From NCBI RefSeq assembly GCF_017875235.1, contig NZ_JAGGMI010000006.1, positions 248,001 through 312,000 on the forward strand: DNA of 64,000 nucleotides. The letters are read 5' to 3'. This stretch comes from Asticcacaulis solisilvae. Its GTDB lineage: Bacteria > Pseudomonadota > Alphaproteobacteria > Caulobacterales > Caulobacteraceae. The notes beneath the pieces were generated by a model that had not been told where the DNA came from, searched no databases, and worked only from the letters and a program-made list of their open reading frames with translations. Made by a program: the position numbers and the translations under genes. Position 1 is the stretch's first letter; every line of letters begins with the position of its first letter. This document shows positions 1 through 64,000 of this stretch, piece after piece.

Positions 1-93
1 TTGGGCGGCATCAGCTGCGACACAATTCCGCAATTGCGCGACACAGGCCTGTTTGGCGTCGCGGCGGTCGATGCATTCAGTTTGAAGGATTAG
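1..93 (+). CDS. C-terminal end of a ThiE/TenI-like thiamine phosphate synthase (5' cut by window)
   Basis: Thirty codons run in frame from base 1 to a TAG at 91-93. The peptide contains LGGI, then after about 15 residues TGLFGVAAVDAF. This fits the end of the TIM-barrel thiamine phosphate synthase family (ThiE/TenI), where an A-L-G-G-I phosphate-binding strand is followed by a G-x-x-G-V-A helix. Only the last strand-helix unit is visible, so the paralogue (ThiE or TenI) cannot be decided. Its stop overlaps the stop of the convergent ntrZ-like gene by four bases. Confidence 0.5.
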   Translation: MGGISCDTIPQLRDTGLFGVAAVDAFSLKD

Positions 94-518
94 AACTTAA
101 ACGTCGTTTCCAGACGGACGCGCGGCTGCGTCTTGGCGTTCTGATTGCGGCCGGTCGCTTCCGGCTTGAAAGCTTCGGTCTTTTCGCCGAAACCGACGGT
201 GCCACCGACACGTAAGGATGGGGTCAGTTTGTAGAAGGCGCCGGCATCGACGTCGTTGAAACCCGACGGACGGCTTTCAGCCTGGTTGACATCGAACTTG
301 AGGCCCCATTTGCCCTTCAGGTCGAACTGAAAGATATTGGACTTCTGTTCGGGCTTGGACAGGGTGGTGGTCTGCTCGCTGATATAGCTGTCGCTGACCT
401 GAACCGGAGCGAGACCGGCGATTTCCGTCTGCTTCTTGCTTTGCGCCGACGCGGCCTGGCCCATTCCGGCGGAGGCCAGAAGTGCAAGGGTCACAGCGAA
501 GGCGGCAACGGGTTTCAT
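90..518 (-). CDS. ntrZ: NtrZ-family periplasmic regulatory protein
   Basis: This is a 142-residue secreted protein. Residues 1-25 form a signal peptide (short positive start, hydrophobic AAFAVTLALLASAG core, AxA-type cleavage near AASAQ). The mature part has KGKWGLKFDVNQ (about residue 68 on), then DVDAGAFYKLTPSLRVGG and a C-terminal phenylalanine. These segments match my recollection of the small NtrZ family of Caulobacterales. In Caulobacter, NtrZ acts in the periplasm to restrain the NtrY sensor kinase. No ntrY or ntrX is nearby. Assignment is by motif memory, not alignment. An alternative is an uncharacterised beta-rich envelope protein. Confidence 0.6.
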   Translation of the reverse strand: MKPVAAFAVTLALLASAGMGQAASAQSKKQTEIAGLAPVQVSDSYISEQTTTLSKPEQKSNIFQFDLKGKWGLKFDVNQAESRPSGFNDVDAGAFYKLTPSLRVGGTVGFGEKTEAFKPEATGRNQNAKTQPRVRLETTFKF

Positions 519-1102
519 AGGTCTTACTCGAACTGCGTCTGTTGAACGGCACTACGGTAAGCTGTTGTCGTGGAAAAACGTTCGCCCCGAATGATATCCT
601 GCGATATCCTTCAAAGAGAAACAGCCCATCCCGAAACTAGCTGTCCATCATGTCAGAACTACACACTGTTATTGGCACTTATATGTCAAAAACCGATTAA
701 GCCGAATTCGTCACTGTGGTCAATTTCCGTCAGCAGTGAAAACCCGTTCAGAGCAGATTCCCCGGACAGATGTGTTTTATTGGTCACGGATTCGGTGCCA
801 AACGGCGTTAATCAAGGTAAACAGGCTGATAATTCAATAAGATGGGACAGATTGTGTCGCGGTTGAAACTGAGCGTATCAAAGGCCACACGTTTACGGTT
901 TGTTGGACTTAAATTTGCCGGACTGTTGGGTTTGATGTAAACGAACTCTTGTCACACCCCCTTGCGCGCATGCTATAGAGGGGATTGGATCAAGAGGCGA
1001 CAACCGGCGATAACCACCAGGTGGCCTATGGGGGCCTTTGCAAGAGCTTGCGGACCCATTGCAACAAAATGTGGCGCAACAACGATGCGGAGTGAATTTT
1101 TG
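519..1102. other. 584-bp intergenic region, relatively AT-rich
   Basis: This lies between the divergent ntrZ-like and DUF3576 genes. Bases about 540-950 look clearly poorer in GC than the surrounding genes. An open frame at 570-866 has no recognisable protein, no ribosome-binding site and atypical codons. The right end holds a plausible promoter (949-977). I see no clear RNA gene. The length would accommodate two promoters and a small RNA. Confidence 0.4.
949..977 (+). promoter_or_regulatory. Putative housekeeping promoter for the DUF3576 gene
   Basis: TTGTCA at 949-954 is separated by 17 bases from GCTATA at 972-977. This resembles the alphaproteobacterial RpoD consensus. It would start transcription near 984 and leave a leader of about 120 nt before the ATG at 1103. 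This is pattern inference only. Confidence 0.35.
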
Positions 1103-1603
1103 ATGACGACGAAGCTTAGCCCGGCCCTGGTTCTGGGTGCACTGGCCGCCTGCCTCACCTTAAGCGCCTGCGCCGGCAAGCCCGCTCCGTCCGCGACGAC
1201 GACGGTGCCTGCGGAAGACAGCAAGTTCCTGGGTCTGTTCGGTGGCAAGAAGTCGACCGCGCCCTCCTATAATGAGCAGGCCGGCATCGGCGTAAACGCC
1301 TATCTGTGGCGGGCGTCGCTTGATACCATTTCCTTCATGCCGCTGAACTCGGCCGATCCGTGGGGCGGCGTCATCATCTCGGACTGGTACGCCAACCCGC
1401 AAAAGCCTGATGAGCGTTTCAAGGCGACGATTTACATCCTGGACGCCCGCCTGCGCGCTGACGCGCTGAACGTCTCGGTCTACAAGCAGGTCCAGACGGG
1501 CGGCCAGTGGGTCGATGCGCCGGTAGCCCAGCAAACCCAGCTGGATATCGAAAACGCCATTCTGACCCGCGCCCGCGAACTGCGCCTGTCGAACACCAAC
1601 TAA
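1103..1603 (+). CDS. DUF3576 domain lipoprotein
   Basis: This is a 166-residue protein. The N-terminus MTTKLSPALVLGALAACLTLSAC is a lipoprotein signal with lipobox LSAC, so the mature protein is predicted to be anchored through Cys. The rest (GIGVNAYLWRASLDTISFMPLNSADPWGGVIISDWY and later FKATIYILDARLRADALNVSVYKQ) is the conserved body of DUF3576, a family of unknown function in Alphaproteobacteria. I chose ATG 1103 because GGAG lies about ten bases upstream and the signal peptide then starts normally. The frame is open further upstream (962) but that part does not look coding. A strong terminator follows. Confidence 0.8.
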   Translation: MTTKLSPALVLGALAACLTLSACAGKPAPSATTTVPAEDSKFLGLFGGKKSTAPSYNEQAGIGVNAYLWRASLDTISFMPLNSADPWGGVIISDWYANPQKPDERFKATIYILDARLRADALNVSVYKQVQTGGQWVDAPVAQQTQLDIENAILTRARELRLSNTN

Positions 1604-1623
1604 GTGTTTTAAAGCCAAACAAA

Positions 1624-1655
1624 AAAGCCGCCGGATTGTCTCCGGCGGCTTTTTA
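1624..1655 (+). terminator. Intrinsic terminator after the DUF3576 gene
   Basis: A 9-bp perfect GC stem (1627-1635 with 1641-1649, loop TTGTC) is followed by five T. An A-run lies on the left, so it could also work on the minus strand for ftsK. Confidence 0.85.
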
Positions 1656-1688
1656 TTTGTGCGCGTAACCACTGTAGTGATTCCGGGT

Positions 1689-1709
1689 CCAGGGTCCTTC
1701 GGACCCTGG
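1689..1709. repeat. GGGTCC-type palindrome at the ftsK stop
   Basis: CCAGGGTCC (1689-1697), loop TTC, GGACCCTGG (1701-1709) form a perfect 9-bp hairpin abutting the ftsK stop codon. It has no T-run. It belongs to the family of short hairpins seen next to terminators at 12164, 12252, 35929, 42149, 42266, 59801, 59889 and 63607. Confidence 0.6.
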
Positions 1710-4199
1710 TTAGATCGGAGGTGGCCCTACCAGGATGTCGCGCTTGCCGACATGGTTGGCCGGACCGACCACGCCTTCCTGTTCCATCTTTTCCATGAGC
1801 GAGGCGGCGCGGTTGTAGCCGATCTGCAGCTTTCGCTGGATGTAGGAGGTCGAGGCCTTGCGGTCGAAGGTGACGAAATAGACGGCCTTGTCATAGAGGT
1901 CGTCGCCCGAGCCGCCACCTTCGCCCATGCCGCCGCCTTCGCCGGAGCCGCCCTCTTCGTCACCGCCATAGGTGACGTCATCGAGATAGTTCGGCTGGCC
2001 CTGGTCGCGCAGGAACTGGGCCACGGCTTCGACTTCGCCGTCCGAGACGAACGGACCGTGCAGACGGGTGATACGGCCGCCGCCGGCCATGTAGAGCATA
2101 TCGCCCTGGCCCAGCAGCTGTTCGGCGCCCTGTTCACCCAGAATGGTGCGGCTGTCGATTTTCGAGGTAACCTGGAACGAAATCCGGGTCGGGAAGTTGG
2201 CCTTGATGGTGCCGGTGATGACGTCGACCGACGGACGTTGTGTCGCCATGATCAGGTGGATGCCGGCGGCGCGGGCCATCTGGGCCAGGCGCTGAACGGC
2301 GCCTTCGATGTCCTTGCCGGCGACCATCATCAGGTCGGCGACTTCGTCGACGACGACGACCAGGTACGGCATCGGCTCGGGCACCATTTCATCATACTCG
2401 TAGACGGGTTGGCCCGTCTCGTCGAAGCCGGTCTGGACCTTGCGGATGAAGTTCTTGCCTTCGGCGGCGGTGGCGCGGGCGCGTTCGTTGAACGACGCGA
2501 TGTTGCGGACGCCGATCTTGGACATGCGGCGATAGCGGTCTTCCATCTCCTTGACGGTCCATTTCAGCGCCACGACGGCCTTCTTCGGGTCGGTGACGAC
2601 GGGCGCCAGCAGGTGCGGAATGCCGTCATAGACGCTGAGTTCCAGCATCTTGGGGTCGATCATGATGAATTTGCACTGTTCCGGATCGAGGCGGTACAGG
2701 ATCGACAGGATCATGGCGTTGACGCCAACCGACTTACCCGAACCGGTGGTGCCGGCGATGAGCAGGTGGGGCATCTTGGCCAGGTCGGTGATGTAGGGCT
2801 CGCCGCCGATCGTTTCCCCCAAGGCCATCGGCAGGATGTGGGTCGAGCGCTCGTATTCGTTCGACGCCAGAAGGTCGCGGAAGAAGACGGTTTCGCGGGT
2901 CTGGTTCGGCAGTTCGATACCGATGGCGTTGCGGCCCTGGACGACGGACACACGGCACGAACGCGCGGACATGTTGCGGGCGATGTCATCGGCCAGCGCC
3001 ACGACGCGCGCGCCTTTGACGCCGGCGGCGGGCGCCAGTTCGTAGAGGGTGACGACGGGACCCGGGCGAATCTGGTCGATGACGCCGCGGACGCCGAATT
3101 CGGCCAGGACGCTTTCCAGCATGCGGGCATTTTGGCGGAGGCTGTCTTCATCATAGGCCTGGCTGCGCGCCTTGGGCTTGGCGAGAATCGTCAGGTCGGG
3201 AAGCTTGAAATTGCTGGGGCGCAGGAAGTCGAATTCCGGCTGCTTGGCGGCGGGAGCGGCCGGCGCCTTGGATTGGGTGACCGGCGGCTGGATCGGCACC
3301 ATGCCGTCGTCGCCAAAGTCACCATCGTCGTCGTCGAAGGCCATTTCGGGCTGCGGGGCGGGGCGTGTCGGCGCGACGGTCGGCTGGATGCGTGCCGCGA
3401 CCTTGGCGGGCGGCAGCTCGGCGACGGTCTCGAAGCCGTCGTCATCCTCGTCGGCGACGACCGGCTGGGCCTTGGGCTTCTTCGCCTTGGGCGTCTGGAC
3501 GTTCTTGGCCTTGGCCGCGACATTGGCGCGCAGGCCCGCGGCCAGTCCGCCGGCGACACCACCAAGGCCCGTGGCCCTGAGACCACCGCCCAGGAACTGG
3601 GCGAAGCGGAGGTAAGACTGGAGCTTGAGGTTCAGGGTCTGGTTGAAGCCATAGAGCGCCACCATAGCGAACAGGACGCTGGCGATAATGGCGCCGGCCG
3701 GCAGACGCATGAAGGTAAAGACCGAGGCGAGAAGGTCATTCATGCCCGAGCCCCAGAAGCCGCCGAGGCTTTGGGCAACGATCGGATCCTTGGTGGTCAG
3801 GACCGGGCCGAAGGCGGCGCTGAGCGCCAGCAGGAAGAGAATGCCGAACAGGGCGTGGCGGCGGATGGCGCCGCGCGTCTGGTCCGGATCGTGGTGGAAG
3901 GTGCGGAGCGTGCCGAAATAGACCATCAGGACGGCGCCCGGCCATGCCGCCAGGCCGATCGATTGCCACGACAGGTCGGATATTATGGCGCCGAAGCGCC
4001 CCAGCGCGTTGCGCACCGGCGCATGGCTGACGGCGTTCAGGCTGGAATCGTCCGGGTGATAGGTCGCCAGCGCCACAAGAGTCGCCAGGCCGCCGAGCGC
4101 GACAAAGGCGCCGCGCATCCGCGCCATCAGGGGCGACTGCCAGACGGCGCGCATCCGGTTTTCAAAAATATTCCAAAGGTCAAGAGTCAGGCTGGACAT
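1710..4199 (-). CDS. ftsK: DNA translocase FtsK
   Basis: This is an 829-residue FtsK/SpoIIIE protein that pumps chromosomal DNA at the division septum and helps resolve terminus dimers. The N-terminal ~190 residues carry four or so hydrophobic segments. A Pro/Ala/Asp-rich linker follows. The motor has Walker A GTTGSGKS at residues 483-490, Walker B VVVVDEVADLM near 616, and the signature ATQRPSVDVITGTIKANFP. The C-terminal gamma domain (about 765-829, with STSYIQRKLQIGYNRA) is the KOPS-reading winged helix. The linker is short compared with E. coli FtsK. The ATG at 4199 begins a natural N-terminus. Confidence 0.97.
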   Translation of the reverse strand: MSSLTLDLWNIFENRMRAVWQSPLMARMRGAFVALGGLATLVALATYHPDDSSLNAVSHAPVRNALGRFGAIISDLSWQSIGLAAWPGAVLMVYFGTLRTFHHDPDQTRGAIRRHALFGILFLLALSAAFGPVLTTKDPIVAQSLGGFWGSGMNDLLASVFTFMRLPAGAIIASVLFAMVALYGFNQTLNLKLQSYLRFAQFLGGGLRATGLGGVAGGLAAGLRANVAAKAKNVQTPKAKKPKAQPVVADEDDDGFETVAELPPAKVAARIQPTVAPTRPAPQPEMAFDDDDGDFGDDGMVPIQPPVTQSKAPAAPAAKQPEFDFLRPSNFKLPDLTILAKPKARSQAYDEDSLRQNARMLESVLAEFGVRGVIDQIRPGPVVTLYELAPAAGVKGARVVALADDIARNMSARSCRVSVVQGRNAIGIELPNQTRETVFFRDLLASNEYERSTHILPMALGETIGGEPYITDLAKMPHLLIAGTTGSGKSVGVNAMILSILYRLDPEQCKFIMIDPKMLELSVYDGIPHLLAPVVTDPKKAVVALKWTVKEMEDRYRRMSKIGVRNIASFNERARATAAEGKNFIRKVQTGFDETGQPVYEYDEMVPEPMPYLVVVVDEVADLMMVAGKDIEGAVQRLAQMARAAGIHLIMATQRPSVDVITGTIKANFPTRISFQVTSKIDSRTILGEQGAEQLLGQGDMLYMAGGGRITRLHGPFVSDGEVEAVAQFLRDQGQPNYLDDVTYGGDEEGGSGEGGGMGEGGGSGDDLYDKAVYFVTFDRKASTSYIQRKLQIGYNRAASLMEKMEQEGVVGPANHVGKRDILVGPPPI

Positions 4200-4305
4200 G
4201 GCGATCCGGGCAAGCGTGGGAACTAAGCTCCAAGTGCCATGGAAAGGGTTAATAGCGGTTTACCCTATCGTTTTTTACCGGGGGAAATTGTGAAGGTTGG
4301 CGGTT

Positions 4306-4493
4306 AGAAGAAGACCCCACCACCACATCTCATTCGCCATCTACCGATGGCTCAATCGTCCGGTCCCCCCAGCCTCGCCGGCAGGCAACCTTCGACACTG
4401 GGAGGAGAGGCCGTGCTCCGTATCTCCTCCCTGTCGCGTAGCGATGGGGAGGGGGACCGCCAGCGAAGCGCAGCGGTGGTGGGGCTTCTTGCT
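4306..4493. repeat. Family-1 nested inverted repeat, copy A
   Basis: The left end AGAAGACCCCACCACCAC and right end GGTGGTGGGGCTTCTTGC form imperfect terminal inverted repeats. The right part of the core contains CTCCTCCCTGTCGCG and GGGGAGGGGGACC. These are almost the same as in copy F (57403-57580), while the left core arm has diverged. This copy fills most of the 340-bp space between the divergent ftsK and UbiH-like genes, the only copy in a divergent gap. I see no other gene in that gap. Confidence 0.75.
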
Positions 4494-4553
4494 TAATGTT
4501 CCGGGACACAAAGCCGCATTGCGCTTTGCCTGTGCGGCTCTATGATACTCGTT

Positions 4554-5798
4554 ATGGAACATCTCGACGTGATCATTGTCGGTGGCGGCATGGCGGGTAT
4601 GACGCTGGCCCTGGCCTTGAAATCGGGCGGAATCGACGTCGCGCTCATCGAGCGCCAGCCGTTTGCCGAACAGCTCGATACCGGCTTTGATGGCCGCGCC
4701 TCGGCGATCGCCTATGCCTGTTTCCGGCAATGGAAGGTACTGGGCGTCGGCGATGCGCTCGAAGCCTCGGCCTGCCGCATGGACGAGATCATGGTCACCG
4801 ACGGCCATCTGCCTGGTCCGGCCAGCCGCAAGCCCTTGCCCTTCTTTCTTAATTTCAAGGCCGAAGAGATTTCTGACCGCACGGGCGATGAGCCCCTGGG
4901 CTATATGGTCGAGAACCGGCTGGTGCGGCAGACCCTCTACGATGCTATCCGCGAACGGCACATCAACCTGATTGTTCCCGCCAGCGTCGTCGAGATGACT
5001 GAGACCGGTGGCTTTGCCGAGGTCACGCTGAACACCGGACAACGCTTACGCGCCAGCCTCGTTGTCTCCGCCGAAGGCCGTAACAGCAATTTACGCGACA
5101 AGGCGGGCATCAAACACATCAACTGGGAGTACGACCAGAGCGCCGTTGTCGCGACCGTGAAGATGGAGCGGCCGCACAACCACGTCGCCTATGAGCATTT
5201 CCTGCCATCGGGCCCGTTCGCCATCCTGCCTTTGACCGAAAACCGCGCCTGCATCGTCTGGTCGGAAACGCACGCCAAGGCGAAAGCGCTGATGGATGTG
5301 CGCGAAAGCCTGTTCCACGACCACCTGATGACGCGCTTCGGCGACTTCCTGGGCAAGGTCGAGCTGGTTGGGCCCAAATTCATCTATCCGCTGGGTCTTG
5401 GTCTCGCCGAAGAGATGTACAAAGGCCGTCTGGCGCTGCTGGGCGACGCCGCTCATGGTATCCATCCGATCGCCGGACAGGGGCTTAATCTCGGCCTGAA
5501 GGACGTGGCCGCCCTGGCTGAAGTGCTGGTCGATGCGGCTAGGTTGGGCGAAGACCTGGGCTCAGGCCTGGTGCTGGAACGCTACGCCAAGTGGCGGCGC
5601 TTCGACAATGTCTCGACCTCGGTGGTCATGGACGGATTCGTGCGGCTGTTTTCCAATGGCAATCCACTGCTCCGGACCGTGCGTGACGTCGGCATGGGGA
5701 TGTTCAACCGCATCCCGGCCCTGCGTCAGTTCGTCATGGAAGATGCTGGTGCCGCGACCGGCGACCTGCCGAAGCTGTTACGCGGACAGGAAATTTAG
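4554..5798 (+). CDS. UbiH/UbiF/Coq6-family FAD-dependent hydroxylase
   Basis: A 414-residue flavoprotein monooxygenase of the ubiquinone-hydroxylase family. The dinucleotide-binding motif [18 protein letters not shown] is at the N-terminus. DGRASAIAY follows near residue 47, and [22 protein letters not shown] near 300 is the second FAD signature. Such enzymes hydroxylate the aromatic ring of ubiquinone precursors (C5, C6 or C1); the position cannot be told from sequence here. An in-frame ATG at 4542 adds four residues; neither start has a clear ribosome-binding site. The gene is transcribed away from ftsK and its stop overlaps the convergent Trm112-like gene by three bases. Confidence 0.9.
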
Positions 5799-6022
5799 GC
5801 TTTTACCGGATCGAATTTGCGGGCCTGGTCGACCAGCATGATCGGCACGCCCGAGCGGATCGGGAAGGCCAGACCCACGGTCGGGCTGACCAGCTCCTGC
5901 GCGGCGCGATCATAGCTGAGCGGCCGGCGCGTGACCGGGCAGACCAGCGCTTCCAGCAGGCGCGGATCGATTTCGAAGTCGGACTTGGTGTCGGCCGGCA
6001 GGACGGGCTCGATATCGGACAT
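5795..6022 (-). CDS. Trm112-like small protein
   Basis: A 75-residue protein of the Trm112/UPF0434 (YcaR) family. The body is [20 protein letters not shown], then [24 protein letters not shown]. Only one of the usual zinc-ligand cysteines is present (CPVT), which is common in alphaproteobacterial members. In eukaryotes and archaea Trm112 activates methyltransferases; bacterial function is less clear. It lies seven bases downstream of cnoX and is probably co-transcribed with it. Confidence 0.88.
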
Positions 6023-6029
6023 CTTTACC

Positions 6030-6902
6030 TCAGCTGAACAGCATGGACGACAGGCGACGACGACCGGCGCGAACCAGTTCCGAGCTGTTGCCGACAGCCG
6101 AGAAGATCTTGAACAGATAAGCGCGGGCAGCCTGGTCGTTCCATTCGGGATCGTACTTGACGATTTCCAGCAGGGTATCGATCGCGCCCTTCATGTCGCC
6201 TTGCGCTGCGAGTGCGCGGCCAAGATCGTAAAGGGCGTCAAAATCGCGATCGTTCTGTGCGACACGGGCGCGCAAACCGGCGATATCGGTCGGGGCGTCT
6301 TCGGCCAGTTCCAGCGCGGCCTTGAGGCCCAGAATGTCGGCATCGGTGGTGTGCGGCGGCGCCATATCAAGAAAGGCCTTGGCCTGTTCGGCCTGGCCGG
6401 CCTTCAGGTAAAGCTTCGCGATGCCGGCGATCGCTTTCAGATTCGTTTCATCCTGCTCGAGGATATAGCTATAGGCTTCGAGCGCGCTGGTGATGTCGCC
6501 GTCATCGGCCGATTGCTGCGCCAGGGCCAGGGTTTCCTCGACGGTCGGGCCGCCGTCTCCAACACCCAGCTTTTCGATGAAGGCGCGCAGTTCGGTTTCC
6601 GACTTGGCGCCCATGAAGCCGTCGACCGGACGGCCCCCGACAAAGGCATAGACGGTGGGGATCGACTGGACGCGTAATTGTCCGGCGACGCCAGGGTTCT
6701 TGTCGACATCGATCTTGACCAGCTTGACCTTGCCCTTGGCTTCGGAGACGACCTTTTCGATCGCAGGACCCAACTGGCGGCACGGCCCGCACCACGTCGC
6801 CCAGAAATCGACGATGACCGGTGTGGTCATCGATGCTTCGATGACGTCCTGCATGAAGGTCTGGTCGGTGCCGTCGATAATGTTCGGGTCTGCGGAAGCC
6901 AT
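6030..6902 (-). CDS. cnoX: Thioredoxin-TPR chaperedoxin CnoX (YbbN)
   Basis: This 290-residue protein has an N-terminal thioredoxin domain (residues about 10-110) with the intact active site WCGPC near residue 37. A TPR-type helical C-terminal half follows ([29 protein letters not shown] and later repeats). CnoX holds unfolding clients under oxidative stress and hands them to GroEL. The E. coli protein has lost one active-site cysteine, whereas this one keeps CXXC, as described for Caulobacter, so it can probably also act as a reductant. The Trm112-like gene follows directly. Confidence 0.92.
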
Positions 6903-6988
6903 GATGCGTACCTGTAATTGCCTGAATTTGGCTTAGCTTAAGTGGGTAAGCGGCGCAATGCGTTCAAGGTGTTATGAAAGCAAGGATT

Positions 6989-7477
6989 GTCCACAGATTG
7001 CACAGATGCACACAGATTATTCGAGCGCGTGACATCCTAGAGCTAAGCAACGAAACGGCGGTATTCTAGGCTAGCTGCTCCGAAATTTATCAGCAAGGCC
7101 TTCTTTAAACCGGAGGCTTTCAAGTAATTCAGGGTTTGCGCTTCGTGGTCACCCGTTAGGCGCGTCAGCGCTTTTAACTCGACGAGGACGGCTTCGAAGC
7201 AAACCAAGTCAGCACGGTACTGACACGATAACACCATGCCCTTGTACGATATCGGAAATGCGCATTCGCGCAGAAAAGGAACGTTCAGCTGAGAAAGTTC
7301 CAGTACCATGGCTTCATGATAAACGGCTTCAAGGAAGCCGTGGCCCAATGTCCGATGAACCTCCATCGCAGCCCCAATGATAGCGTATGTTTGTGCGTCT
7401 TTCTGGTTGGTCACCGTTTCCCTCCGAAGGGCGCAACGAACACGAATAATCTGTGTGCATCTGTGAAATCTGTGGAC
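6989..7477. mobile_element. 489-bp inverted-repeat element carrying a GxxExxY gene
   Basis: A 35-base sequence starting GTCCACAGATTGCACAG at 6989-7023 recurs inverted at 7443-7477 with one mismatch (34 of 35). Between the arms lies one GTG-started GxxExxY gene that almost fills the interval. The right arm ends six bases from the stop codon of the ProX-like gene, and the left arm lies beyond the 5' end of cnoX. No target-site duplication is obvious. The same arm sequence (17 bases) bounds a gene-less interval at 52430-52710. I infer a small mobilisable unit; no transposase is encoded. Confidence 0.6.
7043..7414 (-). CDS. GxxExxY protein (PD-(D/E)XK-like fold)
   Basis: A 123-residue member of the GxxExxY family (TIGR04256-type). 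The name-giving motif is GFLEAVY at about residues 26-32. RADLVCFEAVLVELKAL (about 68-84) supplies an Asp...Glu-x-Lys pattern like PD-(D/E)XK nucleases. The end ALLINFGAASLEYRRF is typical. The start is GTG 7414, with GGAGG six bases upstream. Function is unknown; the residues suggest a nuclease-like core. It has somewhat lower GC than its neighbours and lies inside a near-perfect inverted repeat, both consistent with mobility. Confidence 0.85.
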   Translation of the reverse strand: MTNQKDAQTYAIIGAAMEVHRTLGHGFLEAVYHEAMVLELSQLNVPFLRECAFPISYKGMVLSCQYRADLVCFEAVLVELKALTRLTGDHEAQTLNYLKASGLKKALLINFGAASLEYRRFVA

Positions 7478-7482
7478 CCAAA

Positions 7483-7992
7483 TTACGCGATGTCCGTAAA
7501 ATCGATCACCACCAGTTCGCGCTCCAACGAAGCTAGGAATGCCCGAAAGTCCGACTGTGTGAGGGCCGTCGTCGCTGTATTGGTCAGCGGATGGAAGTTG
7601 ACGATTGCGGCCTCAGCCAGGGTCTTGTCGAGCAGGAATTTTACCTTGTGCTCAGGATCGTTGATCAAGGCCAGGGCTGTTACCGATCCGGGCGTGACAC
7701 CCAAAGCCGCATAAAGGCGTTCCGGTGAGCCGAACGACAGGCGGCCGGAACCGATCAGTTTGGGAAGTGCTTTTAAATTAATCTGCGCCTTCTGCTCGGC
7801 CGAGATCAGCCACAGCTGGCCTTTGTCGTCCTTCAGGAACAGGTTCTTGGTGTGAGCGCCGGGCAATTGATCCTTGATGCCCTCGCCTTCACCAACGCGA
7901 AAGACCGCTTCATGGTGCAGGGTGCTTGTTTTCAGGCCCAAATCGTCCAAGGTTGCGAGCAGTTTTTCAGGCGTGTAAAGCGGTTCGGTCAT
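7483..7992 (-). CDS. ProX/YbaK-type aminoacyl-tRNA deacylase
   Basis: A 169-residue protein of the prolyl-tRNA synthetase associated domain family (ProX/PrdX). Members hydrolyse mischarged tRNA, usually Ala-tRNA(Pro), in trans. Visible hallmarks are HHEAVFRVGEGEGIKDQLPGAHTKNLFLKDDKGQLWLIS with the catalytic-region KNLFLKD lysine, and LGVTPGSVTALALINDPEHKVKFLLD. An in-frame TTG extends the frame upstream, but MTEPLYTPEKLL at ATG 7992 is the usual N-terminus. The GxxExxY element begins six bases past its stop. Confidence 0.9.
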   Translation of the reverse strand: MTEPLYTPEKLLATLDDLGLKTSTLHHEAVFRVGEGEGIKDQLPGAHTKNLFLKDDKGQLWLISAEQKAQINLKALPKLIGSGRLSFGSPERLYAALGVTPGSVTALALINDPEHKVKFLLDKTLAEAAIVNFHPLTNTATTALTQSDFRAFLASLERELVVIDFTDIA

Positions 7993-8073
7993 AAGACCGC
8001 AAACTGGCCGCAATCATCCGCCAGATCAAGCGTTTGTCCCGCCACTCGGCTGGAAAATTGGAGCAGGTTGAAG

Positions 8074-8838
8074 ATGGAACTTGAGTGCTTTGTCATGACC
8101 CCCTTCCCGCCGGAAATGGTTCCGGGGCGGCCGGATCGCGACTGGATGGACGATTTCATGCAGCGCTTTCCCTATCGCTGCCTGCCGCTGGTCATGGCCA
8201 ACACGACAGGTTGGGAAATCCTGTGTCCGACCGACATCACCATCGTGTGGAACGGCGGCATTCTCAAGAACGACCTGCAGATCACCTGCGACGCCGACCC
8301 GGGCTATAATCTGGAACATATTGTCCAGTCGCACTTCACCCATGGCGTGGTGACCTTCCATACCGGTTATATGTTCCGTACGCCGCCGGGCTATTCGGTG
8401 ATGGCGTCGGGTCCGCCGAACATCGTTAAGGACGGTATCGCGCCGCTATCGGGGCTGGTCGAAACCGACTGGCTGCCGTTTCCTTTCACTATGAACTGGC
8501 GCATGACCCGGCCGGGCATGGTCAGTTTCAAGAAGGGCGAGCCCTTCTGCTTCGTCCAGGTGGTGCAGAACAAGTCGCAGGACGAGATCCAGCCGGTCAT
8601 CAAGCAACTGGAAAGTGATCCCGAGCTGAAGAAGCAGTTCGAAGCCTGGGCCGAGACGCGCCAGAACTTCAACGACAGCCTGATGGCGCGCAATCCTGAG
8701 GCCATGAAGGAAGCGTGGCAGAAGTTCTACTTCAAGGGCGAGCGTCCCGACGCCAAGGGCGAAGTGGTCAGTGACGGTCACGTCAATCGCCGCCGGCTCA
8801 AAACACCCAAGATCATCCGGGCGAAACCAGCAAGGTAG
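8074..8838 (+). CDS. DUF6065 family protein
   Basis: This is a 254-residue soluble protein without signal peptide. The pattern PPEMVPGRPDRDWMDDFMQRFPYRCLPLVMANTTGWEILCP, then WNGG, then HFTHGVVTFHTGYMFRTPPGY and WRMTRPGMVSFKKGEPFCF fits DUF6065. I know no function for that family. The His-rich and Trp-rich segments suggest a small-molecule or metal site (inference). I chose ATG 8074, with GGAG about ten bases upstream and family-like start MELECFVMTPFPPE. The open frame further upstream overlaps the ProX gene and is not coding. Confidence 0.8.
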   Translation: MELECFVMTPFPPEMVPGRPDRDWMDDFMQRFPYRCLPLVMANTTGWEILCPTDITIVWNGGILKNDLQITCDADPGYNLEHIVQSHFTHGVVTFHTGYMFRTPPGYSVMASGPPNIVKDGIAPLSGLVETDWLPFPFTMNWRMTRPGMVSFKKGEPFCFVQVVQNKSQDEIQPVIKQLESDPELKKQFEAWAETRQNFNDSLMARNPEAMKEAWQKFYFKGERPDAKGEVVSDGHVNRRRLKTPKIIRAKPAR

Positions 8839-8855
8839 CGCGGAAAGACAACAAA

Positions 8856-8890
8856 AAGCCGGCGGTGTTGATGGCGCCGCCGGCTTCTTT
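8856..8890 (+). terminator. Bidirectional terminator between convergent genes
   Basis: Stem GCCGGCGG (8858-8865) pairs with CCGCCGGC (8877-8884). The hairpin has five A on the left and a T-rich right flank. It serves the DUF6065 gene and the minus-strand lipoprotein gene. Confidence 0.8.
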
Positions 8891-8906
8891 CGTGTTTTTG
8901 GGCTGA

Positions 8907-9458
8907 TTACTGCGCGGGTTGAGGGCGGATAATCTTGCCTTCGAGATTGGCCACGACCGAGCGTGCATCGTATGCATTGGCCTGGCCGTCGGGCTTGTTG
9001 CCCTTGTGCATCAGGACTTCGGCCGTCGCCTCGTAACGGGTGAACTGATAGGTCTCGCGGTCCCAATCGTTGAAGGCGCCATAGTAACCCCAACGTCCCC
9101 AGCGTCCGCCGCGATAGAAGCGCCACGACATGCTGCCGTAGAACGGATCCCTGTCCCAGGTGGTAACCGTGCGCGTCTTCTGGTCCGTATCGCGATCGAT
9201 GATTTCGAACCAGTCGTAGCCTTCGGCAAGGGTCAACTCGGCGGCGCGGAAGAGCATATAGTTTTCAACGGTTTCGCGCGAGGTCAGGTCGTTGCCCGAG
9301 AAGCTGAGGCGATAGCGGCCAGCTTCGATACGGGTATCGGTATAACCCGGACGGTACTTGGCGGTACCGGTCGCGGGTTGATAGGGCGTCGGCGTAGCGC
9401 AGGCCGACAGCAGGCTGAGCGCGGCGATGGCGACGGCAGCAGCGAGAACTTTTTTCAT
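8907..9458 (-). CDS. CC0125/CC1285-family lipoprotein
   Basis: A 183-residue lipoprotein. MKKVLAAAVAIAALSLLSAC is a signal with lipobox LSAC. The core YRLSFSGNDLTSRETVENYMLFRAAELTLAEGYDWFEIIDRDTDQ is the signature of the CC0125/CC1285 lipoprotein family of Caulobacterales and relatives. The middle is rich in Trp, Tyr and Gly (SWRFYRGGRWGRWGYYGAF). Function is unknown; it is predicted to sit in the cell envelope. ATG 9458 is preferred over a GTG nine bases upstream because it gives a canonical signal. Confidence 0.82.
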   Translation of the reverse strand: MKKVLAAAVAIAALSLLSACATPTPYQPATGTAKYRPGYTDTRIEAGRYRLSFSGNDLTSRETVENYMLFRAAELTLAEGYDWFEIIDRDTDQKTRTVTTWDRDPFYGSMSWRFYRGGRWGRWGYYGAFNDWDRETYQFTRYEATAEVLMHKGNKPDGQANAYDARSVVANLEGKIIRPQPAQ

Positions 9459-9589
9459 TATGGGCACTCCCCCGCGAAACGCGTTTTACCGGTGGCTTAT
9501 TGAAAGCCATTATGGACCAATAGTTAACGCCGTCAATGCGGCGGAATGTGGACTTTTCCACAACAGCCAAAATATAACGTCGGTTGCCG

Positions 9590-10363
9590 TCAAGCCTTGG
9601 TGTGTGTTTCGGCGGAAAAGACCTTGAAAGCCTTGTCACACAGCTCCATGCGGTCAATGCGGACGCTTTTGTCGTTGAAGGTCAGCATGTTGAAACCATT
9701 GGGCTGACGGCGGATGCGCGCCGACATGGCGGTCGAGGCATTCAGGAACAGTGTCGTATGGCCATTGACCACACGGTTCTCGATATAGGCGTGATGCTGA
9801 TGGCCGGCGAGGACCAGGTCGACCTTCTGCTCCGCCAGCACGCCCAGCATGCAATGGGCGTTGAACAGAGAGACATCGAGTGGAAAGTCGCGCGAATTCA
9901 TCACCGGATGGTGCATGACGAAGATACGCCAAGGGGCGTTCGAGGCTTCGAAGGAGCGGCCGACTTCGCGGCACTGACGCTGGCTGATCATGCCATTGGC
10001 CCAGTTCCAGTGCGGCAGGATACGGCGCGCGGTATTTATGCCTTTGACGTGGACCAGGTCGAAGGTCATTTCCGGCTCGAGGTCGTGCCCCAGATATTCC
10101 TTGTACCGTTTCCACGGCGTCAGGAAGCGCGTCAGGTCCATGCCGGGCAGGTCGTGATTGCCCGGAATGACGAAGACCGGCGCGGTCAGGCCATGCAGCC
10201 AGTCGCGCGCGGCGCGGAACTCTTCAACGGTGGCCGATTGGGTGATGTCGCCGCTGGCGATGACCAGGTCGACGCCGGCGTCCTCGATCGTGCGGCGCAA
10301 CTCGTCGCGCACCCAGTCGATCTCGCAGCCGAAATGCAGGTCGGAAATATGGGCGATCTTCAT
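9590..10363 (-). CDS. Metallophosphoesterase (calcineurin-like, CpdA type)
   Basis: A 257-residue enzyme with the ordered dimetal motifs of the class: SDLHFG (residues 6-11), SGDIT, PGNHDLPG, MHHPVMNSRDFP and AGHQHHAY. This is the arrangement seen in cyclic-nucleotide phosphodiesterases and related phosphatases. The start is ATG 10363, with GAGAGG six bases upstream. It is the last gene of an operon with a PAP2 phosphatase (ten-base gap) and a DAG-kinase-like protein, which suggests a phospholipid or lipid-phosphate substrate rather than cAMP. That substrate is inference. Confidence 0.85.
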   Translation of the reverse strand: MKIAHISDLHFGCEIDWVRDELRRTIEDAGVDLVIASGDITQSATVEEFRAARDWLHGLTAPVFVIPGNHDLPGMDLTRFLTPWKRYKEYLGHDLEPEMTFDLVHVKGINTARRILPHWNWANGMISQRQCREVGRSFEASNAPWRIFVMHHPVMNSRDFPLDVSLFNAHCMLGVLAEQKVDLVLAGHQHHAYIENRVVNGHTTLFLNASTAMSARIRRQPNGFNMLTFNDKSVRIDRMELCDKAFKVFSAETHTKA

Positions 10364-10373
10364 GCGCAACCTC

Positions 10374-11201
10374 TCATAGCGCTGCCTGCGCGAGCGGAGC
10401 CAGCGCCGCAGGTCCGCAGGCCGTCCGGACGCGGTATTTCACCGTGTCCTCAACGTGATTGAAGGCGATATTGGCTCCGCCGGCAACAATCAAGGCGCTG
10501 GCCGTAGCGATCATCAGTCCTCTGGCGTCGACAGGTTCGGCCTGGCGGTACATGTAGAACAGGCTGAGCAAGGCCAGCCACATGGCGGCAAAGACCAGGC
10601 CACCAAAGACGTCGGATGCCCAGTGCGCGCCGAGATACAGCCGTGAAAAGCCGATCAGGATGATCAGGACAGTAGCGGCGGCCATGACCGGCAGGCGAAG
10701 CGATGGGTGGCACTCACGCACGATGATCATGGCGAAACAGCCGTAGAGCACGGCATTCACCGTGCTGTGGCCGCTGGGGAAGGACCAGTTGCTGGCGCCC
10801 TGGAGATAAAGCTCGACCGGCCGCGGGCGTTCCAGCGCGGCCTTGATGGCGGTATTTATCGCGGACGCACCGGCGATGGCCGTGAGCCAGTAGACCAGGG
10901 TCCGCCATGCGCCCCGCCAGGTAAGCCAGAAGGCGACGATGGCGGCCACGGAGACGACAACGACCGTGTCGCCCAGCTCGGTGATCGCGATCATGACCGT
11001 GTCCAAGGCGGGTGTCCTTAAGCCCTGCATTGTCTTGTAAACGAGGGCGTCCAGCGGGATCAGCGGATCCTCAATCATGTCCTCAAGCAGGTCGGCGAAC
11101 ACGAAGGCCGCCGCCGCGAGGGCGAGCCCCAGCAGGACCAGGATACGCCAGTCGGGTGTGAAGGCTTTGGCTTCTGGCTTGCTGTCTTCGGCCATGCTCA
11201 T
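10374..11201 (-). CDS. PAP2-family membrane phosphatase
   Basis: A 275-residue integral membrane protein with about six hydrophobic segments. The three PAP2 motifs are present in order: KAALERPRP, SFPSGHSTVNA and SRLYLGAHWASDVFGG, including the catalytic and phosphate-binding Arg and His residues. Members remove phosphate from phosphatidic acid, phosphatidylglycerol phosphate or undecaprenyl pyrophosphate. Its ATG overlaps the stop of the upstream DAG-kinase gene (ATGA), so translation is coupled. An alternative start MAED lies six bases downstream. Confidence 0.88.
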   Translation of the reverse strand: MSMAEDSKPEAKAFTPDWRILVLLGLALAAAAFVFADLLEDMIEDPLIPLDALVYKTMQGLRTPALDTVMIAITELGDTVVVVSVAAIVAFWLTWRGAWRTLVYWLTAIAGASAINTAIKAALERPRPVELYLQGASNWSFPSGHSTVNAVLYGCFAMIIVRECHPSLRLPVMAAATVLIILIGFSRLYLGAHWASDVFGGLVFAAMWLALLSLFYMYRQAEPVDARGLMIATASALIVAGGANIAFNHVEDTVKYRVRTACGPAALAPLAQAAL

Positions 11202-12100
11202 GCGGGCACCGGCACCAGCAGGTTGATCGATTGCGGCTTGAGCGTGAACTCGAGCGGCGTCGGCAGCTTCACCACTTCACCGTCAATCGAAACCAGTTCC
11301 TTCTTGCGCTTGGTCCATAGCGTAATGGTCCGGCCGGTCATTTCCTTAACATCGGGGTCGCGCAGCCAGTGGCCGAGCAGCAGCCGGGTGAGAAAACGCA
11401 GGTGCGAACTGCGGGTCTTGGTCGTAGCGACATAGGCCGCCAGTTCGCCGCCGGTTAGCGAGACGCGTTTGAAATTGTTCTCGGTGAAATCGGTGTCGGC
11501 GAAGCGGTTGTCGGAAATGACGACGGCGGGTGAGCGGAACTTGTGCATCTTGCCGTCGATATCCATGACCACCTTCTGGCTCTTGTTACGGTCGAGGTTT
11601 TCCAGAACGAACATGAACATGCGCGGAATCAGAAGCATGCTGCCCTGTTCGCGCGTCTTTTCGCGATAGATCGAGGCCTGGGGCATGGTGCCGATCGAAG
11701 CGCAGCACAGGAAGATTTCACCGTTGACGTAGCCGGCGTCGACGGCCATCGCTTGGGCGCCCCGGGCATAGGCGTCAAGCGCACCTTGCAGAGAGGTAAA
11801 GCCAAGGTCGGCGGCCAGGAGGTTCATGGTGCCGAATGGCAGGACGCCGAAAGCATTCTTCCGGCCAGCCATGTACTTGGCGGTTTCGCGAATGGTGCCG
11901 TCGCCGCCACCGATGATCAGGGGGGCGGATCGCTCAGCCAGACGCTCCAGATTGGCTTGCATGTCTTCGGGTTCGGACATGCACAACTCGGCCAAGGGTA
12001 TGCCGCTGGCTTCTATGGCAGCTTCGACGGCCTCAGCGCCCATATTGAGGACGGTGCCGGATTTGACGTTGATCAGGATGTTGAAATTCTGCGCGCCCAT
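11198..12100 (-). CDS. Diacylglycerol kinase-family protein
   Basis: A 300-residue protein with the DAGK catalytic fold. GGGDGTIRETA near residue 67 is the nucleotide-binding signature, and VLPFGTMNLLAADLGF follows. The C-terminal half is the beta-sandwich of the YegS/DgkB group (VVISDNRFADT, LWTKRKKELVSIDGEV). Substrates of relatives include diacylglycerol, sphingoid bases and phosphatidylglycerol. ATG 12100 is preferred; a TTG at 12136 would add 12 residues of unlikely sequence. It is the first gene of a three-gene lipid-phosphate operon. Confidence 0.85.
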   Translation of the reverse strand: MGAQNFNILINVKSGTVLNMGAEAVEAAIEASGIPLAELCMSEPEDMQANLERLAERSAPLIIGGGDGTIRETAKYMAGRKNAFGVLPFGTMNLLAADLGFTSLQGALDAYARGAQAMAVDAGYVNGEIFLCCASIGTMPQASIYREKTREQGSMLLIPRMFMFVLENLDRNKSQKVVMDIDGKMHKFRSPAVVISDNRFADTDFTENNFKRVSLTGGELAAYVATTKTRSSHLRFLTRLLLGHWLRDPDVKEMTGRTITLWTKRKKELVSIDGEVVKLPTPLEFTLKPQSINLLVPVPA

Positions 12101-12163
12101 GGCCCATTCGGTGCCGTTTGCGCTGCAAGGATTCAATGTGGCTGGGGCGGGGTAAAACTTAAG

Positions 12164-12269
12164 GGTTGTGGGGTCCGCGACCCCACAACCTTACCTGATC
12201 CAAGAGAAAAGCCCGACCTTTAGGCCAGGCTTTTTCTTGGTATCAGAAGATGTGGGGCACGGACCCCAC
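12164..12269. repeat. Pair of GGGGTC hairpins bracketing a terminator
   Basis: The left hairpin has a perfect 12-bp stem (12164-12175 with 12179-12190, loop CGC). The right one pairs GTGGGG (12252-12257) with CCCCAC (12264-12269). The argG terminator lies between them. The same hairpin-terminator-hairpin layout occurs at 42149-42289 and 59801-59907. Confidence 0.6.
12203..12238 (-). terminator. Terminator of argG
   Basis: On the minus strand the RNA forms an AAGCCUGGCC/GGUCGGGCUU stem using G-U pairs, followed by UUUUCU. The G-U pairing only works on the minus strand, so it serves argG. Confidence 0.75.
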
Positions 12270-12280
12270 GCCCCGTTAGT

Positions 12281-13513
12281 TTAACCGCGCTGGTCGCGCT
12301 TCGCCGCCACGCGCAGGCGCAGGGCGTTCAGCTTGATAAAGCCGGCCGCGTCGCGGTGGTCGTAGGCCACCTTGCCTTCTTCGAACGTCACCAGGTCCTG
12401 GTCGTACAGCGAGTAAGGGCTGGTGCGGCCGGTGATCGTGACATTGCCCTTGTAGAGCTTCACCGTGACCTGGCCCGTGACCTTTTCCTGCGAATAGTCG
12501 ATCGCCGCCTGCAGCATCTGGCGCTCCGGCGAGAACCAGAAGCCGTTATAGACCAGCGATGCATACTTCGGCATCAGCTCGTCCTTCAGGTGCATGGCGC
12601 CGCGGTCGAGCGTGATCGACTCGATGCCGCGGTGGGCGCTGAGCAGGATGGTGCCGCCGGGGGTTTCGTACACACCACGCGATTTCATGCCGACAAAGCG
12701 GTTTTCGACGAGATCGAGACGGCCAACGCCGTTGTCGTGGCCCAGTTCGTTCAGCTTGGTCAGCAGTTCTGCGGGCGACAGGGCCTGGCCGTTGATGGCG
12801 ACCGGATCGCCGCGTTCGAAATCGATGGTGAAGACGGTCGGCGTGTCCGGCGCGGCTTCGGGCGAAATGGTGCGCTGATAGACAAATTCGGGTGCTTCGA
12901 CGGCCGGATCTTCCAGCACCTTGCCTTCGGACGACGAGTGCAGCAGGTTGGCGTCGACCGAGAACGGTGCATCGCCACGCTTGTCCTTGGCGATCTGGAT
13001 CTGGTGCTTTTCAGCGAAGTCGAGCAGGGCTTCGCGGCTCTTGAAATCCCATTCGCGCCACGGGGCGATGACGGTGATGTCGGGCTCCAGACCATAATAG
13101 CCGAGCTCGAAGCGGACCTGGTCATTGCCCTTGCCGGTGGCGCCGTGGCTGACGGCATCGGCGCCCACTTTACGGGCAATTTCGATCTGGCGCTTGGCGA
13201 TCAGCGGACGGGCGATCGAGGTGCCAAGCAGATACTGGCCTTCATAGACCGTGTTGGCGCGGAACATCGGGAAGACGTAGTCGCGGACGAACTCTTCGCG
13301 GACGTCTTCGATGAAGATGTTTTCCGCCTTGACGCCGGCGGCCAGCGCCTTGGCGCGCGCCGGTTCGATTTCGCCGCCCTGGCCCAGGTCGGCCGTGAAG
13401 GTGACGACTTCGGCATTGTATTCCGTTTGCAGCCACTTCAGGATGATCGAAGTATCGAGACCGCCGGAATAGGCGAGGACGACTTTCTTGACGGACTTCT
13501 TTTCGGCGGACAT
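12281..13513 (-). CDS. argG: Argininosuccinate synthase
   Basis: This is a 410-residue enzyme that joins citrulline and aspartate with ATP in arginine synthesis. The N-type ATP pyrophosphatase loop [12 protein letters not shown] is at residues 14-25. [31 protein letters not shown] and APWREW are the family signatures. Length and ends are normal. The gene has its own terminator and is separated from purH by repeat copy B, so the two are probably not one simple operon. Confidence 0.97.
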
Positions 13514-13610
13514 GGCGAGACCTTAACGTGAAAATTCACGCGCGCTTTAAGGGCTAAGCCCCGCCAAGGCAAGCAAGGATTTCGTGCGTGATTGAAACTA
13601 CTGGGTGCGG

Positions 13611-13778
13611 GAAGAGGCCCCGCCCACCATCTGCTCCGCAGACGGTCCCCCCTCCCCATAAATGGGGAGGGCGAAGTTGCTAAAAATTGAATGGTTTGAA
13701 TGTCGTGCCGGTTCAAAATCACGCCCTCCCCATTTATGGGGAGGGGGGACCGCCGAAGGCGGTGGGCGGGGCTTCTTT
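13611..13778. repeat. Family-1 nested inverted repeat, copy B
   Basis: The ends GAAGAGGCCCCGCCCACC and GGTGGGCGGGGCTTCTTT are inverted copies of each other with few mismatches. Each half carries a GGTCCCCCCTCCCC-type block followed by a short palindrome with an ATAAAT or ATTTAT centre. The middle, about 13672-13721, is AT-rich and unlike the other copies. The right end lies two bases from the purH stop. Confidence 0.75.
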
Positions 13779-13779
13779 C

Positions 13780-15393
13780 TTAGTGCCTGAACACCCGCAC
13801 GCCCGTAAAGACCATGGCCAGCCCCGCTTCATCTGCCGCATCGATCACGGCCTGATCGTTCATCGACCCGCCGGGCTGGATGATCGCCGTGGCACCGGCG
13901 GCCGCGGCTTCCAGCAAGCCGTCGGGGAAGGGGAAGAAGGCTTCCGATGCACAGGCCGAACCTTGCGCCAGCGATTCCGTCAGGCCCAGACCCTCGGCGG
14001 CTTCTTGCGCGCGCAGACGGGCGATGCGGGCGCTGTCGCGACGGTTCATCTGGCCGGCGCCGATGCCTGAGGTGCGGCCATCCTTGGCGTAGACGATGGC
14101 GTTCGACTTGACATGCTTGGCGACGGTGAAGGCGAACAGCATGTCCTGGATTTCGGTCGGGGTCGGCTGGCGCTTGGTGACGACCTTGAGGTCCGACGCC
14201 TTGATACGGGCGGTGTCGCGCGATTGGACCAGCATACCGCCGGCCACCGAACGGAAGACCTGGCCACCGGCCAGCGGATCGGGCAGGGCGCCGGTGGTCA
14301 GAAGACGCAGGTTCTTCTTGGCGGCGAAGACGGCTATGGCGTCTTCATCGACTTCGGGGGCGACGACGACTTCGGTGAAGATTTCGACGATCTTTTCTGC
14401 TGTGGCGCGGTCGAGGCGGCGGTTCAGGGCGACGATGCCGCCGAAGGCCGAGACCGGGTCGCATTCCAGGGCGCGCTTATAGGCGCTGATCAGGTCGTCG
14501 CCGACAGCGACGCCGCACGGATTGGCGTGCTTGACGATGACGCAGGCAGCATGCTCAGTCGGGTCGAATTCGGCGACCAGTTCCAGTGCCGCATCGGTGT
14601 CAGCGACATTGTTGTAACTCAGTTCCTTGCCTTGCAGCTGCTTGGCGGTGGCGACGCCTGGGCGGTTCTCGCCGGTCTTGTAAAAGGCGGCGGACTGGTG
14701 CGGGTTTTCGCCGTAACGCATGGTCTGGAGACGCGCGCCGCCGATGGTCTTGCGCTCAGAGTAGTCGTCACCTAGCTGACCGGCGAACCAGGTCGAGACC
14801 GACGAGTCATAGGCGGCGGTGCGGGCAAAGGCGCGAGCGGCCAGGGACTTGCGTAAGGCCAGGTCAGTCGTACCTTTCTCGGCGATGGCGGCGAGGACCT
14901 GGTCCATGCTGTGTTTGTCGACGCAGATGGCGACGTAAGGATGGTTCTTGGCCGACGAGCGGATCATGGCCGGGCCGCCGATGTCGATGTTCTCGATGGC
15001 GGCTTCGAAACCGCCGCCCGAGGCCACGGTCGATTCAAACGGATAGAGATCGATCCAGACGATGTCGATCGGCTGGATGTCGTGATCGGTCAGCGCCTTG
15101 GCGTGTTCGGGCGCATCGCGATAGGCCAGCAGCGCGCCGTGGACCTTGGGGTGCAGCGTCTTGACGCGGCCGTCCATCATTTCCGGGAAGCCGGTAATCT
15201 CTGATACGTCCTTGACCGCGATGCCGGCCTTCTCGATGGCCGCCTTGGTGCCGCCGGTCGACAGCAGTTCCACGCCGGCCGCGGATAGGGCCTTGGCCGC
15301 TTCGATCAGGCCGGTCTTGTCGGACAGCGAGATCAGGGCGCGTTGCGGCTTGACGAGATCGGGGGCGGGCGGAAAATCGGGAGCGGCGGGCAT
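13780..15393 (-). CDS. purH: Bifunctional AICAR formyltransferase/IMP cyclohydrolase
   Basis: A 537-residue enzyme performing the last two steps of IMP synthesis. The N-terminal MGS-like cyclohydrolase has [26 protein letters not shown] and [18 protein letters not shown]. The C-terminal transformylase has [25 protein letters not shown] and [15 protein letters not shown], and ends [11 protein letters not shown] chose ATG 15393 (MPAAPDFPP); the longer open frame upstream runs through a terminator and is not coding. Confidence 0.97.
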
Positions 15394-15487
15394 GGGAGCT
15401 TTATCCGTGTGGGGAGGAAAATATGCCGCGCCGTTTACACGAGGCGATCTGGTTTGCCTACCCCTGGTCCATGCGTATTGGCCCAAA

Positions 15488-15520
15488 GAAAAACCCCGCC
15501 CCCGGGAGGCGGGGCGGGGT
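15488..15520 (-). terminator. Terminator of the first glycine-zipper gene
   Basis: Stem ACCCCGCC (15493-15500) pairs with GGCGGGGT (15513-15520). On the minus strand it is followed by TTTCTTT. Confidence 0.75.
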
Positions 15521-15552
15521 CCTTCACGACCGTTGGTTAAGGCGTGCGCTCC

Positions 15553-15948
15553 TTACCAGCGGCGATCGTCGTAACGGTCATTGTAGCCGTAGTCGCGGTA
15601 TTGCTTGTAGCCGCGGCGCTCGTAACGGGCTTCTTCCTGGTGGGACTGAATCTTCTTGCAGGTCGACTTGCCTTGGTCCTTACCGATCTTGGAGCCCAGG
15701 ACGTAACCGACGCCGGCGCCGGCAACCGCGCCCAGACCCTTTTCGTTCTTGGAAATCTGCGTACCCAGCAGGCCACCGGCGATGGCGCCGATGATCGCGC
15801 CCTTATTCTTGGCGTCCTGCTTGGTGACCTGGCAGGCTTCCGTCTTGGTGTACGGACGGGCCGAAGCCATGGTCGGAGCGATGGCGGAACCCAGGATCAG
15901 GCCGGTGGTGACAACAGCGGCCATAGTGGTCTTGATAATCTTGGTCAT
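15553..15948 (-). CDS. Glycine-zipper 2TM-domain protein
   Basis: This 131-residue secreted protein has a signal peptide (ending near TMASA). A glycine-zipper membrane segment follows, GAIIGAIAGGLLGTQISKNEKGLGAVAGAGVGYVLGSKIGKD, which matches the 17-kDa surface antigen/glycine zipper 2TM family. The tail is rich in Arg, Tyr and Asp (RYERRGYKQYRDYGYNDRYDDRRW). These proteins sit in the envelope; roles are poorly known. A paralogue with the same zipper lies 285 bases upstream at 16233-16607. Confidence 0.85.
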   Translation of the reverse strand: MTKIIKTTMAAVVTTGLILGSAIAPTMASARPYTKTEACQVTKQDAKNKGAIIGAIAGGLLGTQISKNEKGLGAVAGAGVGYVLGSKIGKDQGKSTCKKIQSHQEEARYERRGYKQYRDYGYNDRYDDRRW

Positions 15949-16083
15949 AGTCTTGGTCCTTCGTGTCTGCCTTGGGGTTATTCCCTCTCGGCTTGATGAG
16001 GACCAATATAGGGGAGCGAACCTGAACGGGATTTGAGCGCCACATTCATCTTCGTTCAGAGTGCATTTTTTTCGAAAAAAGTT

Positions 16084-16170
16084 TTAGAGCGGAATGCATT
16101 CCACTCTAAGTTATTGTTTTGTCGCGATGTTACGCGGAAAACCGCCAACTCTTTTCCGCACATCGCTCCG
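16084..16170. repeat. Family-2 palindromic repeat, diverged copy R2a
   Basis: This copy has the two-part structure of the family. First is a hairpin with TAGAGCGGAATGCATTCCACTCTA-like arms (written 16085-16108). A TTGTTTTGTCGCGAT block and a second inverted repeat follow (GCGATGTTACGCGGAAA with TTTTCCGCACATCGC). It is related to 30770-30884 and 52575-52693 but with a different first stem. It sits between the two glycine-zipper genes. Confidence 0.65.
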
Positions 16171-16177
16171 CGCACGA

Positions 16178-16202
16178 AAAAGGCCACCCGCAGATGGCCT
16201 TT
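16178..16202 (-). terminator. Terminator of the second glycine-zipper gene
   Basis: AAAGGCCA pairs with TGGCCTTT around an 8-nt loop. On the minus strand TTTTTCG follows the stem. Confidence 0.7.
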
Positions 16203-16232
16203 GACGTTTTTAAATTCAAGATATCAGCTAGA

Positions 16233-16607
16233 TCAGCTGTAGACGTAGCGATAGACGGTCTTGACCTTGCGGCCCTTGGAGTCGCGCGACCAGACGACTT
16301 CCTCGCGGTGAGCGTTGCCCTTGGTGCAGGCCTTCTTGCCACTGTCGTGGCCCATCTTGGAGCCGATGGCGCCGCCAACGACCGCACCACCCAGAGCGCC
16401 GAGGCCGCGTTCGTTCTTGGAAATCTGGCTGCCGATGACCGCGCCTGTAACCGCGCCGATGACGGTGCCGGTCTTTTCCCGCTTCTTCTGCTCGTACTTG
16501 CAGACGTAGCGCGTATAGGCTTCGGCGGTCGTGGGGATTACGAGCGAACCCGCGACAAGGCTGCCGGCGACGGCAGCGGCGACTGTGCCATTGAGTAATC
16601 TGGACAT
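16233..16607 (-). CDS. Glycine-zipper 2TM-domain protein (paralogue)
   Basis: A 124-residue secreted protein. MSRLLNGTVAAAVAGSLVAGSLVIPTTAEA is the signal. The segment TVIGAVTGAVIGSQISKNERGLGALGGAVVGGAIGSKMGHD is a glycine zipper very close in sequence to that of the neighbouring 15553-15948 protein. ATG 16607 has a perfect AAGGAG 7-8 bases upstream. The tail KGRKVKTVYRYVYS differs from the paralogue. The pair looks like an old tandem duplication with separate terminators. Confidence 0.85.
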   Translation of the reverse strand: MSRLLNGTVAAAVAGSLVAGSLVIPTTAEAYTRYVCKYEQKKREKTGTVIGAVTGAVIGSQISKNERGLGALGGAVVGGAIGSKMGHDSGKKACTKGNAHREEVVWSRDSKGRKVKTVYRYVYS

Positions 16608-16770
16608 TGTTGTTCTCCTTTCGAGCATTACCGGCTTCCGGTGAAGCGGGACAACACTCTAGGTTTGTCTTGTCGCATCATTGCGGCGAACCGGTGTCCA
16701 TTTCGTCAGGAAATGCTCTCAGACGGACGCTAGACCCTCGGCGATAAAATTTCAGTGAGATAGGCGAGGT

Positions 16771-18498
16771 TCAGGCCTCAGCAGGCGATAACTTCCAGCG
16801 CACGCGCGTCGGCGCATCCAGCCGGCCCACGCCCTTCAATGAGACCAGCAGGGTCTTGCGCAGCACGTCGTGCTCGAACACGTGGCTGTCCTCGATCACG
16901 ACGTCCTTGGCGTCGTGGCGTAACCACCAGCCGCGTCCGCCGGGCCCGCGCAGCAGCACACTTTTCTTGTCGCGCGCCATCGACGCCTGCACCTCCGGGT
17001 GGAGCAGGAAGTGGATGGTGAAGGACGCGGCCATCGGTACGTCCTGCTTGGTGCCTTCCTGGGGCGTCAGGCGGTCCTCTCCGCGCAGTTCGTCGCGCTG
17101 GGCGTCGATATATAGGCGGCGTTCATGCCGCAGGCCGAACTTCGTCTTCCAGCCGTCGTGTTCCATCTCGAGCAGGCTGCCAGCGTCTTCGGCTTCGACG
17201 CGGCGCGAGCGGATCTTGTAGCGTGGGCCCTGCAGGCCGAAGTTCAGCAGCTCGCCGAAGCGGCCGGTGATCGGCGTCAAAATGCCGGTGTCGGCCAGTG
17301 TCAGCGTATTGCCCGCCGGCACGATGCGGAAACCCTGGCGATCGGTCTGCTTGGGCGACCAGCCGGGCAGGACCATCAGCTTGTCGCGGCCGCCCGACAC
17401 TTCGAACGCCATCGGGTGGTCGCAGGCGGCATAGCCATAGTCGTCCGCCCGCGGCTCGCCAGCGTCGGCGATGACGACCAGACTGCGGCCGCTCAGGCGA
17501 TGGAAGCGGCCGTCGTCAAGCTGTACAGGCGTTTCGGTCGCGGCGGGACGGACATCATTGCGCACCAGGGCGGGCAGGACTTCCTCAGGCTGCAACGATT
17601 CCGCGCCCTGGAAGGCGCACAGGCTGCCGTCGGGATGCGACAGGGCGCGAACGAAGCGGCTCAACTGGTCGACATGGGTGTCGAGCGTCTCGGGCGTCGC
17701 CAGGCCACGCTGATTCATGGCGTCTTCAATCAGCAGCAGGTCATAGAGCAGGTTCAGGCCCTGCTGCGGGCTGCGCGAGACATGGCTGCCGTCGTTCAGA
17801 ACCAGCCGTTTCAACGCCTTGGGCAGCAGTTTCTGGCCTTGCTTGAGGAAGCCGTAGCCGGCCTTGCCGGACAGCACGCAGCCAAGGATGATTAGCGCAA
17901 CCGCCTTGTCGCCTTGCCAGGCTGGATTGTTGTTGAGCCGCGACAGGTGCCGGCCCTGCTCGCTCAGACACTGGGCGATCTCACCCGTATATTGCGGCGA
18001 GACCTGCACCAGACGCTTAGCGAAGATGGCGAGATTGATCAGCCGGCGAGGAAGAATTTCCTCGCTCCACGAAAATGGCGTCCAACGGCAGAAGGTCTTG
18101 TGCCACAACGAAAACAGCCGCCCGGCTTCCCTGGCGCCGTTGTCGCCCTGGCTCATCAGCGCCGGCAGCCAGCTGAAGCGGTGCAGTTCGACGGCAAAAG
18201 CGCGCGAAGGCGACGGGCGGTTCCATGGGTCGCCGCTGCCCTGGACGCTCATGCGCGCTCCGGCCAGGGTAAAGCGTCCGGCCAGGATCGCCTTGCCGAG
18301 CTGGCTGTTGACCGGGCGGACATCGTGGGGGGCGGTGATGAACCCTTCGGGAAGGCCGCCTTTCAGCGTCAACCGGTAGCCGGGCATGCCGAATAATTCC
18401 GCGCCGGTCTGGTTCTTGATCCAGGCAAGGATCACCTGCGCCCAGGGAGTCTGGACGGCATTCAGTTCCGGAATCGCGGTCGACTCGTAAGCCTGCAT
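16771..18498 (-). CDS. Heparinase II/III-family protein
   Basis: This 575-residue protein has the two-part architecture of the heparinase II/III family. There is an alpha-helical N-terminal domain (to about 300) with FSWLPALMSQGD, WHKTFCRWTPFSWSEEILPRRLINLA and HVSRSPQQGLNLLYDLL. A beta-sandwich C-terminal half contains YAACDHPMAFEVSGGRDKLMVLPGW. No signal peptide is visible, unlike secreted lyases, so a cytoplasmic role is likely; the substrate is unknown. It is seven bases downstream of rpe and probably in one operon with it. The same pairing (rsmB, rpe, heparinase-like, purH) is, as I recall, conserved in Caulobacter. Confidence 0.82.
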   Translation of the reverse strand: MQAYESTAIPELNAVQTPWAQVILAWIKNQTGAELFGMPGYRLTLKGGLPEGFITAPHDVRPVNSQLGKAILAGRFTLAGARMSVQGSGDPWNRPSPSRAFAVELHRFSWLPALMSQGDNGAREAGRLFSLWHKTFCRWTPFSWSEEILPRRLINLAIFAKRLVQVSPQYTGEIAQCLSEQGRHLSRLNNNPAWQGDKAVALIILGCVLSGKAGYGFLKQGQKLLPKALKRLVLNDGSHVSRSPQQGLNLLYDLLLIEDAMNQRGLATPETLDTHVDQLSRFVRALSHPDGSLCAFQGAESLQPEEVLPALVRNDVRPAATETPVQLDDGRFHRLSGRSLVVIADAGEPRADDYGYAACDHPMAFEVSGGRDKLMVLPGWSPKQTDRQGFRIVPAGNTLTLADTGILTPITGRFGELLNFGLQGPRYKIRSRRVEAEDAGSLLEMEHDGWKTKFGLRHERRLYIDAQRDELRGEDRLTPQEGTKQDVPMAASFTIHFLLHPEVQASMARDKKSVLLRGPGGRGWWLRHDAKDVVIEDSHVFEHDVLRKTLLVSLKGVGRLDAPTRVRWKLSPAEA

Positions 18499-18505
18499 TT
18501 CGACT

Positions 18506-19171
18506 CTAGAGACCTTTCAGGGCCTTGATGTTGCCGGCATAGGCGGATTCGCCGCCCTTGAATACGGCCGTTCCGGCAACCAGCGCCGTCGCACCGGCCG
18601 ACACGCAGGCGGCGGCGTTATTAGCCGTGACGCCGCCATCGACCTGAAGCAGCGCAGGGCTGCCGGCATCATCAAGCTTTTTGCGCACAACGGCAATCTT
18701 GCGCAGCTGCGTGTCAATAAAGCACTGGCCGCCAAAGCCCGGATTGACGCTCATGATCAGGACCAGGTCGACATCATCGATCACCCAATCGAGAATCTCG
18801 ACCGGCGTAGCCGGATTGAGCACGACGCCGGCCTTGGCGCCCAGCTGGCGGATATATTTCAGCGAACGGTGCAGGTGCGGTCCGGCTTCCGGGTGCAGGC
18901 TGATATAGTCGGCGCCCGCATTGCGGAAGGCTTCCAGGAATGGATCGACCGGCGAGATCATCAGGTGGACGTCGAACGGCAGGTGGGTGTGCGGGCGCAA
19001 GGCCTTCACCACGTCGGGCCCAATCGTCAGATTAGGGACGAAATGGCCGTCCATGACATCGATATGGACGAAGTCGGCGCCCGCCGCCGTAATTGCCTTC
19101 ACCTCATCGCCCAGGCGCGCGAAATCGGAAGCCAGAATCGAAGGGCAGATAAGGGGCGTTGATGCGGTCAT
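18506..19171 (-). CDS. rpe: Ribulose-phosphate 3-epimerase
   Basis: This 221-residue TIM-barrel enzyme interconverts ribulose 5-phosphate and xylulose 5-phosphate. Motifs are PSILASDFARLGDE, HIDVMDGHFVPNLTIGP (metal-binding His and Asp), DVHLMI, MSVNPGFGGQ and VDGGVTANNA. Full length; the start ATG 19171 is natural. It lies between rsmB (83-base gap) and the heparinase-like gene. Confidence 0.96.
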   Translation of the reverse strand: MTASTPLICPSILASDFARLGDEVKAITAAGADFVHIDVMDGHFVPNLTIGPDVVKALRPHTHLPFDVHLMISPVDPFLEAFRNAGADYISLHPEAGPHLHRSLKYIRQLGAKAGVVLNPATPVEILDWVIDDVDLVLIMSVNPGFGGQCFIDTQLRKIAVVRKKLDDAGSPALLQVDGGVTANNAAACVSAGATALVAGTAVFKGGESAYAGNIKALKGL

Positions 19172-19254
19172 TTGTGTTCGGCAGTGTACTTATAAGGCGT
19201 ATGAGGGGTCATCTTTAAGCGCGCTTGCGCCCTTGCCGTCAACCGTTTTGGCGA

Positions 19255-20664
19255 TCACGAATTTCGTTTGAGACGCGCGATGAAAAAGCCGTCCTGGCCA
19301 CCCGGGCGCTGATGCGGTAACAGGCGCAGCCAGCCTTCCTTGGCCACCGACTCCGGCGGCAATCCGGCCGTGGCGGCCGTCTCGGCGCTGGCGGCCTCAA
19401 GCGCAAAATCCTTATGGCGGCGCAGGAAGGCCAGAACCTGCGTCTCGCCCTCTTCGCGCTCCAGCGAACAGGTGCAGTAGATCAGTTCGCCGCCCGGCGC
19501 GACGCGGGCCGCGCCCGAATCCAGCAGGCGGTGCTGAACGTCGGCCAGCTTGGCGATGTCGGCCGGACGCGTCGCCCACAGCACGTCGGGTTGGCGGCGA
19601 TAGGTGCCGGTGGCGCTGCACGGCGCGTCGAGCAGCACGACATCGAACTGACGCTTGTCTTCGAAGCCTTCGGCATCGGCCATGTGCAGTTCGGCCGTGT
19701 AGCCGGTGCGAACCAGGTTTTCCTCGACGCGCTTCAGGCGGTTCTTGGAGCGGTCGAGCGCGACGACACTGGCGCCCTTGGCCAGCAGCTGCATGGTCTT
19801 GCCACCGGGGGCAGCGCACAGGTCGATGGCCGTCTTGCCGGTCAGGTCGCCGAGCAGCGCGACCGGCGTGGCCGATGCCGCGTCCTGGACCCACCAGACA
19901 CCATCCTCATAGCCGGCCCACTTGCGAACATCGCCGCGCAGGCCGCTGCGGATCGACAAGCCGCCCAGGGGCTGACCTTCCAACGCTTCGGACAGGCGAT
20001 CGCGGTCGGCGGCCGTCTTGAAGGTGAGGTCGGTCGCGGGTTCTTCGGTAAGGACCAGCGCCATAGCCTCGGCATTGTCCTGGCCGAAATTCATCTTCCA
20101 GCGTTGGAACAGCCAATCGGGTACCAGCCGTGAAGGACTTGGCGCTTTCAGCCCCCCTTCGCGGATGACGGTGCGCAGGATGGCATTGATCAGGCCCTTG
20201 AACGGACGGGTATGGCTTTCGCGCTCGGCCAGCTTGACCGTCGTCGAGACGGCGGCAAAGCCCGGCACGTTCATGAAGCCGATCTGGACCAGACCAATGC
20301 GCAGCAGAGCGCAGACGGCGTCGGACGGCGTCTTCTTGGTAATCTTTTCGATGACCTCGTTGAGCTGGCCCAGGCGGCGCAGGACCAGCATGGCCAGGGC
20401 GCGGGCAAAGCTGCGTTCGGAGTCGCTTAAAGAGGTGAAGGAGGTGCGGGTCAGCGCTTCGTCGAAACCGGAACGCTTGGTCAGGGCTGCGTCGATCAGT
20501 TCCATGGCCGCGATACGCGCCGGCATGCCGATATCGCCGTCGTCCTCGACAAAGACCTTGGGTTCGGGCTTAAACTGCGGCTTGGGCTTCGGCGCCGGGC
20601 GAACCTTCGGCGGCTTGTAACCGGAACGGGACGACGGTTTGCGGGTTCGGGGCGGCTGGGTCAT
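19255..20664 (-). CDS. rsmB: 16S rRNA m5C methyltransferase, RsmB type
   Basis: A 469-residue protein. A basic Pro/Lys-rich N-terminal tail of about 40 residues is followed by a NusB-like RNA-binding domain (ARIAAMELIDAAL ... SFARALAMLVLRR). The SAM methyltransferase then has AIDLCAAPGGKTMQL, the catalytic motif LLDAPCSATGTYRRQPD and YCTCSLEREEGE with the two catalytic cysteines. It likely methylates C967-equivalent of 16S rRNA. ATG 20664 (MTQPPRTRK) is preferred; an upstream TTG would start inside the htpX terminator. Confidence 0.9.
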   Translation of the reverse strand: MTQPPRTRKPSSRSGYKPPKVRPAPKPKPQFKPEPKVFVEDDGDIGMPARIAAMELIDAALTKRSGFDEALTRTSFTSLSDSERSFARALAMLVLRRLGQLNEVIEKITKKTPSDAVCALLRIGLVQIGFMNVPGFAAVSTTVKLAERESHTRPFKGLINAILRTVIREGGLKAPSPSRLVPDWLFQRWKMNFGQDNAEAMALVLTEEPATDLTFKTAADRDRLSEALEGQPLGGLSIRSGLRGDVRKWAGYEDGVWWVQDAASATPVALLGDLTGKTAIDLCAAPGGKTMQLLAKGASVVALDRSKNRLKRVEENLVRTGYTAELHMADAEGFEDKRQFDVVLLDAPCSATGTYRRQPDVLWATRPADIAKLADVQHRLLDSGAARVAPGGELIYCTCSLEREEGETQVLAFLRRHKDFALEAASAETAATAGLPPESVAKEGWLRLLPHQRPGGQDGFFIARLKRNS

Positions 20665-20689
20665 AGGGTCTCTAAGGTGCTGTGCGTTC

Positions 20690-20721
20690 AAAAAAGAGCC
20701 TCCCCTTTTGCGAGGGGAGGC
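20690..20721 (-). terminator. Terminator of htpX
   Basis: GCCTCCCC (20698-20705) pairs with GGGGAGGC (20714-20721). On the minus strand it is followed by TCTTTTTT. Confidence 0.85.
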
Positions 20722-20732
20722 GAAGAAGGCGC

Positions 20733-21644
20733 TTACATATCTGTCGCAGGGACGCTCGTAAATCCCTTTTGCTGCGGGCGGCGGCGCAGGTCGGTGGCCA
20801 GCTTCATCAGGGCCTCGATCCGGTTGCCCGTATTCGGATGGGTCGAGAACAGGTTGTCCATGTTGCGCCCGTTCAGCGGGTTGATGATGAACATGTGCGC
20901 TGACGCCGGATTGCGCTCGGCGCCGTGGTTATAGGTGCCGCGCGCATAGCTTTCGATCTTGTGCAGCGCGCGGGCAAGCGCTTCCGGATCGCCGGCGATT
21001 TCACCACCGACGCGGTCAGCTTCGTATTCGCGCGTCCGCGAGATGGCCATCTGGACCAGCATGGCGGCAATCGGCGCCAGGATCATCAAAGCCAGCGAAG
21101 CGAAGATGTTGTTATTGCCCTCCTCGTCATTGTTCGACCCGCCGAAGAACATGGCGAAGTTGGCGATCGACGAGATGGCACCGGCGACCGAGGCAGTGAT
21201 CGTCATGACCAGGGTGTCGCGGTTTTTGACGTGCGCCAGTTCGTGCGCCATGACGCCGCGGATTTCGCTGCGATCGAGCATTTCCAGCAGGCCGGTGGTC
21301 GCACAGACGGCGGCATTCTGCGGATTACGTCCGGTGGCAAAGGCGTTCGGCTGGTCGCTGTGCATGATGTAGACGGCGGGCATCGGCAGCTGGGCGCGCT
21401 GGCTTAAGTCCTCAATGTCGCGGTAATAGGTTCGCAGCAAAGGGTGCGTGGTGTTCGGATCGACGGGCTCGGCGCGATACATACGCAGCACCATCTTGTC
21501 CGAGTTCCAGTACGTGAACAGGTTCATCGCGATGCCGAGGCCCAGTGCGATGAGCATACCCGTGGGGCCGGCCAGGGCAAAGCCGATGGCGCCGAACAAT
21601 GCGGTCAGGCCAGCCAGCAAAATCCAGGTCTTCAACGGGTTCAT
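20733..21644 (-). CDS. htpX: Membrane zinc metalloprotease HtpX
   Basis: A 303-residue M48 peptidase of the inner membrane that degrades misfolded membrane proteins. Two N-terminal hydrophobic segments ([21 protein letters not shown] and [17 protein letters not shown]) are followed by [15 protein letters not shown] with the HExxH zinc site. A further pair of membrane segments and [17 protein letters not shown] supplying the third ligand complete the family pattern. The start ATG 21644 (MNPLKTW) is standard; the longer frame runs antisense through the DUF1674 gene. Confidence 0.95.
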
Positions 21645-21726
21645 AATGATATCGGTTCCTTGAGTTGTTACAGGTTGAGGACTAGATATGGGAAAATACC
21701 CCTGTATCTCCAAGGGCCTTACGAAA

Positions 21727-21942
21727 ATGTCATCTGAAACCGAAAAGCCCGCTGACCTGAGCCAGGTCACACAGAAGGTGCTGACGCCAGAAGCCCAGCG
21801 CGCTTTGGCCGAAGCCGCCGAACGCCGTGCAAAGGCTGAGGCTGAGGCGCAGAAGATGGCCGAGGAAGACGGCGGCCCGAAAGGTCCAGAGCCCACGCGT
21901 TATGGCGACTGGGAACGCAAGGGCATCGCGGTCGATTTTTAA
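21727..21942 (+). CDS. DUF1674 protein, SDHAF4-like succinate dehydrogenase assembly factor
   Basis: This 71-residue protein consists of a charged helical N-terminus (Ala/Glu/Lys-rich) and the diagnostic C-terminus [23 protein letters not shown] of DUF1674. Eukaryotic SDHAF4 members bind flavinylated SdhA during complex II assembly. ATG 21727 (MSSETEK) is preferred over a TTG/ATG-like extension 39 bases upstream. Repeat copy C starts directly at the stop codon. Confidence 0.9.
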
Positions 21943-22108
21943 AAGAGGCCCCACCACCATTTGCTCCGCAAATGGTCCCCCTCCCCATGCTTCGCACAGG
22001 GAGGAGTGACTGCGCTCCGTTTCTCCTCCCTGGCTATGCCGGGGAGGGGGACCGCACGAGTGAGCCATCGACAGATGGCGAATGAGATGTGGTGGTGGGG
22101 TCTCTTAC
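21943..22108. repeat. Family-1 nested inverted repeat, copy C
   Basis: The element exactly fills the space between two convergent stop codons (21942 and 22110). The ends are AAGAGGCCCCACCACCAT and ATGTGGTGGTGGGGTCTCTT. The core arms GGTCCCCCTCCCC and GGGGAGGGGGACC enclose CAGGGAGGAG and CTCCTCCCTG. Confidence 0.8.
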
Positions 22109-22109
22109 T

Positions 22110-22811
22110 TTAAACGTTATGAATCGCGGCGAGAATGCTCTGTGCCGCAGCCACCGGATCGGCAACACGCGTAATCGGACGTCCGACCACCACGTGTGAC
22201 GCACCGTTCAGGAAGGCATCCTGTGGCGTCGCGATGCGTTGCTGGTCATTGACGTCGGAACCTTCCGGCCGCACGCCCGGCGTCACGATCAGGAAATCTT
22301 CCGGCACGCGGGCCCGGATCATGGCGGCTTCGTGTGGGCTGGCGACCACGCCATCGAGACCGCATTCGACCGCCTGATCGACGCGCAGCATGACCAGTTC
22401 CGCCAGGGCCGTGCCGTAACCCATCTCGTCGAGATCGGCCTGGCTCAGCGAGGTCATCACGGTCACGCCGATGATCTTGGTCGAGCCATTGCCCCGGCCT
22501 TTTACAGCTGCGCGCATGACCTGGGGTTCGGCGTGGACGGTCAGCAGGTCGCAGGCGCCGGAACAGGCGGCTTTGGCCGCGCCTTCGACCTGGGCGCCGA
22601 TATCGTGCAGCTTCCAGTCCTGAAAGATCAGCTTGCCCTGGTCCTTCAGTTCGCGCGCCAGGTCCAGCCCGCCCTGAGCCAGGAGCGTCAGGCCGATCTT
22701 GTAATAGGAGACGCTGTCACCGAGCGTCTTGACCAGGGCGCGGGCGCTGTCGAGATCGGGCTCGTCCAGAGCCAGGATCATGCGGTCGTCGGCCTTGTAA
22801 AGCTCGGTCAT
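22110..22811 (-). CDS. pyrF: Orotidine 5'-phosphate decarboxylase
   Basis: This 233-residue enzyme forms UMP. MILALDEPDLDSARALVKTLG, YYKIGLTLLAQGG and the catalytic stretch FQDWKLHDIGAQV (Asp-x-Lys-x-x-Asp) are present. VVASPHEA, IVTPGVRPEGSDVNDQQRIATP and ASHVVVGRPITRV complete the phosphate site. The start ATG 22811 (MTELYK) is normal. A longer frame upstream overlaps the divergent marC start and is rejected. Confidence 0.96.
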   Translation of the reverse strand: MTELYKADDRMILALDEPDLDSARALVKTLGDSVSYYKIGLTLLAQGGLDLARELKDQGKLIFQDWKLHDIGAQVEGAAKAACSGACDLLTVHAEPQVMRAAVKGRGNGSTKIIGVTVMTSLSQADLDEMGYGTALAELVMLRVDQAVECGLDGVVASPHEAAMIRARVPEDFLIVTPGVRPEGSDVNDQQRIATPQDAFLNGASHVVVGRPITRVADPVAAAQSILAAIHNV

Positions 22812-22905
22812 AGCTATTGTCCTTGTATGCGGTGCAGGGCGCTTACGCGATTTGCCATCCCTGCACAAGTCAGTCATCATCCCGCGAATCACGGGGTATG
22901 CGGAC

Positions 22906-23655
22906 ATGTTCGATGATCTCAACCTGACGAAGCTGCTGCCGTTCTATATCAACTTCTTCATCACCCTGTTCGCGCTGATCGACCCGATCGGCAATGTACC
23001 CATCTATGCGGCCGCGACCCAGACGCAGTCGTCCAAGGCGCGGCGGTGGCTGAGCTTCTACATTTCCGCCTTCACCGCCGTCATCCTGTCGATCTTCTTC
23101 TTCGCGGGCTTAAGCATCCTGAAGTTCTTCGGGATCTCCATGGATGCCTTCCGCATCGCCGGCGGCATGCTGCTGTTCCTGATGGGGCTTGAGATGGCGC
23201 GCGGCAACTTCATGGAAACCTTCGCCCATGCCGAAGACGTCAAAAGCGGCGGCGATCCGACCACGGGCGTCCAACCGCTGGGTCACCGCGAAACGGCCAA
23301 GAAAAGCTTCGAGAAGCTGGTCGTGCCGTTTGCTTTTCCGTTGATGGTCGGGCCTGGGACGATTTCGACGGTTGTCATCCAGGCTGGTGTCGCGCACAGC
23401 CTGGGGCCGCTGGGCATGGTGGTTGGCGTGCTGGCCATACTGACGACGGCGGTGGCGATTCTGGTGTCGTTACTATTGTCGAACAGCATTTCGCGCGTGT
23501 TCGGCCGGGTCGGGATGGTCGTCGTCGTGCGGGTGCTGGGGCTTATTCTGTGCGCCCTGTCGGTGCAGATCATCATCTCGTCGATCGGCGCGATTACACA
23601 GGACATCATATTGCCCAGCGCCGCGCATCCGTATGAGAACGGACACAGCCGGTAG
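22906..23655 (+). CDS. MarC-family membrane protein
   Basis: A 249-residue integral membrane protein with six hydrophobic segments. The MarC signature LFALIDPIGNVPIYAAAT lies in the first segment and the matching VVPFAFPLMVGPGTISTVV in the second half, giving an internal repeat. The family resembles LysE-type exporters, but function is unproven; the historical link to antibiotic resistance was withdrawn. ATG 22906 is chosen because the earlier frame overlaps the pyrF promoter. It is divergent from pyrF with a 94-base gap. Confidence 0.9.
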   Translation: MFDDLNLTKLLPFYINFFITLFALIDPIGNVPIYAAATQTQSSKARRWLSFYISAFTAVILSIFFFAGLSILKFFGISMDAFRIAGGMLLFLMGLEMARGNFMETFAHAEDVKSGGDPTTGVQPLGHRETAKKSFEKLVVPFAFPLMVGPGTISTVVIQAGVAHSLGPLGMVVGVLAILTTAVAILVSLLLSNSISRVFGRVGMVVVVRVLGLILCALSVQIIISSIGAITQDIILPSAAHPYENGHSR

Positions 23656-23685
23656 AATATCATGTTCCAGAGTAAGCGCACCTTG

Positions 23686-23715
23686 GCCCTCCCTGTTTTA
23701 TGGGGAGGGCGAAGT
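23686..23715. repeat. Family-1 core fragment, copy H
   Basis: CCCTCCCTGTTTTATGGGGAGGG followed by CGAAGTT is nearly the left core half of copy B (13650-13678). No CCCCACCACC end is present. It lies between the convergent marC and SDR genes. Confidence 0.55.
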
Positions 23716-23723
23716 TTAGATGT

Positions 23724-24521
23724 CTATCTGTGTATTTTCCGGAGCTGCCCCGACGCCAGCTCCATCACCCAGTCATCGGGCAGGACCTTCAGCAGCGCCG
23801 CCGCGGTCTTGTTCGGTGCCCCCGGCACGCAGCAGGCGCGATTGGCTTCGGCCGCGACAAAGCCCTCACGCGCGACCTCGTCGGCGCCCATCCACCACCA
23901 TTCGGGGATGGCCTTCGACAGCTTTGAACGCGTACCGACGACATCGTGGAATTCGGAATAGGTCCAACCCGGGCACAGCGACGTCACGTGGACGCCGTGG
24001 TCGCGAACCTCAAGGTGCAGGCCTTGCGAAAACCGTGTCAGGCCGGTCTTGACCGGGCCGTACAGTGTATCGCCGGGCGAGGCCGGCAGATAACCGGCCA
24101 GCGAGGCGACGTTGATGATCCGGCCGAACTTGCGTTCGATCATGCCCGGCAGGAAGCGGTGGGTCAGCTCGATCGGCGCCAGCCACATGACCTGCATGAA
24201 GGCGCGGTGCTGTTCCAAGGTGGTGCCAAGGAAGCCGCCCGGCTGGCCATAGCCGGCGTTGTTGACCAGTCCATCGACGCTGCGGCCCAGGGCCAGCACG
24301 CTTTGCTGCAGGGCGTCGGGGGTGGCAGGATCGGAAAGGTCACCCGGCAAGGCGTGGGCTTCGACGCCGAAACGCAGGCGGATTTCCTCGGCCAGGGTTT
24401 CCAGCCGGTCCTGGCGGCGGGCAGTCAGCGCCACGTCCCAACCGTGCGAGGCATAGGTGCGCGCGAACGCCATGCCGATGCCTGCGGACGCTCCGGTAAT
24501 CAGGACAAGACGGCGGGCCAA
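23724..24521 (-). CDS. Short-chain dehydrogenase/reductase
   Basis: A 265-residue classical SDR. The cofactor loop TGASAGIGMA is at residues 9-18, with GDLSD, LVNNAGYG, INVASLAG and the catalytic YGPVK (Tyr-x-x-x-Lys). The substrate is unknown. The start appears to be TTG 24521, with AGGGGA nine bases upstream; no earlier or nearby ATG fits the conserved N-terminal strand. Confidence 0.85.
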   Translation of the reverse strand: MARRLVLITGASAGIGMAFARTYASHGWDVALTARRQDRLETLAEEIRLRFGVEAHALPGDLSDPATPDALQQSVLALGRSVDGLVNNAGYGQPGGFLGTTLEQHRAFMQVMWLAPIELTHRFLPGMIERKFGRIINVASLAGYLPASPGDTLYGPVKTGLTRFSQGLHLEVRDHGVHVTSLCPGWTYSEFHDVVGTRSKLSKAIPEWWWMGADEVAREGFVAAEANRACCVPGAPNKTAAALLKVLPDDWVMELASGQLRKIHR

Positions 24522-24618
24522 CGATTAAATCCCCTAAAAAATCAGACAGGGATCGAACACGACCCCTGCCGGAAATGCAAGTGGATTGATAGTGCGGAAT
24601 GTTTACCGAGGTCTGAAT

Positions 24619-24846
24619 GCCCCCACCACCGCATCTAGCGCTATCGCGCGTCGTGCGGTCCCCCTCCCCGTTCGCTTCATTGCGTTGAACCCGTGCGCCG
24701 CTCTCGGGGAGGTATAGGTTTTACAGGTCGCGGCAAGTCATAGCTATTCCTCCCCATGAGCACCACGGCAGATAACGCGACTAAGATGCGAGTGGGGAGG
24801 GGGACCGCACGACGACAGCTTGCTGTCTAGATGCGGTGGTGGGGGC
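24619..24846. repeat. Family-1 nested inverted repeat, copy D
   Basis: The copy has a perfect 20-bp terminal inverted repeat: GCCCCCACCACCGCATCTAG at 24619-24638 with its complement at 24827-24846. The core has GTCCCCCTCCCC on the left and GGGGAGGGGGACC on the right. It is the longest copy (228 bp), with an extra internal stretch at about 24705-24760. It fills most of the 336-bp gap between the SDR and Rrf2 genes; nothing else is seen there. Confidence 0.8.
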
Positions 24847-24857
24847 CAGCCTGACCC

Positions 24858-25319
24858 TCAGGCCGGGATTTTCTCGGCGGGGCACACTTCACTTGTTTCG
24901 CCGACGTGCTTCAGCAGGTCCGCGACCGTGATCCTCGAAAGGCTGGTCGAGGCCGCGGCATTGGCGAGTTGCATGGCGTCGTTGACGGCGCGCGGAATGG
25001 CCTGGCTGACCGGGCAACCCTTGGCGCCAACGGGGGCGGAGCCCAGATGCGCGCAGCCATTGACGGCGCGCAAAACTTCATCGAGACGGATCTGTTCCGG
25101 ACGCTTGAGCAGCCACGCACCGCCGGCCACGCCCGAACACGTCGCGACAAGGCCGGCCTTGGCCAGCTGAGTCGTCATGCGGCGGATGACGACGGGATTG
25201 GTCGGTATGCTCGCGGCCAGGATGGAAGACGACACCGCCTGCTCGCGCGAATAGGCGTTGCGGTGCGCGAGGTACGCCAGGGTATGCGCTGCGACGGGAA
25301 ATCTTTGACTATCGGACAT
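24858..25319 (-). CDS. Rrf2-family transcriptional regulator
   Basis: This 153-residue regulator has an N-terminal winged helix (FPVAAHTLAYLAHR, SSSILAASIPTNPVVIRRMTTQLAKAGLV). The Rrf2 wing and linker follow (GVAGGAWLLKRPEQIRLDEVLRAVNG). A C-terminal region carries NGCAHLGSAPVGAKGCPVSQAI. Cysteines sit at this position in Fe-S members such as IscR and NsrR, but here only two are in the loop, plus one at VATCSG, so cluster binding is uncertain. It is divergent from kup with 177 bases between starts and may regulate it (inference). Confidence 0.85.
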   Translation of the reverse strand: MSDSQRFPVAAHTLAYLAHRNAYSREQAVSSSILAASIPTNPVVIRRMTTQLAKAGLVATCSGVAGGAWLLKRPEQIRLDEVLRAVNGCAHLGSAPVGAKGCPVSQAIPRAVNDAMQLANAAASTSLSRITVADLLKHVGETSEVCPAEKIPA

Positions 25320-25496
25320 GATTATCTCGATATTACAACAGTTTTGGCTCTGTTCCTAGGGTACACAAGGTCACAGCTCCGTCATGAACGCCCTAAATGG
25401 GCATTGAATGTGTTTTTAAATAGGCGTAAGAGCGCCTCGTTCAAGCGAGGGCGTCCTTGAAAAGACCGTGTGTGTCATGCCCTCAGGAGAGTGTAC

Positions 25497-27530
25497 ATGA
25501 CAGGGGACTCCCCTGCCGGAACGCCGGGCTCCCAGCCGGCACCGGCGACCGCCGCCGACGCGCCGCCGACCGCTGGCGCGGCGACCATTTCCACATCAGC
25601 CAAGGATGCCACCGCGGAAGCTCCCGCACACCACGGTCATGCCCATGCGGGCTTCTTCGCCCTGGCGCTTGGCTCGGTCGGTGTCGTTTTCGGCGACATC
25701 GGTACCTCGCCGCTGTACGCCTTCAAGGAAGCCCTGCACGCCGCCGCCCATGACGGAGTGACGCGGCCGGAAATCCTGGGCGTGGTGTCTCTGGCCCTGT
25801 GGGCTATGATTCTGATCGTCGCCGTAAAGTATGTCGGCTTCATCATGCGCGCCGACAATAATGGCGAAGGCGGGGTGCTGTCGCTGATGGCCCTGGCCCA
25901 GCGCGCGATGGGACGGCGGACCCAGATTGTCTTCGTTCTCGGCGTCATCGGCGCGGCGCTGTTCTACGGTGACGCGGTCATTACGCCGGCCATGTCGGTG
26001 CTGTCGGCCGTCGAAGGCCTGCGCACAATTCCGGGCATGGAAAACAGTATCTCGACCGAGATGGTGCTGGCCATTTCCGGCGTCATGCTGCTGGGGCTGT
26101 TCATGTTCCAGAGCAAGGGTACCGCCAAGGTCGGTGTCGTTTTCGGCCCGATCTGCGCCATCTGGTTCACGGTCATGGCCGTGCTGGGCGTGATGCAGTT
26201 CGTCGGCCGCCCCGAAATCCTCATGGCCTTCAATCCCTTCTATGCCGTGAAATTCCTGGCCGAACACGGCCTGTCGGGCTTTATCGTCTTAGGCGCGGTC
26301 TTCCTGACGGTGACGGGTGCCGAAGCCCTGACAGCCGATATGGGCCATTTCGGCCGTTGGCCGATCCAGGCAGCGTGGCTGTTCTTCGTGCTGCCGTGCC
26401 TGACGCTGAACTATCTGGGCCAGGGCGCTCTGGCGCTCAAGGTACTGGAAAGCACCCCCGCCGGCCAGCCCTTCCATCAGCTGAACTGGTTCTTTGAAAT
26501 GGCGCCGGAAAGCTATCGCCTGCCGCTGGTCATCCTGGCCGGCATGGCGACGGTGGTGGCGTCGCAGGCCGTGATCACCGGTGCATTTTCGCTGACCCAG
26601 CAGGCGATCCAACTGGGCTTGTTGCCGCGCCTGACCGTGACGCGGACGTCGGAAACACAGTCGGGACAGATCTATGTGCCGCAGCTCAACAACATGCTGC
26701 TGGTCGGCGTTGTCGTGGTCATGGTGACTTTCCAGACCTCGTCCGCCCTGGCGCATGCCTACGGCCTGGCCGTGACCGGCACTATGGTGGTGACGACCAT
26801 GATGGCGACGGTCGTGATGCGCCAGATGTGGAAATGGAGCTGGCCGGCTGTTTTGGCCTTCGTTATTCCGTTCATGATTCTCGACCTGTCCTTCTTGAGC
26901 GCCAACGCCCTGCGCTTCCTGTCGGGCGGCTGGCTGCCGGTGCTGATCGGCGCGTCGCTGTTCCTGGTCATGGCGACCTGGGTGCGTGGCAGCCAGATCC
27001 TGATGGACAAGTCGCGGCGTGATAGTGTCATGTTGGCCGACCTGGTCGAAATGATGAAGAAGCGGCCGCCGCACCGCGTGGCCGGTACGGCGATCTTCCT
27101 GACGTCGGATGCGGAAATCGCGCCGGTGGCCCTGATGCACAATCTCAAGCACAACAAGGTGCTGCATGAGAAGAATGTCATCCTGACGGTCCGAACGGCG
27201 AATACGCCGCGCGTGCCGGATGCCGAGCGCGTGACGATCGAGATCATCAATGAGGATTTCAAGAAGCTGACGATTAGCTATGGCTTCATGGAAAGCCCGA
27301 ACCTGCCGCGCGCACTTGGCGTCTGCCGCAAGCTGGGCCTGAAGTTCGACATCATGGCGACCAGCTTCTTCTTAGGAAAACGCAATGTCGTGCCTTCGGC
27401 CAATTCAGGCATGCCGCTGTGGCAGGACAAGCTGTACATCTTCCTGATGCGCAACGCGGCGAACCCGACGGACTTCTTCCACATTCCGCCGGGTCGCGTT
27501 GTTGAGCTAGGCACTCAAGTGACCGTCTAG
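25497..27530 (+). CDS. kup: Kup-type potassium uptake permease
   Basis: This 677-residue K+/H+ symporter has about twelve membrane helices. A soluble Pro/Ala/His-rich N-terminal extension of some 50 residues is unusual for the family. The core begins GSVGVVFGDIGTSPLYAFKEAL and includes VKYVGFIMRADNNGEGGVLSLMAL, the conserved gating and ion-path segments. The cytosolic C-terminal domain (about 510-677) is complete. ATG 25497 has AGGAG eight bases upstream. Confidence 0.95.
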   Translation: MTGDSPAGTPGSQPAPATAADAPPTAGAATISTSAKDATAEAPAHHGHAHAGFFALALGSVGVVFGDIGTSPLYAFKEALHAAAHDGVTRPEILGVVSLALWAMILIVAVKYVGFIMRADNNGEGGVLSLMALAQRAMGRRTQIVFVLGVIGAALFYGDAVITPAMSVLSAVEGLRTIPGMENSISTEMVLAISGVMLLGLFMFQSKGTAKVGVVFGPICAIWFTVMAVLGVMQFVGRPEILMAFNPFYAVKFLAEHGLSGFIVLGAVFLTVTGAEALTADMGHFGRWPIQAAWLFFVLPCLTLNYLGQGALALKVLESTPAGQPFHQLNWFFEMAPESYRLPLVILAGMATVVASQAVITGAFSLTQQAIQLGLLPRLTVTRTSETQSGQIYVPQLNNMLLVGVVVVMVTFQTSSALAHAYGLAVTGTMVVTTMMATVVMRQMWKWSWPAVLAFVIPFMILDLSFLSANALRFLSGGWLPVLIGASLFLVMATWVRGSQILMDKSRRDSVMLADLVEMMKKRPPHRVAGTAIFLTSDAEIAPVALMHNLKHNKVLHEKNVILTVRTANTPRVPDAERVTIEIINEDFKKLTISYGFMESPNLPRALGVCRKLGLKFDIMATSFFLGKRNVVPSANSGMPLWQDKLYIFLMRNAANPTDFFHIPPGRVVELGTQVTV

Positions 27531-27563
27531 GGTGCAGGGACCGACCCTGCCAGCCGGAGGCCC

Positions 27564-28163
27564 TTAAATTGTTGGGTTCGTCACTTCCCCACTGAACCTC
27601 CCCTTGAACACCATGGCCGAAAGTGGCTGGCGGGTTGATGGCGTTTCGCGGGCCTTCAGAAAGTCCGGCAGGCTATCCGGATCGCCCTTACGGCCTATGG
27701 CAAAGGCGGCTTCGAGCTTCACATTGTCCGGCAGGCCCAGGACCAGCGGCGCCTTATCATAATGAAGGCCGCCCATCCCGTGGGCGACGAGACCCAGCTT
27801 ATGCGCTTGCAGCGCCAGGGCGAACGATGCCGCGCCGGTGTCAAAGCTGTGGGTCGGGATGTCTCGCTCGCCGTCGAAGGTCGTGACCGAGGCAGCGAAG
27901 ATCAACGCGCCGGCGTTCTTCGCCCAGCCTTCGTTGAATGGCACCAGAAGGCTCAGAAGCGTTTCGAATTCCGGCGTGTCGCGCAGGGCGTAGATAAAGC
28001 GCCAGGGCTGGAGGTTCGAGGCCGACGGCGACCAGCGTGCGGCTTCGAGCATGCTCAGGACCTGATCTTCGGTGACGGGGGCATCGGCAAAGGCGCGCGG
28101 CGACCAGCGTTCCAGGAATTGCGGATCAATGGGGTGGGTCGGGTTGCGGAACGAAGTGCTCAT
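27564..28163 (-). CDS. Nitroreductase-family flavoprotein
   Basis: A 199-residue FMN-dependent oxidoreductase of the nitroreductase fold. The signature RWSPRAFADAPVTEDQVLSMLEAARWSPSASNLQPWRF holds the FMN-binding Arg, Ser and Asn residues. FDTGAASFALALQAHKLGLVAHGMGG and AAFAIGRKGDPDSLP fit the rest of the family. The substrate is unknown. It is divergent from the hydrolase triplet across a 111-bp spacer containing a putative operator. Confidence 0.9.
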   Translation of the reverse strand: MSTSFRNPTHPIDPQFLERWSPRAFADAPVTEDQVLSMLEAARWSPSASNLQPWRFIYALRDTPEFETLLSLLVPFNEGWAKNAGALIFAASVTTFDGERDIPTHSFDTGAASFALALQAHKLGLVAHGMGGLHYDKAPLVLGLPDNVKLEAAFAIGRKGDPDSLPDFLKARETPSTRQPLSAMVFKGRFSGEVTNPTI

Positions 28164-28244
28164 CGTATGTGCCTTTAATATGATTGGCTTTTGCGGCCGA
28201 ACTCTGGTTCACAGGGATATGACCGTCTATCAGTAACTAAAATA

Positions 28245-28255
28245 GTAACAGTTAC
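28245..28255. promoter_or_regulatory. Putative operator palindrome
   Basis: GTAACAGTTAC is a perfect 11-base palindrome. A further half site (CAGTAACT) lies upstream at 28231-28238, in the 111-bp spacer between the nitroreductase gene and the first hydrolase gene. Repeated TAAC half sites in an AT-rich promoter region suggest a repressor site, for example for an HxlR or MarR type protein. No such regulator is adjacent. Confidence 0.35.
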
Positions 28256-28274
28256 ATTTGGTTCAAGAGGCCCC

Positions 28275-29030
28275 GTGCTCGATTCTTTGCAAAGCCGTTT
28301 TGATTTTTTGACGCCCTATCTGACCGTCTATGGGCCGAGAGACAGCACACCGCGTCCGGCGGTTCTGCTCTTCCACGCCTGCAATGGCATCCGGCCGCAT
28401 ATCCATGCCTATGCCCGGCTGGCGGAAAGGGCGGGGGTGCGCGCCTTTGTCATCGACAGTTTCATGCCGCGCGGCTGGGACCAGACGGCAGCGGTCAGCC
28501 TGGTCTGTTCTGGCCTGGCACTGCATGGTTACGAACGGTCAGGCGATGTGCTGGCGGCGGTGTGGGGCATCGCGCAAAGGCCGGATGTCGATGCCTCGCG
28601 CCTGTGCCTGGCGGGATGGAGCCACGGCGCGTGGTCGATCATGGACCTGATGACGCAGCGCCTGGACCGCGAGGGTGCGGCACGCTTGAAGAATCCGACG
28701 CCCGAAGCGCTCAAGGGCGTGAAAAGCCTGTTCCTGGTCTATCCGTACATAAACTTCCCGGCGCGCAGCAATACGCACCACTGGGAGTACAGGCCGCAGA
28801 CCCTGGCCGTACTGGCGCGCAGTGATTTTCTGACCGCCCATGCGCATGCCGCCAACATCTTCAAACGGCTGCGCGACGAAGGCGTGCCGGTGGAGACGCT
28901 CGATCTGGACGCAACACATTGTTTTGACGAGGACGGCATTCATTTCGGCTCATTCATGTCCTATGATGCCGCATGTCACGACCGGACCGAGCAGGCTTTT
29001 GTGCGCTTCCTGGCAGAGACGCTGGGGTAA
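28275..29030 (+). CDS. Dienelactone hydrolase-like alpha/beta hydrolase, tandem copy 1
   Basis: This 251-residue hydrolase is cytoplasmic. The nucleophile elbow GWSHGAWS gives Ser116, the acid is in VLARSDFL and the His in DATHCFDEDG. HACNG replaces the oxyanion-loop HGCGG of its two neighbours. GTG 28275 is chosen because VLDSLQSRFDFLTPYLTVYGP aligns with the N-terminus of copy 3; AAGAGG precedes it by four bases. It is the first of three tandem paralogues; substrate unknown. Confidence 0.82.
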   Translation: MLDSLQSRFDFLTPYLTVYGPRDSTPRPAVLLFHACNGIRPHIHAYARLAERAGVRAFVIDSFMPRGWDQTAAVSLVCSGLALHGYERSGDVLAAVWGIAQRPDVDASRLCLAGWSHGAWSIMDLMTQRLDREGAARLKNPTPEALKGVKSLFLVYPYINFPARSNTHHWEYRPQTLAVLARSDFLTAHAHAANIFKRLRDEGVPVETLDLDATHCFDEDGIHFGSFMSYDAACHDRTEQAFVRFLAETLG

Positions 29031-29157
29031 TTCCAAAGCTTGCTTTGGCAAGCCCGACCGGGCGCCCGAGCAAATCGTGCTCAAGGAGCGAAGCGTTAGC
29101 ACTTCGCTATGGGCGAGGAGCCCAGCGGCGCTTGAGCGGCAATAAGAGGGGGATCAC

Positions 29158-29952
29158 ATGCAGACCATGGCTGAGCGCTACGCGCTGCTGGAAAAATACA
29201 TCACGATCTATGGGCCGACGGACACGCGCGTCCTGCCGGCGATCGTGCTGTTTCACGGCTGTGGCGGCATGCGCCCGCACATCCATGCCTATGCCAAGGC
29301 CGCGGCGTCACTTGGCATACGCGCCTATGTGGTCGACAGTTTCGCACCGCGCGGCTGGGACCGCAACTTCGCCGTATCTTTGATCTGCACCGGCGCCTTC
29401 ATGCAGGGCTATGAGCGCTCGGGCGACGTGCTGAGCGTCCTGTGGGGCCTGAAACAGTCGGGCCGCGTCGATATGGACAATGTCGTGCTCGCCGGATTCA
29501 GCCACGGCGGCTGGTCGATCATGGACCTGATGACCCAGGCTTTGACGGTAAAGGGCGAAGCCAAGCTGGCTGATCCGGACGCGGCCCTGGCCGACCGGGT
29601 CAAGGGCCTGTTCCTGGTCTATCCGTACATCAGCTTCCCGGCGCGCAGCAATTCGAAGCCGTGGGTGCGTCATCCGAAGACCTTTGCCGTGCTGGCGGAA
29701 AAGGATCACCTGACGCCACTGAAGCACGCGAAAAAGATCTTCGCCAATGTCACGGCGGCGGGGGCAGCGGTCGAAGTCCTGCCGATGGCCGCCAGCCATG
29801 CCTTCGATGAGGAAGACAACAAGGGCATGGTCATGGCCTACGACGCCGAAGCCATGCAGATGTCGATCCTGGCCATGCTGAAGTTTCTCCGCGAGACGGT
29901 TCCGCTGCCGGAAGAGGCGCCGGAGGCGAACGCGGTTGCGGCGGGTGGCTAA
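29158..29952 (+). CDS. Dienelactone hydrolase-like alpha/beta hydrolase, tandem copy 2
   Basis: A 264-residue paralogue of the flanking genes. It has FHGCGGMRPHIHAYA (oxyanion region), GFSHGGWS (Ser115), VLAEKDHLT (acid) and AASHAFDEED (His). It has a 13-residue longer acidic C-terminus than the others. The ATG follows AAGAGGGGG by five bases. The 127-base spacer before it contains several short GAGC/GCGC palindromes of the type seen at 42823-42947. Confidence 0.85.
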   Translation: MQTMAERYALLEKYITIYGPTDTRVLPAIVLFHGCGGMRPHIHAYAKAAASLGIRAYVVDSFAPRGWDRNFAVSLICTGAFMQGYERSGDVLSVLWGLKQSGRVDMDNVVLAGFSHGGWSIMDLMTQALTVKGEAKLADPDAALADRVKGLFLVYPYISFPARSNSKPWVRHPKTFAVLAEKDHLTPLKHAKKIFANVTAAGAAVEVLPMAASHAFDEEDNKGMVMAYDAEAMQMSILAMLKFLRETVPLPEEAPEANAVAAGG

Positions 29953-30013
29953 CTGGATATAGTCGGGCGGCGAGCCTGAGGGGTTCTTTCAACGGGCTGG
30001 GGGCGGGGACGAC

Positions 30014-30769
30014 ATGGCACTCGATACGCTGCAGCAGCGGTGCGACCTGTTGATGCCGCACGTCCAGGTCTTCGGGCCTGACGACGGCGTGCCCAGGCCG
30101 GCCTTGATCATCTTTCATGGTTGCGGCGGTATCGCGTCGAACCTTGCCCTCTATGCACAGGCCGCCGTGGCCAGCGGCATGCGCACCTTTATCGTCGACA
30201 GCTTCACGCCACGCAACTGGACGCGCAAGCACGCCGCCGCCTGGGTGTGCAAGGGGCTGAAACTGCGCGGCTATGAACGCTCGGGTGATGTGCTGGCCGC
30301 GGTCGCAGGCATAAGCCAAAGGCCCGATGTCGATGCGGATCGGCTGGTGCTGGCGGGCTTCAGCCACGGCGCCTGGGCGATCATGGACCTGATGACGCAA
30401 AAGCTCGACAAGGCGGGTGACGCGCGCCTTAGCGATCCGGCGCCGCACTGGCTCGACGGGGTCAAGGGGCTGTTTCTCGTTTACCCCTATATCAATTTCC
30501 TGGCGCGATCGGTGACGCGGCCGTGGCGGCACAAGCCGAGGACCCTCGCCATCCTGACCCTCTCGGACCACCTGGCGGCTTATAAACACTATCTGAGGCT
30601 GATCGTCAGCTTGCGCAAACAGGGGGTCGATGCGACCACAACCACGGTCAATGCTACCCATGCCTTCGATGAAGAGGGCATCGATCGTACCCGCCTCATG
30701 CGCTACGACGCCGAAGCGCTGACTGTGACTCTCGACACCCTGAAAGAGTTCATCGCCGAAACCCTCTAA
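30014..30769 (+). CDS. Dienelactone hydrolase-like alpha/beta hydrolase, tandem copy 3
   Basis: A 251-residue paralogue with FHGCGGIASNLALYA, GFSHGAWA (Ser117), ILTLSDHLA (acid) and NATHAFDEEG (His). All three copies share the block SFxPRxWxR or similar near residue 65 and a YERSGDVL motif. The spacing to copy 2 is 61 bases and no terminator is visible inside the cluster, so one transcript is likely. A family-2 repeat starts directly after the stop codon, followed by a terminator. Confidence 0.85.
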   Translation: MALDTLQQRCDLLMPHVQVFGPDDGVPRPALIIFHGCGGIASNLALYAQAAVASGMRTFIVDSFTPRNWTRKHAAAWVCKGLKLRGYERSGDVLAAVAGISQRPDVDADRLVLAGFSHGAWAIMDLMTQKLDKAGDARLSDPAPHWLDGVKGLFLVYPYINFLARSVTRPWRHKPRTLAILTLSDHLAAYKHYLRLIVSLRKQGVDATTTTVNATHAFDEEGIDRTRLMRYDAEALTVTLDTLKEFIAETL

Positions 30770-30884
30770 ATCGGTATGATTTTAAGTGGAACCATCATAC
30801 CGATCTAAGTTTTGGTTTTGTCGCGATATTTAAGGCGAAAACCCCAAAGACGCTTCTTGGCACTTTTCGCCATATCGCTCTAAA
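30770..30884. repeat. Family-2 palindromic repeat, copy R2b
   Basis: This element is about 115 bp and begins at the base after the stop codon. Part 1 is a hairpin of ATCGGTATGAT and ATCATACCGAT. Part 2 is an imperfect inverted repeat with TCGCGATATTTAAGGCGAAAA and TTTTCGCCATATCGCTC arms. It is nearly identical, in inverted orientation, to 52575-52693. Confidence 0.8.
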
Positions 30885-30889
30885 TAAGA

Positions 30890-30917
30890 AAGCCGCCGGG
30901 GTTTCCGGCGGCTTCTT
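30890..30917 (+). terminator. Terminator between hydrolase 3 and the FYDLN gene
   Basis: GCCGCCGG (30892-30899) pairs with CCGGCGGC (30905-30912). T-rich flanks on both sides allow use in both directions by these convergent genes. Confidence 0.75.
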
Positions 30918-30927
30918 GAATTTTGTC

Positions 30928-31416
30928 TTAGCGGTCTTCCTCGTCTTCGCCGGGCAGGCCATCGATCTCTTCGTCGAAGTCGGCGTCTTCGTCGTCTTCC
31001 AGGAAGGGGACGTCGTCGGCATCGTCGTCGCCCAGGTCGGCGTCTTCGATATCCATGTCGACCGAGTCGCCGCCGCCGCCCACGCGGGCCGGATCAGCGG
31101 GATCGAGGTCCTCGTCTTCATCGACGATGAGCGCATCATCCACGACCACTTCGTCGATTTCAGGCGTCACGACTTCGGGCTCTTCGTCCTCGTCGTCGCC
31201 CTGGGTCTTGCCCTTCACCTGATCTTCGGCTTCCTCGTCCGTATCCTCATAGTCCGGAGCGGTGGTCCGTACGCGCGTACGGCGCGTGCGGATCACTTCT
31301 TCCTGGTCGAATTCGAACGCGCATTTCGGGCAATGCGCCGGGCGGTTGTTCAGGTCGTAGAACTTGGCCGTGCAGTTGGGGCAAACCTGCTTGGTGCCTA
31401 AGGCGGGATCAGCCAC
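30928..31416 (-). CDS. FYDLN acid-domain protein (TIGR02300 type)
   Basis: A 162-residue protein. The N-terminus is a small zinc-ribbon-like module, GTKQVCPNCTAKFYDLNNRPAHCPKCAFEF, with two CxxC pairs and the FYDLN motif. The rest is extremely acidic and low in complexity (long Asp/Glu runs), probably disordered. The family is widespread in Alphaproteobacteria with no known function. The start is GTG 31416, preceded by AAGGA; the residue order ADPALGTK matches family starts. It is divergent from aroA. Confidence 0.88.
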   Translation of the reverse strand: MADPALGTKQVCPNCTAKFYDLNNRPAHCPKCAFEFDQEEVIRTRRTRVRTTAPDYEDTDEEAEDQVKGKTQGDDEDEEPEVVTPEIDEVVVDDALIVDEDEDLDPADPARVGGGGDSVDMDIEDADLGDDDADDVPFLEDDEDADFDEEIDGLPGEDEEDR

Positions 31417-31576
31417 GGGTGGTCCTTATCAATCGGAATAGAAAAAATGCGTTTGCGATTGGCCCCCTTGCCACTAGATAGGCCTCCTGTCAAAAGCTTA
31501 AATCCCGCCCGGCCTCAATTTTTTTTGCGCGCATTTTTTTGCAGCGGCAAACAAGGCCCCATTTATCGACGCGTCC

Positions 31577-32842
31577 ATGAACCCCAGCCAAGCTACCGCC
31601 GTTAAACTGATCCCGCCCCAGACCAAGATCGCCGGTCGGATTGCCCTTCCCGGATCGAAGTCGATTACCAACCGGGTGCTGCTGATCGCGGCGCTGGCGC
31701 AAGGCCGGAGCCAGGTCAGCGGCGCGCTCAAAAGCGACGATACCAAATATATGGCGCGGGCCTTGGGCCAACTGGGCGTGGCGGTCACGGACACGGGCGA
31801 CACGGAGTTTCTGGTCGAAAGCACGGGCACGCTGACGCCGTCACCAGAGCCGCTGTTCCTCGGCAACGCCGGTACGGCTGTGCGTTTCCTGACGGCGGCG
31901 GCGGCCAATATCGACGGCACGACGATCCTGACCGGCGACGAACACATGCAGAAGCGCCCGATCGCGCCGCTGGTTCAGGCGCTGAACGATGCCGGCGTCA
32001 CCGCCACGGCGCTGACAGGCTGTCCGCCTGTCATTGTTGCGGGCACGGGCGGTTTCACCAACCGTGCGATCGACGTCGATGCCAGCCTGTCCAGTCAATA
32101 TGTCTCGGCGCTTTTGATGGCCGGAACCAAAGGCGACGCGCCGTTGCGCCTGCGCGTCAAGGACGGCGATATCGGCGCTTTGGGCTATATCGACATTACG
32201 CTGGCCTGCATGCGCGCCTTCGGCGCCCAGGTCACGCAGACCGGTCCGCTGGCCTGGGAAATCGCCAACACGCCTTATGAAGCGCGCGACTACTGGGTCG
32301 AGCCGGACGCCAGCGCCGCCACCTATGTCTGGGGCATCAACGCGCTCATCGGCGCAAACATCGATATAGGCATCGCGCCTGACGCCATGATGCAGCCCGA
32401 CGCCAAGGCCTACGAGGTCATCAGCCAGTTCCCGAACCTGCCGGCGGTGATCGACGGCAGCCAGATGCAGGACGCCATTCCGACCATTGCCGTCCTGGCC
32501 GCCTTCAACAATCATCCGGTCCGCTTTGTCGGCATCGCCAACCTGCGCGTCAAGGAATGTGACCGCATCAACGCCGTCGCTACCGAGCTCAACCGCATTC
32601 AGCCAGGCCTGGCCGAAGAGATCGGCGACGACCTGTTGGTCACGCCCGACCGGACGCTGATCGGCAGGACGGTCGAGGCCAGCATCGAGACCTATCACGA
32701 TCACCGCATCGCCATGGCCTTTGCCATGGCGGCCTTGGTCATCGACGGCCTGCGCATCCTTGATCCTGGCTGCACGGCCAAGACCTATCCCGGCTACTGG
32801 CGCGACCTGGCAAGCGTTGGCGTCGCCATGACCTTCGAATAG
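31577..32842 (+). CDS. aroA: 3-phosphoshikimate 1-carboxyvinyltransferase (EPSP synthase)
   Basis: A 421-residue shikimate-pathway enzyme. LPGSKSITNRVLLIAALA near residue 24, FLGNAGTAVRFLTA near 94 and GDEHMQKRPI near 119 are the substrate-binding motifs. VKECDRINAVATEL and the C-terminal EASIETYHDHRIAMAFA are also present. The FYDLN gene is divergent 160 bases upstream. Confidence 0.95.
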   Translation: MNPSQATAVKLIPPQTKIAGRIALPGSKSITNRVLLIAALAQGRSQVSGALKSDDTKYMARALGQLGVAVTDTGDTEFLVESTGTLTPSPEPLFLGNAGTAVRFLTAAAANIDGTTILTGDEHMQKRPIAPLVQALNDAGVTATALTGCPPVIVAGTGGFTNRAIDVDASLSSQYVSALLMAGTKGDAPLRLRVKDGDIGALGYIDITLACMRAFGAQVTQTGPLAWEIANTPYEARDYWVEPDASAATYVWGINALIGANIDIGIAPDAMMQPDAKAYEVISQFPNLPAVIDGSQMQDAIPTIAVLAAFNNHPVRFVGIANLRVKECDRINAVATELNRIQPGLAEEIGDDLLVTPDRTLIGRTVEASIETYHDHRIAMAFAMAALVIDGLRILDPGCTAKTYPGYWRDLASVGVAMTFE

Positions 32843-33268
32843 TCAGCCGGCCGGAACCAGCCCGACCGCTTCGCGGAGTGGCGCCGTATCAGCGACGGAC
32901 CAATGTTCGACGATGCGGCCATCGCGGATACGCACCGTAACGACTTCCGGATAGGCAAGCGCGTGGCCCGTCGCCTTCTGTCCCATGAATTCACCCTTGT
33001 GCGTGCCCGTCACGCGGACCCGCGCCATCACCTTGTCGTCCTCGGCGATCAGGTCCTCGATATCGGCGTGAAGATCGGGAAAGGCCGTGTGAAACACCTG
33101 CAGCGTCTGTTTGAGACCCTCAGCGCCCGCAGGCTGACCCGGCAGCGGATCGTGTGAAACGACATCGGGCGAGACCAGTTCATCGACCACGCTATAGTCG
33201 TGACGGTTGAAGGCCTGCTCGCAGAAGCGTCGATAGATGGACTTGTTGTCTTGAATATTGTGGTTCAT
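32843..33268 (-). CDS. SnoaL-like / ester cyclase family protein
   Basis: This 141-residue protein is of the NTF2-like SnoaL fold. The pattern is SIYRRFCEQAFNRHDYSVVDELVSPDVVSHD, then FHTAFPDLHADIEDLIAEDDKVMARVRVTGTHKGEFMG and IVEHWSVADTAPL. Function is unknown; such proteins are predicted ester cyclases or small-ligand binders. The start is ATG 33268 with GGAGG six bases upstream. It interrupts the usual aroA-cmk-rpsA direction by lying antiparallel between aroA and cmk, its stop directly abutting the aroA stop. Confidence 0.85.
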   Translation of the reverse strand: MNHNIQDNKSIYRRFCEQAFNRHDYSVVDELVSPDVVSHDPLPGQPAGAEGLKQTLQVFHTAFPDLHADIEDLIAEDDKVMARVRVTGTHKGEFMGQKATGHALAYPEVVTVRIRDGRIVEHWSVADTAPLREAVGLVPAG

Positions 33269-33401
33269 GTGAACCTCCGGCAGATGCCAGCCCGCCGGCG
33301 GTGGCGATAGGCTTTTGCGCCAGGGTTTGAAATCGGTTTTGCCGACGGGCATGCAAAGAATGTATTGGCGCTTGGCCGCAACGGACCTATAGCGAAGCAT
33401 C

Positions 33402-34040
33402 ATGACTCACCCACTTATCATCGCATTCGACGGTCCGGCCGCGTCGGGCAAAGGCACCCTGGCATCACGCATCGCCGCCGATTACGGCTTGCCGTTTCTC
33501 GACACCGGCCTGCTCTACCGCGCCATCGGTCACCTCGCCTTTCAGCACGACGTGCCGCATACCGAAGTTGATGTCCTGGCGGCGCTGGCCAAGGAGATCG
33601 ATGCTGATCTGCTGGCCGAGGAAGGCTTGCGCGGCCGTGAAGCCGGTGAGCGCGCTTCCCAGGTCGCCGCCATCCCTGAGGTCCGCGCGGCGCTCAAGCA
33701 ATACCAGATCGACTTTGCCAACCAGCCCTCCGGCGCCGTGCTCGACGGCCGCGACATTGGCACGGTCATCGCCCCGGATGCGCATGTGAAGGTCTTCGTC
33801 ACGGCCCGTCCCGAGGTCCGCGCCCACCGTCGCTGGCTGCAGCTCAGCAAGATCGATCCAGAGCTGAAACTGGAAGACGTCCTGGAAGATATTCGCGTCC
33901 GCGACGCCCGCGATTCCGGCCGCAGCAGTGCGCCGCTGGAAATGGCCAAAGATGCGCTCTTGCTTGATACGTCCGACTTGGGTATAGAAGCCGCCATCAC
34001 AGCTGCGCGATCCCTTGTGAAAGACCGGTCCGGCGCTTAA
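33402..34040 (+). CDS. cmk: Cytidylate kinase
   Basis: A 212-residue (d)CMP kinase. The P-loop FDGPAASGKGTLASRIA is at residues 7-23. FLDTGLLYRAIG, VLDGRDIGTVIAPDAHVKVFVTA and the lid RDARDSGRSSAPL are the CMP-binding and lid signatures. It stands before rpsA, the common order in Proteobacteria, with a 201-base gap that probably holds the rpsA promoter. Confidence 0.95.
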   Translation: MTHPLIIAFDGPAASGKGTLASRIAADYGLPFLDTGLLYRAIGHLAFQHDVPHTEVDVLAALAKEIDADLLAEEGLRGREAGERASQVAAIPEVRAALKQYQIDFANQPSGAVLDGRDIGTVIAPDAHVKVFVTARPEVRAHRRWLQLSKIDPELKLEDVLEDIRVRDARDSGRSSAPLEMAKDALLLDTSDLGIEAAITAARSLVKDRSGA

Positions 34041-34241
34041 CAGCGTCAAATCCCAAGTCCGGTTCCTGAGGCTCACAATGGTCGCCATGGGACATGAACT
34101 GTCTGCGGCCATCCGGCATCAAGCCAAACATCTCAAAATCCAAAGCCGCACCCCCTGCGCGTGGCCTGTCGTCGTGTTCCCTCAGACATGACGTAAGGAC
34201 TTGCACCAAAGGACATGCGCCCACAAACCTAAAGAGACTAT

Positions 34242-35930
34242 ATGAGCGATTACAATCCCTCGCGCGACGATTTCGCAGCGCTTCTCGACGAAAGCCTGCA
34301 CGGCCGCGACATGCTCGAAGGCCAGGTCATCCACGGCCTCGTCGTCGCCGTCGACAAGGACAGCGTCACGGTCGACGTCGGCCTGAAGACCGAAGGCCGC
34401 ATCCCGCTGAAGGAATTCGGCTCGGACGGCCCGAACCTGAAGAAGGGCGACACCGTTGAGGTGTACCTGGAGCGCGTCGAGAACGCGATGGGCGAAGCCG
34501 TCATCAGCCGCGAGAAGGCCCGCCGCGAGGAAGCCTGGACCCGTCTGGAAGCCGTCTTCAACCGCGGCGAACCGGTCATGGGCACCATCGTCGGCCGCGT
34601 CAAGGGTGGCTTCACCGTCGATATGGACGGTGCCTCGGGCTTCCTGCCGGGTTCGCAAGTCGACATCCGTCCGGTCCGCGACATCGCTCCGCTCATGGGC
34701 AAGGAACAGCCCTTCGCCATCCTCAAGATGGACCGTCCGCGCGGCAACATCGTCGTGTCGCGTCGCGCCATCCTTGAGGAGGCCCGCGCCGAACAGCGCA
34801 CCGAGCTGGTTGGCCAGCTGGCCGAAGGCGAAATCCGTGACGGCGTCGTCAAGAACATCACCGACTACGGTGCGTTCGTTGACCTCGGCGGCATCGACGG
34901 CCTGCTGCACGTCACCGACATGTCCTGGAAGCGCGTCTCGCACCCGTCGCAGGTCCTCAATGTCGGCGACCAGGTCCGCGTCCAGATCATCAAGATCAAT
35001 CCGGACACGCAACGCATCTCGCTCGGCATGAAGCAGCTTCAGTCCGACCCGTGGGAAAACGTCGACGTCAAGTATCCGGTCGGTGGCAAGTTCACCGGTC
35101 GCATCACCAACATCACGGACTACGGCGCTTTCGTCGAGCTGGAATCGGGCGTCGAAGGCCTGGTCCACGTTTCGGAAATGTCCTGGACCAAGAAGAACGT
35201 CCACCCGGGCAAGATCGTTTCGACTTCGCAGGAAGTCGACGTCGTCGTGCTCGAAGTCGATGCTTCGAAGCGCCGCGTTTCGCTGGGCCTGAAGCAGGCT
35301 CAGGAAAATCCGTGGGATCAGTTCCTGCGTAACCACCCGATCGGTTCGACCATCGAAGGCGAAGTCAAGAACGCCACCGAGTTCGGCCTGTTCGTCGGCT
35401 TCGAAAACGACATCGACGGCATGGTTCACCTGTCGGACCTCGACTGGAACGTTCCGGGCGAAGAAGCCATCGGCCGCTACAAGAAGGGCGACGCCGTCAA
35501 GACCAAGGTCCTGGATGTCGACGTCGACAAGGAACGCATCTCGCTGGGCATCAAGCAGCTCGGCAACGATCCGATGACCGGCGACACCTTCAAGAAGGGC
35601 CAGACCGTCACCGTAACCGTCACCGAAGTCACTTCGGGTGGTATCGAAGTCAAGTTCGGCGAAGACGACGCACCGATGTCGGCCTTTATCCGCAAGTCGG
35701 ACCTGTCGCGCGACCGCAACGAGCAGCGCGTTGAGCGCTTCGCCGTCGGCGATCGTATCGACGCCCAGGTCACCAATGTCGACAAGGCGGCCCGCAAGGT
35801 CTCCGTCTCGATCAAGGCCCTGGAAATGGCTGACGAAAAGCAGGCCATCGAACAGTACGGCTCGCAGGACTCCGGCGCTTCGCTGGGCGACATCCTCGGC
35901 GCCGCCCTGCGCGACAAGGTCAAGGAATAA
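34242..35930 (+). CDS. rpsA: 30S ribosomal protein S1
   Basis: A 562-residue S1 with six S1 RNA-binding repeats. The last four are easily seen from the recurring pattern V(K)[25 protein letters not shown] ... RISLGMKQL. The protein bridges mRNA to the 30S subunit. The codons are strongly biased toward C-ending forms, as expected for a highly expressed gene. ATG 34242 follows AAAGAG. The stop overlaps an 8-bp hairpin and a strong terminator lies 80 bases on. Confidence 0.97.
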
Positions 35931-35947
35931 GGGTCCGAAGGACCCTT
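35929..35947. repeat. GGGTCC-type palindrome at the rpsA stop
   Basis: AAGGGTCC (35929-35936), loop GAA, GGACCCTT (35940-35947) overlap the TAA stop. The following bases AACCCGGATTCGCTACGGTG resemble those after the hairpin at 42149-42168, so the repeated unit extends beyond the stem. Confidence 0.6.
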
Positions 35948-36007
35948 AACCCGGATTCGCTACGGTGTTTAGGCGCGCGTAGCGGTTTAAGGTTGGAGTG
36001 AAAAGAA

Positions 36008-36037
36008 GCCGGCGCTGGCGACAGCGCCGGCTTTTTT
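36008..36037 (+). terminator. Terminator after rpsA (convergent)
   Basis: A perfect 10-bp stem (36008-36017 with 36022-36031, loop GCGA) is followed by six T. It also lies just past the stop of the minus-strand hydroxylase gene. Confidence 0.9.
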
Positions 36038-36041
36038 GTTG

Positions 36042-37196
36042 TTACGAAGCGGGAGGGTTCGGCTTGCCGCGACGGAAAGGGTAGGCGAACTGCTCCAGCC
36101 AGCCCTTGGGCACCGGGTGGCCGCCGATGCCGTAGCCCGACGGCCATTTGTCGTCAGGCAAGTAATACGTACCGAACAGGCGGTCGATCCACGGGAAGTG
36201 GACGGCGAAATTGACATCGATCGCTTCCTTCTCGATGCCGTGGTGCCAGTGGTGGAAGCGCGGCGTGACGATAAACGGTGCGATCCAGCGGTCGTCGAAG
36301 CGGATATTGGCGTGGACGAAGGCCGACACGAGATAGATGAAGAAGATATAGCCGTAGAGCGCGTTTTCTTCGAAGCCCAGCGCATAGAGCGGGATAATGG
36401 TGACACCGCGCAGGGCCAGGATTTCAAACAGGTGCATGCGTGACCCGGCCATCCAGTCCATGGCCTGGGCCGAATGGTGGACGGCGTGGAAGCGCCAAAG
36501 AAAGGGCACGCTGTGGAACAGGCGGTGAAAGCCGTACTGCATCAGGTCGGCGATCAGCATCAGCTCGATGAACTGCACGACATAGGGCTGGGACGCCACC
36601 GCGTCGCGTAAGGGCTGCCACAGGGCGGCGTGTTCCAGCACGGCCAGCGATGGCGCCAGCGAAATGAAGGCCATGATCTGGATCAGCAGGCTCGAGATCA
36701 GGAAATAGAGCAGGTCCTCGCGCCATTCATAGCGAAACAGGGGCTGGGGCTTATTCCCGCTGAACAGCTTTTCGAGCGGCACGAAGAGCAGGCCCTTCAT
36801 CAGCAGGTTCAGCACGAACCAGTCGACGCCGAACCCGATGCCTTCGCCGGGGATGGTCTGCGCGCCGATGGCGCCAAGCGTCATCGTCAACAACACCAGA
36901 GCAATGGCGCTGAAGCCCAGGATCTTGTTGCGGCGTAAAGTCAGGTTGAGGCAGGCCAGGCCGAACGCGACAAAAGCCATGGCCTGGACGCCAACCATAT
37001 AGAATGGGCTGTCGTGGACGCGCTTGAGGTCCTCGACCGAGAACCATGCGGGATAATGATGGGCCAGCAGCATCAACAGCGCCGACCCGCCAAGAACAAG
37101 GGCCAGCACGCCGCTCAGCCAGCCCGATCCGAATGTCCGCTGTTCGGCTTCGGCTTCGAGGTCGTTGCGAATGGCCAGACGCAGCTTGCTGAGCAT
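36042..37196 (-). CDS. Fatty acid hydroxylase / sterol desaturase-family membrane protein
   Basis: This 384-residue protein has several membrane helices in its N-terminal 200 residues. The di-iron histidine clusters of the FA_hydroxylase superfamily follow: HRLFHSVPFLWRFHAVHHSAQAMDW and later RFHHWHHGIEKEAIDVNFA. Members hydroxylate or desaturate lipids; the substrate is unknown here. The start is ATG 37196, with AGGGGG six bases upstream. It lies between rpsA and ihfB, on the opposite strand to both. Confidence 0.88.
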   Translation of the reverse strand: MLSKLRLAIRNDLEAEAEQRTFGSGWLSGVLALVLGGSALLMLLAHHYPAWFSVEDLKRVHDSPFYMVGVQAMAFVAFGLACLNLTLRRNKILGFSAIALVLLTMTLGAIGAQTIPGEGIGFGVDWFVLNLLMKGLLFVPLEKLFSGNKPQPLFRYEWREDLLYFLISSLLIQIMAFISLAPSLAVLEHAALWQPLRDAVASQPYVVQFIELMLIADLMQYGFHRLFHSVPFLWRFHAVHHSAQAMDWMAGSRMHLFEILALRGVTIIPLYALGFEENALYGYIFFIYLVSAFVHANIRFDDRWIAPFIVTPRFHHWHHGIEKEAIDVNFAVHFPWIDRLFGTYYLPDDKWPSGYGIGGHPVPKGWLEQFAYPFRRGKPNPPAS

Positions 37197-37260
37197 TGGT
37201 TCCCCCTTGTTCCGGTTTCCCACCGATAACAAAGTTGTCCTAACGACAGGTTTCGCTATT

Positions 37261-37390
37261 CTCTTCTCTCCGCGTGCGGGGAGAAGGTGGTCGAGCTTGC
37301 TCGACCGGATGAGGGCAGAAACTGTATCTTCGCACATTATTTTTCCAACTGCCTCACCCTAAACCTCTCCCAGCAAGCGGGGAGAGGGGA
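37261..37390. repeat. Family-3 inverted repeat pair (CTCTCC/GGGGAGA)
   Basis: The left unit CTCTCCGCGTGCGGGGAGAA is followed by GGTG and GGATGAGGGCA. The right unit TGCCTCACCC is followed by CCTCTCCCAGCAAGCGGGGA and GAGG. They are inverted relative to each other around about 50 bp of AT-rich sequence, with small hairpins in each arm. It lies in the 296-bp divergent gap between the hydroxylase and YCII genes. Similar sequences are common in Gram-negative genomes (general knowledge). Confidence 0.6.
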
Positions 37391-37492
37391 CTAAAAGAAA
37401 GCGGACCAAGGATATTTTTCATGTAATGGTTCACGAGCGTTGTCGATTCCGGCCGCCGCCATTCGTTGATCCAGCATGAAGGGGATTTCGCC

Positions 37493-37864
37493 ATGCACTA
37501 CGCCATTCTTTGCTACGACTCCGAAGACGTCATCAGCGCCTGGTCCGAGGAAAAGGATGCCGAAGTCATGCGCAATCTTGGCCTGGTGAACGCGCGCCTG
37601 AGCGGCGAAGGCAAGATGGGCCCGGTGGCGCGCCTGATGCCGACGACCGCGGCCGTCACCCTGCGCAAGGGCCGCGACACGACCGTTATCGACGGTCCGT
37701 TCGCCGAAACCAAGGAGCAGCTTCTCGGGTTTTACACGGTAGAATGCGACACGCTCGACGAGGCCGTCGATATCGCTCGTGAGTTGGCAGGGGCGTCGGG
37801 GTCCGCCGGCTGTTTCGAGGTGCGGCCGATGATGGCCTTCATTCCCGATCAGCGTGTGTCATGA
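37493..37864 (+). CDS. YCII-related / DGPF-domain protein
   Basis: A 123-residue protein. It opens MHYAILCYDSEDVISAW and contains the signature VIDGPFAETKEQLLGFYTVEC of the YCII/DGPF family, then FEVRPMM at the end. Family function is unresolved; members often neighbour ECF sigma factors, but none is seen here. ATG 37493 has AAGGGG 7-8 bases upstream, better than an upstream frame start. A VOC-family gene follows after 86 bases. Confidence 0.88.
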   Translation: MHYAILCYDSEDVISAWSEEKDAEVMRNLGLVNARLSGEGKMGPVARLMPTTAAVTLRKGRDTTVIDGPFAETKEQLLGFYTVECDTLDEAVDIARELAGASGSAGCFEVRPMMAFIPDQRVS

Positions 37865-37950
37865 CTGTCATGCGCTGCTGACAGAAAGATGTTTTCAATC
37901 CGCTAGGGAGAAGCCGGCCCGTCCGGCCAAAAGCAAGAGAGGAGCAAGAC

Positions 37951-38349
37951 ATGAGCGATGATCTTTACCGGGGCGTCATTCCCTATCTCAACGTCATCGG
38001 CGCCGCCGAAGCCGCTGACTTCTATAAGAAGGCGTTTGCCGCAGAAGAAATCACCCGTATGCCGGCGGACGATGGTAAGCGGCTGATGCATTGCCATCTC
38101 AAGATCCACGACGGATCACTCATGCTGTCGGATGTCTTCCCGGAATGGGGTTATGACCATCAGCCCTCGCACAGCTTTACCATGATGCTGGTCGTCGAAG
38201 AGGCTGATCCGTGGTGGGAACGCGCTGTCGCCGCGGGCTGCGAAGTCATTTCCGAACTGAAGGTCGAATTCTGGGGTGACCGGTTCGGCACGCTGCGCGA
38301 CCCTTACGGCGTCATGTGGGGCGTCAACGAGCCCGCCAAGGCGAAGTAA
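37951..38349 (+). CDS. VOC-family (PhnB-like) protein
   Basis: This 132-residue protein has the glyoxalase/bleomycin-resistance fold of the PhnB subgroup: IPYLNVIGAAEAADFYKKAF, then HCHLKIHDGSLMLSDVFPEW and WGDRFGTLRDPYGVMWGV. Substrate unknown. The start follows GAGAGGAG. It is probably co-transcribed with the YCII gene; the two families frequently occur together. Confidence 0.88.
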   Translation: MSDDLYRGVIPYLNVIGAAEAADFYKKAFAAEEITRMPADDGKRLMHCHLKIHDGSLMLSDVFPEWGYDHQPSHSFTMMLVVEEADPWWERAVAAGCEVISELKVEFWGDRFGTLRDPYGVMWGVNEPAKAK

Positions 38350-38599
38350 GCCTTACCCAGGGTTGTTCATGCGGTGCGGCCCTATAAAAACAGGGGCTTC
38401 AATTCCCTCCGGCGGGAAAGACTTTTGCGTCAAAGCCTTGTCCTGTCGGAGGTTTATTGTGCGCCGCACGCCGTTATCCGTGCGTTTTTTAAACGTGATA
38501 TCGTTATCACGCTTTAATTTTTATCCAACCCCTTGATCCCTATTCATTTTTCGATCAATGTCGCTCCGTCTGGAGATTCACTTGTTGGGGGACACAGCA

Positions 38600-38902
38600 A
38601 TGCTGAAATCTGAACTGATCGAACGCCTGGCATCTGAGTATCCGCACCTGACGCAAAAAGACGTCGAGCGCGCTGTAAACCTTATTTTTGAATCGATGAT
38701 CGGCACGCTGGAAAAAGGTGGTCGCGTCGAATTGCGGGGTTTTGGCGCCTTGTCGGTCCGCTCCAGGCCCGCGCGCGCCGGCCGCAATCCGCGCACCGGT
38801 GAATCGGTCAAGGTACCGGCCAAGCATGTGCCCTTTTTCAAGAGCGGCAAGGAATTGCGCGAACGCCTGAACCTCAGCGGCGACGACAACGCCGCCGATT
38901 AA
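38600..38902 (+). CDS. ihfB: Integration host factor beta subunit
   Basis: A 100-residue DNABII protein. [56 protein letters not shown] is followed by [31 protein letters not shown]. The NPRTG loop carries the DNA-intercalating proline, and the LTxxDVExAV helix favours IHF-beta over HU. ATG 38600 follows GGGGGACACAGCA. In many Proteobacteria ihfB directly follows rpsA; here 2.6 kb with three genes lie between. Confidence 0.92.
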
Positions 38903-38986
38903 GTTTGCGCAAGGCGCAGCCGGGCATGGGCTGAAAACGCGCAACCTTTTCTCTTAAATAATCCAGCGAACAATGGTTAGATCGAT

Positions 38987-39007
38987 GACGATTCTTGATG
39001 AATCGTC
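38987..39007 (+). terminator. Weak hairpin between ihfB and mscL
   Basis: GACGATTC (38987-38994) pairs with GAATCGTC (39000-39007) around TTGAT. Only TTCTG follows, so it is at best a weak terminator for ihfB. Confidence 0.3.
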
Positions 39008-39040
39008 TTCTGATTTATCTCCGGCCGGAAGGAACCGTCC

Positions 39041-39448
39041 ATGAGCATTGTGTCCGAATTCAAGACCTTCCTGATGCGTGGCAACGTCATCGACCTGGCG
39101 GTCGGTGTTGTCATCGGCGGCGCGTTCGGCAAGATCGTTACGTCGCTGGTCGAAAACATCATCATGCCGCCGATCGGCGTGATTACCGGCGGGGTCGATT
39201 TCTCCGACCTGAAGTTCGTTCTGGTGCCGGCCGATCCGGTGACCAAGACCGCGGAAGCCGCCATCTCCTATGGCATCTTCATCAACACCCTGATCCAGTT
39301 CCTGATCATCGGCACGGCGATTTTCATGGTCGTCAAGGCGATCAACAAGCTGATGCCACCACCCCCTCCGCCGCCGCCCGCCAATACCCCCAGCCAGGAA
39401 GAGCTGCTGGCCGGCATCCTGGCCGAGCTCAAGAAGCAAAATAAGTAG
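39041..39448 (+). CDS. mscL: Large-conductance mechanosensitive channel
   Basis: A 135-residue pentameric safety channel. The N-terminal amphipathic helix and TM1 are [33 protein letters not shown]. The periplasmic loop is followed by TM2 ([25 protein letters not shown]). A run of eight prolines links to the charged C-terminal helix [14 protein letters not shown]. The proline run is a little longer than usual. Confidence 0.95.
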
Positions 39449-39512
39449 CAGGCTCTTGTGCGCGAAGTGAGGGACGCCTAAACAATGTCCCTCCTTCGAT
39501 AGGCAGCATTAC

Positions 39513-41132
39513 GTGTCACAGCCTCCGGCGTCCGGCCCTGAACCCGCTCCAGTGCCCAAAAAGTCTTCGGGTCTCATCAAGAATTCGCTGATCAACAGCG
39601 GCTTTACGCTCATCAGCCGCTTTCTGGGCATGGGCCGGGACCTGGTCATTACCGCGGTGCTTGGGGCGTCCGGCAACATCGCTGCCGACGCCTACAATAC
39701 GGCCCTCAGCTTCCCCAATGTCTTCCGTCGCATCTTCGCCGAAGGCGCGTTTACGGCTGCCTTCGTGCCGTCCTATTCGGCGGTGCTGGAGCAGGAAGGG
39801 CCCGAAGCGGCCGACAAGCTGGCGCGCGATGCCCTGGCGACCCTGTGCTGCATGACCCTGGTTGTCACGGTCCTGGCCCAGCTGACCATGCCGTGGCTGA
39901 TGCAGTATATCATTCGTCCAGGCTTTGTGGACACGCCGGACAAGTTCAAGCTGACTGTCGTGCTCACCCAGATCGCTATGCCCTATCTGCCGTGCATGGC
40001 CATAGTCGCGCTTCTGTCGGGGGTGCTGAACGCACGCGGCCGCTTTATCGTTTCTGCTGCCGTGCCTACTATCCTCAACATAGTCATGCTGATCATGGTC
40101 TGGCCGCAGCGGGACCCGATCTCGGGCGCCTGGTGGGGCGCGGCCGGTATTCTGGTGGCCGGCATCGGCCAGGCGGCCCTGCTGGTCTGGGGCGTGCGCC
40201 GCGTCGGCGCGCGCATCGGGCTCAGTGTTATCCCACGCTTTTCGCCTGAGGTGCGGAAACTTCTCTGGCTGGCCATACCGGGCGCCCTCGCCGCCTCAGC
40301 CACTCAAATCAATGTGCTGGTCTCGGGCTTCTTCGCTTCGGCCGTCGATGGCGCCGTGTCCTGGCTTCAGGTCGCTGACCGGCTTTATCAATTGCCGCTT
40401 GGCATGGTCGGTGTCGCCATCGGTGTTGCCCTGCTGCCCGCCCTGTCGCGCGCCGTGCAGGCGGGCGACCATGACGGCGCGCAAAAGACGCTTGATAATG
40501 CGCTGATCTATTCAATGGTCTTCACCCTGCCGGCGGCCGCCGCCCTGGTGGCCATTCCCTTCTTCCTGATCGACGGCCTGTTCACCCGCGGAGCCTTCCA
40601 TATCTATGACGCTCAACAGACGGCCTCGGCTCTCCTGCACTATGGCTGGGGTGTGCCGGCCTTCGTGCTGACGCGGATATTGAGCCCGGCCTTCTATGCC
40701 CGCAAGGACACCTGGGGGCCGATGCGCTTTGCCCTGGTGAATGTCGTCGTCAACCTGATCGTCGGCGTCAGCATGTTTCACCTGATCGGCGTGCCGGGCC
40801 TGGCGATCGGCACGTCCGCAGGCGCATGGGCCAATGTCACACTGATGGTCATTGCCCTTTATCGGCGCAAGCTGTGGCACCTGTCGAACCGCAGCGGTGC
40901 GGCCCTGGCCAAGATAGTTTTGTGCGGCGGTGTTATGGGCGCGTTTCTGGCGGCCTGCTCCTTCTACCGGCCAGTGGTGGAAGCGCCGATTGCCGCCATC
41001 CTGGCCGGCGGCGTCAAGGAAATCGCCGTAGTGGGGGTTTGTTTTGCCGGCCTGTTCCTTTATATCGCCTGTCTCTTTGTGACCGGCGCCGTGCGTCCGG
41101 CAGAACTGAAGGCGGCGCTTCGGCGCGGGTAA
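39513..41132 (+). CDS. murJ: Lipid II flippase MurJ
   Basis: A 539-residue MOP-superfamily membrane protein with about fourteen helices that moves lipid II across the inner membrane. The signature SGFTLISRFLGMGRDLVITAVLGA and the following AYNTALSFPNVFRRIFAEGAFTAAFVPSY are typical of MurJ/MviN. The start is GTG 39513. A Pro-rich N-terminal tail of about 17 residues precedes the conserved part. trpS follows three bases after the stop. Confidence 0.95.
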   Translation: MSQPPASGPEPAPVPKKSSGLIKNSLINSGFTLISRFLGMGRDLVITAVLGASGNIAADAYNTALSFPNVFRRIFAEGAFTAAFVPSYSAVLEQEGPEAADKLARDALATLCCMTLVVTVLAQLTMPWLMQYIIRPGFVDTPDKFKLTVVLTQIAMPYLPCMAIVALLSGVLNARGRFIVSAAVPTILNIVMLIMVWPQRDPISGAWWGAAGILVAGIGQAALLVWGVRRVGARIGLSVIPRFSPEVRKLLWLAIPGALAASATQINVLVSGFFASAVDGAVSWLQVADRLYQLPLGMVGVAIGVALLPALSRAVQAGDHDGAQKTLDNALIYSMVFTLPAAAALVAIPFFLIDGLFTRGAFHIYDAQQTASALLHYGWGVPAFVLTRILSPAFYARKDTWGPMRFALVNVVVNLIVGVSMFHLIGVPGLAIGTSAGAWANVTLMVIALYRRKLWHLSNRSGAALAKIVLCGGVMGAFLAACSFYRPVVEAPIAAILAGGVKEIAVVGVCFAGLFLYIACLFVTGAVRPAELKAALRRG

Positions 41133-41135
41133 ACA

Positions 41136-42143
<1,008 letters not shown>

Positions 42144-42148
42144 GGCTT

Positions 42149-42289
42149 GCAGGGGACAGGCCCCCTGCACCCCGATACTCGACGGTGTTTAGATATTTCT
42201 ATAATAAAAGCCGGGCCTGAAGATCCGGCTTTTATTATAGAGCACGTAATCACTACCGCGTATTGGGGTGCAGGGTCTGTGACCCCTGC
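42149..42289. repeat. Hairpin - terminator - hairpin repeat module after trpS
   Basis: The left hairpin is GCAGGGG (42149-42155) with CCCCTGC (42162-42168). The right is GCAGGGTC with GACCCCTGC (about 42268-42286). They lie roughly symmetrically around the terminator and are flanked by ACCCCGATACTCGACGGTG on the left and CACTACCGCGTATTGGGGTG on the right. The module repeats the design at 12164-12269 and 59801-59907. Confidence 0.6.
42200..42239 (+). terminator. Terminator of trpS
   Basis: A perfect 15-bp stem (42200-42214 with 42225-42239) has a GC-rich tip and an A/T-rich base, giving a T-rich tail in either direction. Confidence 0.9.
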
Positions 42290-42313
42290 GAACACTTACA
42301 CCCGGAGCCGTCC

Positions 42314-42814
42314 ATGAAGCACCTTGCCGCTCTTACTCTCGCCGCCCTGGCGCTCGCAGCCTGTGACGGCAAGTCCACCACAACCGTTTCGAAGTCGAGC
42401 AACATCAACGGCGTCGTTACCTCCAGCACGATTTCGATGACCGACTACGCGATGCGCGCCGCGCTGGGCAACAATCCGAACACGGCGGCCTATGTGACGG
42501 TCCGTAACACGGGAACGGAAGCCGACCGGCTAATCTCGGCATCGTGTGAATGCGCGGCATCGACGGAACTGCACAGCATGACGACCAAGGATGGCGTCAT
42601 GGACATGGCCGAGATGAAGGACGGCTTTGTCGTCGCGCCTGGTGAAACCCTGGTGCTGAAGCCCGGTGGCAATCACATCATGCTACTGGGCCTGAAGGTC
42701 CGTCCGCAGGATGGATCGACGGTCAAGGTGAAGCTCACCTTTGAGAAGGCCGGTGACATCACCCTGGCCATGCCAGTGTCGAATACGCCGCTCTCGAAAA
42801 CCACAGCCCAATAG
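42314..42814 (+). CDS. PCu(A)C-family copper chaperone lipoprotein
   Basis: A 166-residue periplasmic protein. MKHLAALTLAALALAAC is a lipoprotein signal with lipobox LAAC. The mature part has AAYVTVRNTGTEADRLISASCECAASTELHSM and NHIMLLGLKV. These supply the H(M)x10M...HxM copper ligands of PCu(A)C proteins, which deliver Cu(I) toward cytochrome oxidase. No cox or sco gene is adjacent. Normal members are secreted without lipidation; a lipoprotein version is a variation. Confidence 0.88.
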   Translation: MKHLAALTLAALALAACDGKSTTTVSKSSNINGVVTSSTISMTDYAMRAALGNNPNTAAYVTVRNTGTEADRLISASCECAASTELHSMTTKDGVMDMAEMKDGFVVAPGETLVLKPGGNHIMLLGLKVRPQDGSTVKVKLTFEKAGDITLAMPVSNTPLSKTTAQ

Positions 42815-42822
42815 GATTTAGA

Positions 42823-42947
42823 GCGGAGCGACTAGCGACCAAGCGGGAGCGCAGGCTGCGCGCCGCCAAGGGCCCTTTGGCCCTGAGCGCCAGACAAAAA
42901 ACCAAGCGGAGCGACTAGCGACCAAGCGGGAGCGCAGGCTGCGCGCC
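42823..42947. repeat. Two 42-base direct repeats
   Basis: A 42-base unit starting GCGGAGCGACTAGCGACCAA occurs at 42823-42864 and again, identical, at 42906-42947. The spacer contains a GGGCCCTTTGGCCC palindrome. The sequence consists of alternating GAGCG and GCGC motifs and lies between the copper chaperone gene and tRNA-Ala. Confidence 0.7.
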
Positions 42948-42985
42948 AAGCAGAAAATTCTCAGATTTCGGAGAAAATTTAGAAA

Positions 42986-43061
42986 TGGTGGAGCTTAGCG
43001 GAGTCGAACCGCTGACCTCTTCAATGCCATTGAAGCGCTCTACCAACTGAGCTAAAGCCCC
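42986..43061 (-). tRNA. tRNA-Ala(GGC)
   Basis: A 76-nt gene on the minus strand, 5' end at 43061, with CCA encoded (42986-42988). The acceptor stem is GGGGCTT with AAGCTCC (one G-U). The D arm has GCTC...GAGC, the anticodon arm is CTTCA-ATGGCAT-TGAAG with anticodon GGC, and the T arm has AGCGG-TTCGACT-CCGCT. All tRNA invariants are present. It reads Ala GCC and GCU codons. Confidence 0.97.
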
Positions 43062-43323
43062 ATCTTCTCGATGGCCGGATCAGGGTGCCCCCGTCCGAGG
43101 CGGCGACTACTATTTCAAGGCCGCACGCCGCGCAAGCTCTTTTTCAAAGATTTTCCGCTTTTTTTTCATGTGGCATTTTTCCCCGGTTTGTCGATCCGCC
43201 GATGCGTCCAGGCAACACCGTTATTTTTCCGGTCGGGGATTCACACATTCCTTATCGAATCTTGATATGATGTGCCTCTAGAAACGATCTGCCGCCGTTG
43301 GGTGAGCAGACTTAACGGTAGCC

Positions 43324-43488
43324 ATGGTGATGGTGATGAAAAAAGTAGACGGTTTGAACTGGATTTCCGCGGCCCGTTCCGTGTCTCCCGCGATTTATGT
43401 GCCGTATCAGGCCCGCAGCGCGACCCTAGCGCCGCGTCCGCGCTTTGCCGCGCGCCCGGTTTCCGTCGACCAGATCGCGGCCGGCTAA
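43324..43488 (+). CDS. Small uncharacterised protein (54 aa)
   Basis: This short frame begins ATGGTGATGGTGATGAAAAAA; starts at 43324, 43330 or 43336 are possible. It encodes KKVDGLNWISAARSVSPAIYVPYQ, then a basic, Ala/Pro-rich tail ending VDQIAAG. Codon choice (GCG, CGC, GTC, GGC endings) is like real genes of this genome. There is no recognisable domain and the ribosome-binding site is weak. It is convergent with nothing and precedes a GNAT gene by 73 bases. It could be chance. Confidence 0.4.
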   Translation: MVMVMKKVDGLNWISAARSVSPAIYVPYQARSATLAPRPRFAARPVSVDQIAAG

Positions 43489-43561
43489 GCCTTTCGCCCG
43501 GACAAAGGCATTCCGATTTTATGCGTGAGGGCCTATCTCTCCTGTCCAAGGAGCGTACCCC

Positions 43562-43849
43562 ATGCCTGACACTATGACTGATCCCATCACCGACAATGTC
43601 GACGAAAAGCGCTATGAGCTGGTTGTCGATGGCAAGACCGTTTTCGCCGACTATAGCTTGAACGGCGATACCCTGCACATCCACTATGTCGAAGCACCGC
43701 CGGAACTGCGCGGCACCGGGGCCGCCGGCCGCCTGATGGACGGCGTGGCGCGGATTGCCAAGGACAATGGCTGGCGCATCGTGCCGATTTGCGGCTATGC
43801 CGCCGCCTGGCTGCGCCGCCACAAGGAATATCATTCCCTGCTGCGCTAA
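43562..43849 (+). CDS. Small GNAT-type N-acetyltransferase
   Basis: A 95-residue protein of the short GNAT group (COG2388/YjdJ type). ADYSLNGDTLHIHYVEAPPELRGTGAAGRLMDGVARIAKDNGWRIVPICGYAAAWLRRHKEY contains the acetyl-CoA loop RGTGAAGRL and the conserved C-x-Y...W/Y-x-x-R/K-H pattern. Target unknown. ATG 43562 has AAGGAG eight bases upstream. Confidence 0.9.
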   Translation: MPDTMTDPITDNVDEKRYELVVDGKTVFADYSLNGDTLHIHYVEAPPELRGTGAAGRLMDGVARIAKDNGWRIVPICGYAAAWLRRHKEYHSLLR

Positions 43850-43868
43850 CACGGGTTACACCTGAGGG

Positions 43869-45023
43869 ATGATCACCACCCTCGCTATTTCCGGCTACCG
43901 TTCATTGCGTGACGTTCGGGTCGCGCTGGAGCCGTTGAATGTGGTGACCGGCGCCAACGGCGCCGGCAAATCGAGCCTGTATCGCGCCCTGCGCCTTTTG
44001 GCCGATATCGCCCAGGGCCGTATCATCCGGGCATTGGCGAGCGAAGGCGGTCTGGTCTTTACCCTGTGGGCAGGGCCGGAACAGTTCTCGCGCGAAATGA
44101 AGGCCGGCACTCAACGTGTGCAGGGTCTGGTGCGTAAGAAGCCGATTTCCCTCAAGCTTGGTTTTTCGACTGACGCGTATGGTTATGCCATCGACCTGGG
44201 GCGGCCGGTGCCCGATGGTTCAATGTTTAACGCCGACCCCCAGATCAAGGTCGAAAGCCTTTGGGTTGGCCAGGTTTTGCGTGCCCGCAACGAGATCGCC
44301 AGCCGCAAGGGTCCGGGGGTTCGCATTCGTGGTGAGGACGGCGCTTGGTCGCAGACCTTTACCGACCTGTCGCCGTTCGACAGCATGATGACCCACGCCG
44401 CCGATCCGGGCAAGGCGGTCGAATTGCTGCGCCTGCGCGAAATGATGCGCAACTGGCGGTTCTATGACCACTTCCGGACTGATCGCGACGCGCCGGCGCG
44501 TCATCTGCAGATAGGCACCTATACGCCCGTCCTGGCCAGCGACGGCAGCGACCTGGCCGCGGCCATCCAGACCATTATCGAAATCGGCTTTGTCGAAGAT
44601 CTGTCCAGCGCCGTCGACGATGCTTTTCCTGGATCGAAAATCTTCGTGACGGGCGACAGCGGTTACTTCGAGCTGGAGATGCAGCAAAAGGGATTGCTGC
44701 GGCCGCTGAAGGCGGCCGAACTGTCCGATGGCACCTTGCGTTATCTGCTGCTGATGGCGGCCTTGCTGTCGCCCCGCCCGCCGGCTTTCATGGTGCTGAA
44801 CGAACCTGAAATGAGCCTGCATCCGGATCTTTTGCCGGCGCTGGGGCGGTTGATCGCGAAAGCTTCGGAGCGCAGCCAGATACTGGTCGTGTCGCATTCC
44901 CACGAACTGGTCGACGCCCTGACGGCGGCGAAGGCCACGAACCGTATCGTGCTTGAAAAGGTGCTCGGCGAAACCGAGATCGCTGATAATGACCCGCCGC
45001 CCTGGGAGTGGCCTTCGCGATGA
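43869..45023 (+). CDS. AAA-family ATPase (SMC/RecF-like, COG4637 type)
   Basis: A 384-residue ABC-type ATPase without a coiled-coil. ISGYRSLRDVRVALEPLNVVTGANGAGKSSLYRALRLLADIAQG has Walker A at residues 29-36. The signature-like LSDGTLRYLLLMAAL, Walker B AFMVLNEPEMSLHPDLLPALGRL and the switch VVSHSHELV are in the second half. Such stand-alone ATPases resemble the ATPase half of OLD-type nucleases but no TOPRIM domain follows. Its stop overlaps the start of an HD-hydrolase gene (ATGA), so the two are probably one functional unit. Confidence 0.88.
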   Translation: MITTLAISGYRSLRDVRVALEPLNVVTGANGAGKSSLYRALRLLADIAQGRIIRALASEGGLVFTLWAGPEQFSREMKAGTQRVQGLVRKKPISLKLGFSTDAYGYAIDLGRPVPDGSMFNADPQIKVESLWVGQVLRARNEIASRKGPGVRIRGEDGAWSQTFTDLSPFDSMMTHAADPGKAVELLRLREMMRNWRFYDHFRTDRDAPARHLQIGTYTPVLASDGSDLAAAIQTIIEIGFVEDLSSAVDDAFPGSKIFVTGDSGYFELEMQQKGLLRPLKAAELSDGTLRYLLLMAALLSPRPPAFMVLNEPEMSLHPDLLPALGRLIAKASERSQILVVSHSHELVDALTAAKATNRIVLEKVLGETEIADNDPPPWEWPSR

Positions 45024-45640
45024 CCGCACAAGAGCTGGAACGTGTATGGGATGAGCTGGCGGAAAGGCTGGGGCTTGGGCCGGAAGTCTGGCCCAGGATC
45101 GTAGCGGCCTACAGCGAACCGCAGCGGCGCTATCATACGCTCGATCATATCGCCGCCGTGGTAGCGGACTTTCTGCCGATGCAGGACCGGTTTGATGATA
45201 CCGATGCGGCGCTCCTGGCCCTGTTCTTCCACGACATCGTCTATGACCCGGCGCGTTCCGACAACGAAGAGCGCAGCGCCGAAGCGGTACGTGACCTGTT
45301 GACGAGTGAAACAGCCGATCGCGCCTGCGCGCATATCCTTGCCACGAAAAAGCACGAGGCCAGCACACCCGATGCCGCGCTGGTCGTCGATATCGACATG
45401 GCGATCCTGGCCGCGCCGTGGCAGGACTATCTGCGCTATGCCGAGAATGTGGCGCGTGAATACCTGCCGGTCTATGGCGCCGAAGCCTATAAGGCAGGGC
45501 GCTGCGAGATGTTTCTCAAACCCGTGCAGAACCGGCGCGTCTTCCTGACGGAGGTCTTCGCGCCGCGTGAAGCGGCCGCCCAGCGCAATATCCGCGATGA
45601 ACTCACGCTTTGGGCGTCCGGCGGGTTGCCGGGGCTGTGA
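45020..45640 (+). CDS. HD-superfamily predicted phosphohydrolase (COG4339 type)
   Basis: A 206-residue protein. AAYSEPQRRYHTLDHIAAVVADFL, ALFFHDIVYDPARSDNEERSAE, ILATKKHEA and VVDIDMAILA supply the H...HD...H...D metal-binding pattern of the COG4339 group. Databases often give this group a misleading receptor-subunit name. Substrate unknown. The start ATG 45020 overlaps the ATPase stop by four bases (ATGA), indicating translational coupling. Confidence 0.85.
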   Translation: MTAQELERVWDELAERLGLGPEVWPRIVAAYSEPQRRYHTLDHIAAVVADFLPMQDRFDDTDAALLALFFHDIVYDPARSDNEERSAEAVRDLLTSETADRACAHILATKKHEASTPDAALVVDIDMAILAAPWQDYLRYAENVAREYLPVYGAEAYKAGRCEMFLKPVQNRRVFLTEVFAPREAAAQRNIRDELTLWASGGLPGL

Positions 45641-45675
45641 AACCGCCCATATAAGGCGCCACAACGGAGGATCCC

Positions 45676-46338
45676 ATGAGCCAGATGATTACGCTTACAC
45701 GTCCGGACGGCGGCCAGATCGCTGCCTATTCCGCTGGTGAAGATCCGGCGCGGCCGGGTGTCATTGTCCTACAGGAGTGGTGGGGGCTCAACGACCATAT
45801 CAAGGCGATAGCCGACCGTTTCGAGGGCGAGGGGTTCAATGCCCTGGCGCCTGACCTGTTCCAGGGCCGCGTCACCAAGGACGCCAACGAAGCGTCGCAC
45901 ATGATGAACGGGCTCGACTTTCCGGGTGCGGTGCACGAGGACATCGCCGCCGCGAAAGACTGGTTGCGTGAACGCTCGGCGTCGGTCGCGGTGATGGGCT
46001 TCTGCATGGGTGGAGCACTGGCCATTGCTTCGGCCGCGCGCCTGAAAGGGTTGTCCGCCGGGGTCTGTTTCTATGGCGTGCCGCCGAAGTCCTTTGCCGA
46101 CCCCAAGGATATCGTCATTCCGCTCCAGGGCCATTTCGGCAGCAAGGACGATTGGGTGACACCCGCCGTCGTCGCCGACATGGAAGCAGCCATGAAGGCT
46201 GCGGGCAATCCGCCGGAATTCTATTCCTATGAGGCCGACCATGCCTTCTTCAACAAGACCCGTCCGGAAGTCTATGACGCCGAAGCCGCCGAAGCTGCGT
46301 GGCAGCGGACGATCCGGTTCCTGAAAACGCACGTCTAA
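45676..46338 (+). CDS. Dienelactone hydrolase-family protein
   Basis: A 220-residue alpha/beta hydrolase. VIVLQEWWGLNDHIKAIADRFEGEGFNALAPDLFQGR is the canonical N-terminal pattern. GFCMGGALA gives a Cys nucleophile as in true dienelactone hydrolases. GSKDDWVTP supplies the acid and EADHAFFNKTRPEVY the His. The start has GGAGG just upstream. It is only distantly related to the three tandem Ser-type hydrolases at 28-31 kb. Confidence 0.9.
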   Translation: MSQMITLTRPDGGQIAAYSAGEDPARPGVIVLQEWWGLNDHIKAIADRFEGEGFNALAPDLFQGRVTKDANEASHMMNGLDFPGAVHEDIAAAKDWLRERSASVAVMGFCMGGALAIASAARLKGLSAGVCFYGVPPKSFADPKDIVIPLQGHFGSKDDWVTPAVVADMEAAMKAAGNPPEFYSYEADHAFFNKTRPEVYDAEAAEAAWQRTIRFLKTHV

Positions 46339-46356
46339 CCTCGCGTCATTGACCTT

Positions 46357-46364
46357 TTAACCAT
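46357..46364 (+). promoter_or_regulatory. CtrA-like half site upstream of RNase D
   Basis: TTAACCAT matches the half site of the alphaproteobacterial cell-cycle regulator CtrA. It lies 50 bases before the RNase D start. The second half is poor, so this may be chance. Confidence 0.25.
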
Positions 46365-46414
46365 TTGGGCTTAGGCCGTTACGCTTCTTCAGACCTCCGT
46401 AAAGGGCGTACTCC

Positions 46415-47035
46415 TTGACCGTATTCTACCACGAAGGCGACTTGCCCGACGGCCTCGACCTTGGCGCCATCGTTGCCATCGACTCCGAGACCATGGGCCT
46501 GCGGTTCCGCCGCGATGGCCTGTGCGTCGTCCAGCTGTCGGGCGGTGACGGCAATGCCCATGTCGTGCGCCTCGACCGCCAGACCTATCACTGCCCGAAC
46601 CTGAAGCGCCTGCTCACGGACGGCAATGTCCTGAAGCTATTCCATTACGGGCGCTTCGATATCGGCATGTTCATGCTGCACCTCGATGTCGTCACGGCGC
46701 CGGTCTACTGCACCAAGATCGCGTCGAAACTGGCGCGCACCTACACCGACCGTCACGGCCTCAAGGACCTGGTGCGCGAACTGCTGAATGTCGATATGTC
46801 CAAGCAGCAGCAAAGCTCGGACTGGGGCAATGAGACGCTGAGCCCCGAACAATTGGCCTATGCGGCATCGGATGTGCTGCACTTGCACGCACTGCGCGAC
46901 CGCCTCAACACCATGCTGGCGCGGGAAGGGCGGGTGGAGCTGGCCCAGGGCTGCTTTGACTTTTTGCCGCACCGCGTCAAACTGGATTTGGCAGGATGGG
47001 AAGATTGCGATATTTTCGCGCATAGCTGGGCATAG
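46415..47035 (+). CDS. RNase D-type 3'-5' exonuclease
   Basis: This 206-residue DEDD exonuclease lacks the HRDC domains of full RNase D. IVAIDSETMGL (Asp, Glu), LFHYGRFDIGMFM (Asp) and LAYAASDVLHLHAL (Tyr, Asp) are the ExoI-III motifs. Such short forms process RNA 3' ends. The start appears to be TTG 46415, with AGGG eight bases upstream; MTVFYHEGDLPDGLDLG matches typical family N-termini. It heads the RNase D - lptC - lptA - lptB cluster. Confidence 0.9.
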   Translation: MTVFYHEGDLPDGLDLGAIVAIDSETMGLRFRRDGLCVVQLSGGDGNAHVVRLDRQTYHCPNLKRLLTDGNVLKLFHYGRFDIGMFMLHLDVVTAPVYCTKIASKLARTYTDRHGLKDLVRELLNVDMSKQQQSSDWGNETLSPEQLAYAASDVLHLHALRDRLNTMLAREGRVELAQGCFDFLPHRVKLDLAGWEDCDIFAHSWA

Positions 47036-47059
47036 GCGCCTGGTAGGAACGCAATTTTC

Positions 47060-47746
47060 ATGGCCACGCCACTGACGGATATTACTGCGCGCTTCGAGCC
47101 GGCCGTCGATGCCGAGACCGAGGCCGCCCAGCGCCGGACGCACCTGGCGCAGCAGGTCGCCGCGGTCCGCCGCCGGTCGCGCCGCATCAAGACGCTGCGC
47201 ACGGTTCTGCCGGCATTGATCATCGGCATCGCGCTTCTGAATGTCGGCTGGATCGCCGTGACGGGTATCCTGGGTTCGCTCAATCCCTTTGTTCCGCAAG
47301 GCCGGGAAATTCGCGCCATCAATCCGCGCTATTCGGGTTTGAGCGGCTCGGGCTCGCCGTTCACCATCAGCGGGCTCGAGGCGATCCAGCAGGGCAACGA
47401 CCTGACGCGGGTTAATCTCAAGGGGCCGGCCATCGACTTCAAGGGCGAAGGCGACAAATCAACCCACATTTCGTCGGCCAACGGCGTCTATGACGCCAAT
47501 CGGGGCCTGTTCCATCTTACGGGCAATGTCGTCATGCGCTCGGGCGGCTCGGACATGACCTTCCGCACCGAGGCGGCCGTGATTAACCTTAAGGACTTGA
47601 CGATCTCCGGCGACAAACGCATTGAAGGAACCGGAAGCATGGGCCATATTGTGGGCGAGTCCTTCATGATTTCGAAAAACGGCGCCGACGTCGTTTTCCG
47701 GGGACGGGGCGACAGCAAGGTCTGGACGACGCTCAACAGGAAATAG
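47060..47746 (+). CDS. lptC: LPS export protein LptC
   Basis: This 228-residue bitopic inner-membrane protein has a basic cytosolic N-terminus of about 45 residues, longer than in E. coli. One membrane helix follows (TVLPALIIGIALLNVGWIAVTGILG), then a periplasmic beta-jellyroll with ISGLEAIQQGNDLTRVNLKG and FHLTGNVVMRSGGSDMTFRTEAAVINL. LptC links LptBFG to LptA. lptA starts 11 bases downstream. Confidence 0.9.
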   Translation: MATPLTDITARFEPAVDAETEAAQRRTHLAQQVAAVRRRSRRIKTLRTVLPALIIGIALLNVGWIAVTGILGSLNPFVPQGREIRAINPRYSGLSGSGSPFTISGLEAIQQGNDLTRVNLKGPAIDFKGEGDKSTHISSANGVYDANRGLFHLTGNVVMRSGGSDMTFRTEAAVINLKDLTISGDKRIEGTGSMGHIVGESFMISKNGADVVFRGRGDSKVWTTLNRK

Positions 47747-47757
47747 GCGCGTAAGGC

Positions 47758-48288
47758 ATGAGAAACGGACGGACGATGAATATTCGCATTGGAGCGGCTC
47801 TGACGGTTCTGGCTTTGACAGCGGGCGGGGCGACGGCACAGGTGTCGGGGCAAGGCGGACCGGTTCAGATCGGCGCGGATTCCCAGCGTATCGAGCAGCA
47901 AGCCAACGCCATGTACTTGGATGGTCGTGTCGAGATTTTGCAGGATAAGGCACGTCTGCGTACCGATCACGCGACGATTACCTACGCCGAACCGGGTGGC
48001 GACATCAATCGTATTGAGGCGACCGGGAACATCTTCTACGTCACGGTTGATGCCCAGGGCCAGCAGACCATCATGAAGGGTGACAACGCCGTCTACACCA
48101 AGGCGGACGACACCATGGTGGTGACCGGCAACGTCATCCTGCAGCAAGGCCAGAACGTCTCGACCGGCAACCGGCTGGTGTCGCAGGTGTCGAAGGGCAT
48201 CACGACCTTCACCGCCAATCCCGGCGGCCAGACCAAGGGCCGGGTGCGCAGTGTCCTTTATCCCAACAACAACAGGCCCGCGCAGTAA
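47758..48288 (+). CDS. lptA: LPS transport periplasmic protein LptA
   Basis: A 176-residue periplasmic protein. A signal peptide (IGAALTVLALTAGGATAQ) precedes the OstA jellyroll: PVQIGADSQRIEQQANAMYLDGRVEILQDKARLRTDHATITY, then DNAVYTKADDTMVVTGNVILQQGQNVSTGNRLV. LptA forms the periplasmic bridge for LPS. ATG 47776 (MNIRIG) is an equally good start and would give a shorter n-region. Confidence 0.9.
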   Translation: MRNGRTMNIRIGAALTVLALTAGGATAQVSGQGGPVQIGADSQRIEQQANAMYLDGRVEILQDKARLRTDHATITYAEPGGDINRIEATGNIFYVTVDAQGQQTIMKGDNAVYTKADDTMVVTGNVILQQGQNVSTGNRLVSQVSKGITTFTANPGGQTKGRVRSVLYPNNNRPAQ

Positions 48289-48304
48289 GCGGAGACATAT
48301 CCAA

Positions 48305-49081
48305 GTGAGCGCGGACGCATTTTCAGCCTCTTCGAAGGCCACGGCTGACCGGATCGCCACGGGCGATGGCATCGTGGTCGAAGGCATCGGCAAGACCTAC
48401 AAGGACCGCGCTGTCGTCAAGAGCGTGTCGCTCAAGCTTGGCCGCGGCGAAGTCGTGGGTCTTCTGGGTCCCAACGGCGCCGGCAAGACGACCTGCTTCT
48501 ACATGATCACCGGCCTGGTAGAGGCCGACTATGGTTCGATCACGCTCGACGGCCAGGACATCACGCACCAGCCGATGTATCAGCGCGCGCGCCTCGGCAT
48601 CGGCTACCTGCCGCAGGAAGCGTCGATCTTCCGCGGCATGAATGTCGAGCAGAACATCACCGCCGTTCTGGAGCTGCGCGAGAAGAACCCGGCCAAGGTC
48701 AAGGAAGACTGCGTCCGCCTGCTCGAAGACCTGCACATCACCCATATCCGCAACTCACCGGCCTCGGCCCTGTCGGGCGGTGAACGCCGCCGTGTCGAAA
48801 TCGCCCGGGCGCTGGCCGGCAAGCCGTCCTTCATGCTGCTCGACGAGCCCTTCGCCGGTATCGACCCGCTGGCCATCAGCGATATCCGCGACGTCATCGG
48901 CTACCTGAAGAGCCGGGGCATCGGTATCCTGATCACCGACCACAATGTTCGCGAGACGCTGGAAATCGTCGATCGCGCCTCGATCATCCATTCGGGCGAA
49001 GTGCTGTTCGAAGGCTCGGCGGATGCCATCACGCACGACCCGGAAGTCCGCCGCGTTTATCTCGGCGAGTCGTTCCACTAA
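48305..49081 (+). CDS. lptB: LPS export ABC transporter ATPase LptB
   Basis: A 258-residue ATPase that powers LPS extraction. Walker A is LLGPNGAGKTTCFYM, the Q-loop lies in LPQEASIFRGMNVEQNI and the signature in SALSGGERRRVEIARALA. Walker B is FMLLDEPFAGIDP and the H-loop LITDHNVRETL. An N-terminal extension of about 20 Ala/Ser residues is present. The start is GTG 48305, with GGAGA ten bases upstream. Confidence 0.95.
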   Translation: MSADAFSASSKATADRIATGDGIVVEGIGKTYKDRAVVKSVSLKLGRGEVVGLLGPNGAGKTTCFYMITGLVEADYGSITLDGQDITHQPMYQRARLGIGYLPQEASIFRGMNVEQNITAVLELREKNPAKVKEDCVRLLEDLHITHIRNSPASALSGGERRRVEIARALAGKPSFMLLDEPFAGIDPLAISDIRDVIGYLKSRGIGILITDHNVRETLEIVDRASIIHSGEVLFEGSADAITHDPEVRRVYLGESFH

Positions 49082-49094
49082 ATCAGGGTTATCG

Positions 49095-49232
49095 GCCCCC
49101 ACCACCGCATCTCAGCTCCGCTTCGTGCGGTCCCCCTCCCCACTCGCACCTTTGCGTGGCAACGCCTGCGCCGCTCATGGGGAGGGGACCGCACGAGCGA
49201 GCCTCTGGCGAGCGAGATGCGGTGGTGGGGGC
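49095..49232. repeat. Family-1 nested inverted repeat, copy E
   Basis: The copy has a perfect 19-bp terminal inverted repeat starting GCCCCCACCACCGCATCTC (49095-49113 with 49214-49232). The core blocks GGTCCCCCTCCCC and GGGGAGGGGACC enclose about 40 bp. It lies 14 bases after the lptB stop and upstream of rpoN. Confidence 0.85.
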
Positions 49233-49267
49233 AATTACCCTCCACCCGCATATCATCCCCAGCTTCG

Positions 49268-49275
49268 TTAACCAT
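49268..49275 (+). promoter_or_regulatory. CtrA-like half site upstream of rpoN
   Basis: TTAACCAT is followed, after the CtrA-typical spacing of seven bases from TTAA, by TACC instead of TTAA. It lies 110 bases upstream of the rpoN start. This would fit cell-cycle control in a Caulobacterales but is only suggestive. Confidence 0.3.
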
Positions 49276-49383
49276 ATTTACCCGGTGTTCATCCCTTTGC
49301 CGCAACGTGCCAAAACTTGGCTACCGGCAAGACTTTAGTGATTAATTTCGGTCATAGTGCCGGCAATTGATCGGGATTACGGA

Positions 49384-50910
49384 ATGGCGCTCGGACAAAG
49401 GCTCGAAATCAGGCAGGGACAGGGGCTGGTTATCACGCCCCAGCTGCAGCAGGCGATCAAGCTGCTGCAATTGTCGAATCTTGAACTCGAGGCCGTCATC
49501 GAGGCCGAGCTGGAGCGCAACCCGCTGCTGCAGCGCGAGGACGGCGACGGGCCGGTCGATACCACCCACGAAATCGACGCCCCCGCCGACAGCGACAAGG
49601 ACTACGAGTCGCGCGAACTGGAACTGTCCGACCGCGACACAGCCATCGCCAATAACGACATCGACGCCTCGGCGTCCGACGTCTATGGCGACGACGAACC
49701 GCCGGTGCGCGAACGCGAATCCGCGGCCGCCGACACCAGCGAAGGCCCCATGGTCGACTGGTCCAAGACGGGCAAGGGCGGCGGAGGCTTCGATGGCGAC
49801 GACGACAGCCTGGAACGCTCGCTGACGCGTGAAAAGACCCTCAACGAACACCTGACCGACCAGGCGCTGATCGCCCATTTCTCGGCGCCCGAAATGGCCA
49901 TTGCCCAGATACTGATCGATGCCGTCGACGAGGCCGGCTATATGCGCGCCTCGCTGGAGGAAATCGCCGACCGCCTGGGCTGTGAGCTTGAACTGGTCCA
50001 GAAGGTCCTGACCGCCTGCCAGGGCTTCGAGCCGACGGGCATCATGGCGACTTCGGTACCGGAATGCCTGAAGCTGCAACTGGTCGAACGCAACCGCTTC
50101 GATCCGGCCATGGCGGTCCTGCTCGACAACCTCGAAATGCTGGCGCGCCGCGACCTCAGCGCCCTGCGTAAGGCGTGCGGCGTCGATGACGAAGACCTGG
50201 CCGAGATGATTTCGGAACTGAAATCGCTCAATCCGCGTCCCGGCGCCCAGTTCGACACCGAGCCGTCGCACGCCGTCGTGCCCGATGTCTTCGTCCGTTC
50301 GGACGCCGCCGGCGGCTGGCGCATCGATCTCAACTCCGACACTCTGCCGCGCATCCTGATCGACCAGAAGTACCAGGCCAAGGTGTCTTCGGCGGCCCGC
50401 AGCGATGCGGACAAGAGCTATCTCAACGAATGCCTGAGCCAGGCCAATTGGCTGATCAAGAGCCTGGACCAGCGCGCGCGCACCATCCTCAAGGTGTCGG
50501 CGGAAATCGTCCGCCAGCAGGACAGCTTCTTTGTCCACGGCGTCGAATATCTGCGCCCGCTGAACCTAAAGACGGTTGCCGAGGCGGTCGGCATGCACGA
50601 ATCGACCATCAGCCGCGTCACCTCGAACAAATACATCTCGACGCCGCGCGGCGTGTTTGAACTGAAGTTCTTCTTCACCTCATCGATCGCCTCTTCGGAC
50701 GGCACGGCGGCGCACTCGGCCGAAAGCGTCCGTCACAAGATCAAGAGCCTGATCGACGGCGAAAAGGCGACGGGCGAAGTCCTCAGCGACGACCGCATCG
50801 TCGAGATCCTGAAAGAGGCTGGCGTCGATATCGCGCGCCGCACCGTGGCAAAATATCGCGAGGCCTTGCGCATTCCGTCGTCCGTCGAACGCAAGCGCCA
50901 GACTCGCTGA
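49384..50910 (+). CDS. rpoN: RNA polymerase sigma-54 factor
   Basis: This 508-residue sigma factor has region I, the activator-interacting Gln/Leu-rich segment (LVITPQLQQAIKLLQLSNLELEAVIEAELERNPLLQRED). An acidic region II of about 90 residues follows. The core-binding domain (SLNEHL to EYLRPLNLKTVAEAVGMHESTISRVTSNKYI) comes next. The RpoN box ARRTVAKYREALRIPSS at the end reads the -24 element. ATG 49384 (MALGQRLEIRQ) is preferred over an upstream GTG. Confidence 0.97.
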   Translation: MALGQRLEIRQGQGLVITPQLQQAIKLLQLSNLELEAVIEAELERNPLLQREDGDGPVDTTHEIDAPADSDKDYESRELELSDRDTAIANNDIDASASDVYGDDEPPVRERESAAADTSEGPMVDWSKTGKGGGGFDGDDDSLERSLTREKTLNEHLTDQALIAHFSAPEMAIAQILIDAVDEAGYMRASLEEIADRLGCELELVQKVLTACQGFEPTGIMATSVPECLKLQLVERNRFDPAMAVLLDNLEMLARRDLSALRKACGVDDEDLAEMISELKSLNPRPGAQFDTEPSHAVVPDVFVRSDAAGGWRIDLNSDTLPRILIDQKYQAKVSSAARSDADKSYLNECLSQANWLIKSLDQRARTILKVSAEIVRQQDSFFVHGVEYLRPLNLKTVAEAVGMHESTISRVTSNKYISTPRGVFELKFFFTSSIASSDGTAAHSAESVRHKIKSLIDGEKATGEVLSDDRIVEILKEAGVDIARRTVAKYREALRIPSSVERKRQTR

Positions 50911-51081
50911 TACCGCCTCGCAAGCGACTGAATAATAAAAACAAAGCGCTTTCGGCATGGCATCTTTATGTCGCCGTTTTTACATGAACACAAACGAGTG
51001 ATGTTCAGCACTCGGCCCTTTTTAAATGGTCAGAACGGCGTAGAGTAAAAGGGCCTTCGGGCACTTCCCCGGGGGTTCAGG

Positions 51082-51130
51082 GCGGCCTGCTTATCCATGC
51101 AGGAACCGGACTTCTCCGGTTGCAGGCCGC
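51082..51130 (+). other. Structured leader upstream of hpf
   Basis: The outer stem GCGGCCTGC (51082-51090) pairs with GCAGGCCGC (51122-51130). The inner stem AACCGGA (51104-51110) pairs with TCCGGTT (51115-51121) around CTTC. There is no T-run, so it is a stable leader structure or RNA end rather than a terminator. It ends 31 bases before the hpf ATG. Confidence 0.5.
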
Positions 51131-51161
51131 GGTTCTTATGAAGAACGGAGCGTGTCACGCT

Positions 51162-51833
51162 ATGCAAATTCAAGTCAGTGGAAAACAGTGTGAAGTCGGC
51201 GAAGCCCTCACCCAGCGCATTCAGGACGAACTGAATGCCGGCATCGCCAAGTATTTTGACCGTGGCGGCACCACGGCGGAAGTCACCATTTCCAAGGAAG
51301 GATATATGTTCAGAGCGGACTGTTTCGTCCGCCTCGCGTCCGGCCAGGTACTTGTTTCGCATGCGTTCGGCGGTGACGCCCATTCCGCCTTCACCGGCAC
51401 GCTGGACCACATGGAAAAGCGCGTCCGCCGCTATAAGAACCGCCTGAAGCAGCACCATCATGGCACGCCCGTGAAGGAAGAAGTGGCCAATGTCACCGTC
51501 CTGCGCAGCGCCCCCGCCGATATCGAAGCCGAGGAGGAGCTGGACGACGGCATGGACCACGAGTCCCCGCCTCAGGCCATGATCATTGCCGAAACCGAAC
51601 AGGCGCTGCGCACCATGTCGGTGCCGGCGGCGGTGGCGGAGCTGGAACTGTCCAACTATCCGCTCATCATGTTCCGTAACGCCGCTCACGGCGGTCTGTC
51701 GGTGCTGTATCGCCGCCCCGATGGCAATATCGGCTGGATCGACCCCGAGCGCACCGTCAACGGCAAGAGTCACGGCAAGGCCAATGGCAAGGCCGACACG
51801 TCCGCGCCGGCGCAGTCCGCGGCGGTCATGTAA
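51162..51833 (+). CDS. hpf: Ribosome hibernation promoting factor, long form
   Basis: This 223-residue protein has an N-terminal S30AE domain (MQIQVSGKQCEVGEALTQRIQDELNAGIAKYFDRGGTTAEVTISKEG ... HSAFTGTLDHMEKRVRRYKNRL). The C-terminal domain that dimerises 70S into 100S ribosomes follows (LSNYPLIMFRNAAHGGLSVLYRRPDGNIGWID). ATG 51162 is chosen by family N-terminus and GGAG upstream. Its position between rpoN and ptsN is the common proteobacterial order. Confidence 0.95.
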   Translation: MQIQVSGKQCEVGEALTQRIQDELNAGIAKYFDRGGTTAEVTISKEGYMFRADCFVRLASGQVLVSHAFGGDAHSAFTGTLDHMEKRVRRYKNRLKQHHHGTPVKEEVANVTVLRSAPADIEAEEELDDGMDHESPPQAMIIAETEQALRTMSVPAAVAELELSNYPLIMFRNAAHGGLSVLYRRPDGNIGWIDPERTVNGKSHGKANGKADTSAPAQSAAVM

Positions 51834-51941
51834 TAAAGACTTCACGGCCGGGCGGGTTGACGCGGACAGCGCGCCCGGCTAATGCCTGCCCGGCAAGCCG
51901 GGGGGCTGAAGCACAATAACGCCGCGCATACTGGATTTGTT

Positions 51942-52406
51942 ATGTTTTTGACGAGTTTGCTGGATCGCCACGGTATCAATGGCAATGTCAGCGTGAATTC
52001 GAAGCGCCAGGCCCTTCAGGTCATCGCAGATATAGCTGCGCGACAGCTCGGCCTCGATTCCGCGACGATCCACCACGCCCTTCTGGAGCGTGAGAAGCTG
52101 GGTTCGACCGGTGTTGGCATGGGTGTTGCCGTTCCCCACGCGGCGCTGGCGGGCTTGAACCGGATGCACGGCGTATTCCTGCGCCTCGAAGCCGCCGTCG
52201 ATTACGAAGCCATTGATGATCGTCCCGTGGACCTGATCTTCGCGCTGCTGGCGCCGGAAGACGCCGGCACCGAGCACCTGCGCGCCCTGGCCAAGGTGTC
52301 GCGCGTGCTGCGTCAGAAGGACCTGCGCGATCAGCTGCGGGCCGTCGAGAGCAACGATGCGATCTATGCGCTGCTGACGGATATCGCGGATTCCAACGCG
52401 GCTTAG
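51942..52406 (+). CDS. ptsN: Nitrogen-PTS EIIA component PtsN
   Basis: A 154-residue EIIA(Ntr) protein. GSTGVGMGVAVPHAAL holds the phosphorylated His66. VFLRLEAAVDYEAIDDRPVDLIFALLAPEDAGTEHLRALAKVSRVLRQKDL is the conserved helical part. It receives phosphate from the PTS(Ntr) chain and controls K+ uptake, (p)ppGpp or sigma-54 output in relatives. ATG 51942 is preferred over an in-frame ATG 60 bases upstream that lies in a GC hairpin. Confidence 0.93.
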   Translation: MFLTSLLDRHGINGNVSVNSKRQALQVIADIAARQLGLDSATIHHALLEREKLGSTGVGMGVAVPHAALAGLNRMHGVFLRLEAAVDYEAIDDRPVDLIFALLAPEDAGTEHLRALAKVSRVLRQKDLRDQLRAVESNDAIYALLTDIADSNAA

Positions 52407-52429
52407 CGCTGAATTGCTGATGTAGGTTT

Positions 52430-52710
52430 GTCCACAGATTGCACAGATTAGCACGGATGATCCGTGCAGGTGGGCGGCCTGTGTCTTATCAAATCTGATC
52501 CCGACGGCGCAAAGCGCCTTCATTTCATTAAAGTATCGCGCGCCTCAGCTTCCCCACGCACGGATCAGCTGTGCTAGAGCGATATGGCGAAAAGTGCCAA
52601 GATGCGTTTTTTGGGGTTTTCGCCTTAAATATCGCGACAAAACAAAAACTTAGATCGGTATGATGTTTCCACTTAAAATCATACCGATCTAAGCTGTGCA
52701 ATCTGTGGAC
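52430..52710. mobile_element. Gene-less counterpart of the GxxExxY element
   Basis: GTCCACAGATTGCACAG at 52430-52446 recurs inverted at 52694-52710 (17 of 17). It is the outer part of the arm found at 6989 and 7443. No GxxExxY reading frame lies inside; a complete family-2 repeat occupies 52575-52693 and abuts the right arm. A GCACGGATGATCCGTGC hairpin follows the left arm. This 316-bp ptsN-hsp20 gap holds nothing else recognisable. Confidence 0.55.
52575..52693. repeat. Family-2 palindromic repeat, copy R2c
   Basis: This is an inverted and nearly identical copy of 30770-30884, with only a few substitutions and small indels over about 113 bp. It is nested inside the GTCCACAGATT inverted-repeat pair. 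Confidence 0.8.
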
Positions 52711-52722
52711 AACAACCGTAAG

Positions 52723-53139
52723 TCAGATCACGCTGATCGGTATGATCTGGAACTCATCGGGCAGTTCCGGCCGAATCAGGTCGATGTGCAGCAGGCCATA
52801 GGCCAGCTCCGCCCCCTTCACCTCGAAACCATCACTGAGCACGAAGCCGCGATTGAAGGCGCGCAGGCCAATGCCACGATGCAGGAACTCCCGCGCCTCG
52901 GGTTCGCCGGCGCGTTCCCGGGTGGCAACGACCATTAGCTGGCGGCCCTTGACCTCGACGCGCAGCTGGTCCTGCGTAAAGCCCGCCACCGCGATGCTGA
53001 TACGGATATGGTCGCTGGTGACCTGCTCGACATTGTAGGGCGGGTAGTTGTCGTGGCTGCGGCCGACGCGCTCGATCATCAGGCGCATGTCGTCGAAGCC
53101 GAGTAGGAACGGGCTGTCGAAGACGACTGTGCGAGACAT
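52723..53139 (-). CDS. Hsp20-family small heat-shock protein
   Basis: A 138-residue IbpA-like holdase. NYPPYNVEQVTSDHIRISIAVAGFTQDQLRVEVKGRQLMVVATRE is the alpha-crystallin start. FLHRGIGLRAFNRGFVLSDGFEVKGAELAYGLLHIDLIRPELP completes the domain. The C-terminal IxI-like tail is QIIPISVI. It follows an alpha/beta hydrolase gene by four bases. Confidence 0.93.
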   Translation of the reverse strand: MSRTVVFDSPFLLGFDDMRLMIERVGRSHDNYPPYNVEQVTSDHIRISIAVAGFTQDQLRVEVKGRQLMVVATRERAGEPEAREFLHRGIGLRAFNRGFVLSDGFEVKGAELAYGLLHIDLIRPELPDEFQIIPISVI

Positions 53140-53143
53140 AAGG

Positions 53144-54055
53144 TTAGCCTTGGCTCTCCAGGAAGTCGGTAATCGCCGCCCGCGCCGTCGGTTCGGTCAG
53201 CATGGGGGCGTGACCGACATAGTCGATATCGACGCGGCTGAAGTCGCTCGACATGGCCTCCATCGCCTGGGCTTCGGTGTCTTCCAGCAGGTCCGACAGG
53301 GCGCCACGGACCAGCAGGATACGGCGGCCGGTCGCCAGGCTCATATAGCACGGCGCCATGTCATAAGTGCTGGACGTCACGGTCACGCTCTTGAAGGCCT
53401 CGGTGATGCGCGGATCATACGCCAGGCGCAGCAAGCCATCGCGGCCCTTGATGAAGACGCGCTTGGCGAACTTCTGCCAGTCCGACGGCGAATAGTTGGG
53501 GAAGGCGACGCGGTTGGCTTCGGCGATATAGACGGCGGCGTCGTGCCAGTTCTTGAAAACCTGATGCGCCTGCGAGGCGTAGGAAGAGATGCGCGCCAGC
53601 CCCTTGGACGACAGGACCGGGCCGACATCATTGAGCACGGCGGCCTTGATCAGGGTCGGACGCAGGGTCGACAGCACCATGGTGATCAGTCCGCCCATCG
53701 ACGTGCCGACAAAGATCGCCTGGCCGATGCCCATGCTGTCGCACAGATCCAGGATGTCGCGGGCGTAGGTCCAGATGTGGTAGTTCATCGGGTCCTGATC
53801 TTTTTCCGACAGGCCGCGGCCGCGGATGTCCGGCACGATGACGCGGCGGTCAAGCGCGGCGATATAAGGCGCGACGTCTTCGAAATCGGCGGAGTTGCGC
53901 GTCAGGCCATGCAGGCAGATGACCGGGAGACGCACGCGGCCGGGGCTGGCCGGATAGTCGCGCGCATAGAGCCTTAAACCATCATCGGTCGACCACCACC
54001 GGTCCTGATAGGCCGGCGGCTTCCGCAACAAGAGACCGCGATCGGAATGGTGCAT
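53144..54055 (-). CDS. Alpha/beta hydrolase
   Basis: A 303-residue hydrolase of the classical fold. VICLHGLTRNSADFEDVAPYI (oxyanion loop), PDIRGRGLSEK, FVGTSMGGLITMVL (Ser nucleophile), RGALSDLL (acid) and YVGHAPMLTEP (His) are in order. Substrate unknown. ATG 54055 (MHHSDRG) is chosen; the very long open frame upstream is antisense to the next gene. The small heat-shock gene is directly downstream. Confidence 0.88.
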   Translation of the reverse strand: MHHSDRGLLLRKPPAYQDRWWSTDDGLRLYARDYPASPGRVRLPVICLHGLTRNSADFEDVAPYIAALDRRVIVPDIRGRGLSEKDQDPMNYHIWTYARDILDLCDSMGIGQAIFVGTSMGGLITMVLSTLRPTLIKAAVLNDVGPVLSSKGLARISSYASQAHQVFKNWHDAAVYIAEANRVAFPNYSPSDWQKFAKRVFIKGRDGLLRLAYDPRITEAFKSVTVTSSTYDMAPCYMSLATGRRILLVRGALSDLLEDTEAQAMEAMSSDFSRVDIDYVGHAPMLTEPTARAAITDFLESQG

Positions 54056-54383
54056 TTCACCCGCCTCATGATCCGGTTGACGGTGCGAAGACGGTTTCAG
54101 ACTGAGCAAGAGGCCACCTGATTGGGGAAAAGTTAACCCTGATTGATGATTCTTTACAGCAATTCCCTCATTTTGCGCGTAAAAAATGCATGATCGAAGC
54201 GCGCGGCGAACCCCGACTTGCTTTTCGCGGGCACTGTGGCTATGACGCGCCATCGGGCCGCTCAGGACGGCCCGGCCCCACGAAAGGCGCGTGCCCTCCT
54301 GACGGATGATATCCAATACGACAATCTGCTCTTTTGCGGTCTTCACGGGATGGGGAAAAGGCCGGTAGCAAAGGAGTTTCCCC
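54056..54383. other. 328-bp divergent intergenic region
   Basis: This lies between the alpha/beta hydrolase and the frameshifted gene. It contains a TTGATGATTCTTTACAGCAAT stretch that could hold promoters and a GGGCCGCTCAGGACGGCCC hairpin near 54256-54274. No gene or repeat of the families above is seen. Confidence 0.4.
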
Positions 54384-54882
54384 ATGCCTGAACAGGCAAC
54401 CCTTTCCATCGATTCCCTGAAACGCGATGCCGCGCGCCTGCTGAAACAGGCCCGTGCCGGTGATGACGCCGCGCTCAAACGCTTTACATCCCTGCGCAGT
54501 CCGCCTGAGACCCTGCAACTGAAGCACGCCCTGGCCGTCGTGGCCGATGAGGCAGGTTTCGACAGCTGGACCGAGCTGAAGCAGGCGCAGTCGGGTCTCG
54601 ATTTTTCCGAGTTCTTCGCCGGTCCGTCTTTTAGAGATAGCCTCAATCCGTGGTTCAACAACTACGAGGAGGCGCGGGCATTTTCATTCCGCCAATGGCG
54701 GTGTGCTGCTGCCGTACCGCCACCACTTCTTCGTCAGTTCGCAGGCCATGCTAGGACGGCTGGGCTTTGAAGCTGACCATCCCGACTGGCGCGACATCGG
54801 CTACGATTTCGTCCGGCCGGTTTCGGAAGCGGCACATGCCCGTATCAAGGCCAGTTTGCAACGCCGTTTCGGCAATCGCTAA
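54384..54882 (+). pseudogene. Frameshifted gene of unknown family
   Basis: The start is excellent (AAAGGAG eight bases before ATG 54384). The first part encodes SLKRDAARLLKQARAGDDAALKRF ... DEAGFDSWTELKQ, an ankyrin-like or HEAT-like helical start, then SLNPWFNNYEEARAF. After four T at 54681-54684 the frame is lost (track runs to a stop at 54770). One base fewer restores HSANGGVLLPYRHHFFVSSQAMLGRLGF and DWRDIGYDFVRPV, ending at TAA 54882. So this is a ~165-residue gene with a single-base insertion, a sequencing error, or slippage at the T-run. Confidence 0.8.
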
Positions 54883-55036
54883 AACGAGATCGCTCCCGCT
54901 GCCATTAGCGGGAGCGATTGCTATATTTGAAAATAATTTTATTGCCGAAAAGCCATGACGTGGTAGCCTGTGAGGTGCCGGGCTAACCAACAATCAGAAA
55001 CTGGCGCAAATGCTAGATAAAGCAGGGATGACGATA

Positions 55037-57400
55037 ATGAAGGCTCCGCGAATTACACGCCGTACGGCGATGACCTCTGCCGCCGCCTTGAGTGGACTGG
55101 CTTTTGTGCCCAATATCGGCCTAGCTGTGACACCGGTGTCCACGCTAAATGACCTGACGCTGTGGTACAAGGGACCTGCCATCGAATGGACCGACGCCCT
55201 GCCGCTCGGCAATGGCCGGCTGGGCGCCATGGTTTTCGGCGGCGTGGCGCGCGAACGCCTGCAACTGAATGAAGACACCCTCTATGCCGGCGCGCCCTAT
55301 CAGCCCGCCAATCCGACGGCGCTGACGGCGCTGCCGGAAGTGCGCAAGCTGATCTTCGCCGGCAAGTATCTCGAAGCCCAGGAACTGATCCAGGCGCAGA
55401 TGATGGCCGATCCGATCCGCCAGGTGTCGTACCAGACGATCGGCGAGATGTGGCTGACCTTTGGCGTATCGTCCAATGCTTCGGGATATCGCCGCGAGCT
55501 GGACCTGACGCGCGCCCTGTCGACCGTGACCTATCGTCAGAACGGTGTGAATTTCAAACGCGAGACCTTCATTTCGCCGGTAGACCAGGTGCTGGTCATG
55601 CGCCTGACCGCTGACACACCCGGTAGCATCGACTTTCAGCTCGGCTTTGAAACGCCACAGGTCGGCAATGTCGTCATCGATGGCGTGCGAGATATCGTGC
55701 TTTCCGGCCGCAATGGTCCGCATGCCGGCAAGGACGGCGCGCTGCGCTTTGAAAGCCGCGTCCGTGTGGTGGCTGAAGGCGGCGTGCAGACCTCGGGCAC
55801 CGACGAACTGGTCGTCAAGACTGCCGACAGCGTCATGATCTTCATGGCGGCCGCCACCAACTACAAATCCTTCCGTGATGTTTCGGGCGATCCGACAGCG
55901 ATCACCAAGGCGCAGATCGATAAGGCGGCCAGCAAGAGCTGGGATCAGCTCTATGCTGTTCATCTGGCCGAGCACCAACGTCTGTTCAACCGCGTGTCGG
56001 TCGATTTCGGCCGCACGGCCTTTGCCGACCTGGCCACCAATGAACGCATCGCCAAGTCGCAGACCCAGGATGATCCGGCACTGGCGGCCCTCTATTTCCA
56101 GTACGGCCGCTACCTGCTGATCTGCTGTTCGCGGCCGGGCACGCAACCGGCCAACCTGCAGGGACTGTGGAATGAAAAGCTGAACGCGCCCTGGGGCGGC
56201 AAGTACACGATCAACATCAATACCGAAATGAACTACTGGCCGGCGGAACCGACCGACCTGGCCGAATGCGTCGACCCTTTGGTCGCCATGGTGAAGGACA
56301 TAGCCATCACCGGTTCTGAGACGGCGAAGATTATGTATGGCGCGCGCGGCTGGGTGACCCACCACAATACCGACCTGTGGCGCGCCACCGGCCCGATCGA
56401 CGCGGCCTTTTACGGCACCTGGCCGACGGGCGGCGCCTGGCTGTGCCTGCACCTGTGGGACCGTTACGACTACGGCCGAGATACCGCCTATCTGAAAGAT
56501 ATCTATCCGCTGCTGAAAGGCGCGTCGCAGTTCTTTGTTGATGCGCTGGTGAAGGACCCGGTGTCCGGCTACATGGTCACGGCGCCGTCGATTTCACCGG
56601 AAAACCGCCACAAGTTCGGCACCTCGATCTGCGCCGGCCCGACAATGGACATGCAGATCATCCGCGACCTGTTCAACAATACGCTCAAGGCCGCCGAGAT
56701 TCTGAAAACCGACAAGACTTTCCGCAAGGAGGTTATGGCCCTGCGCGATCAGCTGGTGCCGAACCAAATCGGCAAGGCCGGCCAGCTTCAGGAATGGAAG
56801 GACGATTGGGACATGGAGGCGCATGATATGCACCACCGCCACGTCTCACACCTCTATGGCGCCTTTCCATCGTCGCAGATCACCGCCCGGCACACGCCGG
56901 ACCTGGCCAATGCGGCAAAAAAGTCCTTGGACATGCGCGGCGACCTGTCGACCGGCTGGGCGATCGCCTGGCGGATCAACCTGTGGGCGCGTCTCGGTGA
57001 AGGCGATCGCGCGCACAGCATTCTGAAGTTATTATTGGGGCCGGACCGGACCTATCCCAACATGTTTGACGCCCACCCGCCGTTCCAGATCGACGGCAAT
57101 TTCGGTGGGACGTCGGGCATGACCGAGATGGTGTTGCAGTCCTATAATGACGAGATCCTGATCCTGCCGGCCTTGCCGAAGGCCTGGCCGAAGGGTGCGG
57201 TCAAGGGATTGAAAGCGCGTGGGGGTGTGGGGGTCGATCTAGCGTGGCGCGATGGCGCGCCCGAGCGGCTGACCTTACGTGCCAAATCAGCTATCAAGAC
57301 GCGGTTGGTTCATGGGGAACAGGCGCTGGATATCGCGTTGAAGGCGGGTGAGACGGTCAGCTACGGCTATACTGATGGCAAGTTGGTGGTGATCGCTTAA
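55037..57400 (+). CDS. GH95-family alpha-L-fucosidase-like glycoside hydrolase
   Basis: A 787-residue exported enzyme. The N-terminus RITRRTAMTSAAALSGLAF has a twin-arginine-type signal. The N-terminal beta domain begins LWYKGPAIEWTDALPLGNGRLGAMVFGG, the GH95 signature. NINTEMNYWPAEPTDLAE (Asn393/Asn395) and PPFQIDGNFGGTSGMTEM (Asp686) match catalytic-site residues known for bifidobacterial AfcA. GH95 enzymes cleave alpha-1,2-fucosides or alpha-L-galactosides. The start could also be nine bases earlier. Confidence 0.92.
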   Translation: MKAPRITRRTAMTSAAALSGLAFVPNIGLAVTPVSTLNDLTLWYKGPAIEWTDALPLGNGRLGAMVFGGVARERLQLNEDTLYAGAPYQPANPTALTALPEVRKLIFAGKYLEAQELIQAQMMADPIRQVSYQTIGEMWLTFGVSSNASGYRRELDLTRALSTVTYRQNGVNFKRETFISPVDQVLVMRLTADTPGSIDFQLGFETPQVGNVVIDGVRDIVLSGRNGPHAGKDGALRFESRVRVVAEGGVQTSGTDELVVKTADSVMIFMAAATNYKSFRDVSGDPTAITKAQIDKAASKSWDQLYAVHLAEHQRLFNRVSVDFGRTAFADLATNERIAKSQTQDDPALAALYFQYGRYLLICCSRPGTQPANLQGLWNEKLNAPWGGKYTININTEMNYWPAEPTDLAECVDPLVAMVKDIAITGSETAKIMYGARGWVTHHNTDLWRATGPIDAAFYGTWPTGGAWLCLHLWDRYDYGRDTAYLKDIYPLLKGASQFFVDALVKDPVSGYMVTAPSISPENRHKFGTSICAGPTMDMQIIRDLFNNTLKAAEILKTDKTFRKEVMALRDQLVPNQIGKAGQLQEWKDDWDMEAHDMHHRHVSHLYGAFPSSQITARHTPDLANAAKKSLDMRGDLSTGWAIAWRINLWARLGEGDRAHSILKLLLGPDRTYPNMFDAHPPFQIDGNFGGTSGMTEMVLQSYNDEILILPALPKAWPKGAVKGLKARGGVGVDLAWRDGAPERLTLRAKSAIKTRLVHGEQALDIALKAGETVSYGYTDGKLVVIA

Positions 57401-57402
57401 GT

Positions 57403-57580
57403 AAGAAACCCCACCACCACATCTCATTCGCGATTGCTTACGCAATGTCTCACTCGTGCGGTCCCCCTCCCCATCGCTTCGCGACAGGGAGGAGTGATCG
57501 CGCTCTGTATCTCCTCCCTGTCGCGAAGCGATGGGGAGGGGGACCACGCCGTGAAACGGCGTGGTGGTGGGGCCTCTTGC
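57403..57580. repeat. Family-1 nested inverted repeat, copy F
   Basis: This is the best-preserved core: 35-base arms at 57460-57494 and 57511-57545 are perfectly complementary around a 16-base loop. The outer ends AAGAAACCCCACCACCAC and GGTGGTGGGGCCTCTT pair imperfectly. It fills the space between the convergent GH95 and rimO stop codons. Confidence 0.85.
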
Positions 57581-57590
57581 TGTCTTTCGA

Positions 57591-59000
57591 CTAACGCCGC
57601 GAAATCAGATTGTGCATCCGGCGGTTGGTCACCGCACCTGGCACGCGGTTGAGCTTGATCAAGCCTTCCGGCTCGCCCCACAGGTCGTAGGCATCGGCCT
57701 TGGTCACCTTGGCCTTGACGATGTCGCCGGCCTTGAGACCCGTAAAGCCCTTCAGGAAGATATGGCCGTCGATTTCCGGCGCGTCCCCCTTGGTGCGGGC
57801 GATGGCGGTGCCGTCATTGCGGATGTCATCGACGATGGCGTCTTCGATGCGGCCGACCTTGTTGGCCAGCTTCTGCGCCGAAATGCGCGAAGCGACGGCC
57901 ATGAAGCGCGCCAGGCGGTCCTGTTTGACCTCTTCCGGTACATGATCGGGCAGCAGCTTGGCCGCCGCGCCTTCGACATTTTCGTAGGCAAAGGCGCCGA
58001 CGCGATCGATCTGCGCCGCTTCCAGCCAGTCAAGCAGCAGGTTGAAATCGGCCTCGGTCTCGCCCGGGAAACCGACGACGAAGGTCGAGCGCAAGGTCAG
58101 ATCCGGACAGACTTCGCGCCAGCTCTCAATGCGTTGCAGCGTCTTGTCCTGGTTGCCGGGCCGCTTCATCAGTTTGAGGATTTTCGGGCTGGCATGCTGG
58201 AACGGAATGTCCAGGTACGGCAGGATCTTACCTTCGGCCATCAGGGGGATGACCGCGTTCACGTGCGGATACGGATAGACATAGTGCATCCGCGCCCACA
58301 CACCCAGTTCGCCCAGGCCACGCGCCAGGTCCTCGAACGAGGCATCCCAGTTCTGGCCGCGCCATTCGCTTTGAGCGTACTTGATGTCGAGCCCATAGGC
58401 CGAGGTATCCTGGCTGACGACCAGCAGCTCCTTGACGCCGGACTTGGCCAGGGTTTCGGCCTCGCGCAGGACTTCGGCGATCGGGCGCGAAGCCAGGTCG
58501 CCGCGCAGGGACGGGATGATACAGAAGGAGCAGCGGTGGTCGCAGCCTTCGGAAATCTTGAGATAGGCGTAGTGTTTTGGTGTCAGGCGGACGCCGGGGC
58601 CCTCTTCGGGAACCAGCGAGCGGAAAGGATCGGGCTTGGGCGGGACAATGTTGTGGACCGCGTCCATGACGGCTTCGTACTGGTGCGCGCCGGTAACGGC
58701 GGCGACGTTCGGAAAGCGCGAACGGATCAGCTCTTCCTCGCCGCCCATGCAGCCGGTGACAACGACCTTGCCGTTCTTGGCCATGGCCTCGCCGATGGCG
58801 TTCAGGCTCTCTTCCTTGGCCGAGTCAAGGAAACCGCAGGTGTTGACGACAACGACATCGGCGCCGTCGTAATCGGCCGCGGTGCTATAGCCTTCGCCGC
58901 GCAGACGGGTCAGGATACGTTCGGAATCGACCAGGGCCTTGGGGCAGCCCAGCGACACGAAGCCCACCTTGGGCGCGGCAATGTTAGCGGTATCATTCAT
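57591..59000 (-). CDS. rimO: Ribosomal protein S12 methylthiotransferase RimO
   Basis: A 469-residue radical-SAM enzyme that modifies S12 Asp88. The N-terminal UPF0004 domain has [32 protein letters not shown] and TGCMG with three cluster cysteines. The radical-SAM site is [17 protein letters not shown] near residue 150, and a C-terminal TRAM domain follows ([27 protein letters not shown]). Full length. Confidence 0.96.
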
Positions 59001-59135
59001 TACAAAAAAGTACTTGAGTTTGTCTGGGGAACAGTCTTTATGGCCCCCAATACCGAAAATTCCCGCCGGTTGAAAGCCAATTCCCGACCTAGATAGTCAG
59101 GAACCTTCCGGCTGCCAGATCCAAGAGGGTTTCAA

Positions 59136-59789
59136 ATGCTACTTTTCGCCGACACCGCCGACACTGCCATCCTGGCCGAGCTCAACGAAGCCGGTCTGGT
59201 CGACGGCGTGACCACCAACCCGACCATCATCGCCAAGTCGGGCCGCAATATCGCCGAAGTCATCAAGGAAATCTGCGAACTGATCGAAGGTCCGATCTCG
59301 GCGGAAGTTGCTGCCGTCGATGCCGCGACCATGATCAAGGAAGGCGAAAAGCTGGCCCAGATCGCGTCGAACGTGGTCATCAAGGTACCGCTGACGATCG
59401 ACGGCCTGAAGGCGACGCGCGAGTTTTCGTCGCAGGGTCTGATGACCAATGTGACCCTGTGCTTCTCGGTCAACCAGGCGCTGCTGGCCGCCAAGGCCGG
59501 CGCGACCTTCGTGTCGCCGTTCGTCGGCCGTCTGGACGACCAGGGCGCCGATGGCATGCAACTGATCCACGACATCCGCGCGCTGTACGACAACTACGAC
59601 TTCGATACCGAAATCCTGGCGGCGAGCTTGCGCAACACCAAGCACGTCGAACAGGCTGCCCTGGCTGGCGCCGACTGCGCGACCCTGCCGCCGTCGCTGT
59701 TCAAGGACATGGTCAAGCACCCGCTGACGGACAAGGGCCTGGAAACCTTCATGGCGGACTGGGCGAAGACGGGCCAGTCGATCCTGTAA
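59136..59789 (+). CDS. Transaldolase / fructose-6-phosphate aldolase-type enzyme
   Basis: A 217-residue TIM-barrel aldolase of the short (FSA/TalC) transaldolase group. [33 protein letters not shown], the Schiff-base lysine segment NVVIKVPLT and [14 protein letters not shown] are characteristic. Whether it acts as transaldolase or fructose-6-phosphate aldolase cannot be told. GAGGG precedes ATG 59136. It ends in a hairpin-terminator-hairpin module. Confidence 0.93.
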
Positions 59790-59800
59790 AATATCGGGGC

Positions 59801-59907
59801 GTGGGGTCCGTGACCCCACAAAGCCTTTGATTAAAAAAGAAAAGCCTGGCCCCCTAAAGGCCAGGCTTTTCTTTTTTAATTGAAGGTCTTGGGGCCGCAG
59901 GCCCCAA
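59801..59907. repeat. Hairpin - terminator - hairpin repeat module
   Basis: The left hairpin is GTGGGGTC (59801-59808) with GACCCCAC (59812-59819), loop CGT. The right is TTGGGGCC (59889-59896) with GGCCCCAA (59900-59907), loop GCA. The terminator lies between. Same design as at 12164 and 42149. Confidence 0.65.
59831..59879 (+). terminator. Terminator of the aldolase gene
   Basis: A perfect 21-bp stem (59831-59851 with 59859-59879, loop CCCTAAA) is GC-rich at the tip with an A/T base, giving TTTTCTTTTTT downstream. It could work in both directions. Confidence 0.95.
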
Positions 59908-59984
59908 ACACCGATCGTTTAAAGAGAGCGATTGACCGTCCAGCCACATCCGGTCAAATACCGGGTAGCAACGCGGGGACGAAA

Positions 59985-60695
59985 ATGCGCAAACTGTTCG
60001 GGATTGTTCTGATGCTGGCCGCCATGGCCATACCGGCCTACGCCAAACCGGCGCTGAAGGCCCTGACGCCCGGCGCGACCATCCTGTTCCAGGGCGATTC
60101 CATCACCGAAGGCGGGCGCTGGGCCGGTGACGACCAGAACCACATTATGGGCCAGGACTATGCCTATATCGTCGCGGCGCAGATCGGCCTCGACTATCCC
60201 GAACGCCGGCTGCTCTTCGTTAATCGCGGTGTCAGCGGCAACACGGTCGTCGATCTTGCCGCCCGCTGGCAGGCCGATACGATCGCGCTCAAGCCCGACG
60301 TGCTGAGCATCATGGTTGGCGTCAACGACACCTTCTACGCGAACGGCCAGTCGCTCGAGACCTATGAACAGACCTACGACACGTTGATTGCCGAGACGTT
60401 GAAGGCGCTGCCCAATGTGAAGATCGTCCTGGGGGAGTCGTTCCTGCTGCCTTCCGGTGGCTACAAGGCCGATTACGAAGCCAAACGTGCCGCGCTCGCC
60501 CCGCGCCAGGCCATAGCGCGCAAGTTGGCGGCCAAGTACAAGCTGCCTCTGGTCGCGTATCAGCGCGCCTTCGACGAAGCGATGAAGCGGGCGCCGGCGG
60601 AACACTGGTCGTGGGATGGCGTCCACCCGACCTATGCTGGCCACGGTCTGATGGCGCGCGAATGGACCAAGACGGTCAACAAGGCGTGGAAGTAG
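59985..60695 (+). CDS. Secreted SGNH/GDSL hydrolase
   Basis: A 236-residue exported esterase. The signal is MRKLFGIVLMLAAMAIPAYA. Block I is FQGDSITEGG (Ser), block II VNRGVSGNT (Gly), block III MVGVNDTFYANG (Asn) and block V WDGVHPTYAGH (Asp, His). Such enzymes often deacetylate plant polysaccharides. ATG 59985 follows ACGCGGGGACG. Together with the GH95 enzyme and the adjacent LacI regulator it hints at hemicellulose or pectin side-chain use (inference). Confidence 0.9.
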   Translation: MRKLFGIVLMLAAMAIPAYAKPALKALTPGATILFQGDSITEGGRWAGDDQNHIMGQDYAYIVAAQIGLDYPERRLLFVNRGVSGNTVVDLAARWQADTIALKPDVLSIMVGVNDTFYANGQSLETYEQTYDTLIAETLKALPNVKIVLGESFLLPSGGYKADYEAKRAALAPRQAIARKLAAKYKLPLVAYQRAFDEAMKRAPAEHWSWDGVHPTYAGHGLMAREWTKTVNKAWK

Positions 60696-60698
60696 GGA

Positions 60699-61718
60699 TT
60701 AGCCGCCGCACGACTCGCGGATAACCAGCCGAGTCGGGATACGGGTCATGTTGACTTTTTCGCCATCGATCAGCTTGGCCAGGGTGTCGACCAGCACACG
60801 GGCAGCGGTTGTCGTGTCCTGGCGCACGGTCGACAGCTCCGGATTGATGCAGGTGCACACCCACAGATCGTCGAAGCCCATGACCGATACGTCCTTCGGA
60901 ACGTTCAGGCCGCGTTTCTGCAGGGTCTGGATGGCGCCGATGGCCAGCAGGTCCGTCACCGCAAAGACGCCGTCGAATCCTGTGCCCTGATCGAGCAGGC
61001 GCTGGATCGCCGCCGCGCCTTCTTCGCGTGAGATAAAACAGTCGATGGCCAGCGCCGGATTGACGCTCAGGCCAGCTTCGGCATGGGCGCGCTGATAACC
61101 TTTGAAGCGCTCGAAAAACTCGGAATGGCGCTCGGAGGCTTCGCCGAGAAACACGATCCGCTTGCGGCCCAGCCGGATCAGGTGTGCGACGGCTTCGTAA
61201 GCGCCGGTTTCGTTATCCGAGCCGACGAACAGGTCGGGTTCGCCCTGCATGACCGGGCCAAAGACGACCCAAGGCTCGCCGATCTCACGCAGCACATCGA
61301 CCTTTTGCTTGTAGGTCTCGAAGTCGCGATATCCGAGGAAGATGATGCCGTCGGCACGGCGCGCAAAACCGTAGTCGGCGCCCCAGTTGGCACTCTGCTT
61401 CTGCAAGCTCACCAGCACGTCGACGCCCTTGTCGCCGGCATAGTCGAGGATCGAACCGATCAGCGGCAGGAAGAACGGATTGATGCGGCTGTCTTCGCTG
61501 TCGAGGTCTTCGGAGACCAGGACAGCAATGGTGTTGATCTTCTTCGAGCGTAGTTTGCGGGCGTTGATATCGACCGTGTAATTGAGCTTGGCAGCGGCTT
61601 CATAGACGCGCCGGCGGACGTCTTCGCTGACCGGATAGGTGTTCGACAGGGCGCGCGATACCGTCGCCTGTGAGACGCCGGCCAGGGCTGCGATGTCGAA
61701 GGAGGTGGGGCGCTTCAT
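60699..61718 (-). CDS. LacI-family transcriptional regulator
   Basis: A 339-residue repressor. The helix-turn-helix is FDIAALAGVSQATVSRALSNTYPVSEDVRRRVYEAAAKLNY and the hinge NARKLRSKK. A periplasmic-binding-protein-like sugar domain follows (NTIAVLVSEDL ... DGVFAVTDLLAIGAIQTLQKRGLNVPKDVSVMGFDD). The ATG at 61718 is the family-typical start (MKRPTSFDIA). Its stop is three bases from the stop of the SGNH gene. Targets may include the nearby carbohydrate genes. Confidence 0.92.
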   Translation of the reverse strand: MKRPTSFDIAALAGVSQATVSRALSNTYPVSEDVRRRVYEAAAKLNYTVDINARKLRSKKINTIAVLVSEDLDSEDSRINPFFLPLIGSILDYAGDKGVDVLVSLQKQSANWGADYGFARRADGIIFLGYRDFETYKQKVDVLREIGEPWVVFGPVMQGEPDLFVGSDNETGAYEAVAHLIRLGRKRIVFLGEASERHSEFFERFKGYQRAHAEAGLSVNPALAIDCFISREEGAAAIQRLLDQGTGFDGVFAVTDLLAIGAIQTLQKRGLNVPKDVSVMGFDDLWVCTCINPELSTVRQDTTTAARVLVDTLAKLIDGEKVNMTRIPTRLVIRESCGG

Positions 61719-61782
61719 GGCATCTTTGTTGTTATTCAATTGAGCATGACATGATCTGTTCGGGGGCTCAAGGGAGAGGTCG

Positions 61783-61831
61783 ATTGGCCCCCACCACCGC
61801 GCTAGCTTGCTGGCGTGGTGGTGGGGCCAAT
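61783..61831. repeat. Minimal family-1 copy G (ends only)
   Basis: ATTGGCCCCCACCACCGC and GTGGTGGTGGGGCCAAT pair as a single hairpin with about 12 bases of loop and no GGTCCCCCTCCCC core. It looks like an internal deletion derivative. It ends six bases from the LysR stop codon. Confidence 0.75.
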
Positions 61832-61836
61832 TGTCC

Positions 61837-62736
61837 TCAATCAAGGTAGGGCGCTATGACCTCGGCCACCCAGTCCATGAAGGCGCGGACTCGTCGGGCC
61901 TGATGGCGGCGGCGTGGGTAGACAATGGCAATCGGTAGCGGCTCGGCGCGATACTGGGGCAGAACTTCGACCAGCGAACCATCCGCCAGGCTGTCCTTGA
62001 CGCCTGCCTTCGGCGCCTGGGTGATGCCGAGGCCGGCCAGGGCGGCACTGTTATAGGCAACCGTATTGTTGACGCTGACCACGCCCCTGACTGGCCGGCT
62101 CTGGTAGGCCTGACCGTCCCAGTATTCAAAGCCGAACGGTTTGCTGCCCAGCTGCATGACGTAGTGGACTAGCCGATGGTGGTCGAGGTCATCGAGTGTC
62201 ATTGGCATACCATATTTCGCGATATAGCCAGGGCTGGCGACATTCAGCATCGGCATGGCGCCCAACTGTCGCGCCATCAGGCCGGAATCACCCATGGCGC
62301 CGGCGCGGATCACGCAATCGAAGCCTTCGGCCACGACATCGACCCTTCGGTCCGTGCAGCTCAATTCGATCTCGAGGCCGGGATGGCGATCGAGAAACTG
62401 CGGCAGCTTGGGGATGATGTGGTTGCGCGCCATAGCCACCGGCATGTCAACGCGCAGAGTCCCGGTCAGTTCCCCCGGTGCGTGCAGGAACATGCTGTCC
62501 ATGTCTTCAAGGTCAGCCAGCATGTCGCGCGCCCGGTCGAGGTAAGCCTGGCCGTCGTGGGTCAACTGGACGCGGCGGGTGGTGCGGTAAAGGAGCTGGA
62601 CGCGGAGGTGGGTTTCGAGCTGGAGCACGGCCGCCGATATGCTCGATTTCGGCAAGCCAAGCGAAAGGGCGGCTTGCGTAAAACTTGACAGCTCGGCAAC
62701 GCGGACAAAGGCAGTGATGGCATCGAGCTGATTCAT
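61837..62736 (-). CDS. LysR-family transcriptional regulator
   Basis: A 299-residue LTTR. The winged helix is MNQLDAITAFVRVAELSSFTQAALSLGLPKSSISAAVLQLETHLRVQLLYRTTRRVQLT. The effector domain (GTLRVDMPVAMARNHIIPKLPQFLDRHPGLEIELSCTDRRVDV) is of the CrgA/YafC-like subgroup. It is divergent from an SDR gene with a 96-bp gap, the classic arrangement for an LTTR and its target. Confidence 0.93.
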   Translation of the reverse strand: MNQLDAITAFVRVAELSSFTQAALSLGLPKSSISAAVLQLETHLRVQLLYRTTRRVQLTHDGQAYLDRARDMLADLEDMDSMFLHAPGELTGTLRVDMPVAMARNHIIPKLPQFLDRHPGLEIELSCTDRRVDVVAEGFDCVIRAGAMGDSGLMARQLGAMPMLNVASPGYIAKYGMPMTLDDLDHHRLVHYVMQLGSKPFGFEYWDGQAYQSRPVRGVVSVNNTVAYNSAALAGLGITQAPKAGVKDSLADGSLVEVLPQYRAEPLPIAIVYPRRRHQARRVRAFMDWVAEVIAPYLD

Positions 62737-62832
62737 TGTACTAAAATTCCGAACAGTGAGGTCACTTTTGCAAAATTTATCCAGAATATGCGATCATGTA
62801 AATGTCGGCGCATTAACTGACAGGAGGGTCTC

Positions 62833-63585
62833 ATGACCATTGCACTGATCACCGGCGGCAGCCGCGGCCTGGGCCGCAACATGGCGCATCATCTGGCCGC
62901 CAAAGGCGTCGATATTATTTTTACCTACCATTCCAACCGCGAGCAGGCGGAAAGCCTGGTCGCCGAACTGAGCCAGATGAACCGCAAGGCGGTGGCTTTG
63001 CAGCTTGATACGGGCAAGGTTTCGACGTTCGCCGCTTTTGCCGAGCAGGTCAGGACGGCGCTGAAAGCGACATGGAATTCCGAACGCTTTGATTTCCTGA
63101 TCAACAATGCCGGAACGGGGCTCTATGCGCCGTTTATGGAAACGACCGAGGCGCAGCTGGATGACATGGTCAACATCCACTTCAAGGGTGTGTTCTTCCT
63201 GACCCAGACTCTTTTGCCGATGATGAATGACGGCGGGGCCATTTTGAATCTGTCGTCGGGCCTGGCGCGCTTCAGCTATCCGGGATCGTCCGCTTACGGA
63301 TCAATGAAGGGGGCAGTCGATGTGCTGACGCGCTATCTGGCGCTGGAACTGGGTCCGCGCCGTATCCGGGTGAATTCAGTCGCGCCGGGCGCTGTCGAGA
63401 CGGACTTTGGCGGCGGACGTGTGCGCGACAATGCCGATCTTAACGCCATGCTCGCCAGCCGCACGCCGCTGGGCCGTGTTGGCCTGCCGGACGATATCGG
63501 TGGGATTGTCTCGGTCCTGCTGTCGGACGAGGCCGGATGGCTGAACGGCCAGAGGATCGAGGTCGCGGGCGGCATTCACGTGTAG
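62833..63585 (+). CDS. Short-chain dehydrogenase/reductase (LysR-linked)
   Basis: A 250-residue classical SDR. ITGGSRGLGRN (cofactor), FLINNAGTGLYAPF, LNLSSGLARFSYPGSSAYGSMKGAV (Ser, Tyr-x-x-x-Lys) and INSVAPGA-like VNSVAPGAVETDF are present. It ends ASGGIHV-like VAGGIHV. Substrate unknown. The start has AGGAGGG six bases upstream. It is probably controlled by the divergent LysR protein. Confidence 0.92.
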   Translation: MTIALITGGSRGLGRNMAHHLAAKGVDIIFTYHSNREQAESLVAELSQMNRKAVALQLDTGKVSTFAAFAEQVRTALKATWNSERFDFLINNAGTGLYAPFMETTEAQLDDMVNIHFKGVFFLTQTLLPMMNDGGAILNLSSGLARFSYPGSSAYGSMKGAVDVLTRYLALELGPRRIRVNSVAPGAVETDFGGGRVRDNADLNAMLASRTPLGRVGLPDDIGGIVSVLLSDEAGWLNGQRIEVAGGIHV

Positions 63586-63606
63586 CACCTGGTACAGTTT
63601 CGGGGT

Positions 63607-63625
63607 TTGGGGCCTGTGGCCCCAA
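63607..63625. repeat. GGGGCC-type palindrome
   Basis: TTGGGGCC (63607-63614), loop TGT, GGCCCCAA (63618-63625) follow the SDR stop by 22 bases. The stem is the same as that at 59889-59907. Confidence 0.6.
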
Positions 63626-63687
63626 GCCTTTACCCTTCAATGAAAAGGCAAGATTTGTGGGGTTGTGGACCTCCCTCCAAACTCTTG

Positions 63688-64000
63688 TCAGATTCCGCTG
63701 AGATCGACCACGATCACCCGCTCCGCCAGACGCACTTCCGGCACGTTGTCGAGCGAGAACAGCAGGTAGAAGTTCGCGCCTTCGAGCGGCTTGATATCCA
63801 GCAGGTCGCCGGCCCCGAAATTGTCGACATTGGCGACCTTGCCGACCGGTTGACCGGCCGTATCGACCACGCTCATGCCAATCAGGTCGGTGACGTAGTA
63901 CTCGTCTTCCTCAGGCTCCGGGAAATCGGCACGATCGATATAGAGCTTCAACCCTTTGAGCTTTTCCACGGCCGTGCGGTCCGGCGCTTCCTTGGCACGA
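63688..64000 (-). CDS. rimM: Ribosome maturation factor RimM, C-terminal part (5' end beyond window)
   Basis: The frame is open from the window edge to TGA at 63688-63690 (103 codons). RAKEAPDRTAVEKLKGLKLYIDRADFPEPEEDEYYVTDLIGMSVVDTAGQPVGKV is the linker and PRC-barrel start of RimM. FYLLFSLDNVPEVRLAERVIVVDL is its end. RimM assists 30S head maturation. The N-terminal domain lies outside the window. Confidence 0.88.
   Translation of the reverse strand, partial: RAKEAPDRTAVEKLKGLKLYIDRADFPEPEEDEYYVTDLIGMSVVDTAGQPVGKVANVDNFGAGDLLDIKPLEGANFYLLFSLDNVPEVRLAERVIVVDLSGI

Follow-up and report, generated by a model that had tools for sequence, protein, structure and literature searches.

Repeat families and their enzymes

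Among the described systems, the REPIN/REP sequences and their RAYT (TnpA-REP) enzymes come closest to the locus analysed here. These repeats are portrayed as extragenic inverted repeats that form a hairpin and are present in many copies without a gene, and each repeat class has a dedicated small enzyme, with which it co-evolves (PMC3116915, PMC8266576). The GxxExxY elements described below resemble this arrangement in that their arms are extragenic inverted hairpin doublets with many copies, and in that the GxxExxY protein and the arm word covary across phyla. In contrast to the RAYTs, which are HUH enzymes, the GxxExxY protein is a predicted PD-(D/E)XK enzyme; moreover, the arms consist of tandem 7-nt words with variable bases, and the gene resides inside one element. 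Since no HUH domain was found, membership in the REPtrons fails on the enzyme, and the GxxExxY system is better said to work like a REPtron than to be one.

Free-standing homing endonucleases represent another arrangement, where a nuclease gene is located within a small unit. The replacement of resident GxxExxY elements is reminiscent of homing, yet the putative target of the GxxExxY protein is its own arm word, which occurs in many copies per genome.

The DNA considered here is a stretch of 64,000 nucleotides from Asticcacaulis solisilvae (hereafter the window; assembly GCF_017875235.1, contig NZ_JAGGMI010000006.1, positions 248,001 to 312,000). It harbours a small unit composed of a GxxExxY gene and two inverted arms. 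Probably, this unit belongs to a REPIN-like family of extragenic palindromes, of which it is a member that carries the gene, with the GxxExxY nuclease as dedicated enzyme. This reading draws on the association of arms and gene, the covariation of word and protein, the dispersed gene-less copies and their extragenic location at 3' ends, and on differences between orthologous sites in the presence, orientation and arms of elements. It provides a testable role for a widespread family of small bacterial proteins of unknown function, links this family to intergenic palindromes that are present in large numbers and, if true, shows that the REPIN/RAYT lifestyle has been arrived at a second time with an unrelated enzyme. 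The open-access literature searched, which leaves aside preprints and most subscription papers, yielded no description of the GxxExxY arm system. There, GxxExxY is named in passing only, a GxxExxY protein is given for the algal virus CpV-BQ1 (Table 1 of PMC12085832), and the arm strings are absent save for one string in an unrelated paper on fish eDNA.

The element and its neighbourhood

The whole element, arm plus GxxExxY gene plus arm, covers 489 bp (6989–7477, without strand). Its left arm, GTCCACAGATTGCACAGATGCACACAGATTATTCG (6989–7023, plus strand), is made of three CACAGAT units, which begin at 6992, 7001 and 7011 and are thus 9 and 10 nt apart, and the right arm (7443–7477, minus strand) is an inverted copy with three units, the plus-strand words of which start from 7448, 7458 and 7467. 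The initial annotation had described a near-perfect inverted repeat around a single gene, and both points hold: the arms are identical at 34 of 35 positions, a match at 90% identity reaches 42 nt (6989–7030 and 7436–7477), and between them lies an open reading frame for 123 residues (7043–7414, minus strand) with its own GTG start and the Shine-Dalgarno sequence GGAGGG immediately 5' of it. Reading frame and profile matches identify this gene as GxxExxY/PDDEXK_3. According to the list of open reading frames and the Pfam profiles, it is the sole gene between the arms, and no transposase is found there.

Two genes on the minus strand flank the element and lie outside of it, one coding for a CnoX-like protein with thioredoxin and TPR domains (6030–6902), the other for a ProX/YbaK-like protein with an aminoacyl-tRNA editing domain (7483–8013). 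The earlier labels cnoX and proX are consistent with these domain matches; the distance between the right arm and the neighbouring stop codon (7483–7485), previously given as six bases, is actually five.

The sequence GTCCACAGATT occurs in 13 exact copies in the genome of origin (G000; 5.0 Mb, 34 contigs), while the reversed word has none. Several of these copies are arranged as inverted pairs that enclose no GxxExxY gene, and one such pair makes up a second element in the window (52430–52710, without strand), with the ends GTCCACAGATTGCACAG ... CTGTGCAATCTGTGGAC. The genome contains two PF13366 matches only, neither of them in this second element. An inner palindrome like GACAGCGCAAAGCGCTGTC is common to the copies on contigs C4, C6 and C8 and, more loosely, on C2. 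The second GxxExxY gene of the genome (L010, contig C20) has no detectable arms (score 12, unrelated word). As a separate observation, the element at 52430–52710 belongs to the CACAGAT family, and its middle also contains an inverted GATCGGTATGAT segment.

The GxxExxY protein

Membership of the window protein in the GxxExxY family, as first assigned, is upheld by the profiles TIGR04256 GxxExxY (E 8e-42, 142 bits; curated cut-off 35) and PF13366 PDDEXK_3 (E 5e-39, 134 bits; curated cut-off 22). At E≤0.001, only PDDEXK_3 (Pfam) and GxxExxY (NCBIfam) were detected, and no HUH/Y1 transposase domain. In an alignment of 58 proteins, comprising the window protein and those of 57 of the 80 cross-phylum loci introduced below (L083, L104 and L134 were excluded for stop codons, others for brevity), the residues G24, G26, E29, Y32, D69, E79, K81, Q93 and F111 are invariant, and Y97 is conserved in at least 90% of the sequences.

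An AlphaFold2 model of the window protein (pLDDT 95, pTM 0.87) places the first helix at H7–23. With this model as query, PDB matches at E≤0.001 were confined to four chains of 4ic1 (E 1.4e-4; TM 0.61, normalised by query length). Among the weaker structural matches were alkaline, RecE and lambda exonucleases, AddAB and MGME1, and a search by sequence retrieved no PDB chain at E≤10. The entry 4ic1 is SSO0001, a Cas4. The motif of RecB/Cas4-like PD-(D/E)XK nucleases consists of D, E-x-K and Q-xxx-Y on a restriction-endonuclease fold, and Cas4 proper is characterized by four conserved iron-sulphur cysteines. The window protein shares with the Cas4/RecB-like nucleases both the modelled fold and the conserved catalytic residues D, E-x-K and Q-xxx-Y. 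It differs from Cas4 in its small size (123 residues), in the lack of a conserved four-cysteine set and in being flanked by its own repeats; it does not qualify as a Cas4 proper, as none of the alignment columns that are fully or almost fully conserved in the 58 sequences holds a cysteine. GxxExxY models as a minimal Cas4/RecB-like PD-(D/E)XK nuclease.

The gene was also considered as a passenger of phages or plasmids, and this was rejected: tblastn with the window protein as query (E≤1e-5), a search which more distant members could escape, matched 8 plasmid records out of 72,556 and none of the 50,697 phage records.

Arms around GxxExxY genes in other genomes

The initial annotation had asked for conserved inverted arms at homologues, and members of many phyla do carry them. 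Cross-phylum loci were chosen by the protein alone: at least 559 matches were confirmed in species genomes, and the best 80, those most similar to the window protein, were used. Of these, 7 have short flanks, leaving 73 with full flanks. At each locus, inverted repeats were sought in the 300 bp on either side, the highest-scoring one was taken, and arms were called at an IR score of at least 14; the window element scores 32. This threshold is reached by 53 of the 73 full-flank loci from the best 80, as opposed to none of 968 shifted positions tested in these loci, where scores did not exceed 13, and 39 of 716 pairings of the left flank of one locus with the right flank of another. In the host family Caulobacteraceae, arms are present at 52 of 63 full-flank GxxExxY loci, including the window's own. 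The family set of 64 loci, of which L038 with its short flank falls outside the 63, consists of the two loci of the window genome, 30 of the best-scoring ones, further copies from the window genus and copies from three copy-rich genomes. Among the loci examined, armed ones span 13 named phyla. These figures confirm that the association of gene and arms is general and not due to chance.

Scores below 14 were obtained for 20 of the 73 cross-phylum and 11 of the 63 family loci, and for 36 of 144 GxxExxY loci overall. Some of these loci have short arms (L084, score 12), others have none (L010), and orthologs may diverge, as illustrated by L267 with a score of 8 and L277 with a score of 36. The left and right arms of a locus match each other with a mean score of 25.3, compared to 12.8 against same-word arms of other loci. 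The own arm pair is the best one in 61 of 89 loci; because all of these had been preselected for own arms scoring 14 or more, the comparison is biased in favour of the own pair.

The arm word and its covariation with the protein

The arms are built from tandem short words, mostly of the form C[AG]C-N-[AG]-A-N, with a spacing by eye of 8–10 nt. The word C[AG]CN[AG]A was found in the left arm of 95 of the 108 loci with an IR score of at least 14. For word statistics, 93 typed loci were used (108 minus 14 without a typable word and minus L083, which has a stop codon). The most frequent endings are AGAT (28), GGAA (12), GAAG (9), AGAG (8), GAAC (7) and GAAA (6), followed by GAAT, GGAG and CAAG (5 each), AAAG (4) and four singletons. 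AGAT-type words are present in ten named phyla, and different words can occur at genes within a single genome (G085, G171). Arms of fixed sequence, with GTCCACAGATT everywhere, were ruled out by these differences in word from one locus to another.

The distances between words are correlated with those between proteins, both among the 93 loci (Mantel r 0.50) and among the 45 cross-phylum loci (r 0.49; 0 of 2000 permutations as high). In 29 of these 45 loci the word is shared with the locus of the nearest protein, compared to a mean of 10 and a maximum of 20 loci upon shuffling, and a tree built without alignment column 9 requires 32 word changes versus 60.8 for shuffled words. Most of the xxAG words are not individually clustered on the protein tree. 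At the level of sequence comparison, the arm word follows the GxxExxY protein across phyla.

The best residue predictors of the variable bases include positions 9, 13, 16/17 and 20 in the first helix, along with 27, 33, 68, 96 and 112; these predictors are confounded with phylogeny and serve as a lead. Likewise, threonine at residue 9 coincides with G at word base 5 in all 34 threonine cases among 70 representatives, which is a lead only, because just four well-supported pairs are independent. Natural GxxExxY proteins that go with different words (CACAGAT, CACGAAA, CACGAAC, CACGGAA, CACAGAG and others) constitute a ready panel to learn how a minimal Cas4-like nuclease reads DNA.

The recurrence of armed genes also bears on the view that the arms stem from a DDE transposon, lost or distant, as its terminal repeats, with GxxExxY being just cargo. 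The gene-less elements do resemble insertion-sequence MITEs, being short and non-autonomous with inverted ends. However, this cargo is found with arms in 13 named phyla, the word of the arms varies together with the cargo, the window element holds only GxxExxY and no transposase between its arms, and no clear target duplication was seen. We regard a MITE origin as very improbable.

Gene-less copies

Hairpin copies without a gene measure 77–578 bp and are dispersed in the genomes. A three-unit CACAGAT pattern (up to 3 mismatches) has matches in 12 of 25 genus genomes, with up to 30 per genome and one weak match only in some, while the reversed pattern has none in all 25; the arms of G089 and G029 are spaced differently and escape this pattern. 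A more general three-word pattern has 1770 matches (861 + 909) in 25 genomes, versus 18 (8 + 10) for the reversed pattern; these genomes were selected for an armed gene locus, the arms of which are included in the counts. Numbers per genome vary from 1 to 507, with Herpetosiphon (507) and an Isosphaeraceae bacterium (205) at the upper end and five genomes with at most 4.

Short repeated words that form inverted pairs at 3' ends call to mind DNA-uptake or other host recognition words such as DUS/USS, which also occur as inverted pairs at terminators, and the gene might then be a linked processing nuclease. The different words at loci of one genome (G085, G171) and the range of 1 to 507 matches per genome speak against this explanation, and we deem it the least credible of those considered here.

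Across 249 family genomes, xxAG-type arms were detected in 25 of 75 PF13366-positive and 9 of 174 PF13366-negative genomes (p 2e-8), or in 24 versus 7 when three genomes with simple-repeat-like matches are set aside. The genomes with arms and without a PF13366 match are G004, G019, G053, G059, G081, G148, G186, G219 and G232. G145 contains 26 arms of the CACAGAT type without any match to PF13366, G114 and G137 have kept arms and contain the gene only as split partial matches, and G129 harbours CACAGAT-type arms without a CACAGAT-type gene. The commonest gene-less arm equals or nearly equals the arms of the gene in four of six compared genomes with an intact CACAGAT-type gene (G000, G089, G085 and G052, not G014 and G099), and a strict matching of gene and gene-less subfamilies within one genome applies to these four only; the loci from G085, G052 and G129 were in part chosen by similarity to one subfamily.

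The location of the gene-less copies was analysed for 48 elements from five related genomes and the window genome, with orthologs counted separately and with mechanically called, not annotated, open reading frames. Only 2 of the 48 lie inside a reading frame of at least 150 residues, compared to 617 of 843 random placements. At least one 3' end adjoins 45 of the 48 elements, 25 are located between two 3' ends and none between two 5' ends. Three elements that were folded form long hairpins (z −10.6 to −12.3).

These features are compatible with two further explanations. The arms might pair in RNA around the GxxExxY message and control it, the protein binding its own transcript, and the dispersed copies would belong to other regulated or terminated transcripts. 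The tight bracketing of the gene by arms that can pair and the preference of gene-less copies for 3' ends of reading frames fit such a role; against it, the gene-less copies vary between relatives like DNA that is gained, lost or replaced, the closest folds are those of DNA nucleases, and 10 loci have 0 Rfam matches at gathering score, a result on which a known RNA family was rejected as well. We regard control at the RNA level as very improbable.

Alternatively, GxxExxY would not move the arms, which would be terminator-like 3'-end palindromes that spread and are homogenised through slippage and template switching during replication; as a nuclease of the host, GxxExxY would trim or police the hairpins. 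The 3'-end location, the strong hairpins and the genomes with arms but without an intact gene agree with this account, which nevertheless fails to explain the position of the gene inside arms at 53 of the 73 loci selected on the protein alone, and the covariation of word and protein across phyla. We judge it unlikely.

A model for the spread of GxxExxY elements

According to the preferred reading as a REPIN-like family with a dedicated GxxExxY nuclease, the two arms, each with three tandem 7-nt words in the window element, can fold together into one hairpin. The GxxExxY protein would most likely recognise the arm word and most likely cut or nick the DNA at the arms. Repair off another copy may then spread elements to extragenic 3'-end sites, replace a resident element by one of another subfamily, or cause elements to be inverted, homogenised or deleted. 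We infer that GxxExxY would bind and cleave its arms, that copying would take place in trans and that movement would depend on this enzyme. The chief difficulties for this model are the GxxExxY genes with scores under the arm threshold, the genomes that are rich in arms but have no intact gene, and the lack of a clear target duplication at the sites compared.

Taken together, GxxExxY units and gene-less arms look like small mobile DNA of a kind that has been overlooked and that is equipped with its own enzyme. A bolder proposition, to which we give somewhat less than an even chance, is that mobile DNA based on GxxExxY nucleases forms a class apart in bacteria: an enzyme of ~125 residues with a PD-(D/E)XK fold would read a repeated word in each hairpin arm, word and recognition helix would coevolve as a code, and the enzyme would copy its elements into 3'-end intergenic sites and over residents in at least 13 phyla, with no transposase involved.

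Comparison of orthologous sites

Elements differ between relatives in their presence or absence at orthologous sites, in their orientation and in their arms. The initial annotation had proposed a comparison of the proX-cnoX junction. The spacer is readable in 16 of 24 genus relatives, and in 12 of these 16 it is short and the element absent; a clear target duplication was not seen. In G129 the junction contains other sequence, and in G137 and G145 (L059, L060) another reading frame, presumably for a YdcF/ElyC-type protein, together with an apparent remnant of a CACGAAA-type arm. In G124 the junction has a GxxExxY gene, by eye without bracketing arms, beside a gene-less CACAGAT element. It appears as if the proX-cnoX junction attracts such elements repeatedly. 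The earlier interpretation as a small mobile unit is favoured by armed homologues, empty sites and dispersed gene-less copies, whereas the apparently armless gene of G124 at the same junction, the loci with scores below the arm threshold and the divergent orthologs L267 and L277 speak against it.

At the L207 site, G145 and G014 carry CACAGAT-type elements with different spacers, G149 (L306) instead has a CACGGAT-type element with inner hairpins, and none of the element types is found in G137, G000, G114 and G119. As an element is present in G014 too, the difference between G137 and G145 at this site looks like a loss in the former. Within this close pair (~95%) no clear target duplication was detected, and other differing sites are replaced by unrelated sequence. 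AAGGA repeats flank one solo arm (L212 versus L257), with none clear at other sites.

A set of 20 orthologous element pairs, which are not independent of each other, was compared. In 2 of the 8 pairs with alignable interiors (score of at least 30), the interior is inverted between unmoved flanks. The arms of 5 of the 20 pairs (3 distinct sites) are 0.93–1.0 identical within a locus and 0.70–0.79 between orthologs; those of the remaining pairs agree at 0.83 or higher. At L314, both arms depart alike from their subfamily by one substitution and one missing base. Template switching during replication at hairpins could by itself give rise to inversion and to arm homogenisation, and both phenomena, as well as the array of ~18 units at L200, are in line with the slippage and host-nuclease account outlined above. 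Synteny between L253 and L269 ends at the tip of the arm of a GxxExxY element. At the site shared by L270, L278, L275 and L272, the gene and GGAA-type arms have been kept over deep divergence, so some units are long-lived.

Finally, two elements show unusual repeat structures. One arm of L200 (1357–1586, G145:C9) has expanded into an array in which the unit CACAGATTA is repeated ~18 times in tandem; in G137, rearrangements have affected the sequences flanking this site. In L226 (G137), a different repeat of ~105 bp is inserted within a CACAGAT element at ~1421–1525, and this repeat has many matches in G145, G114, G014 and G085.
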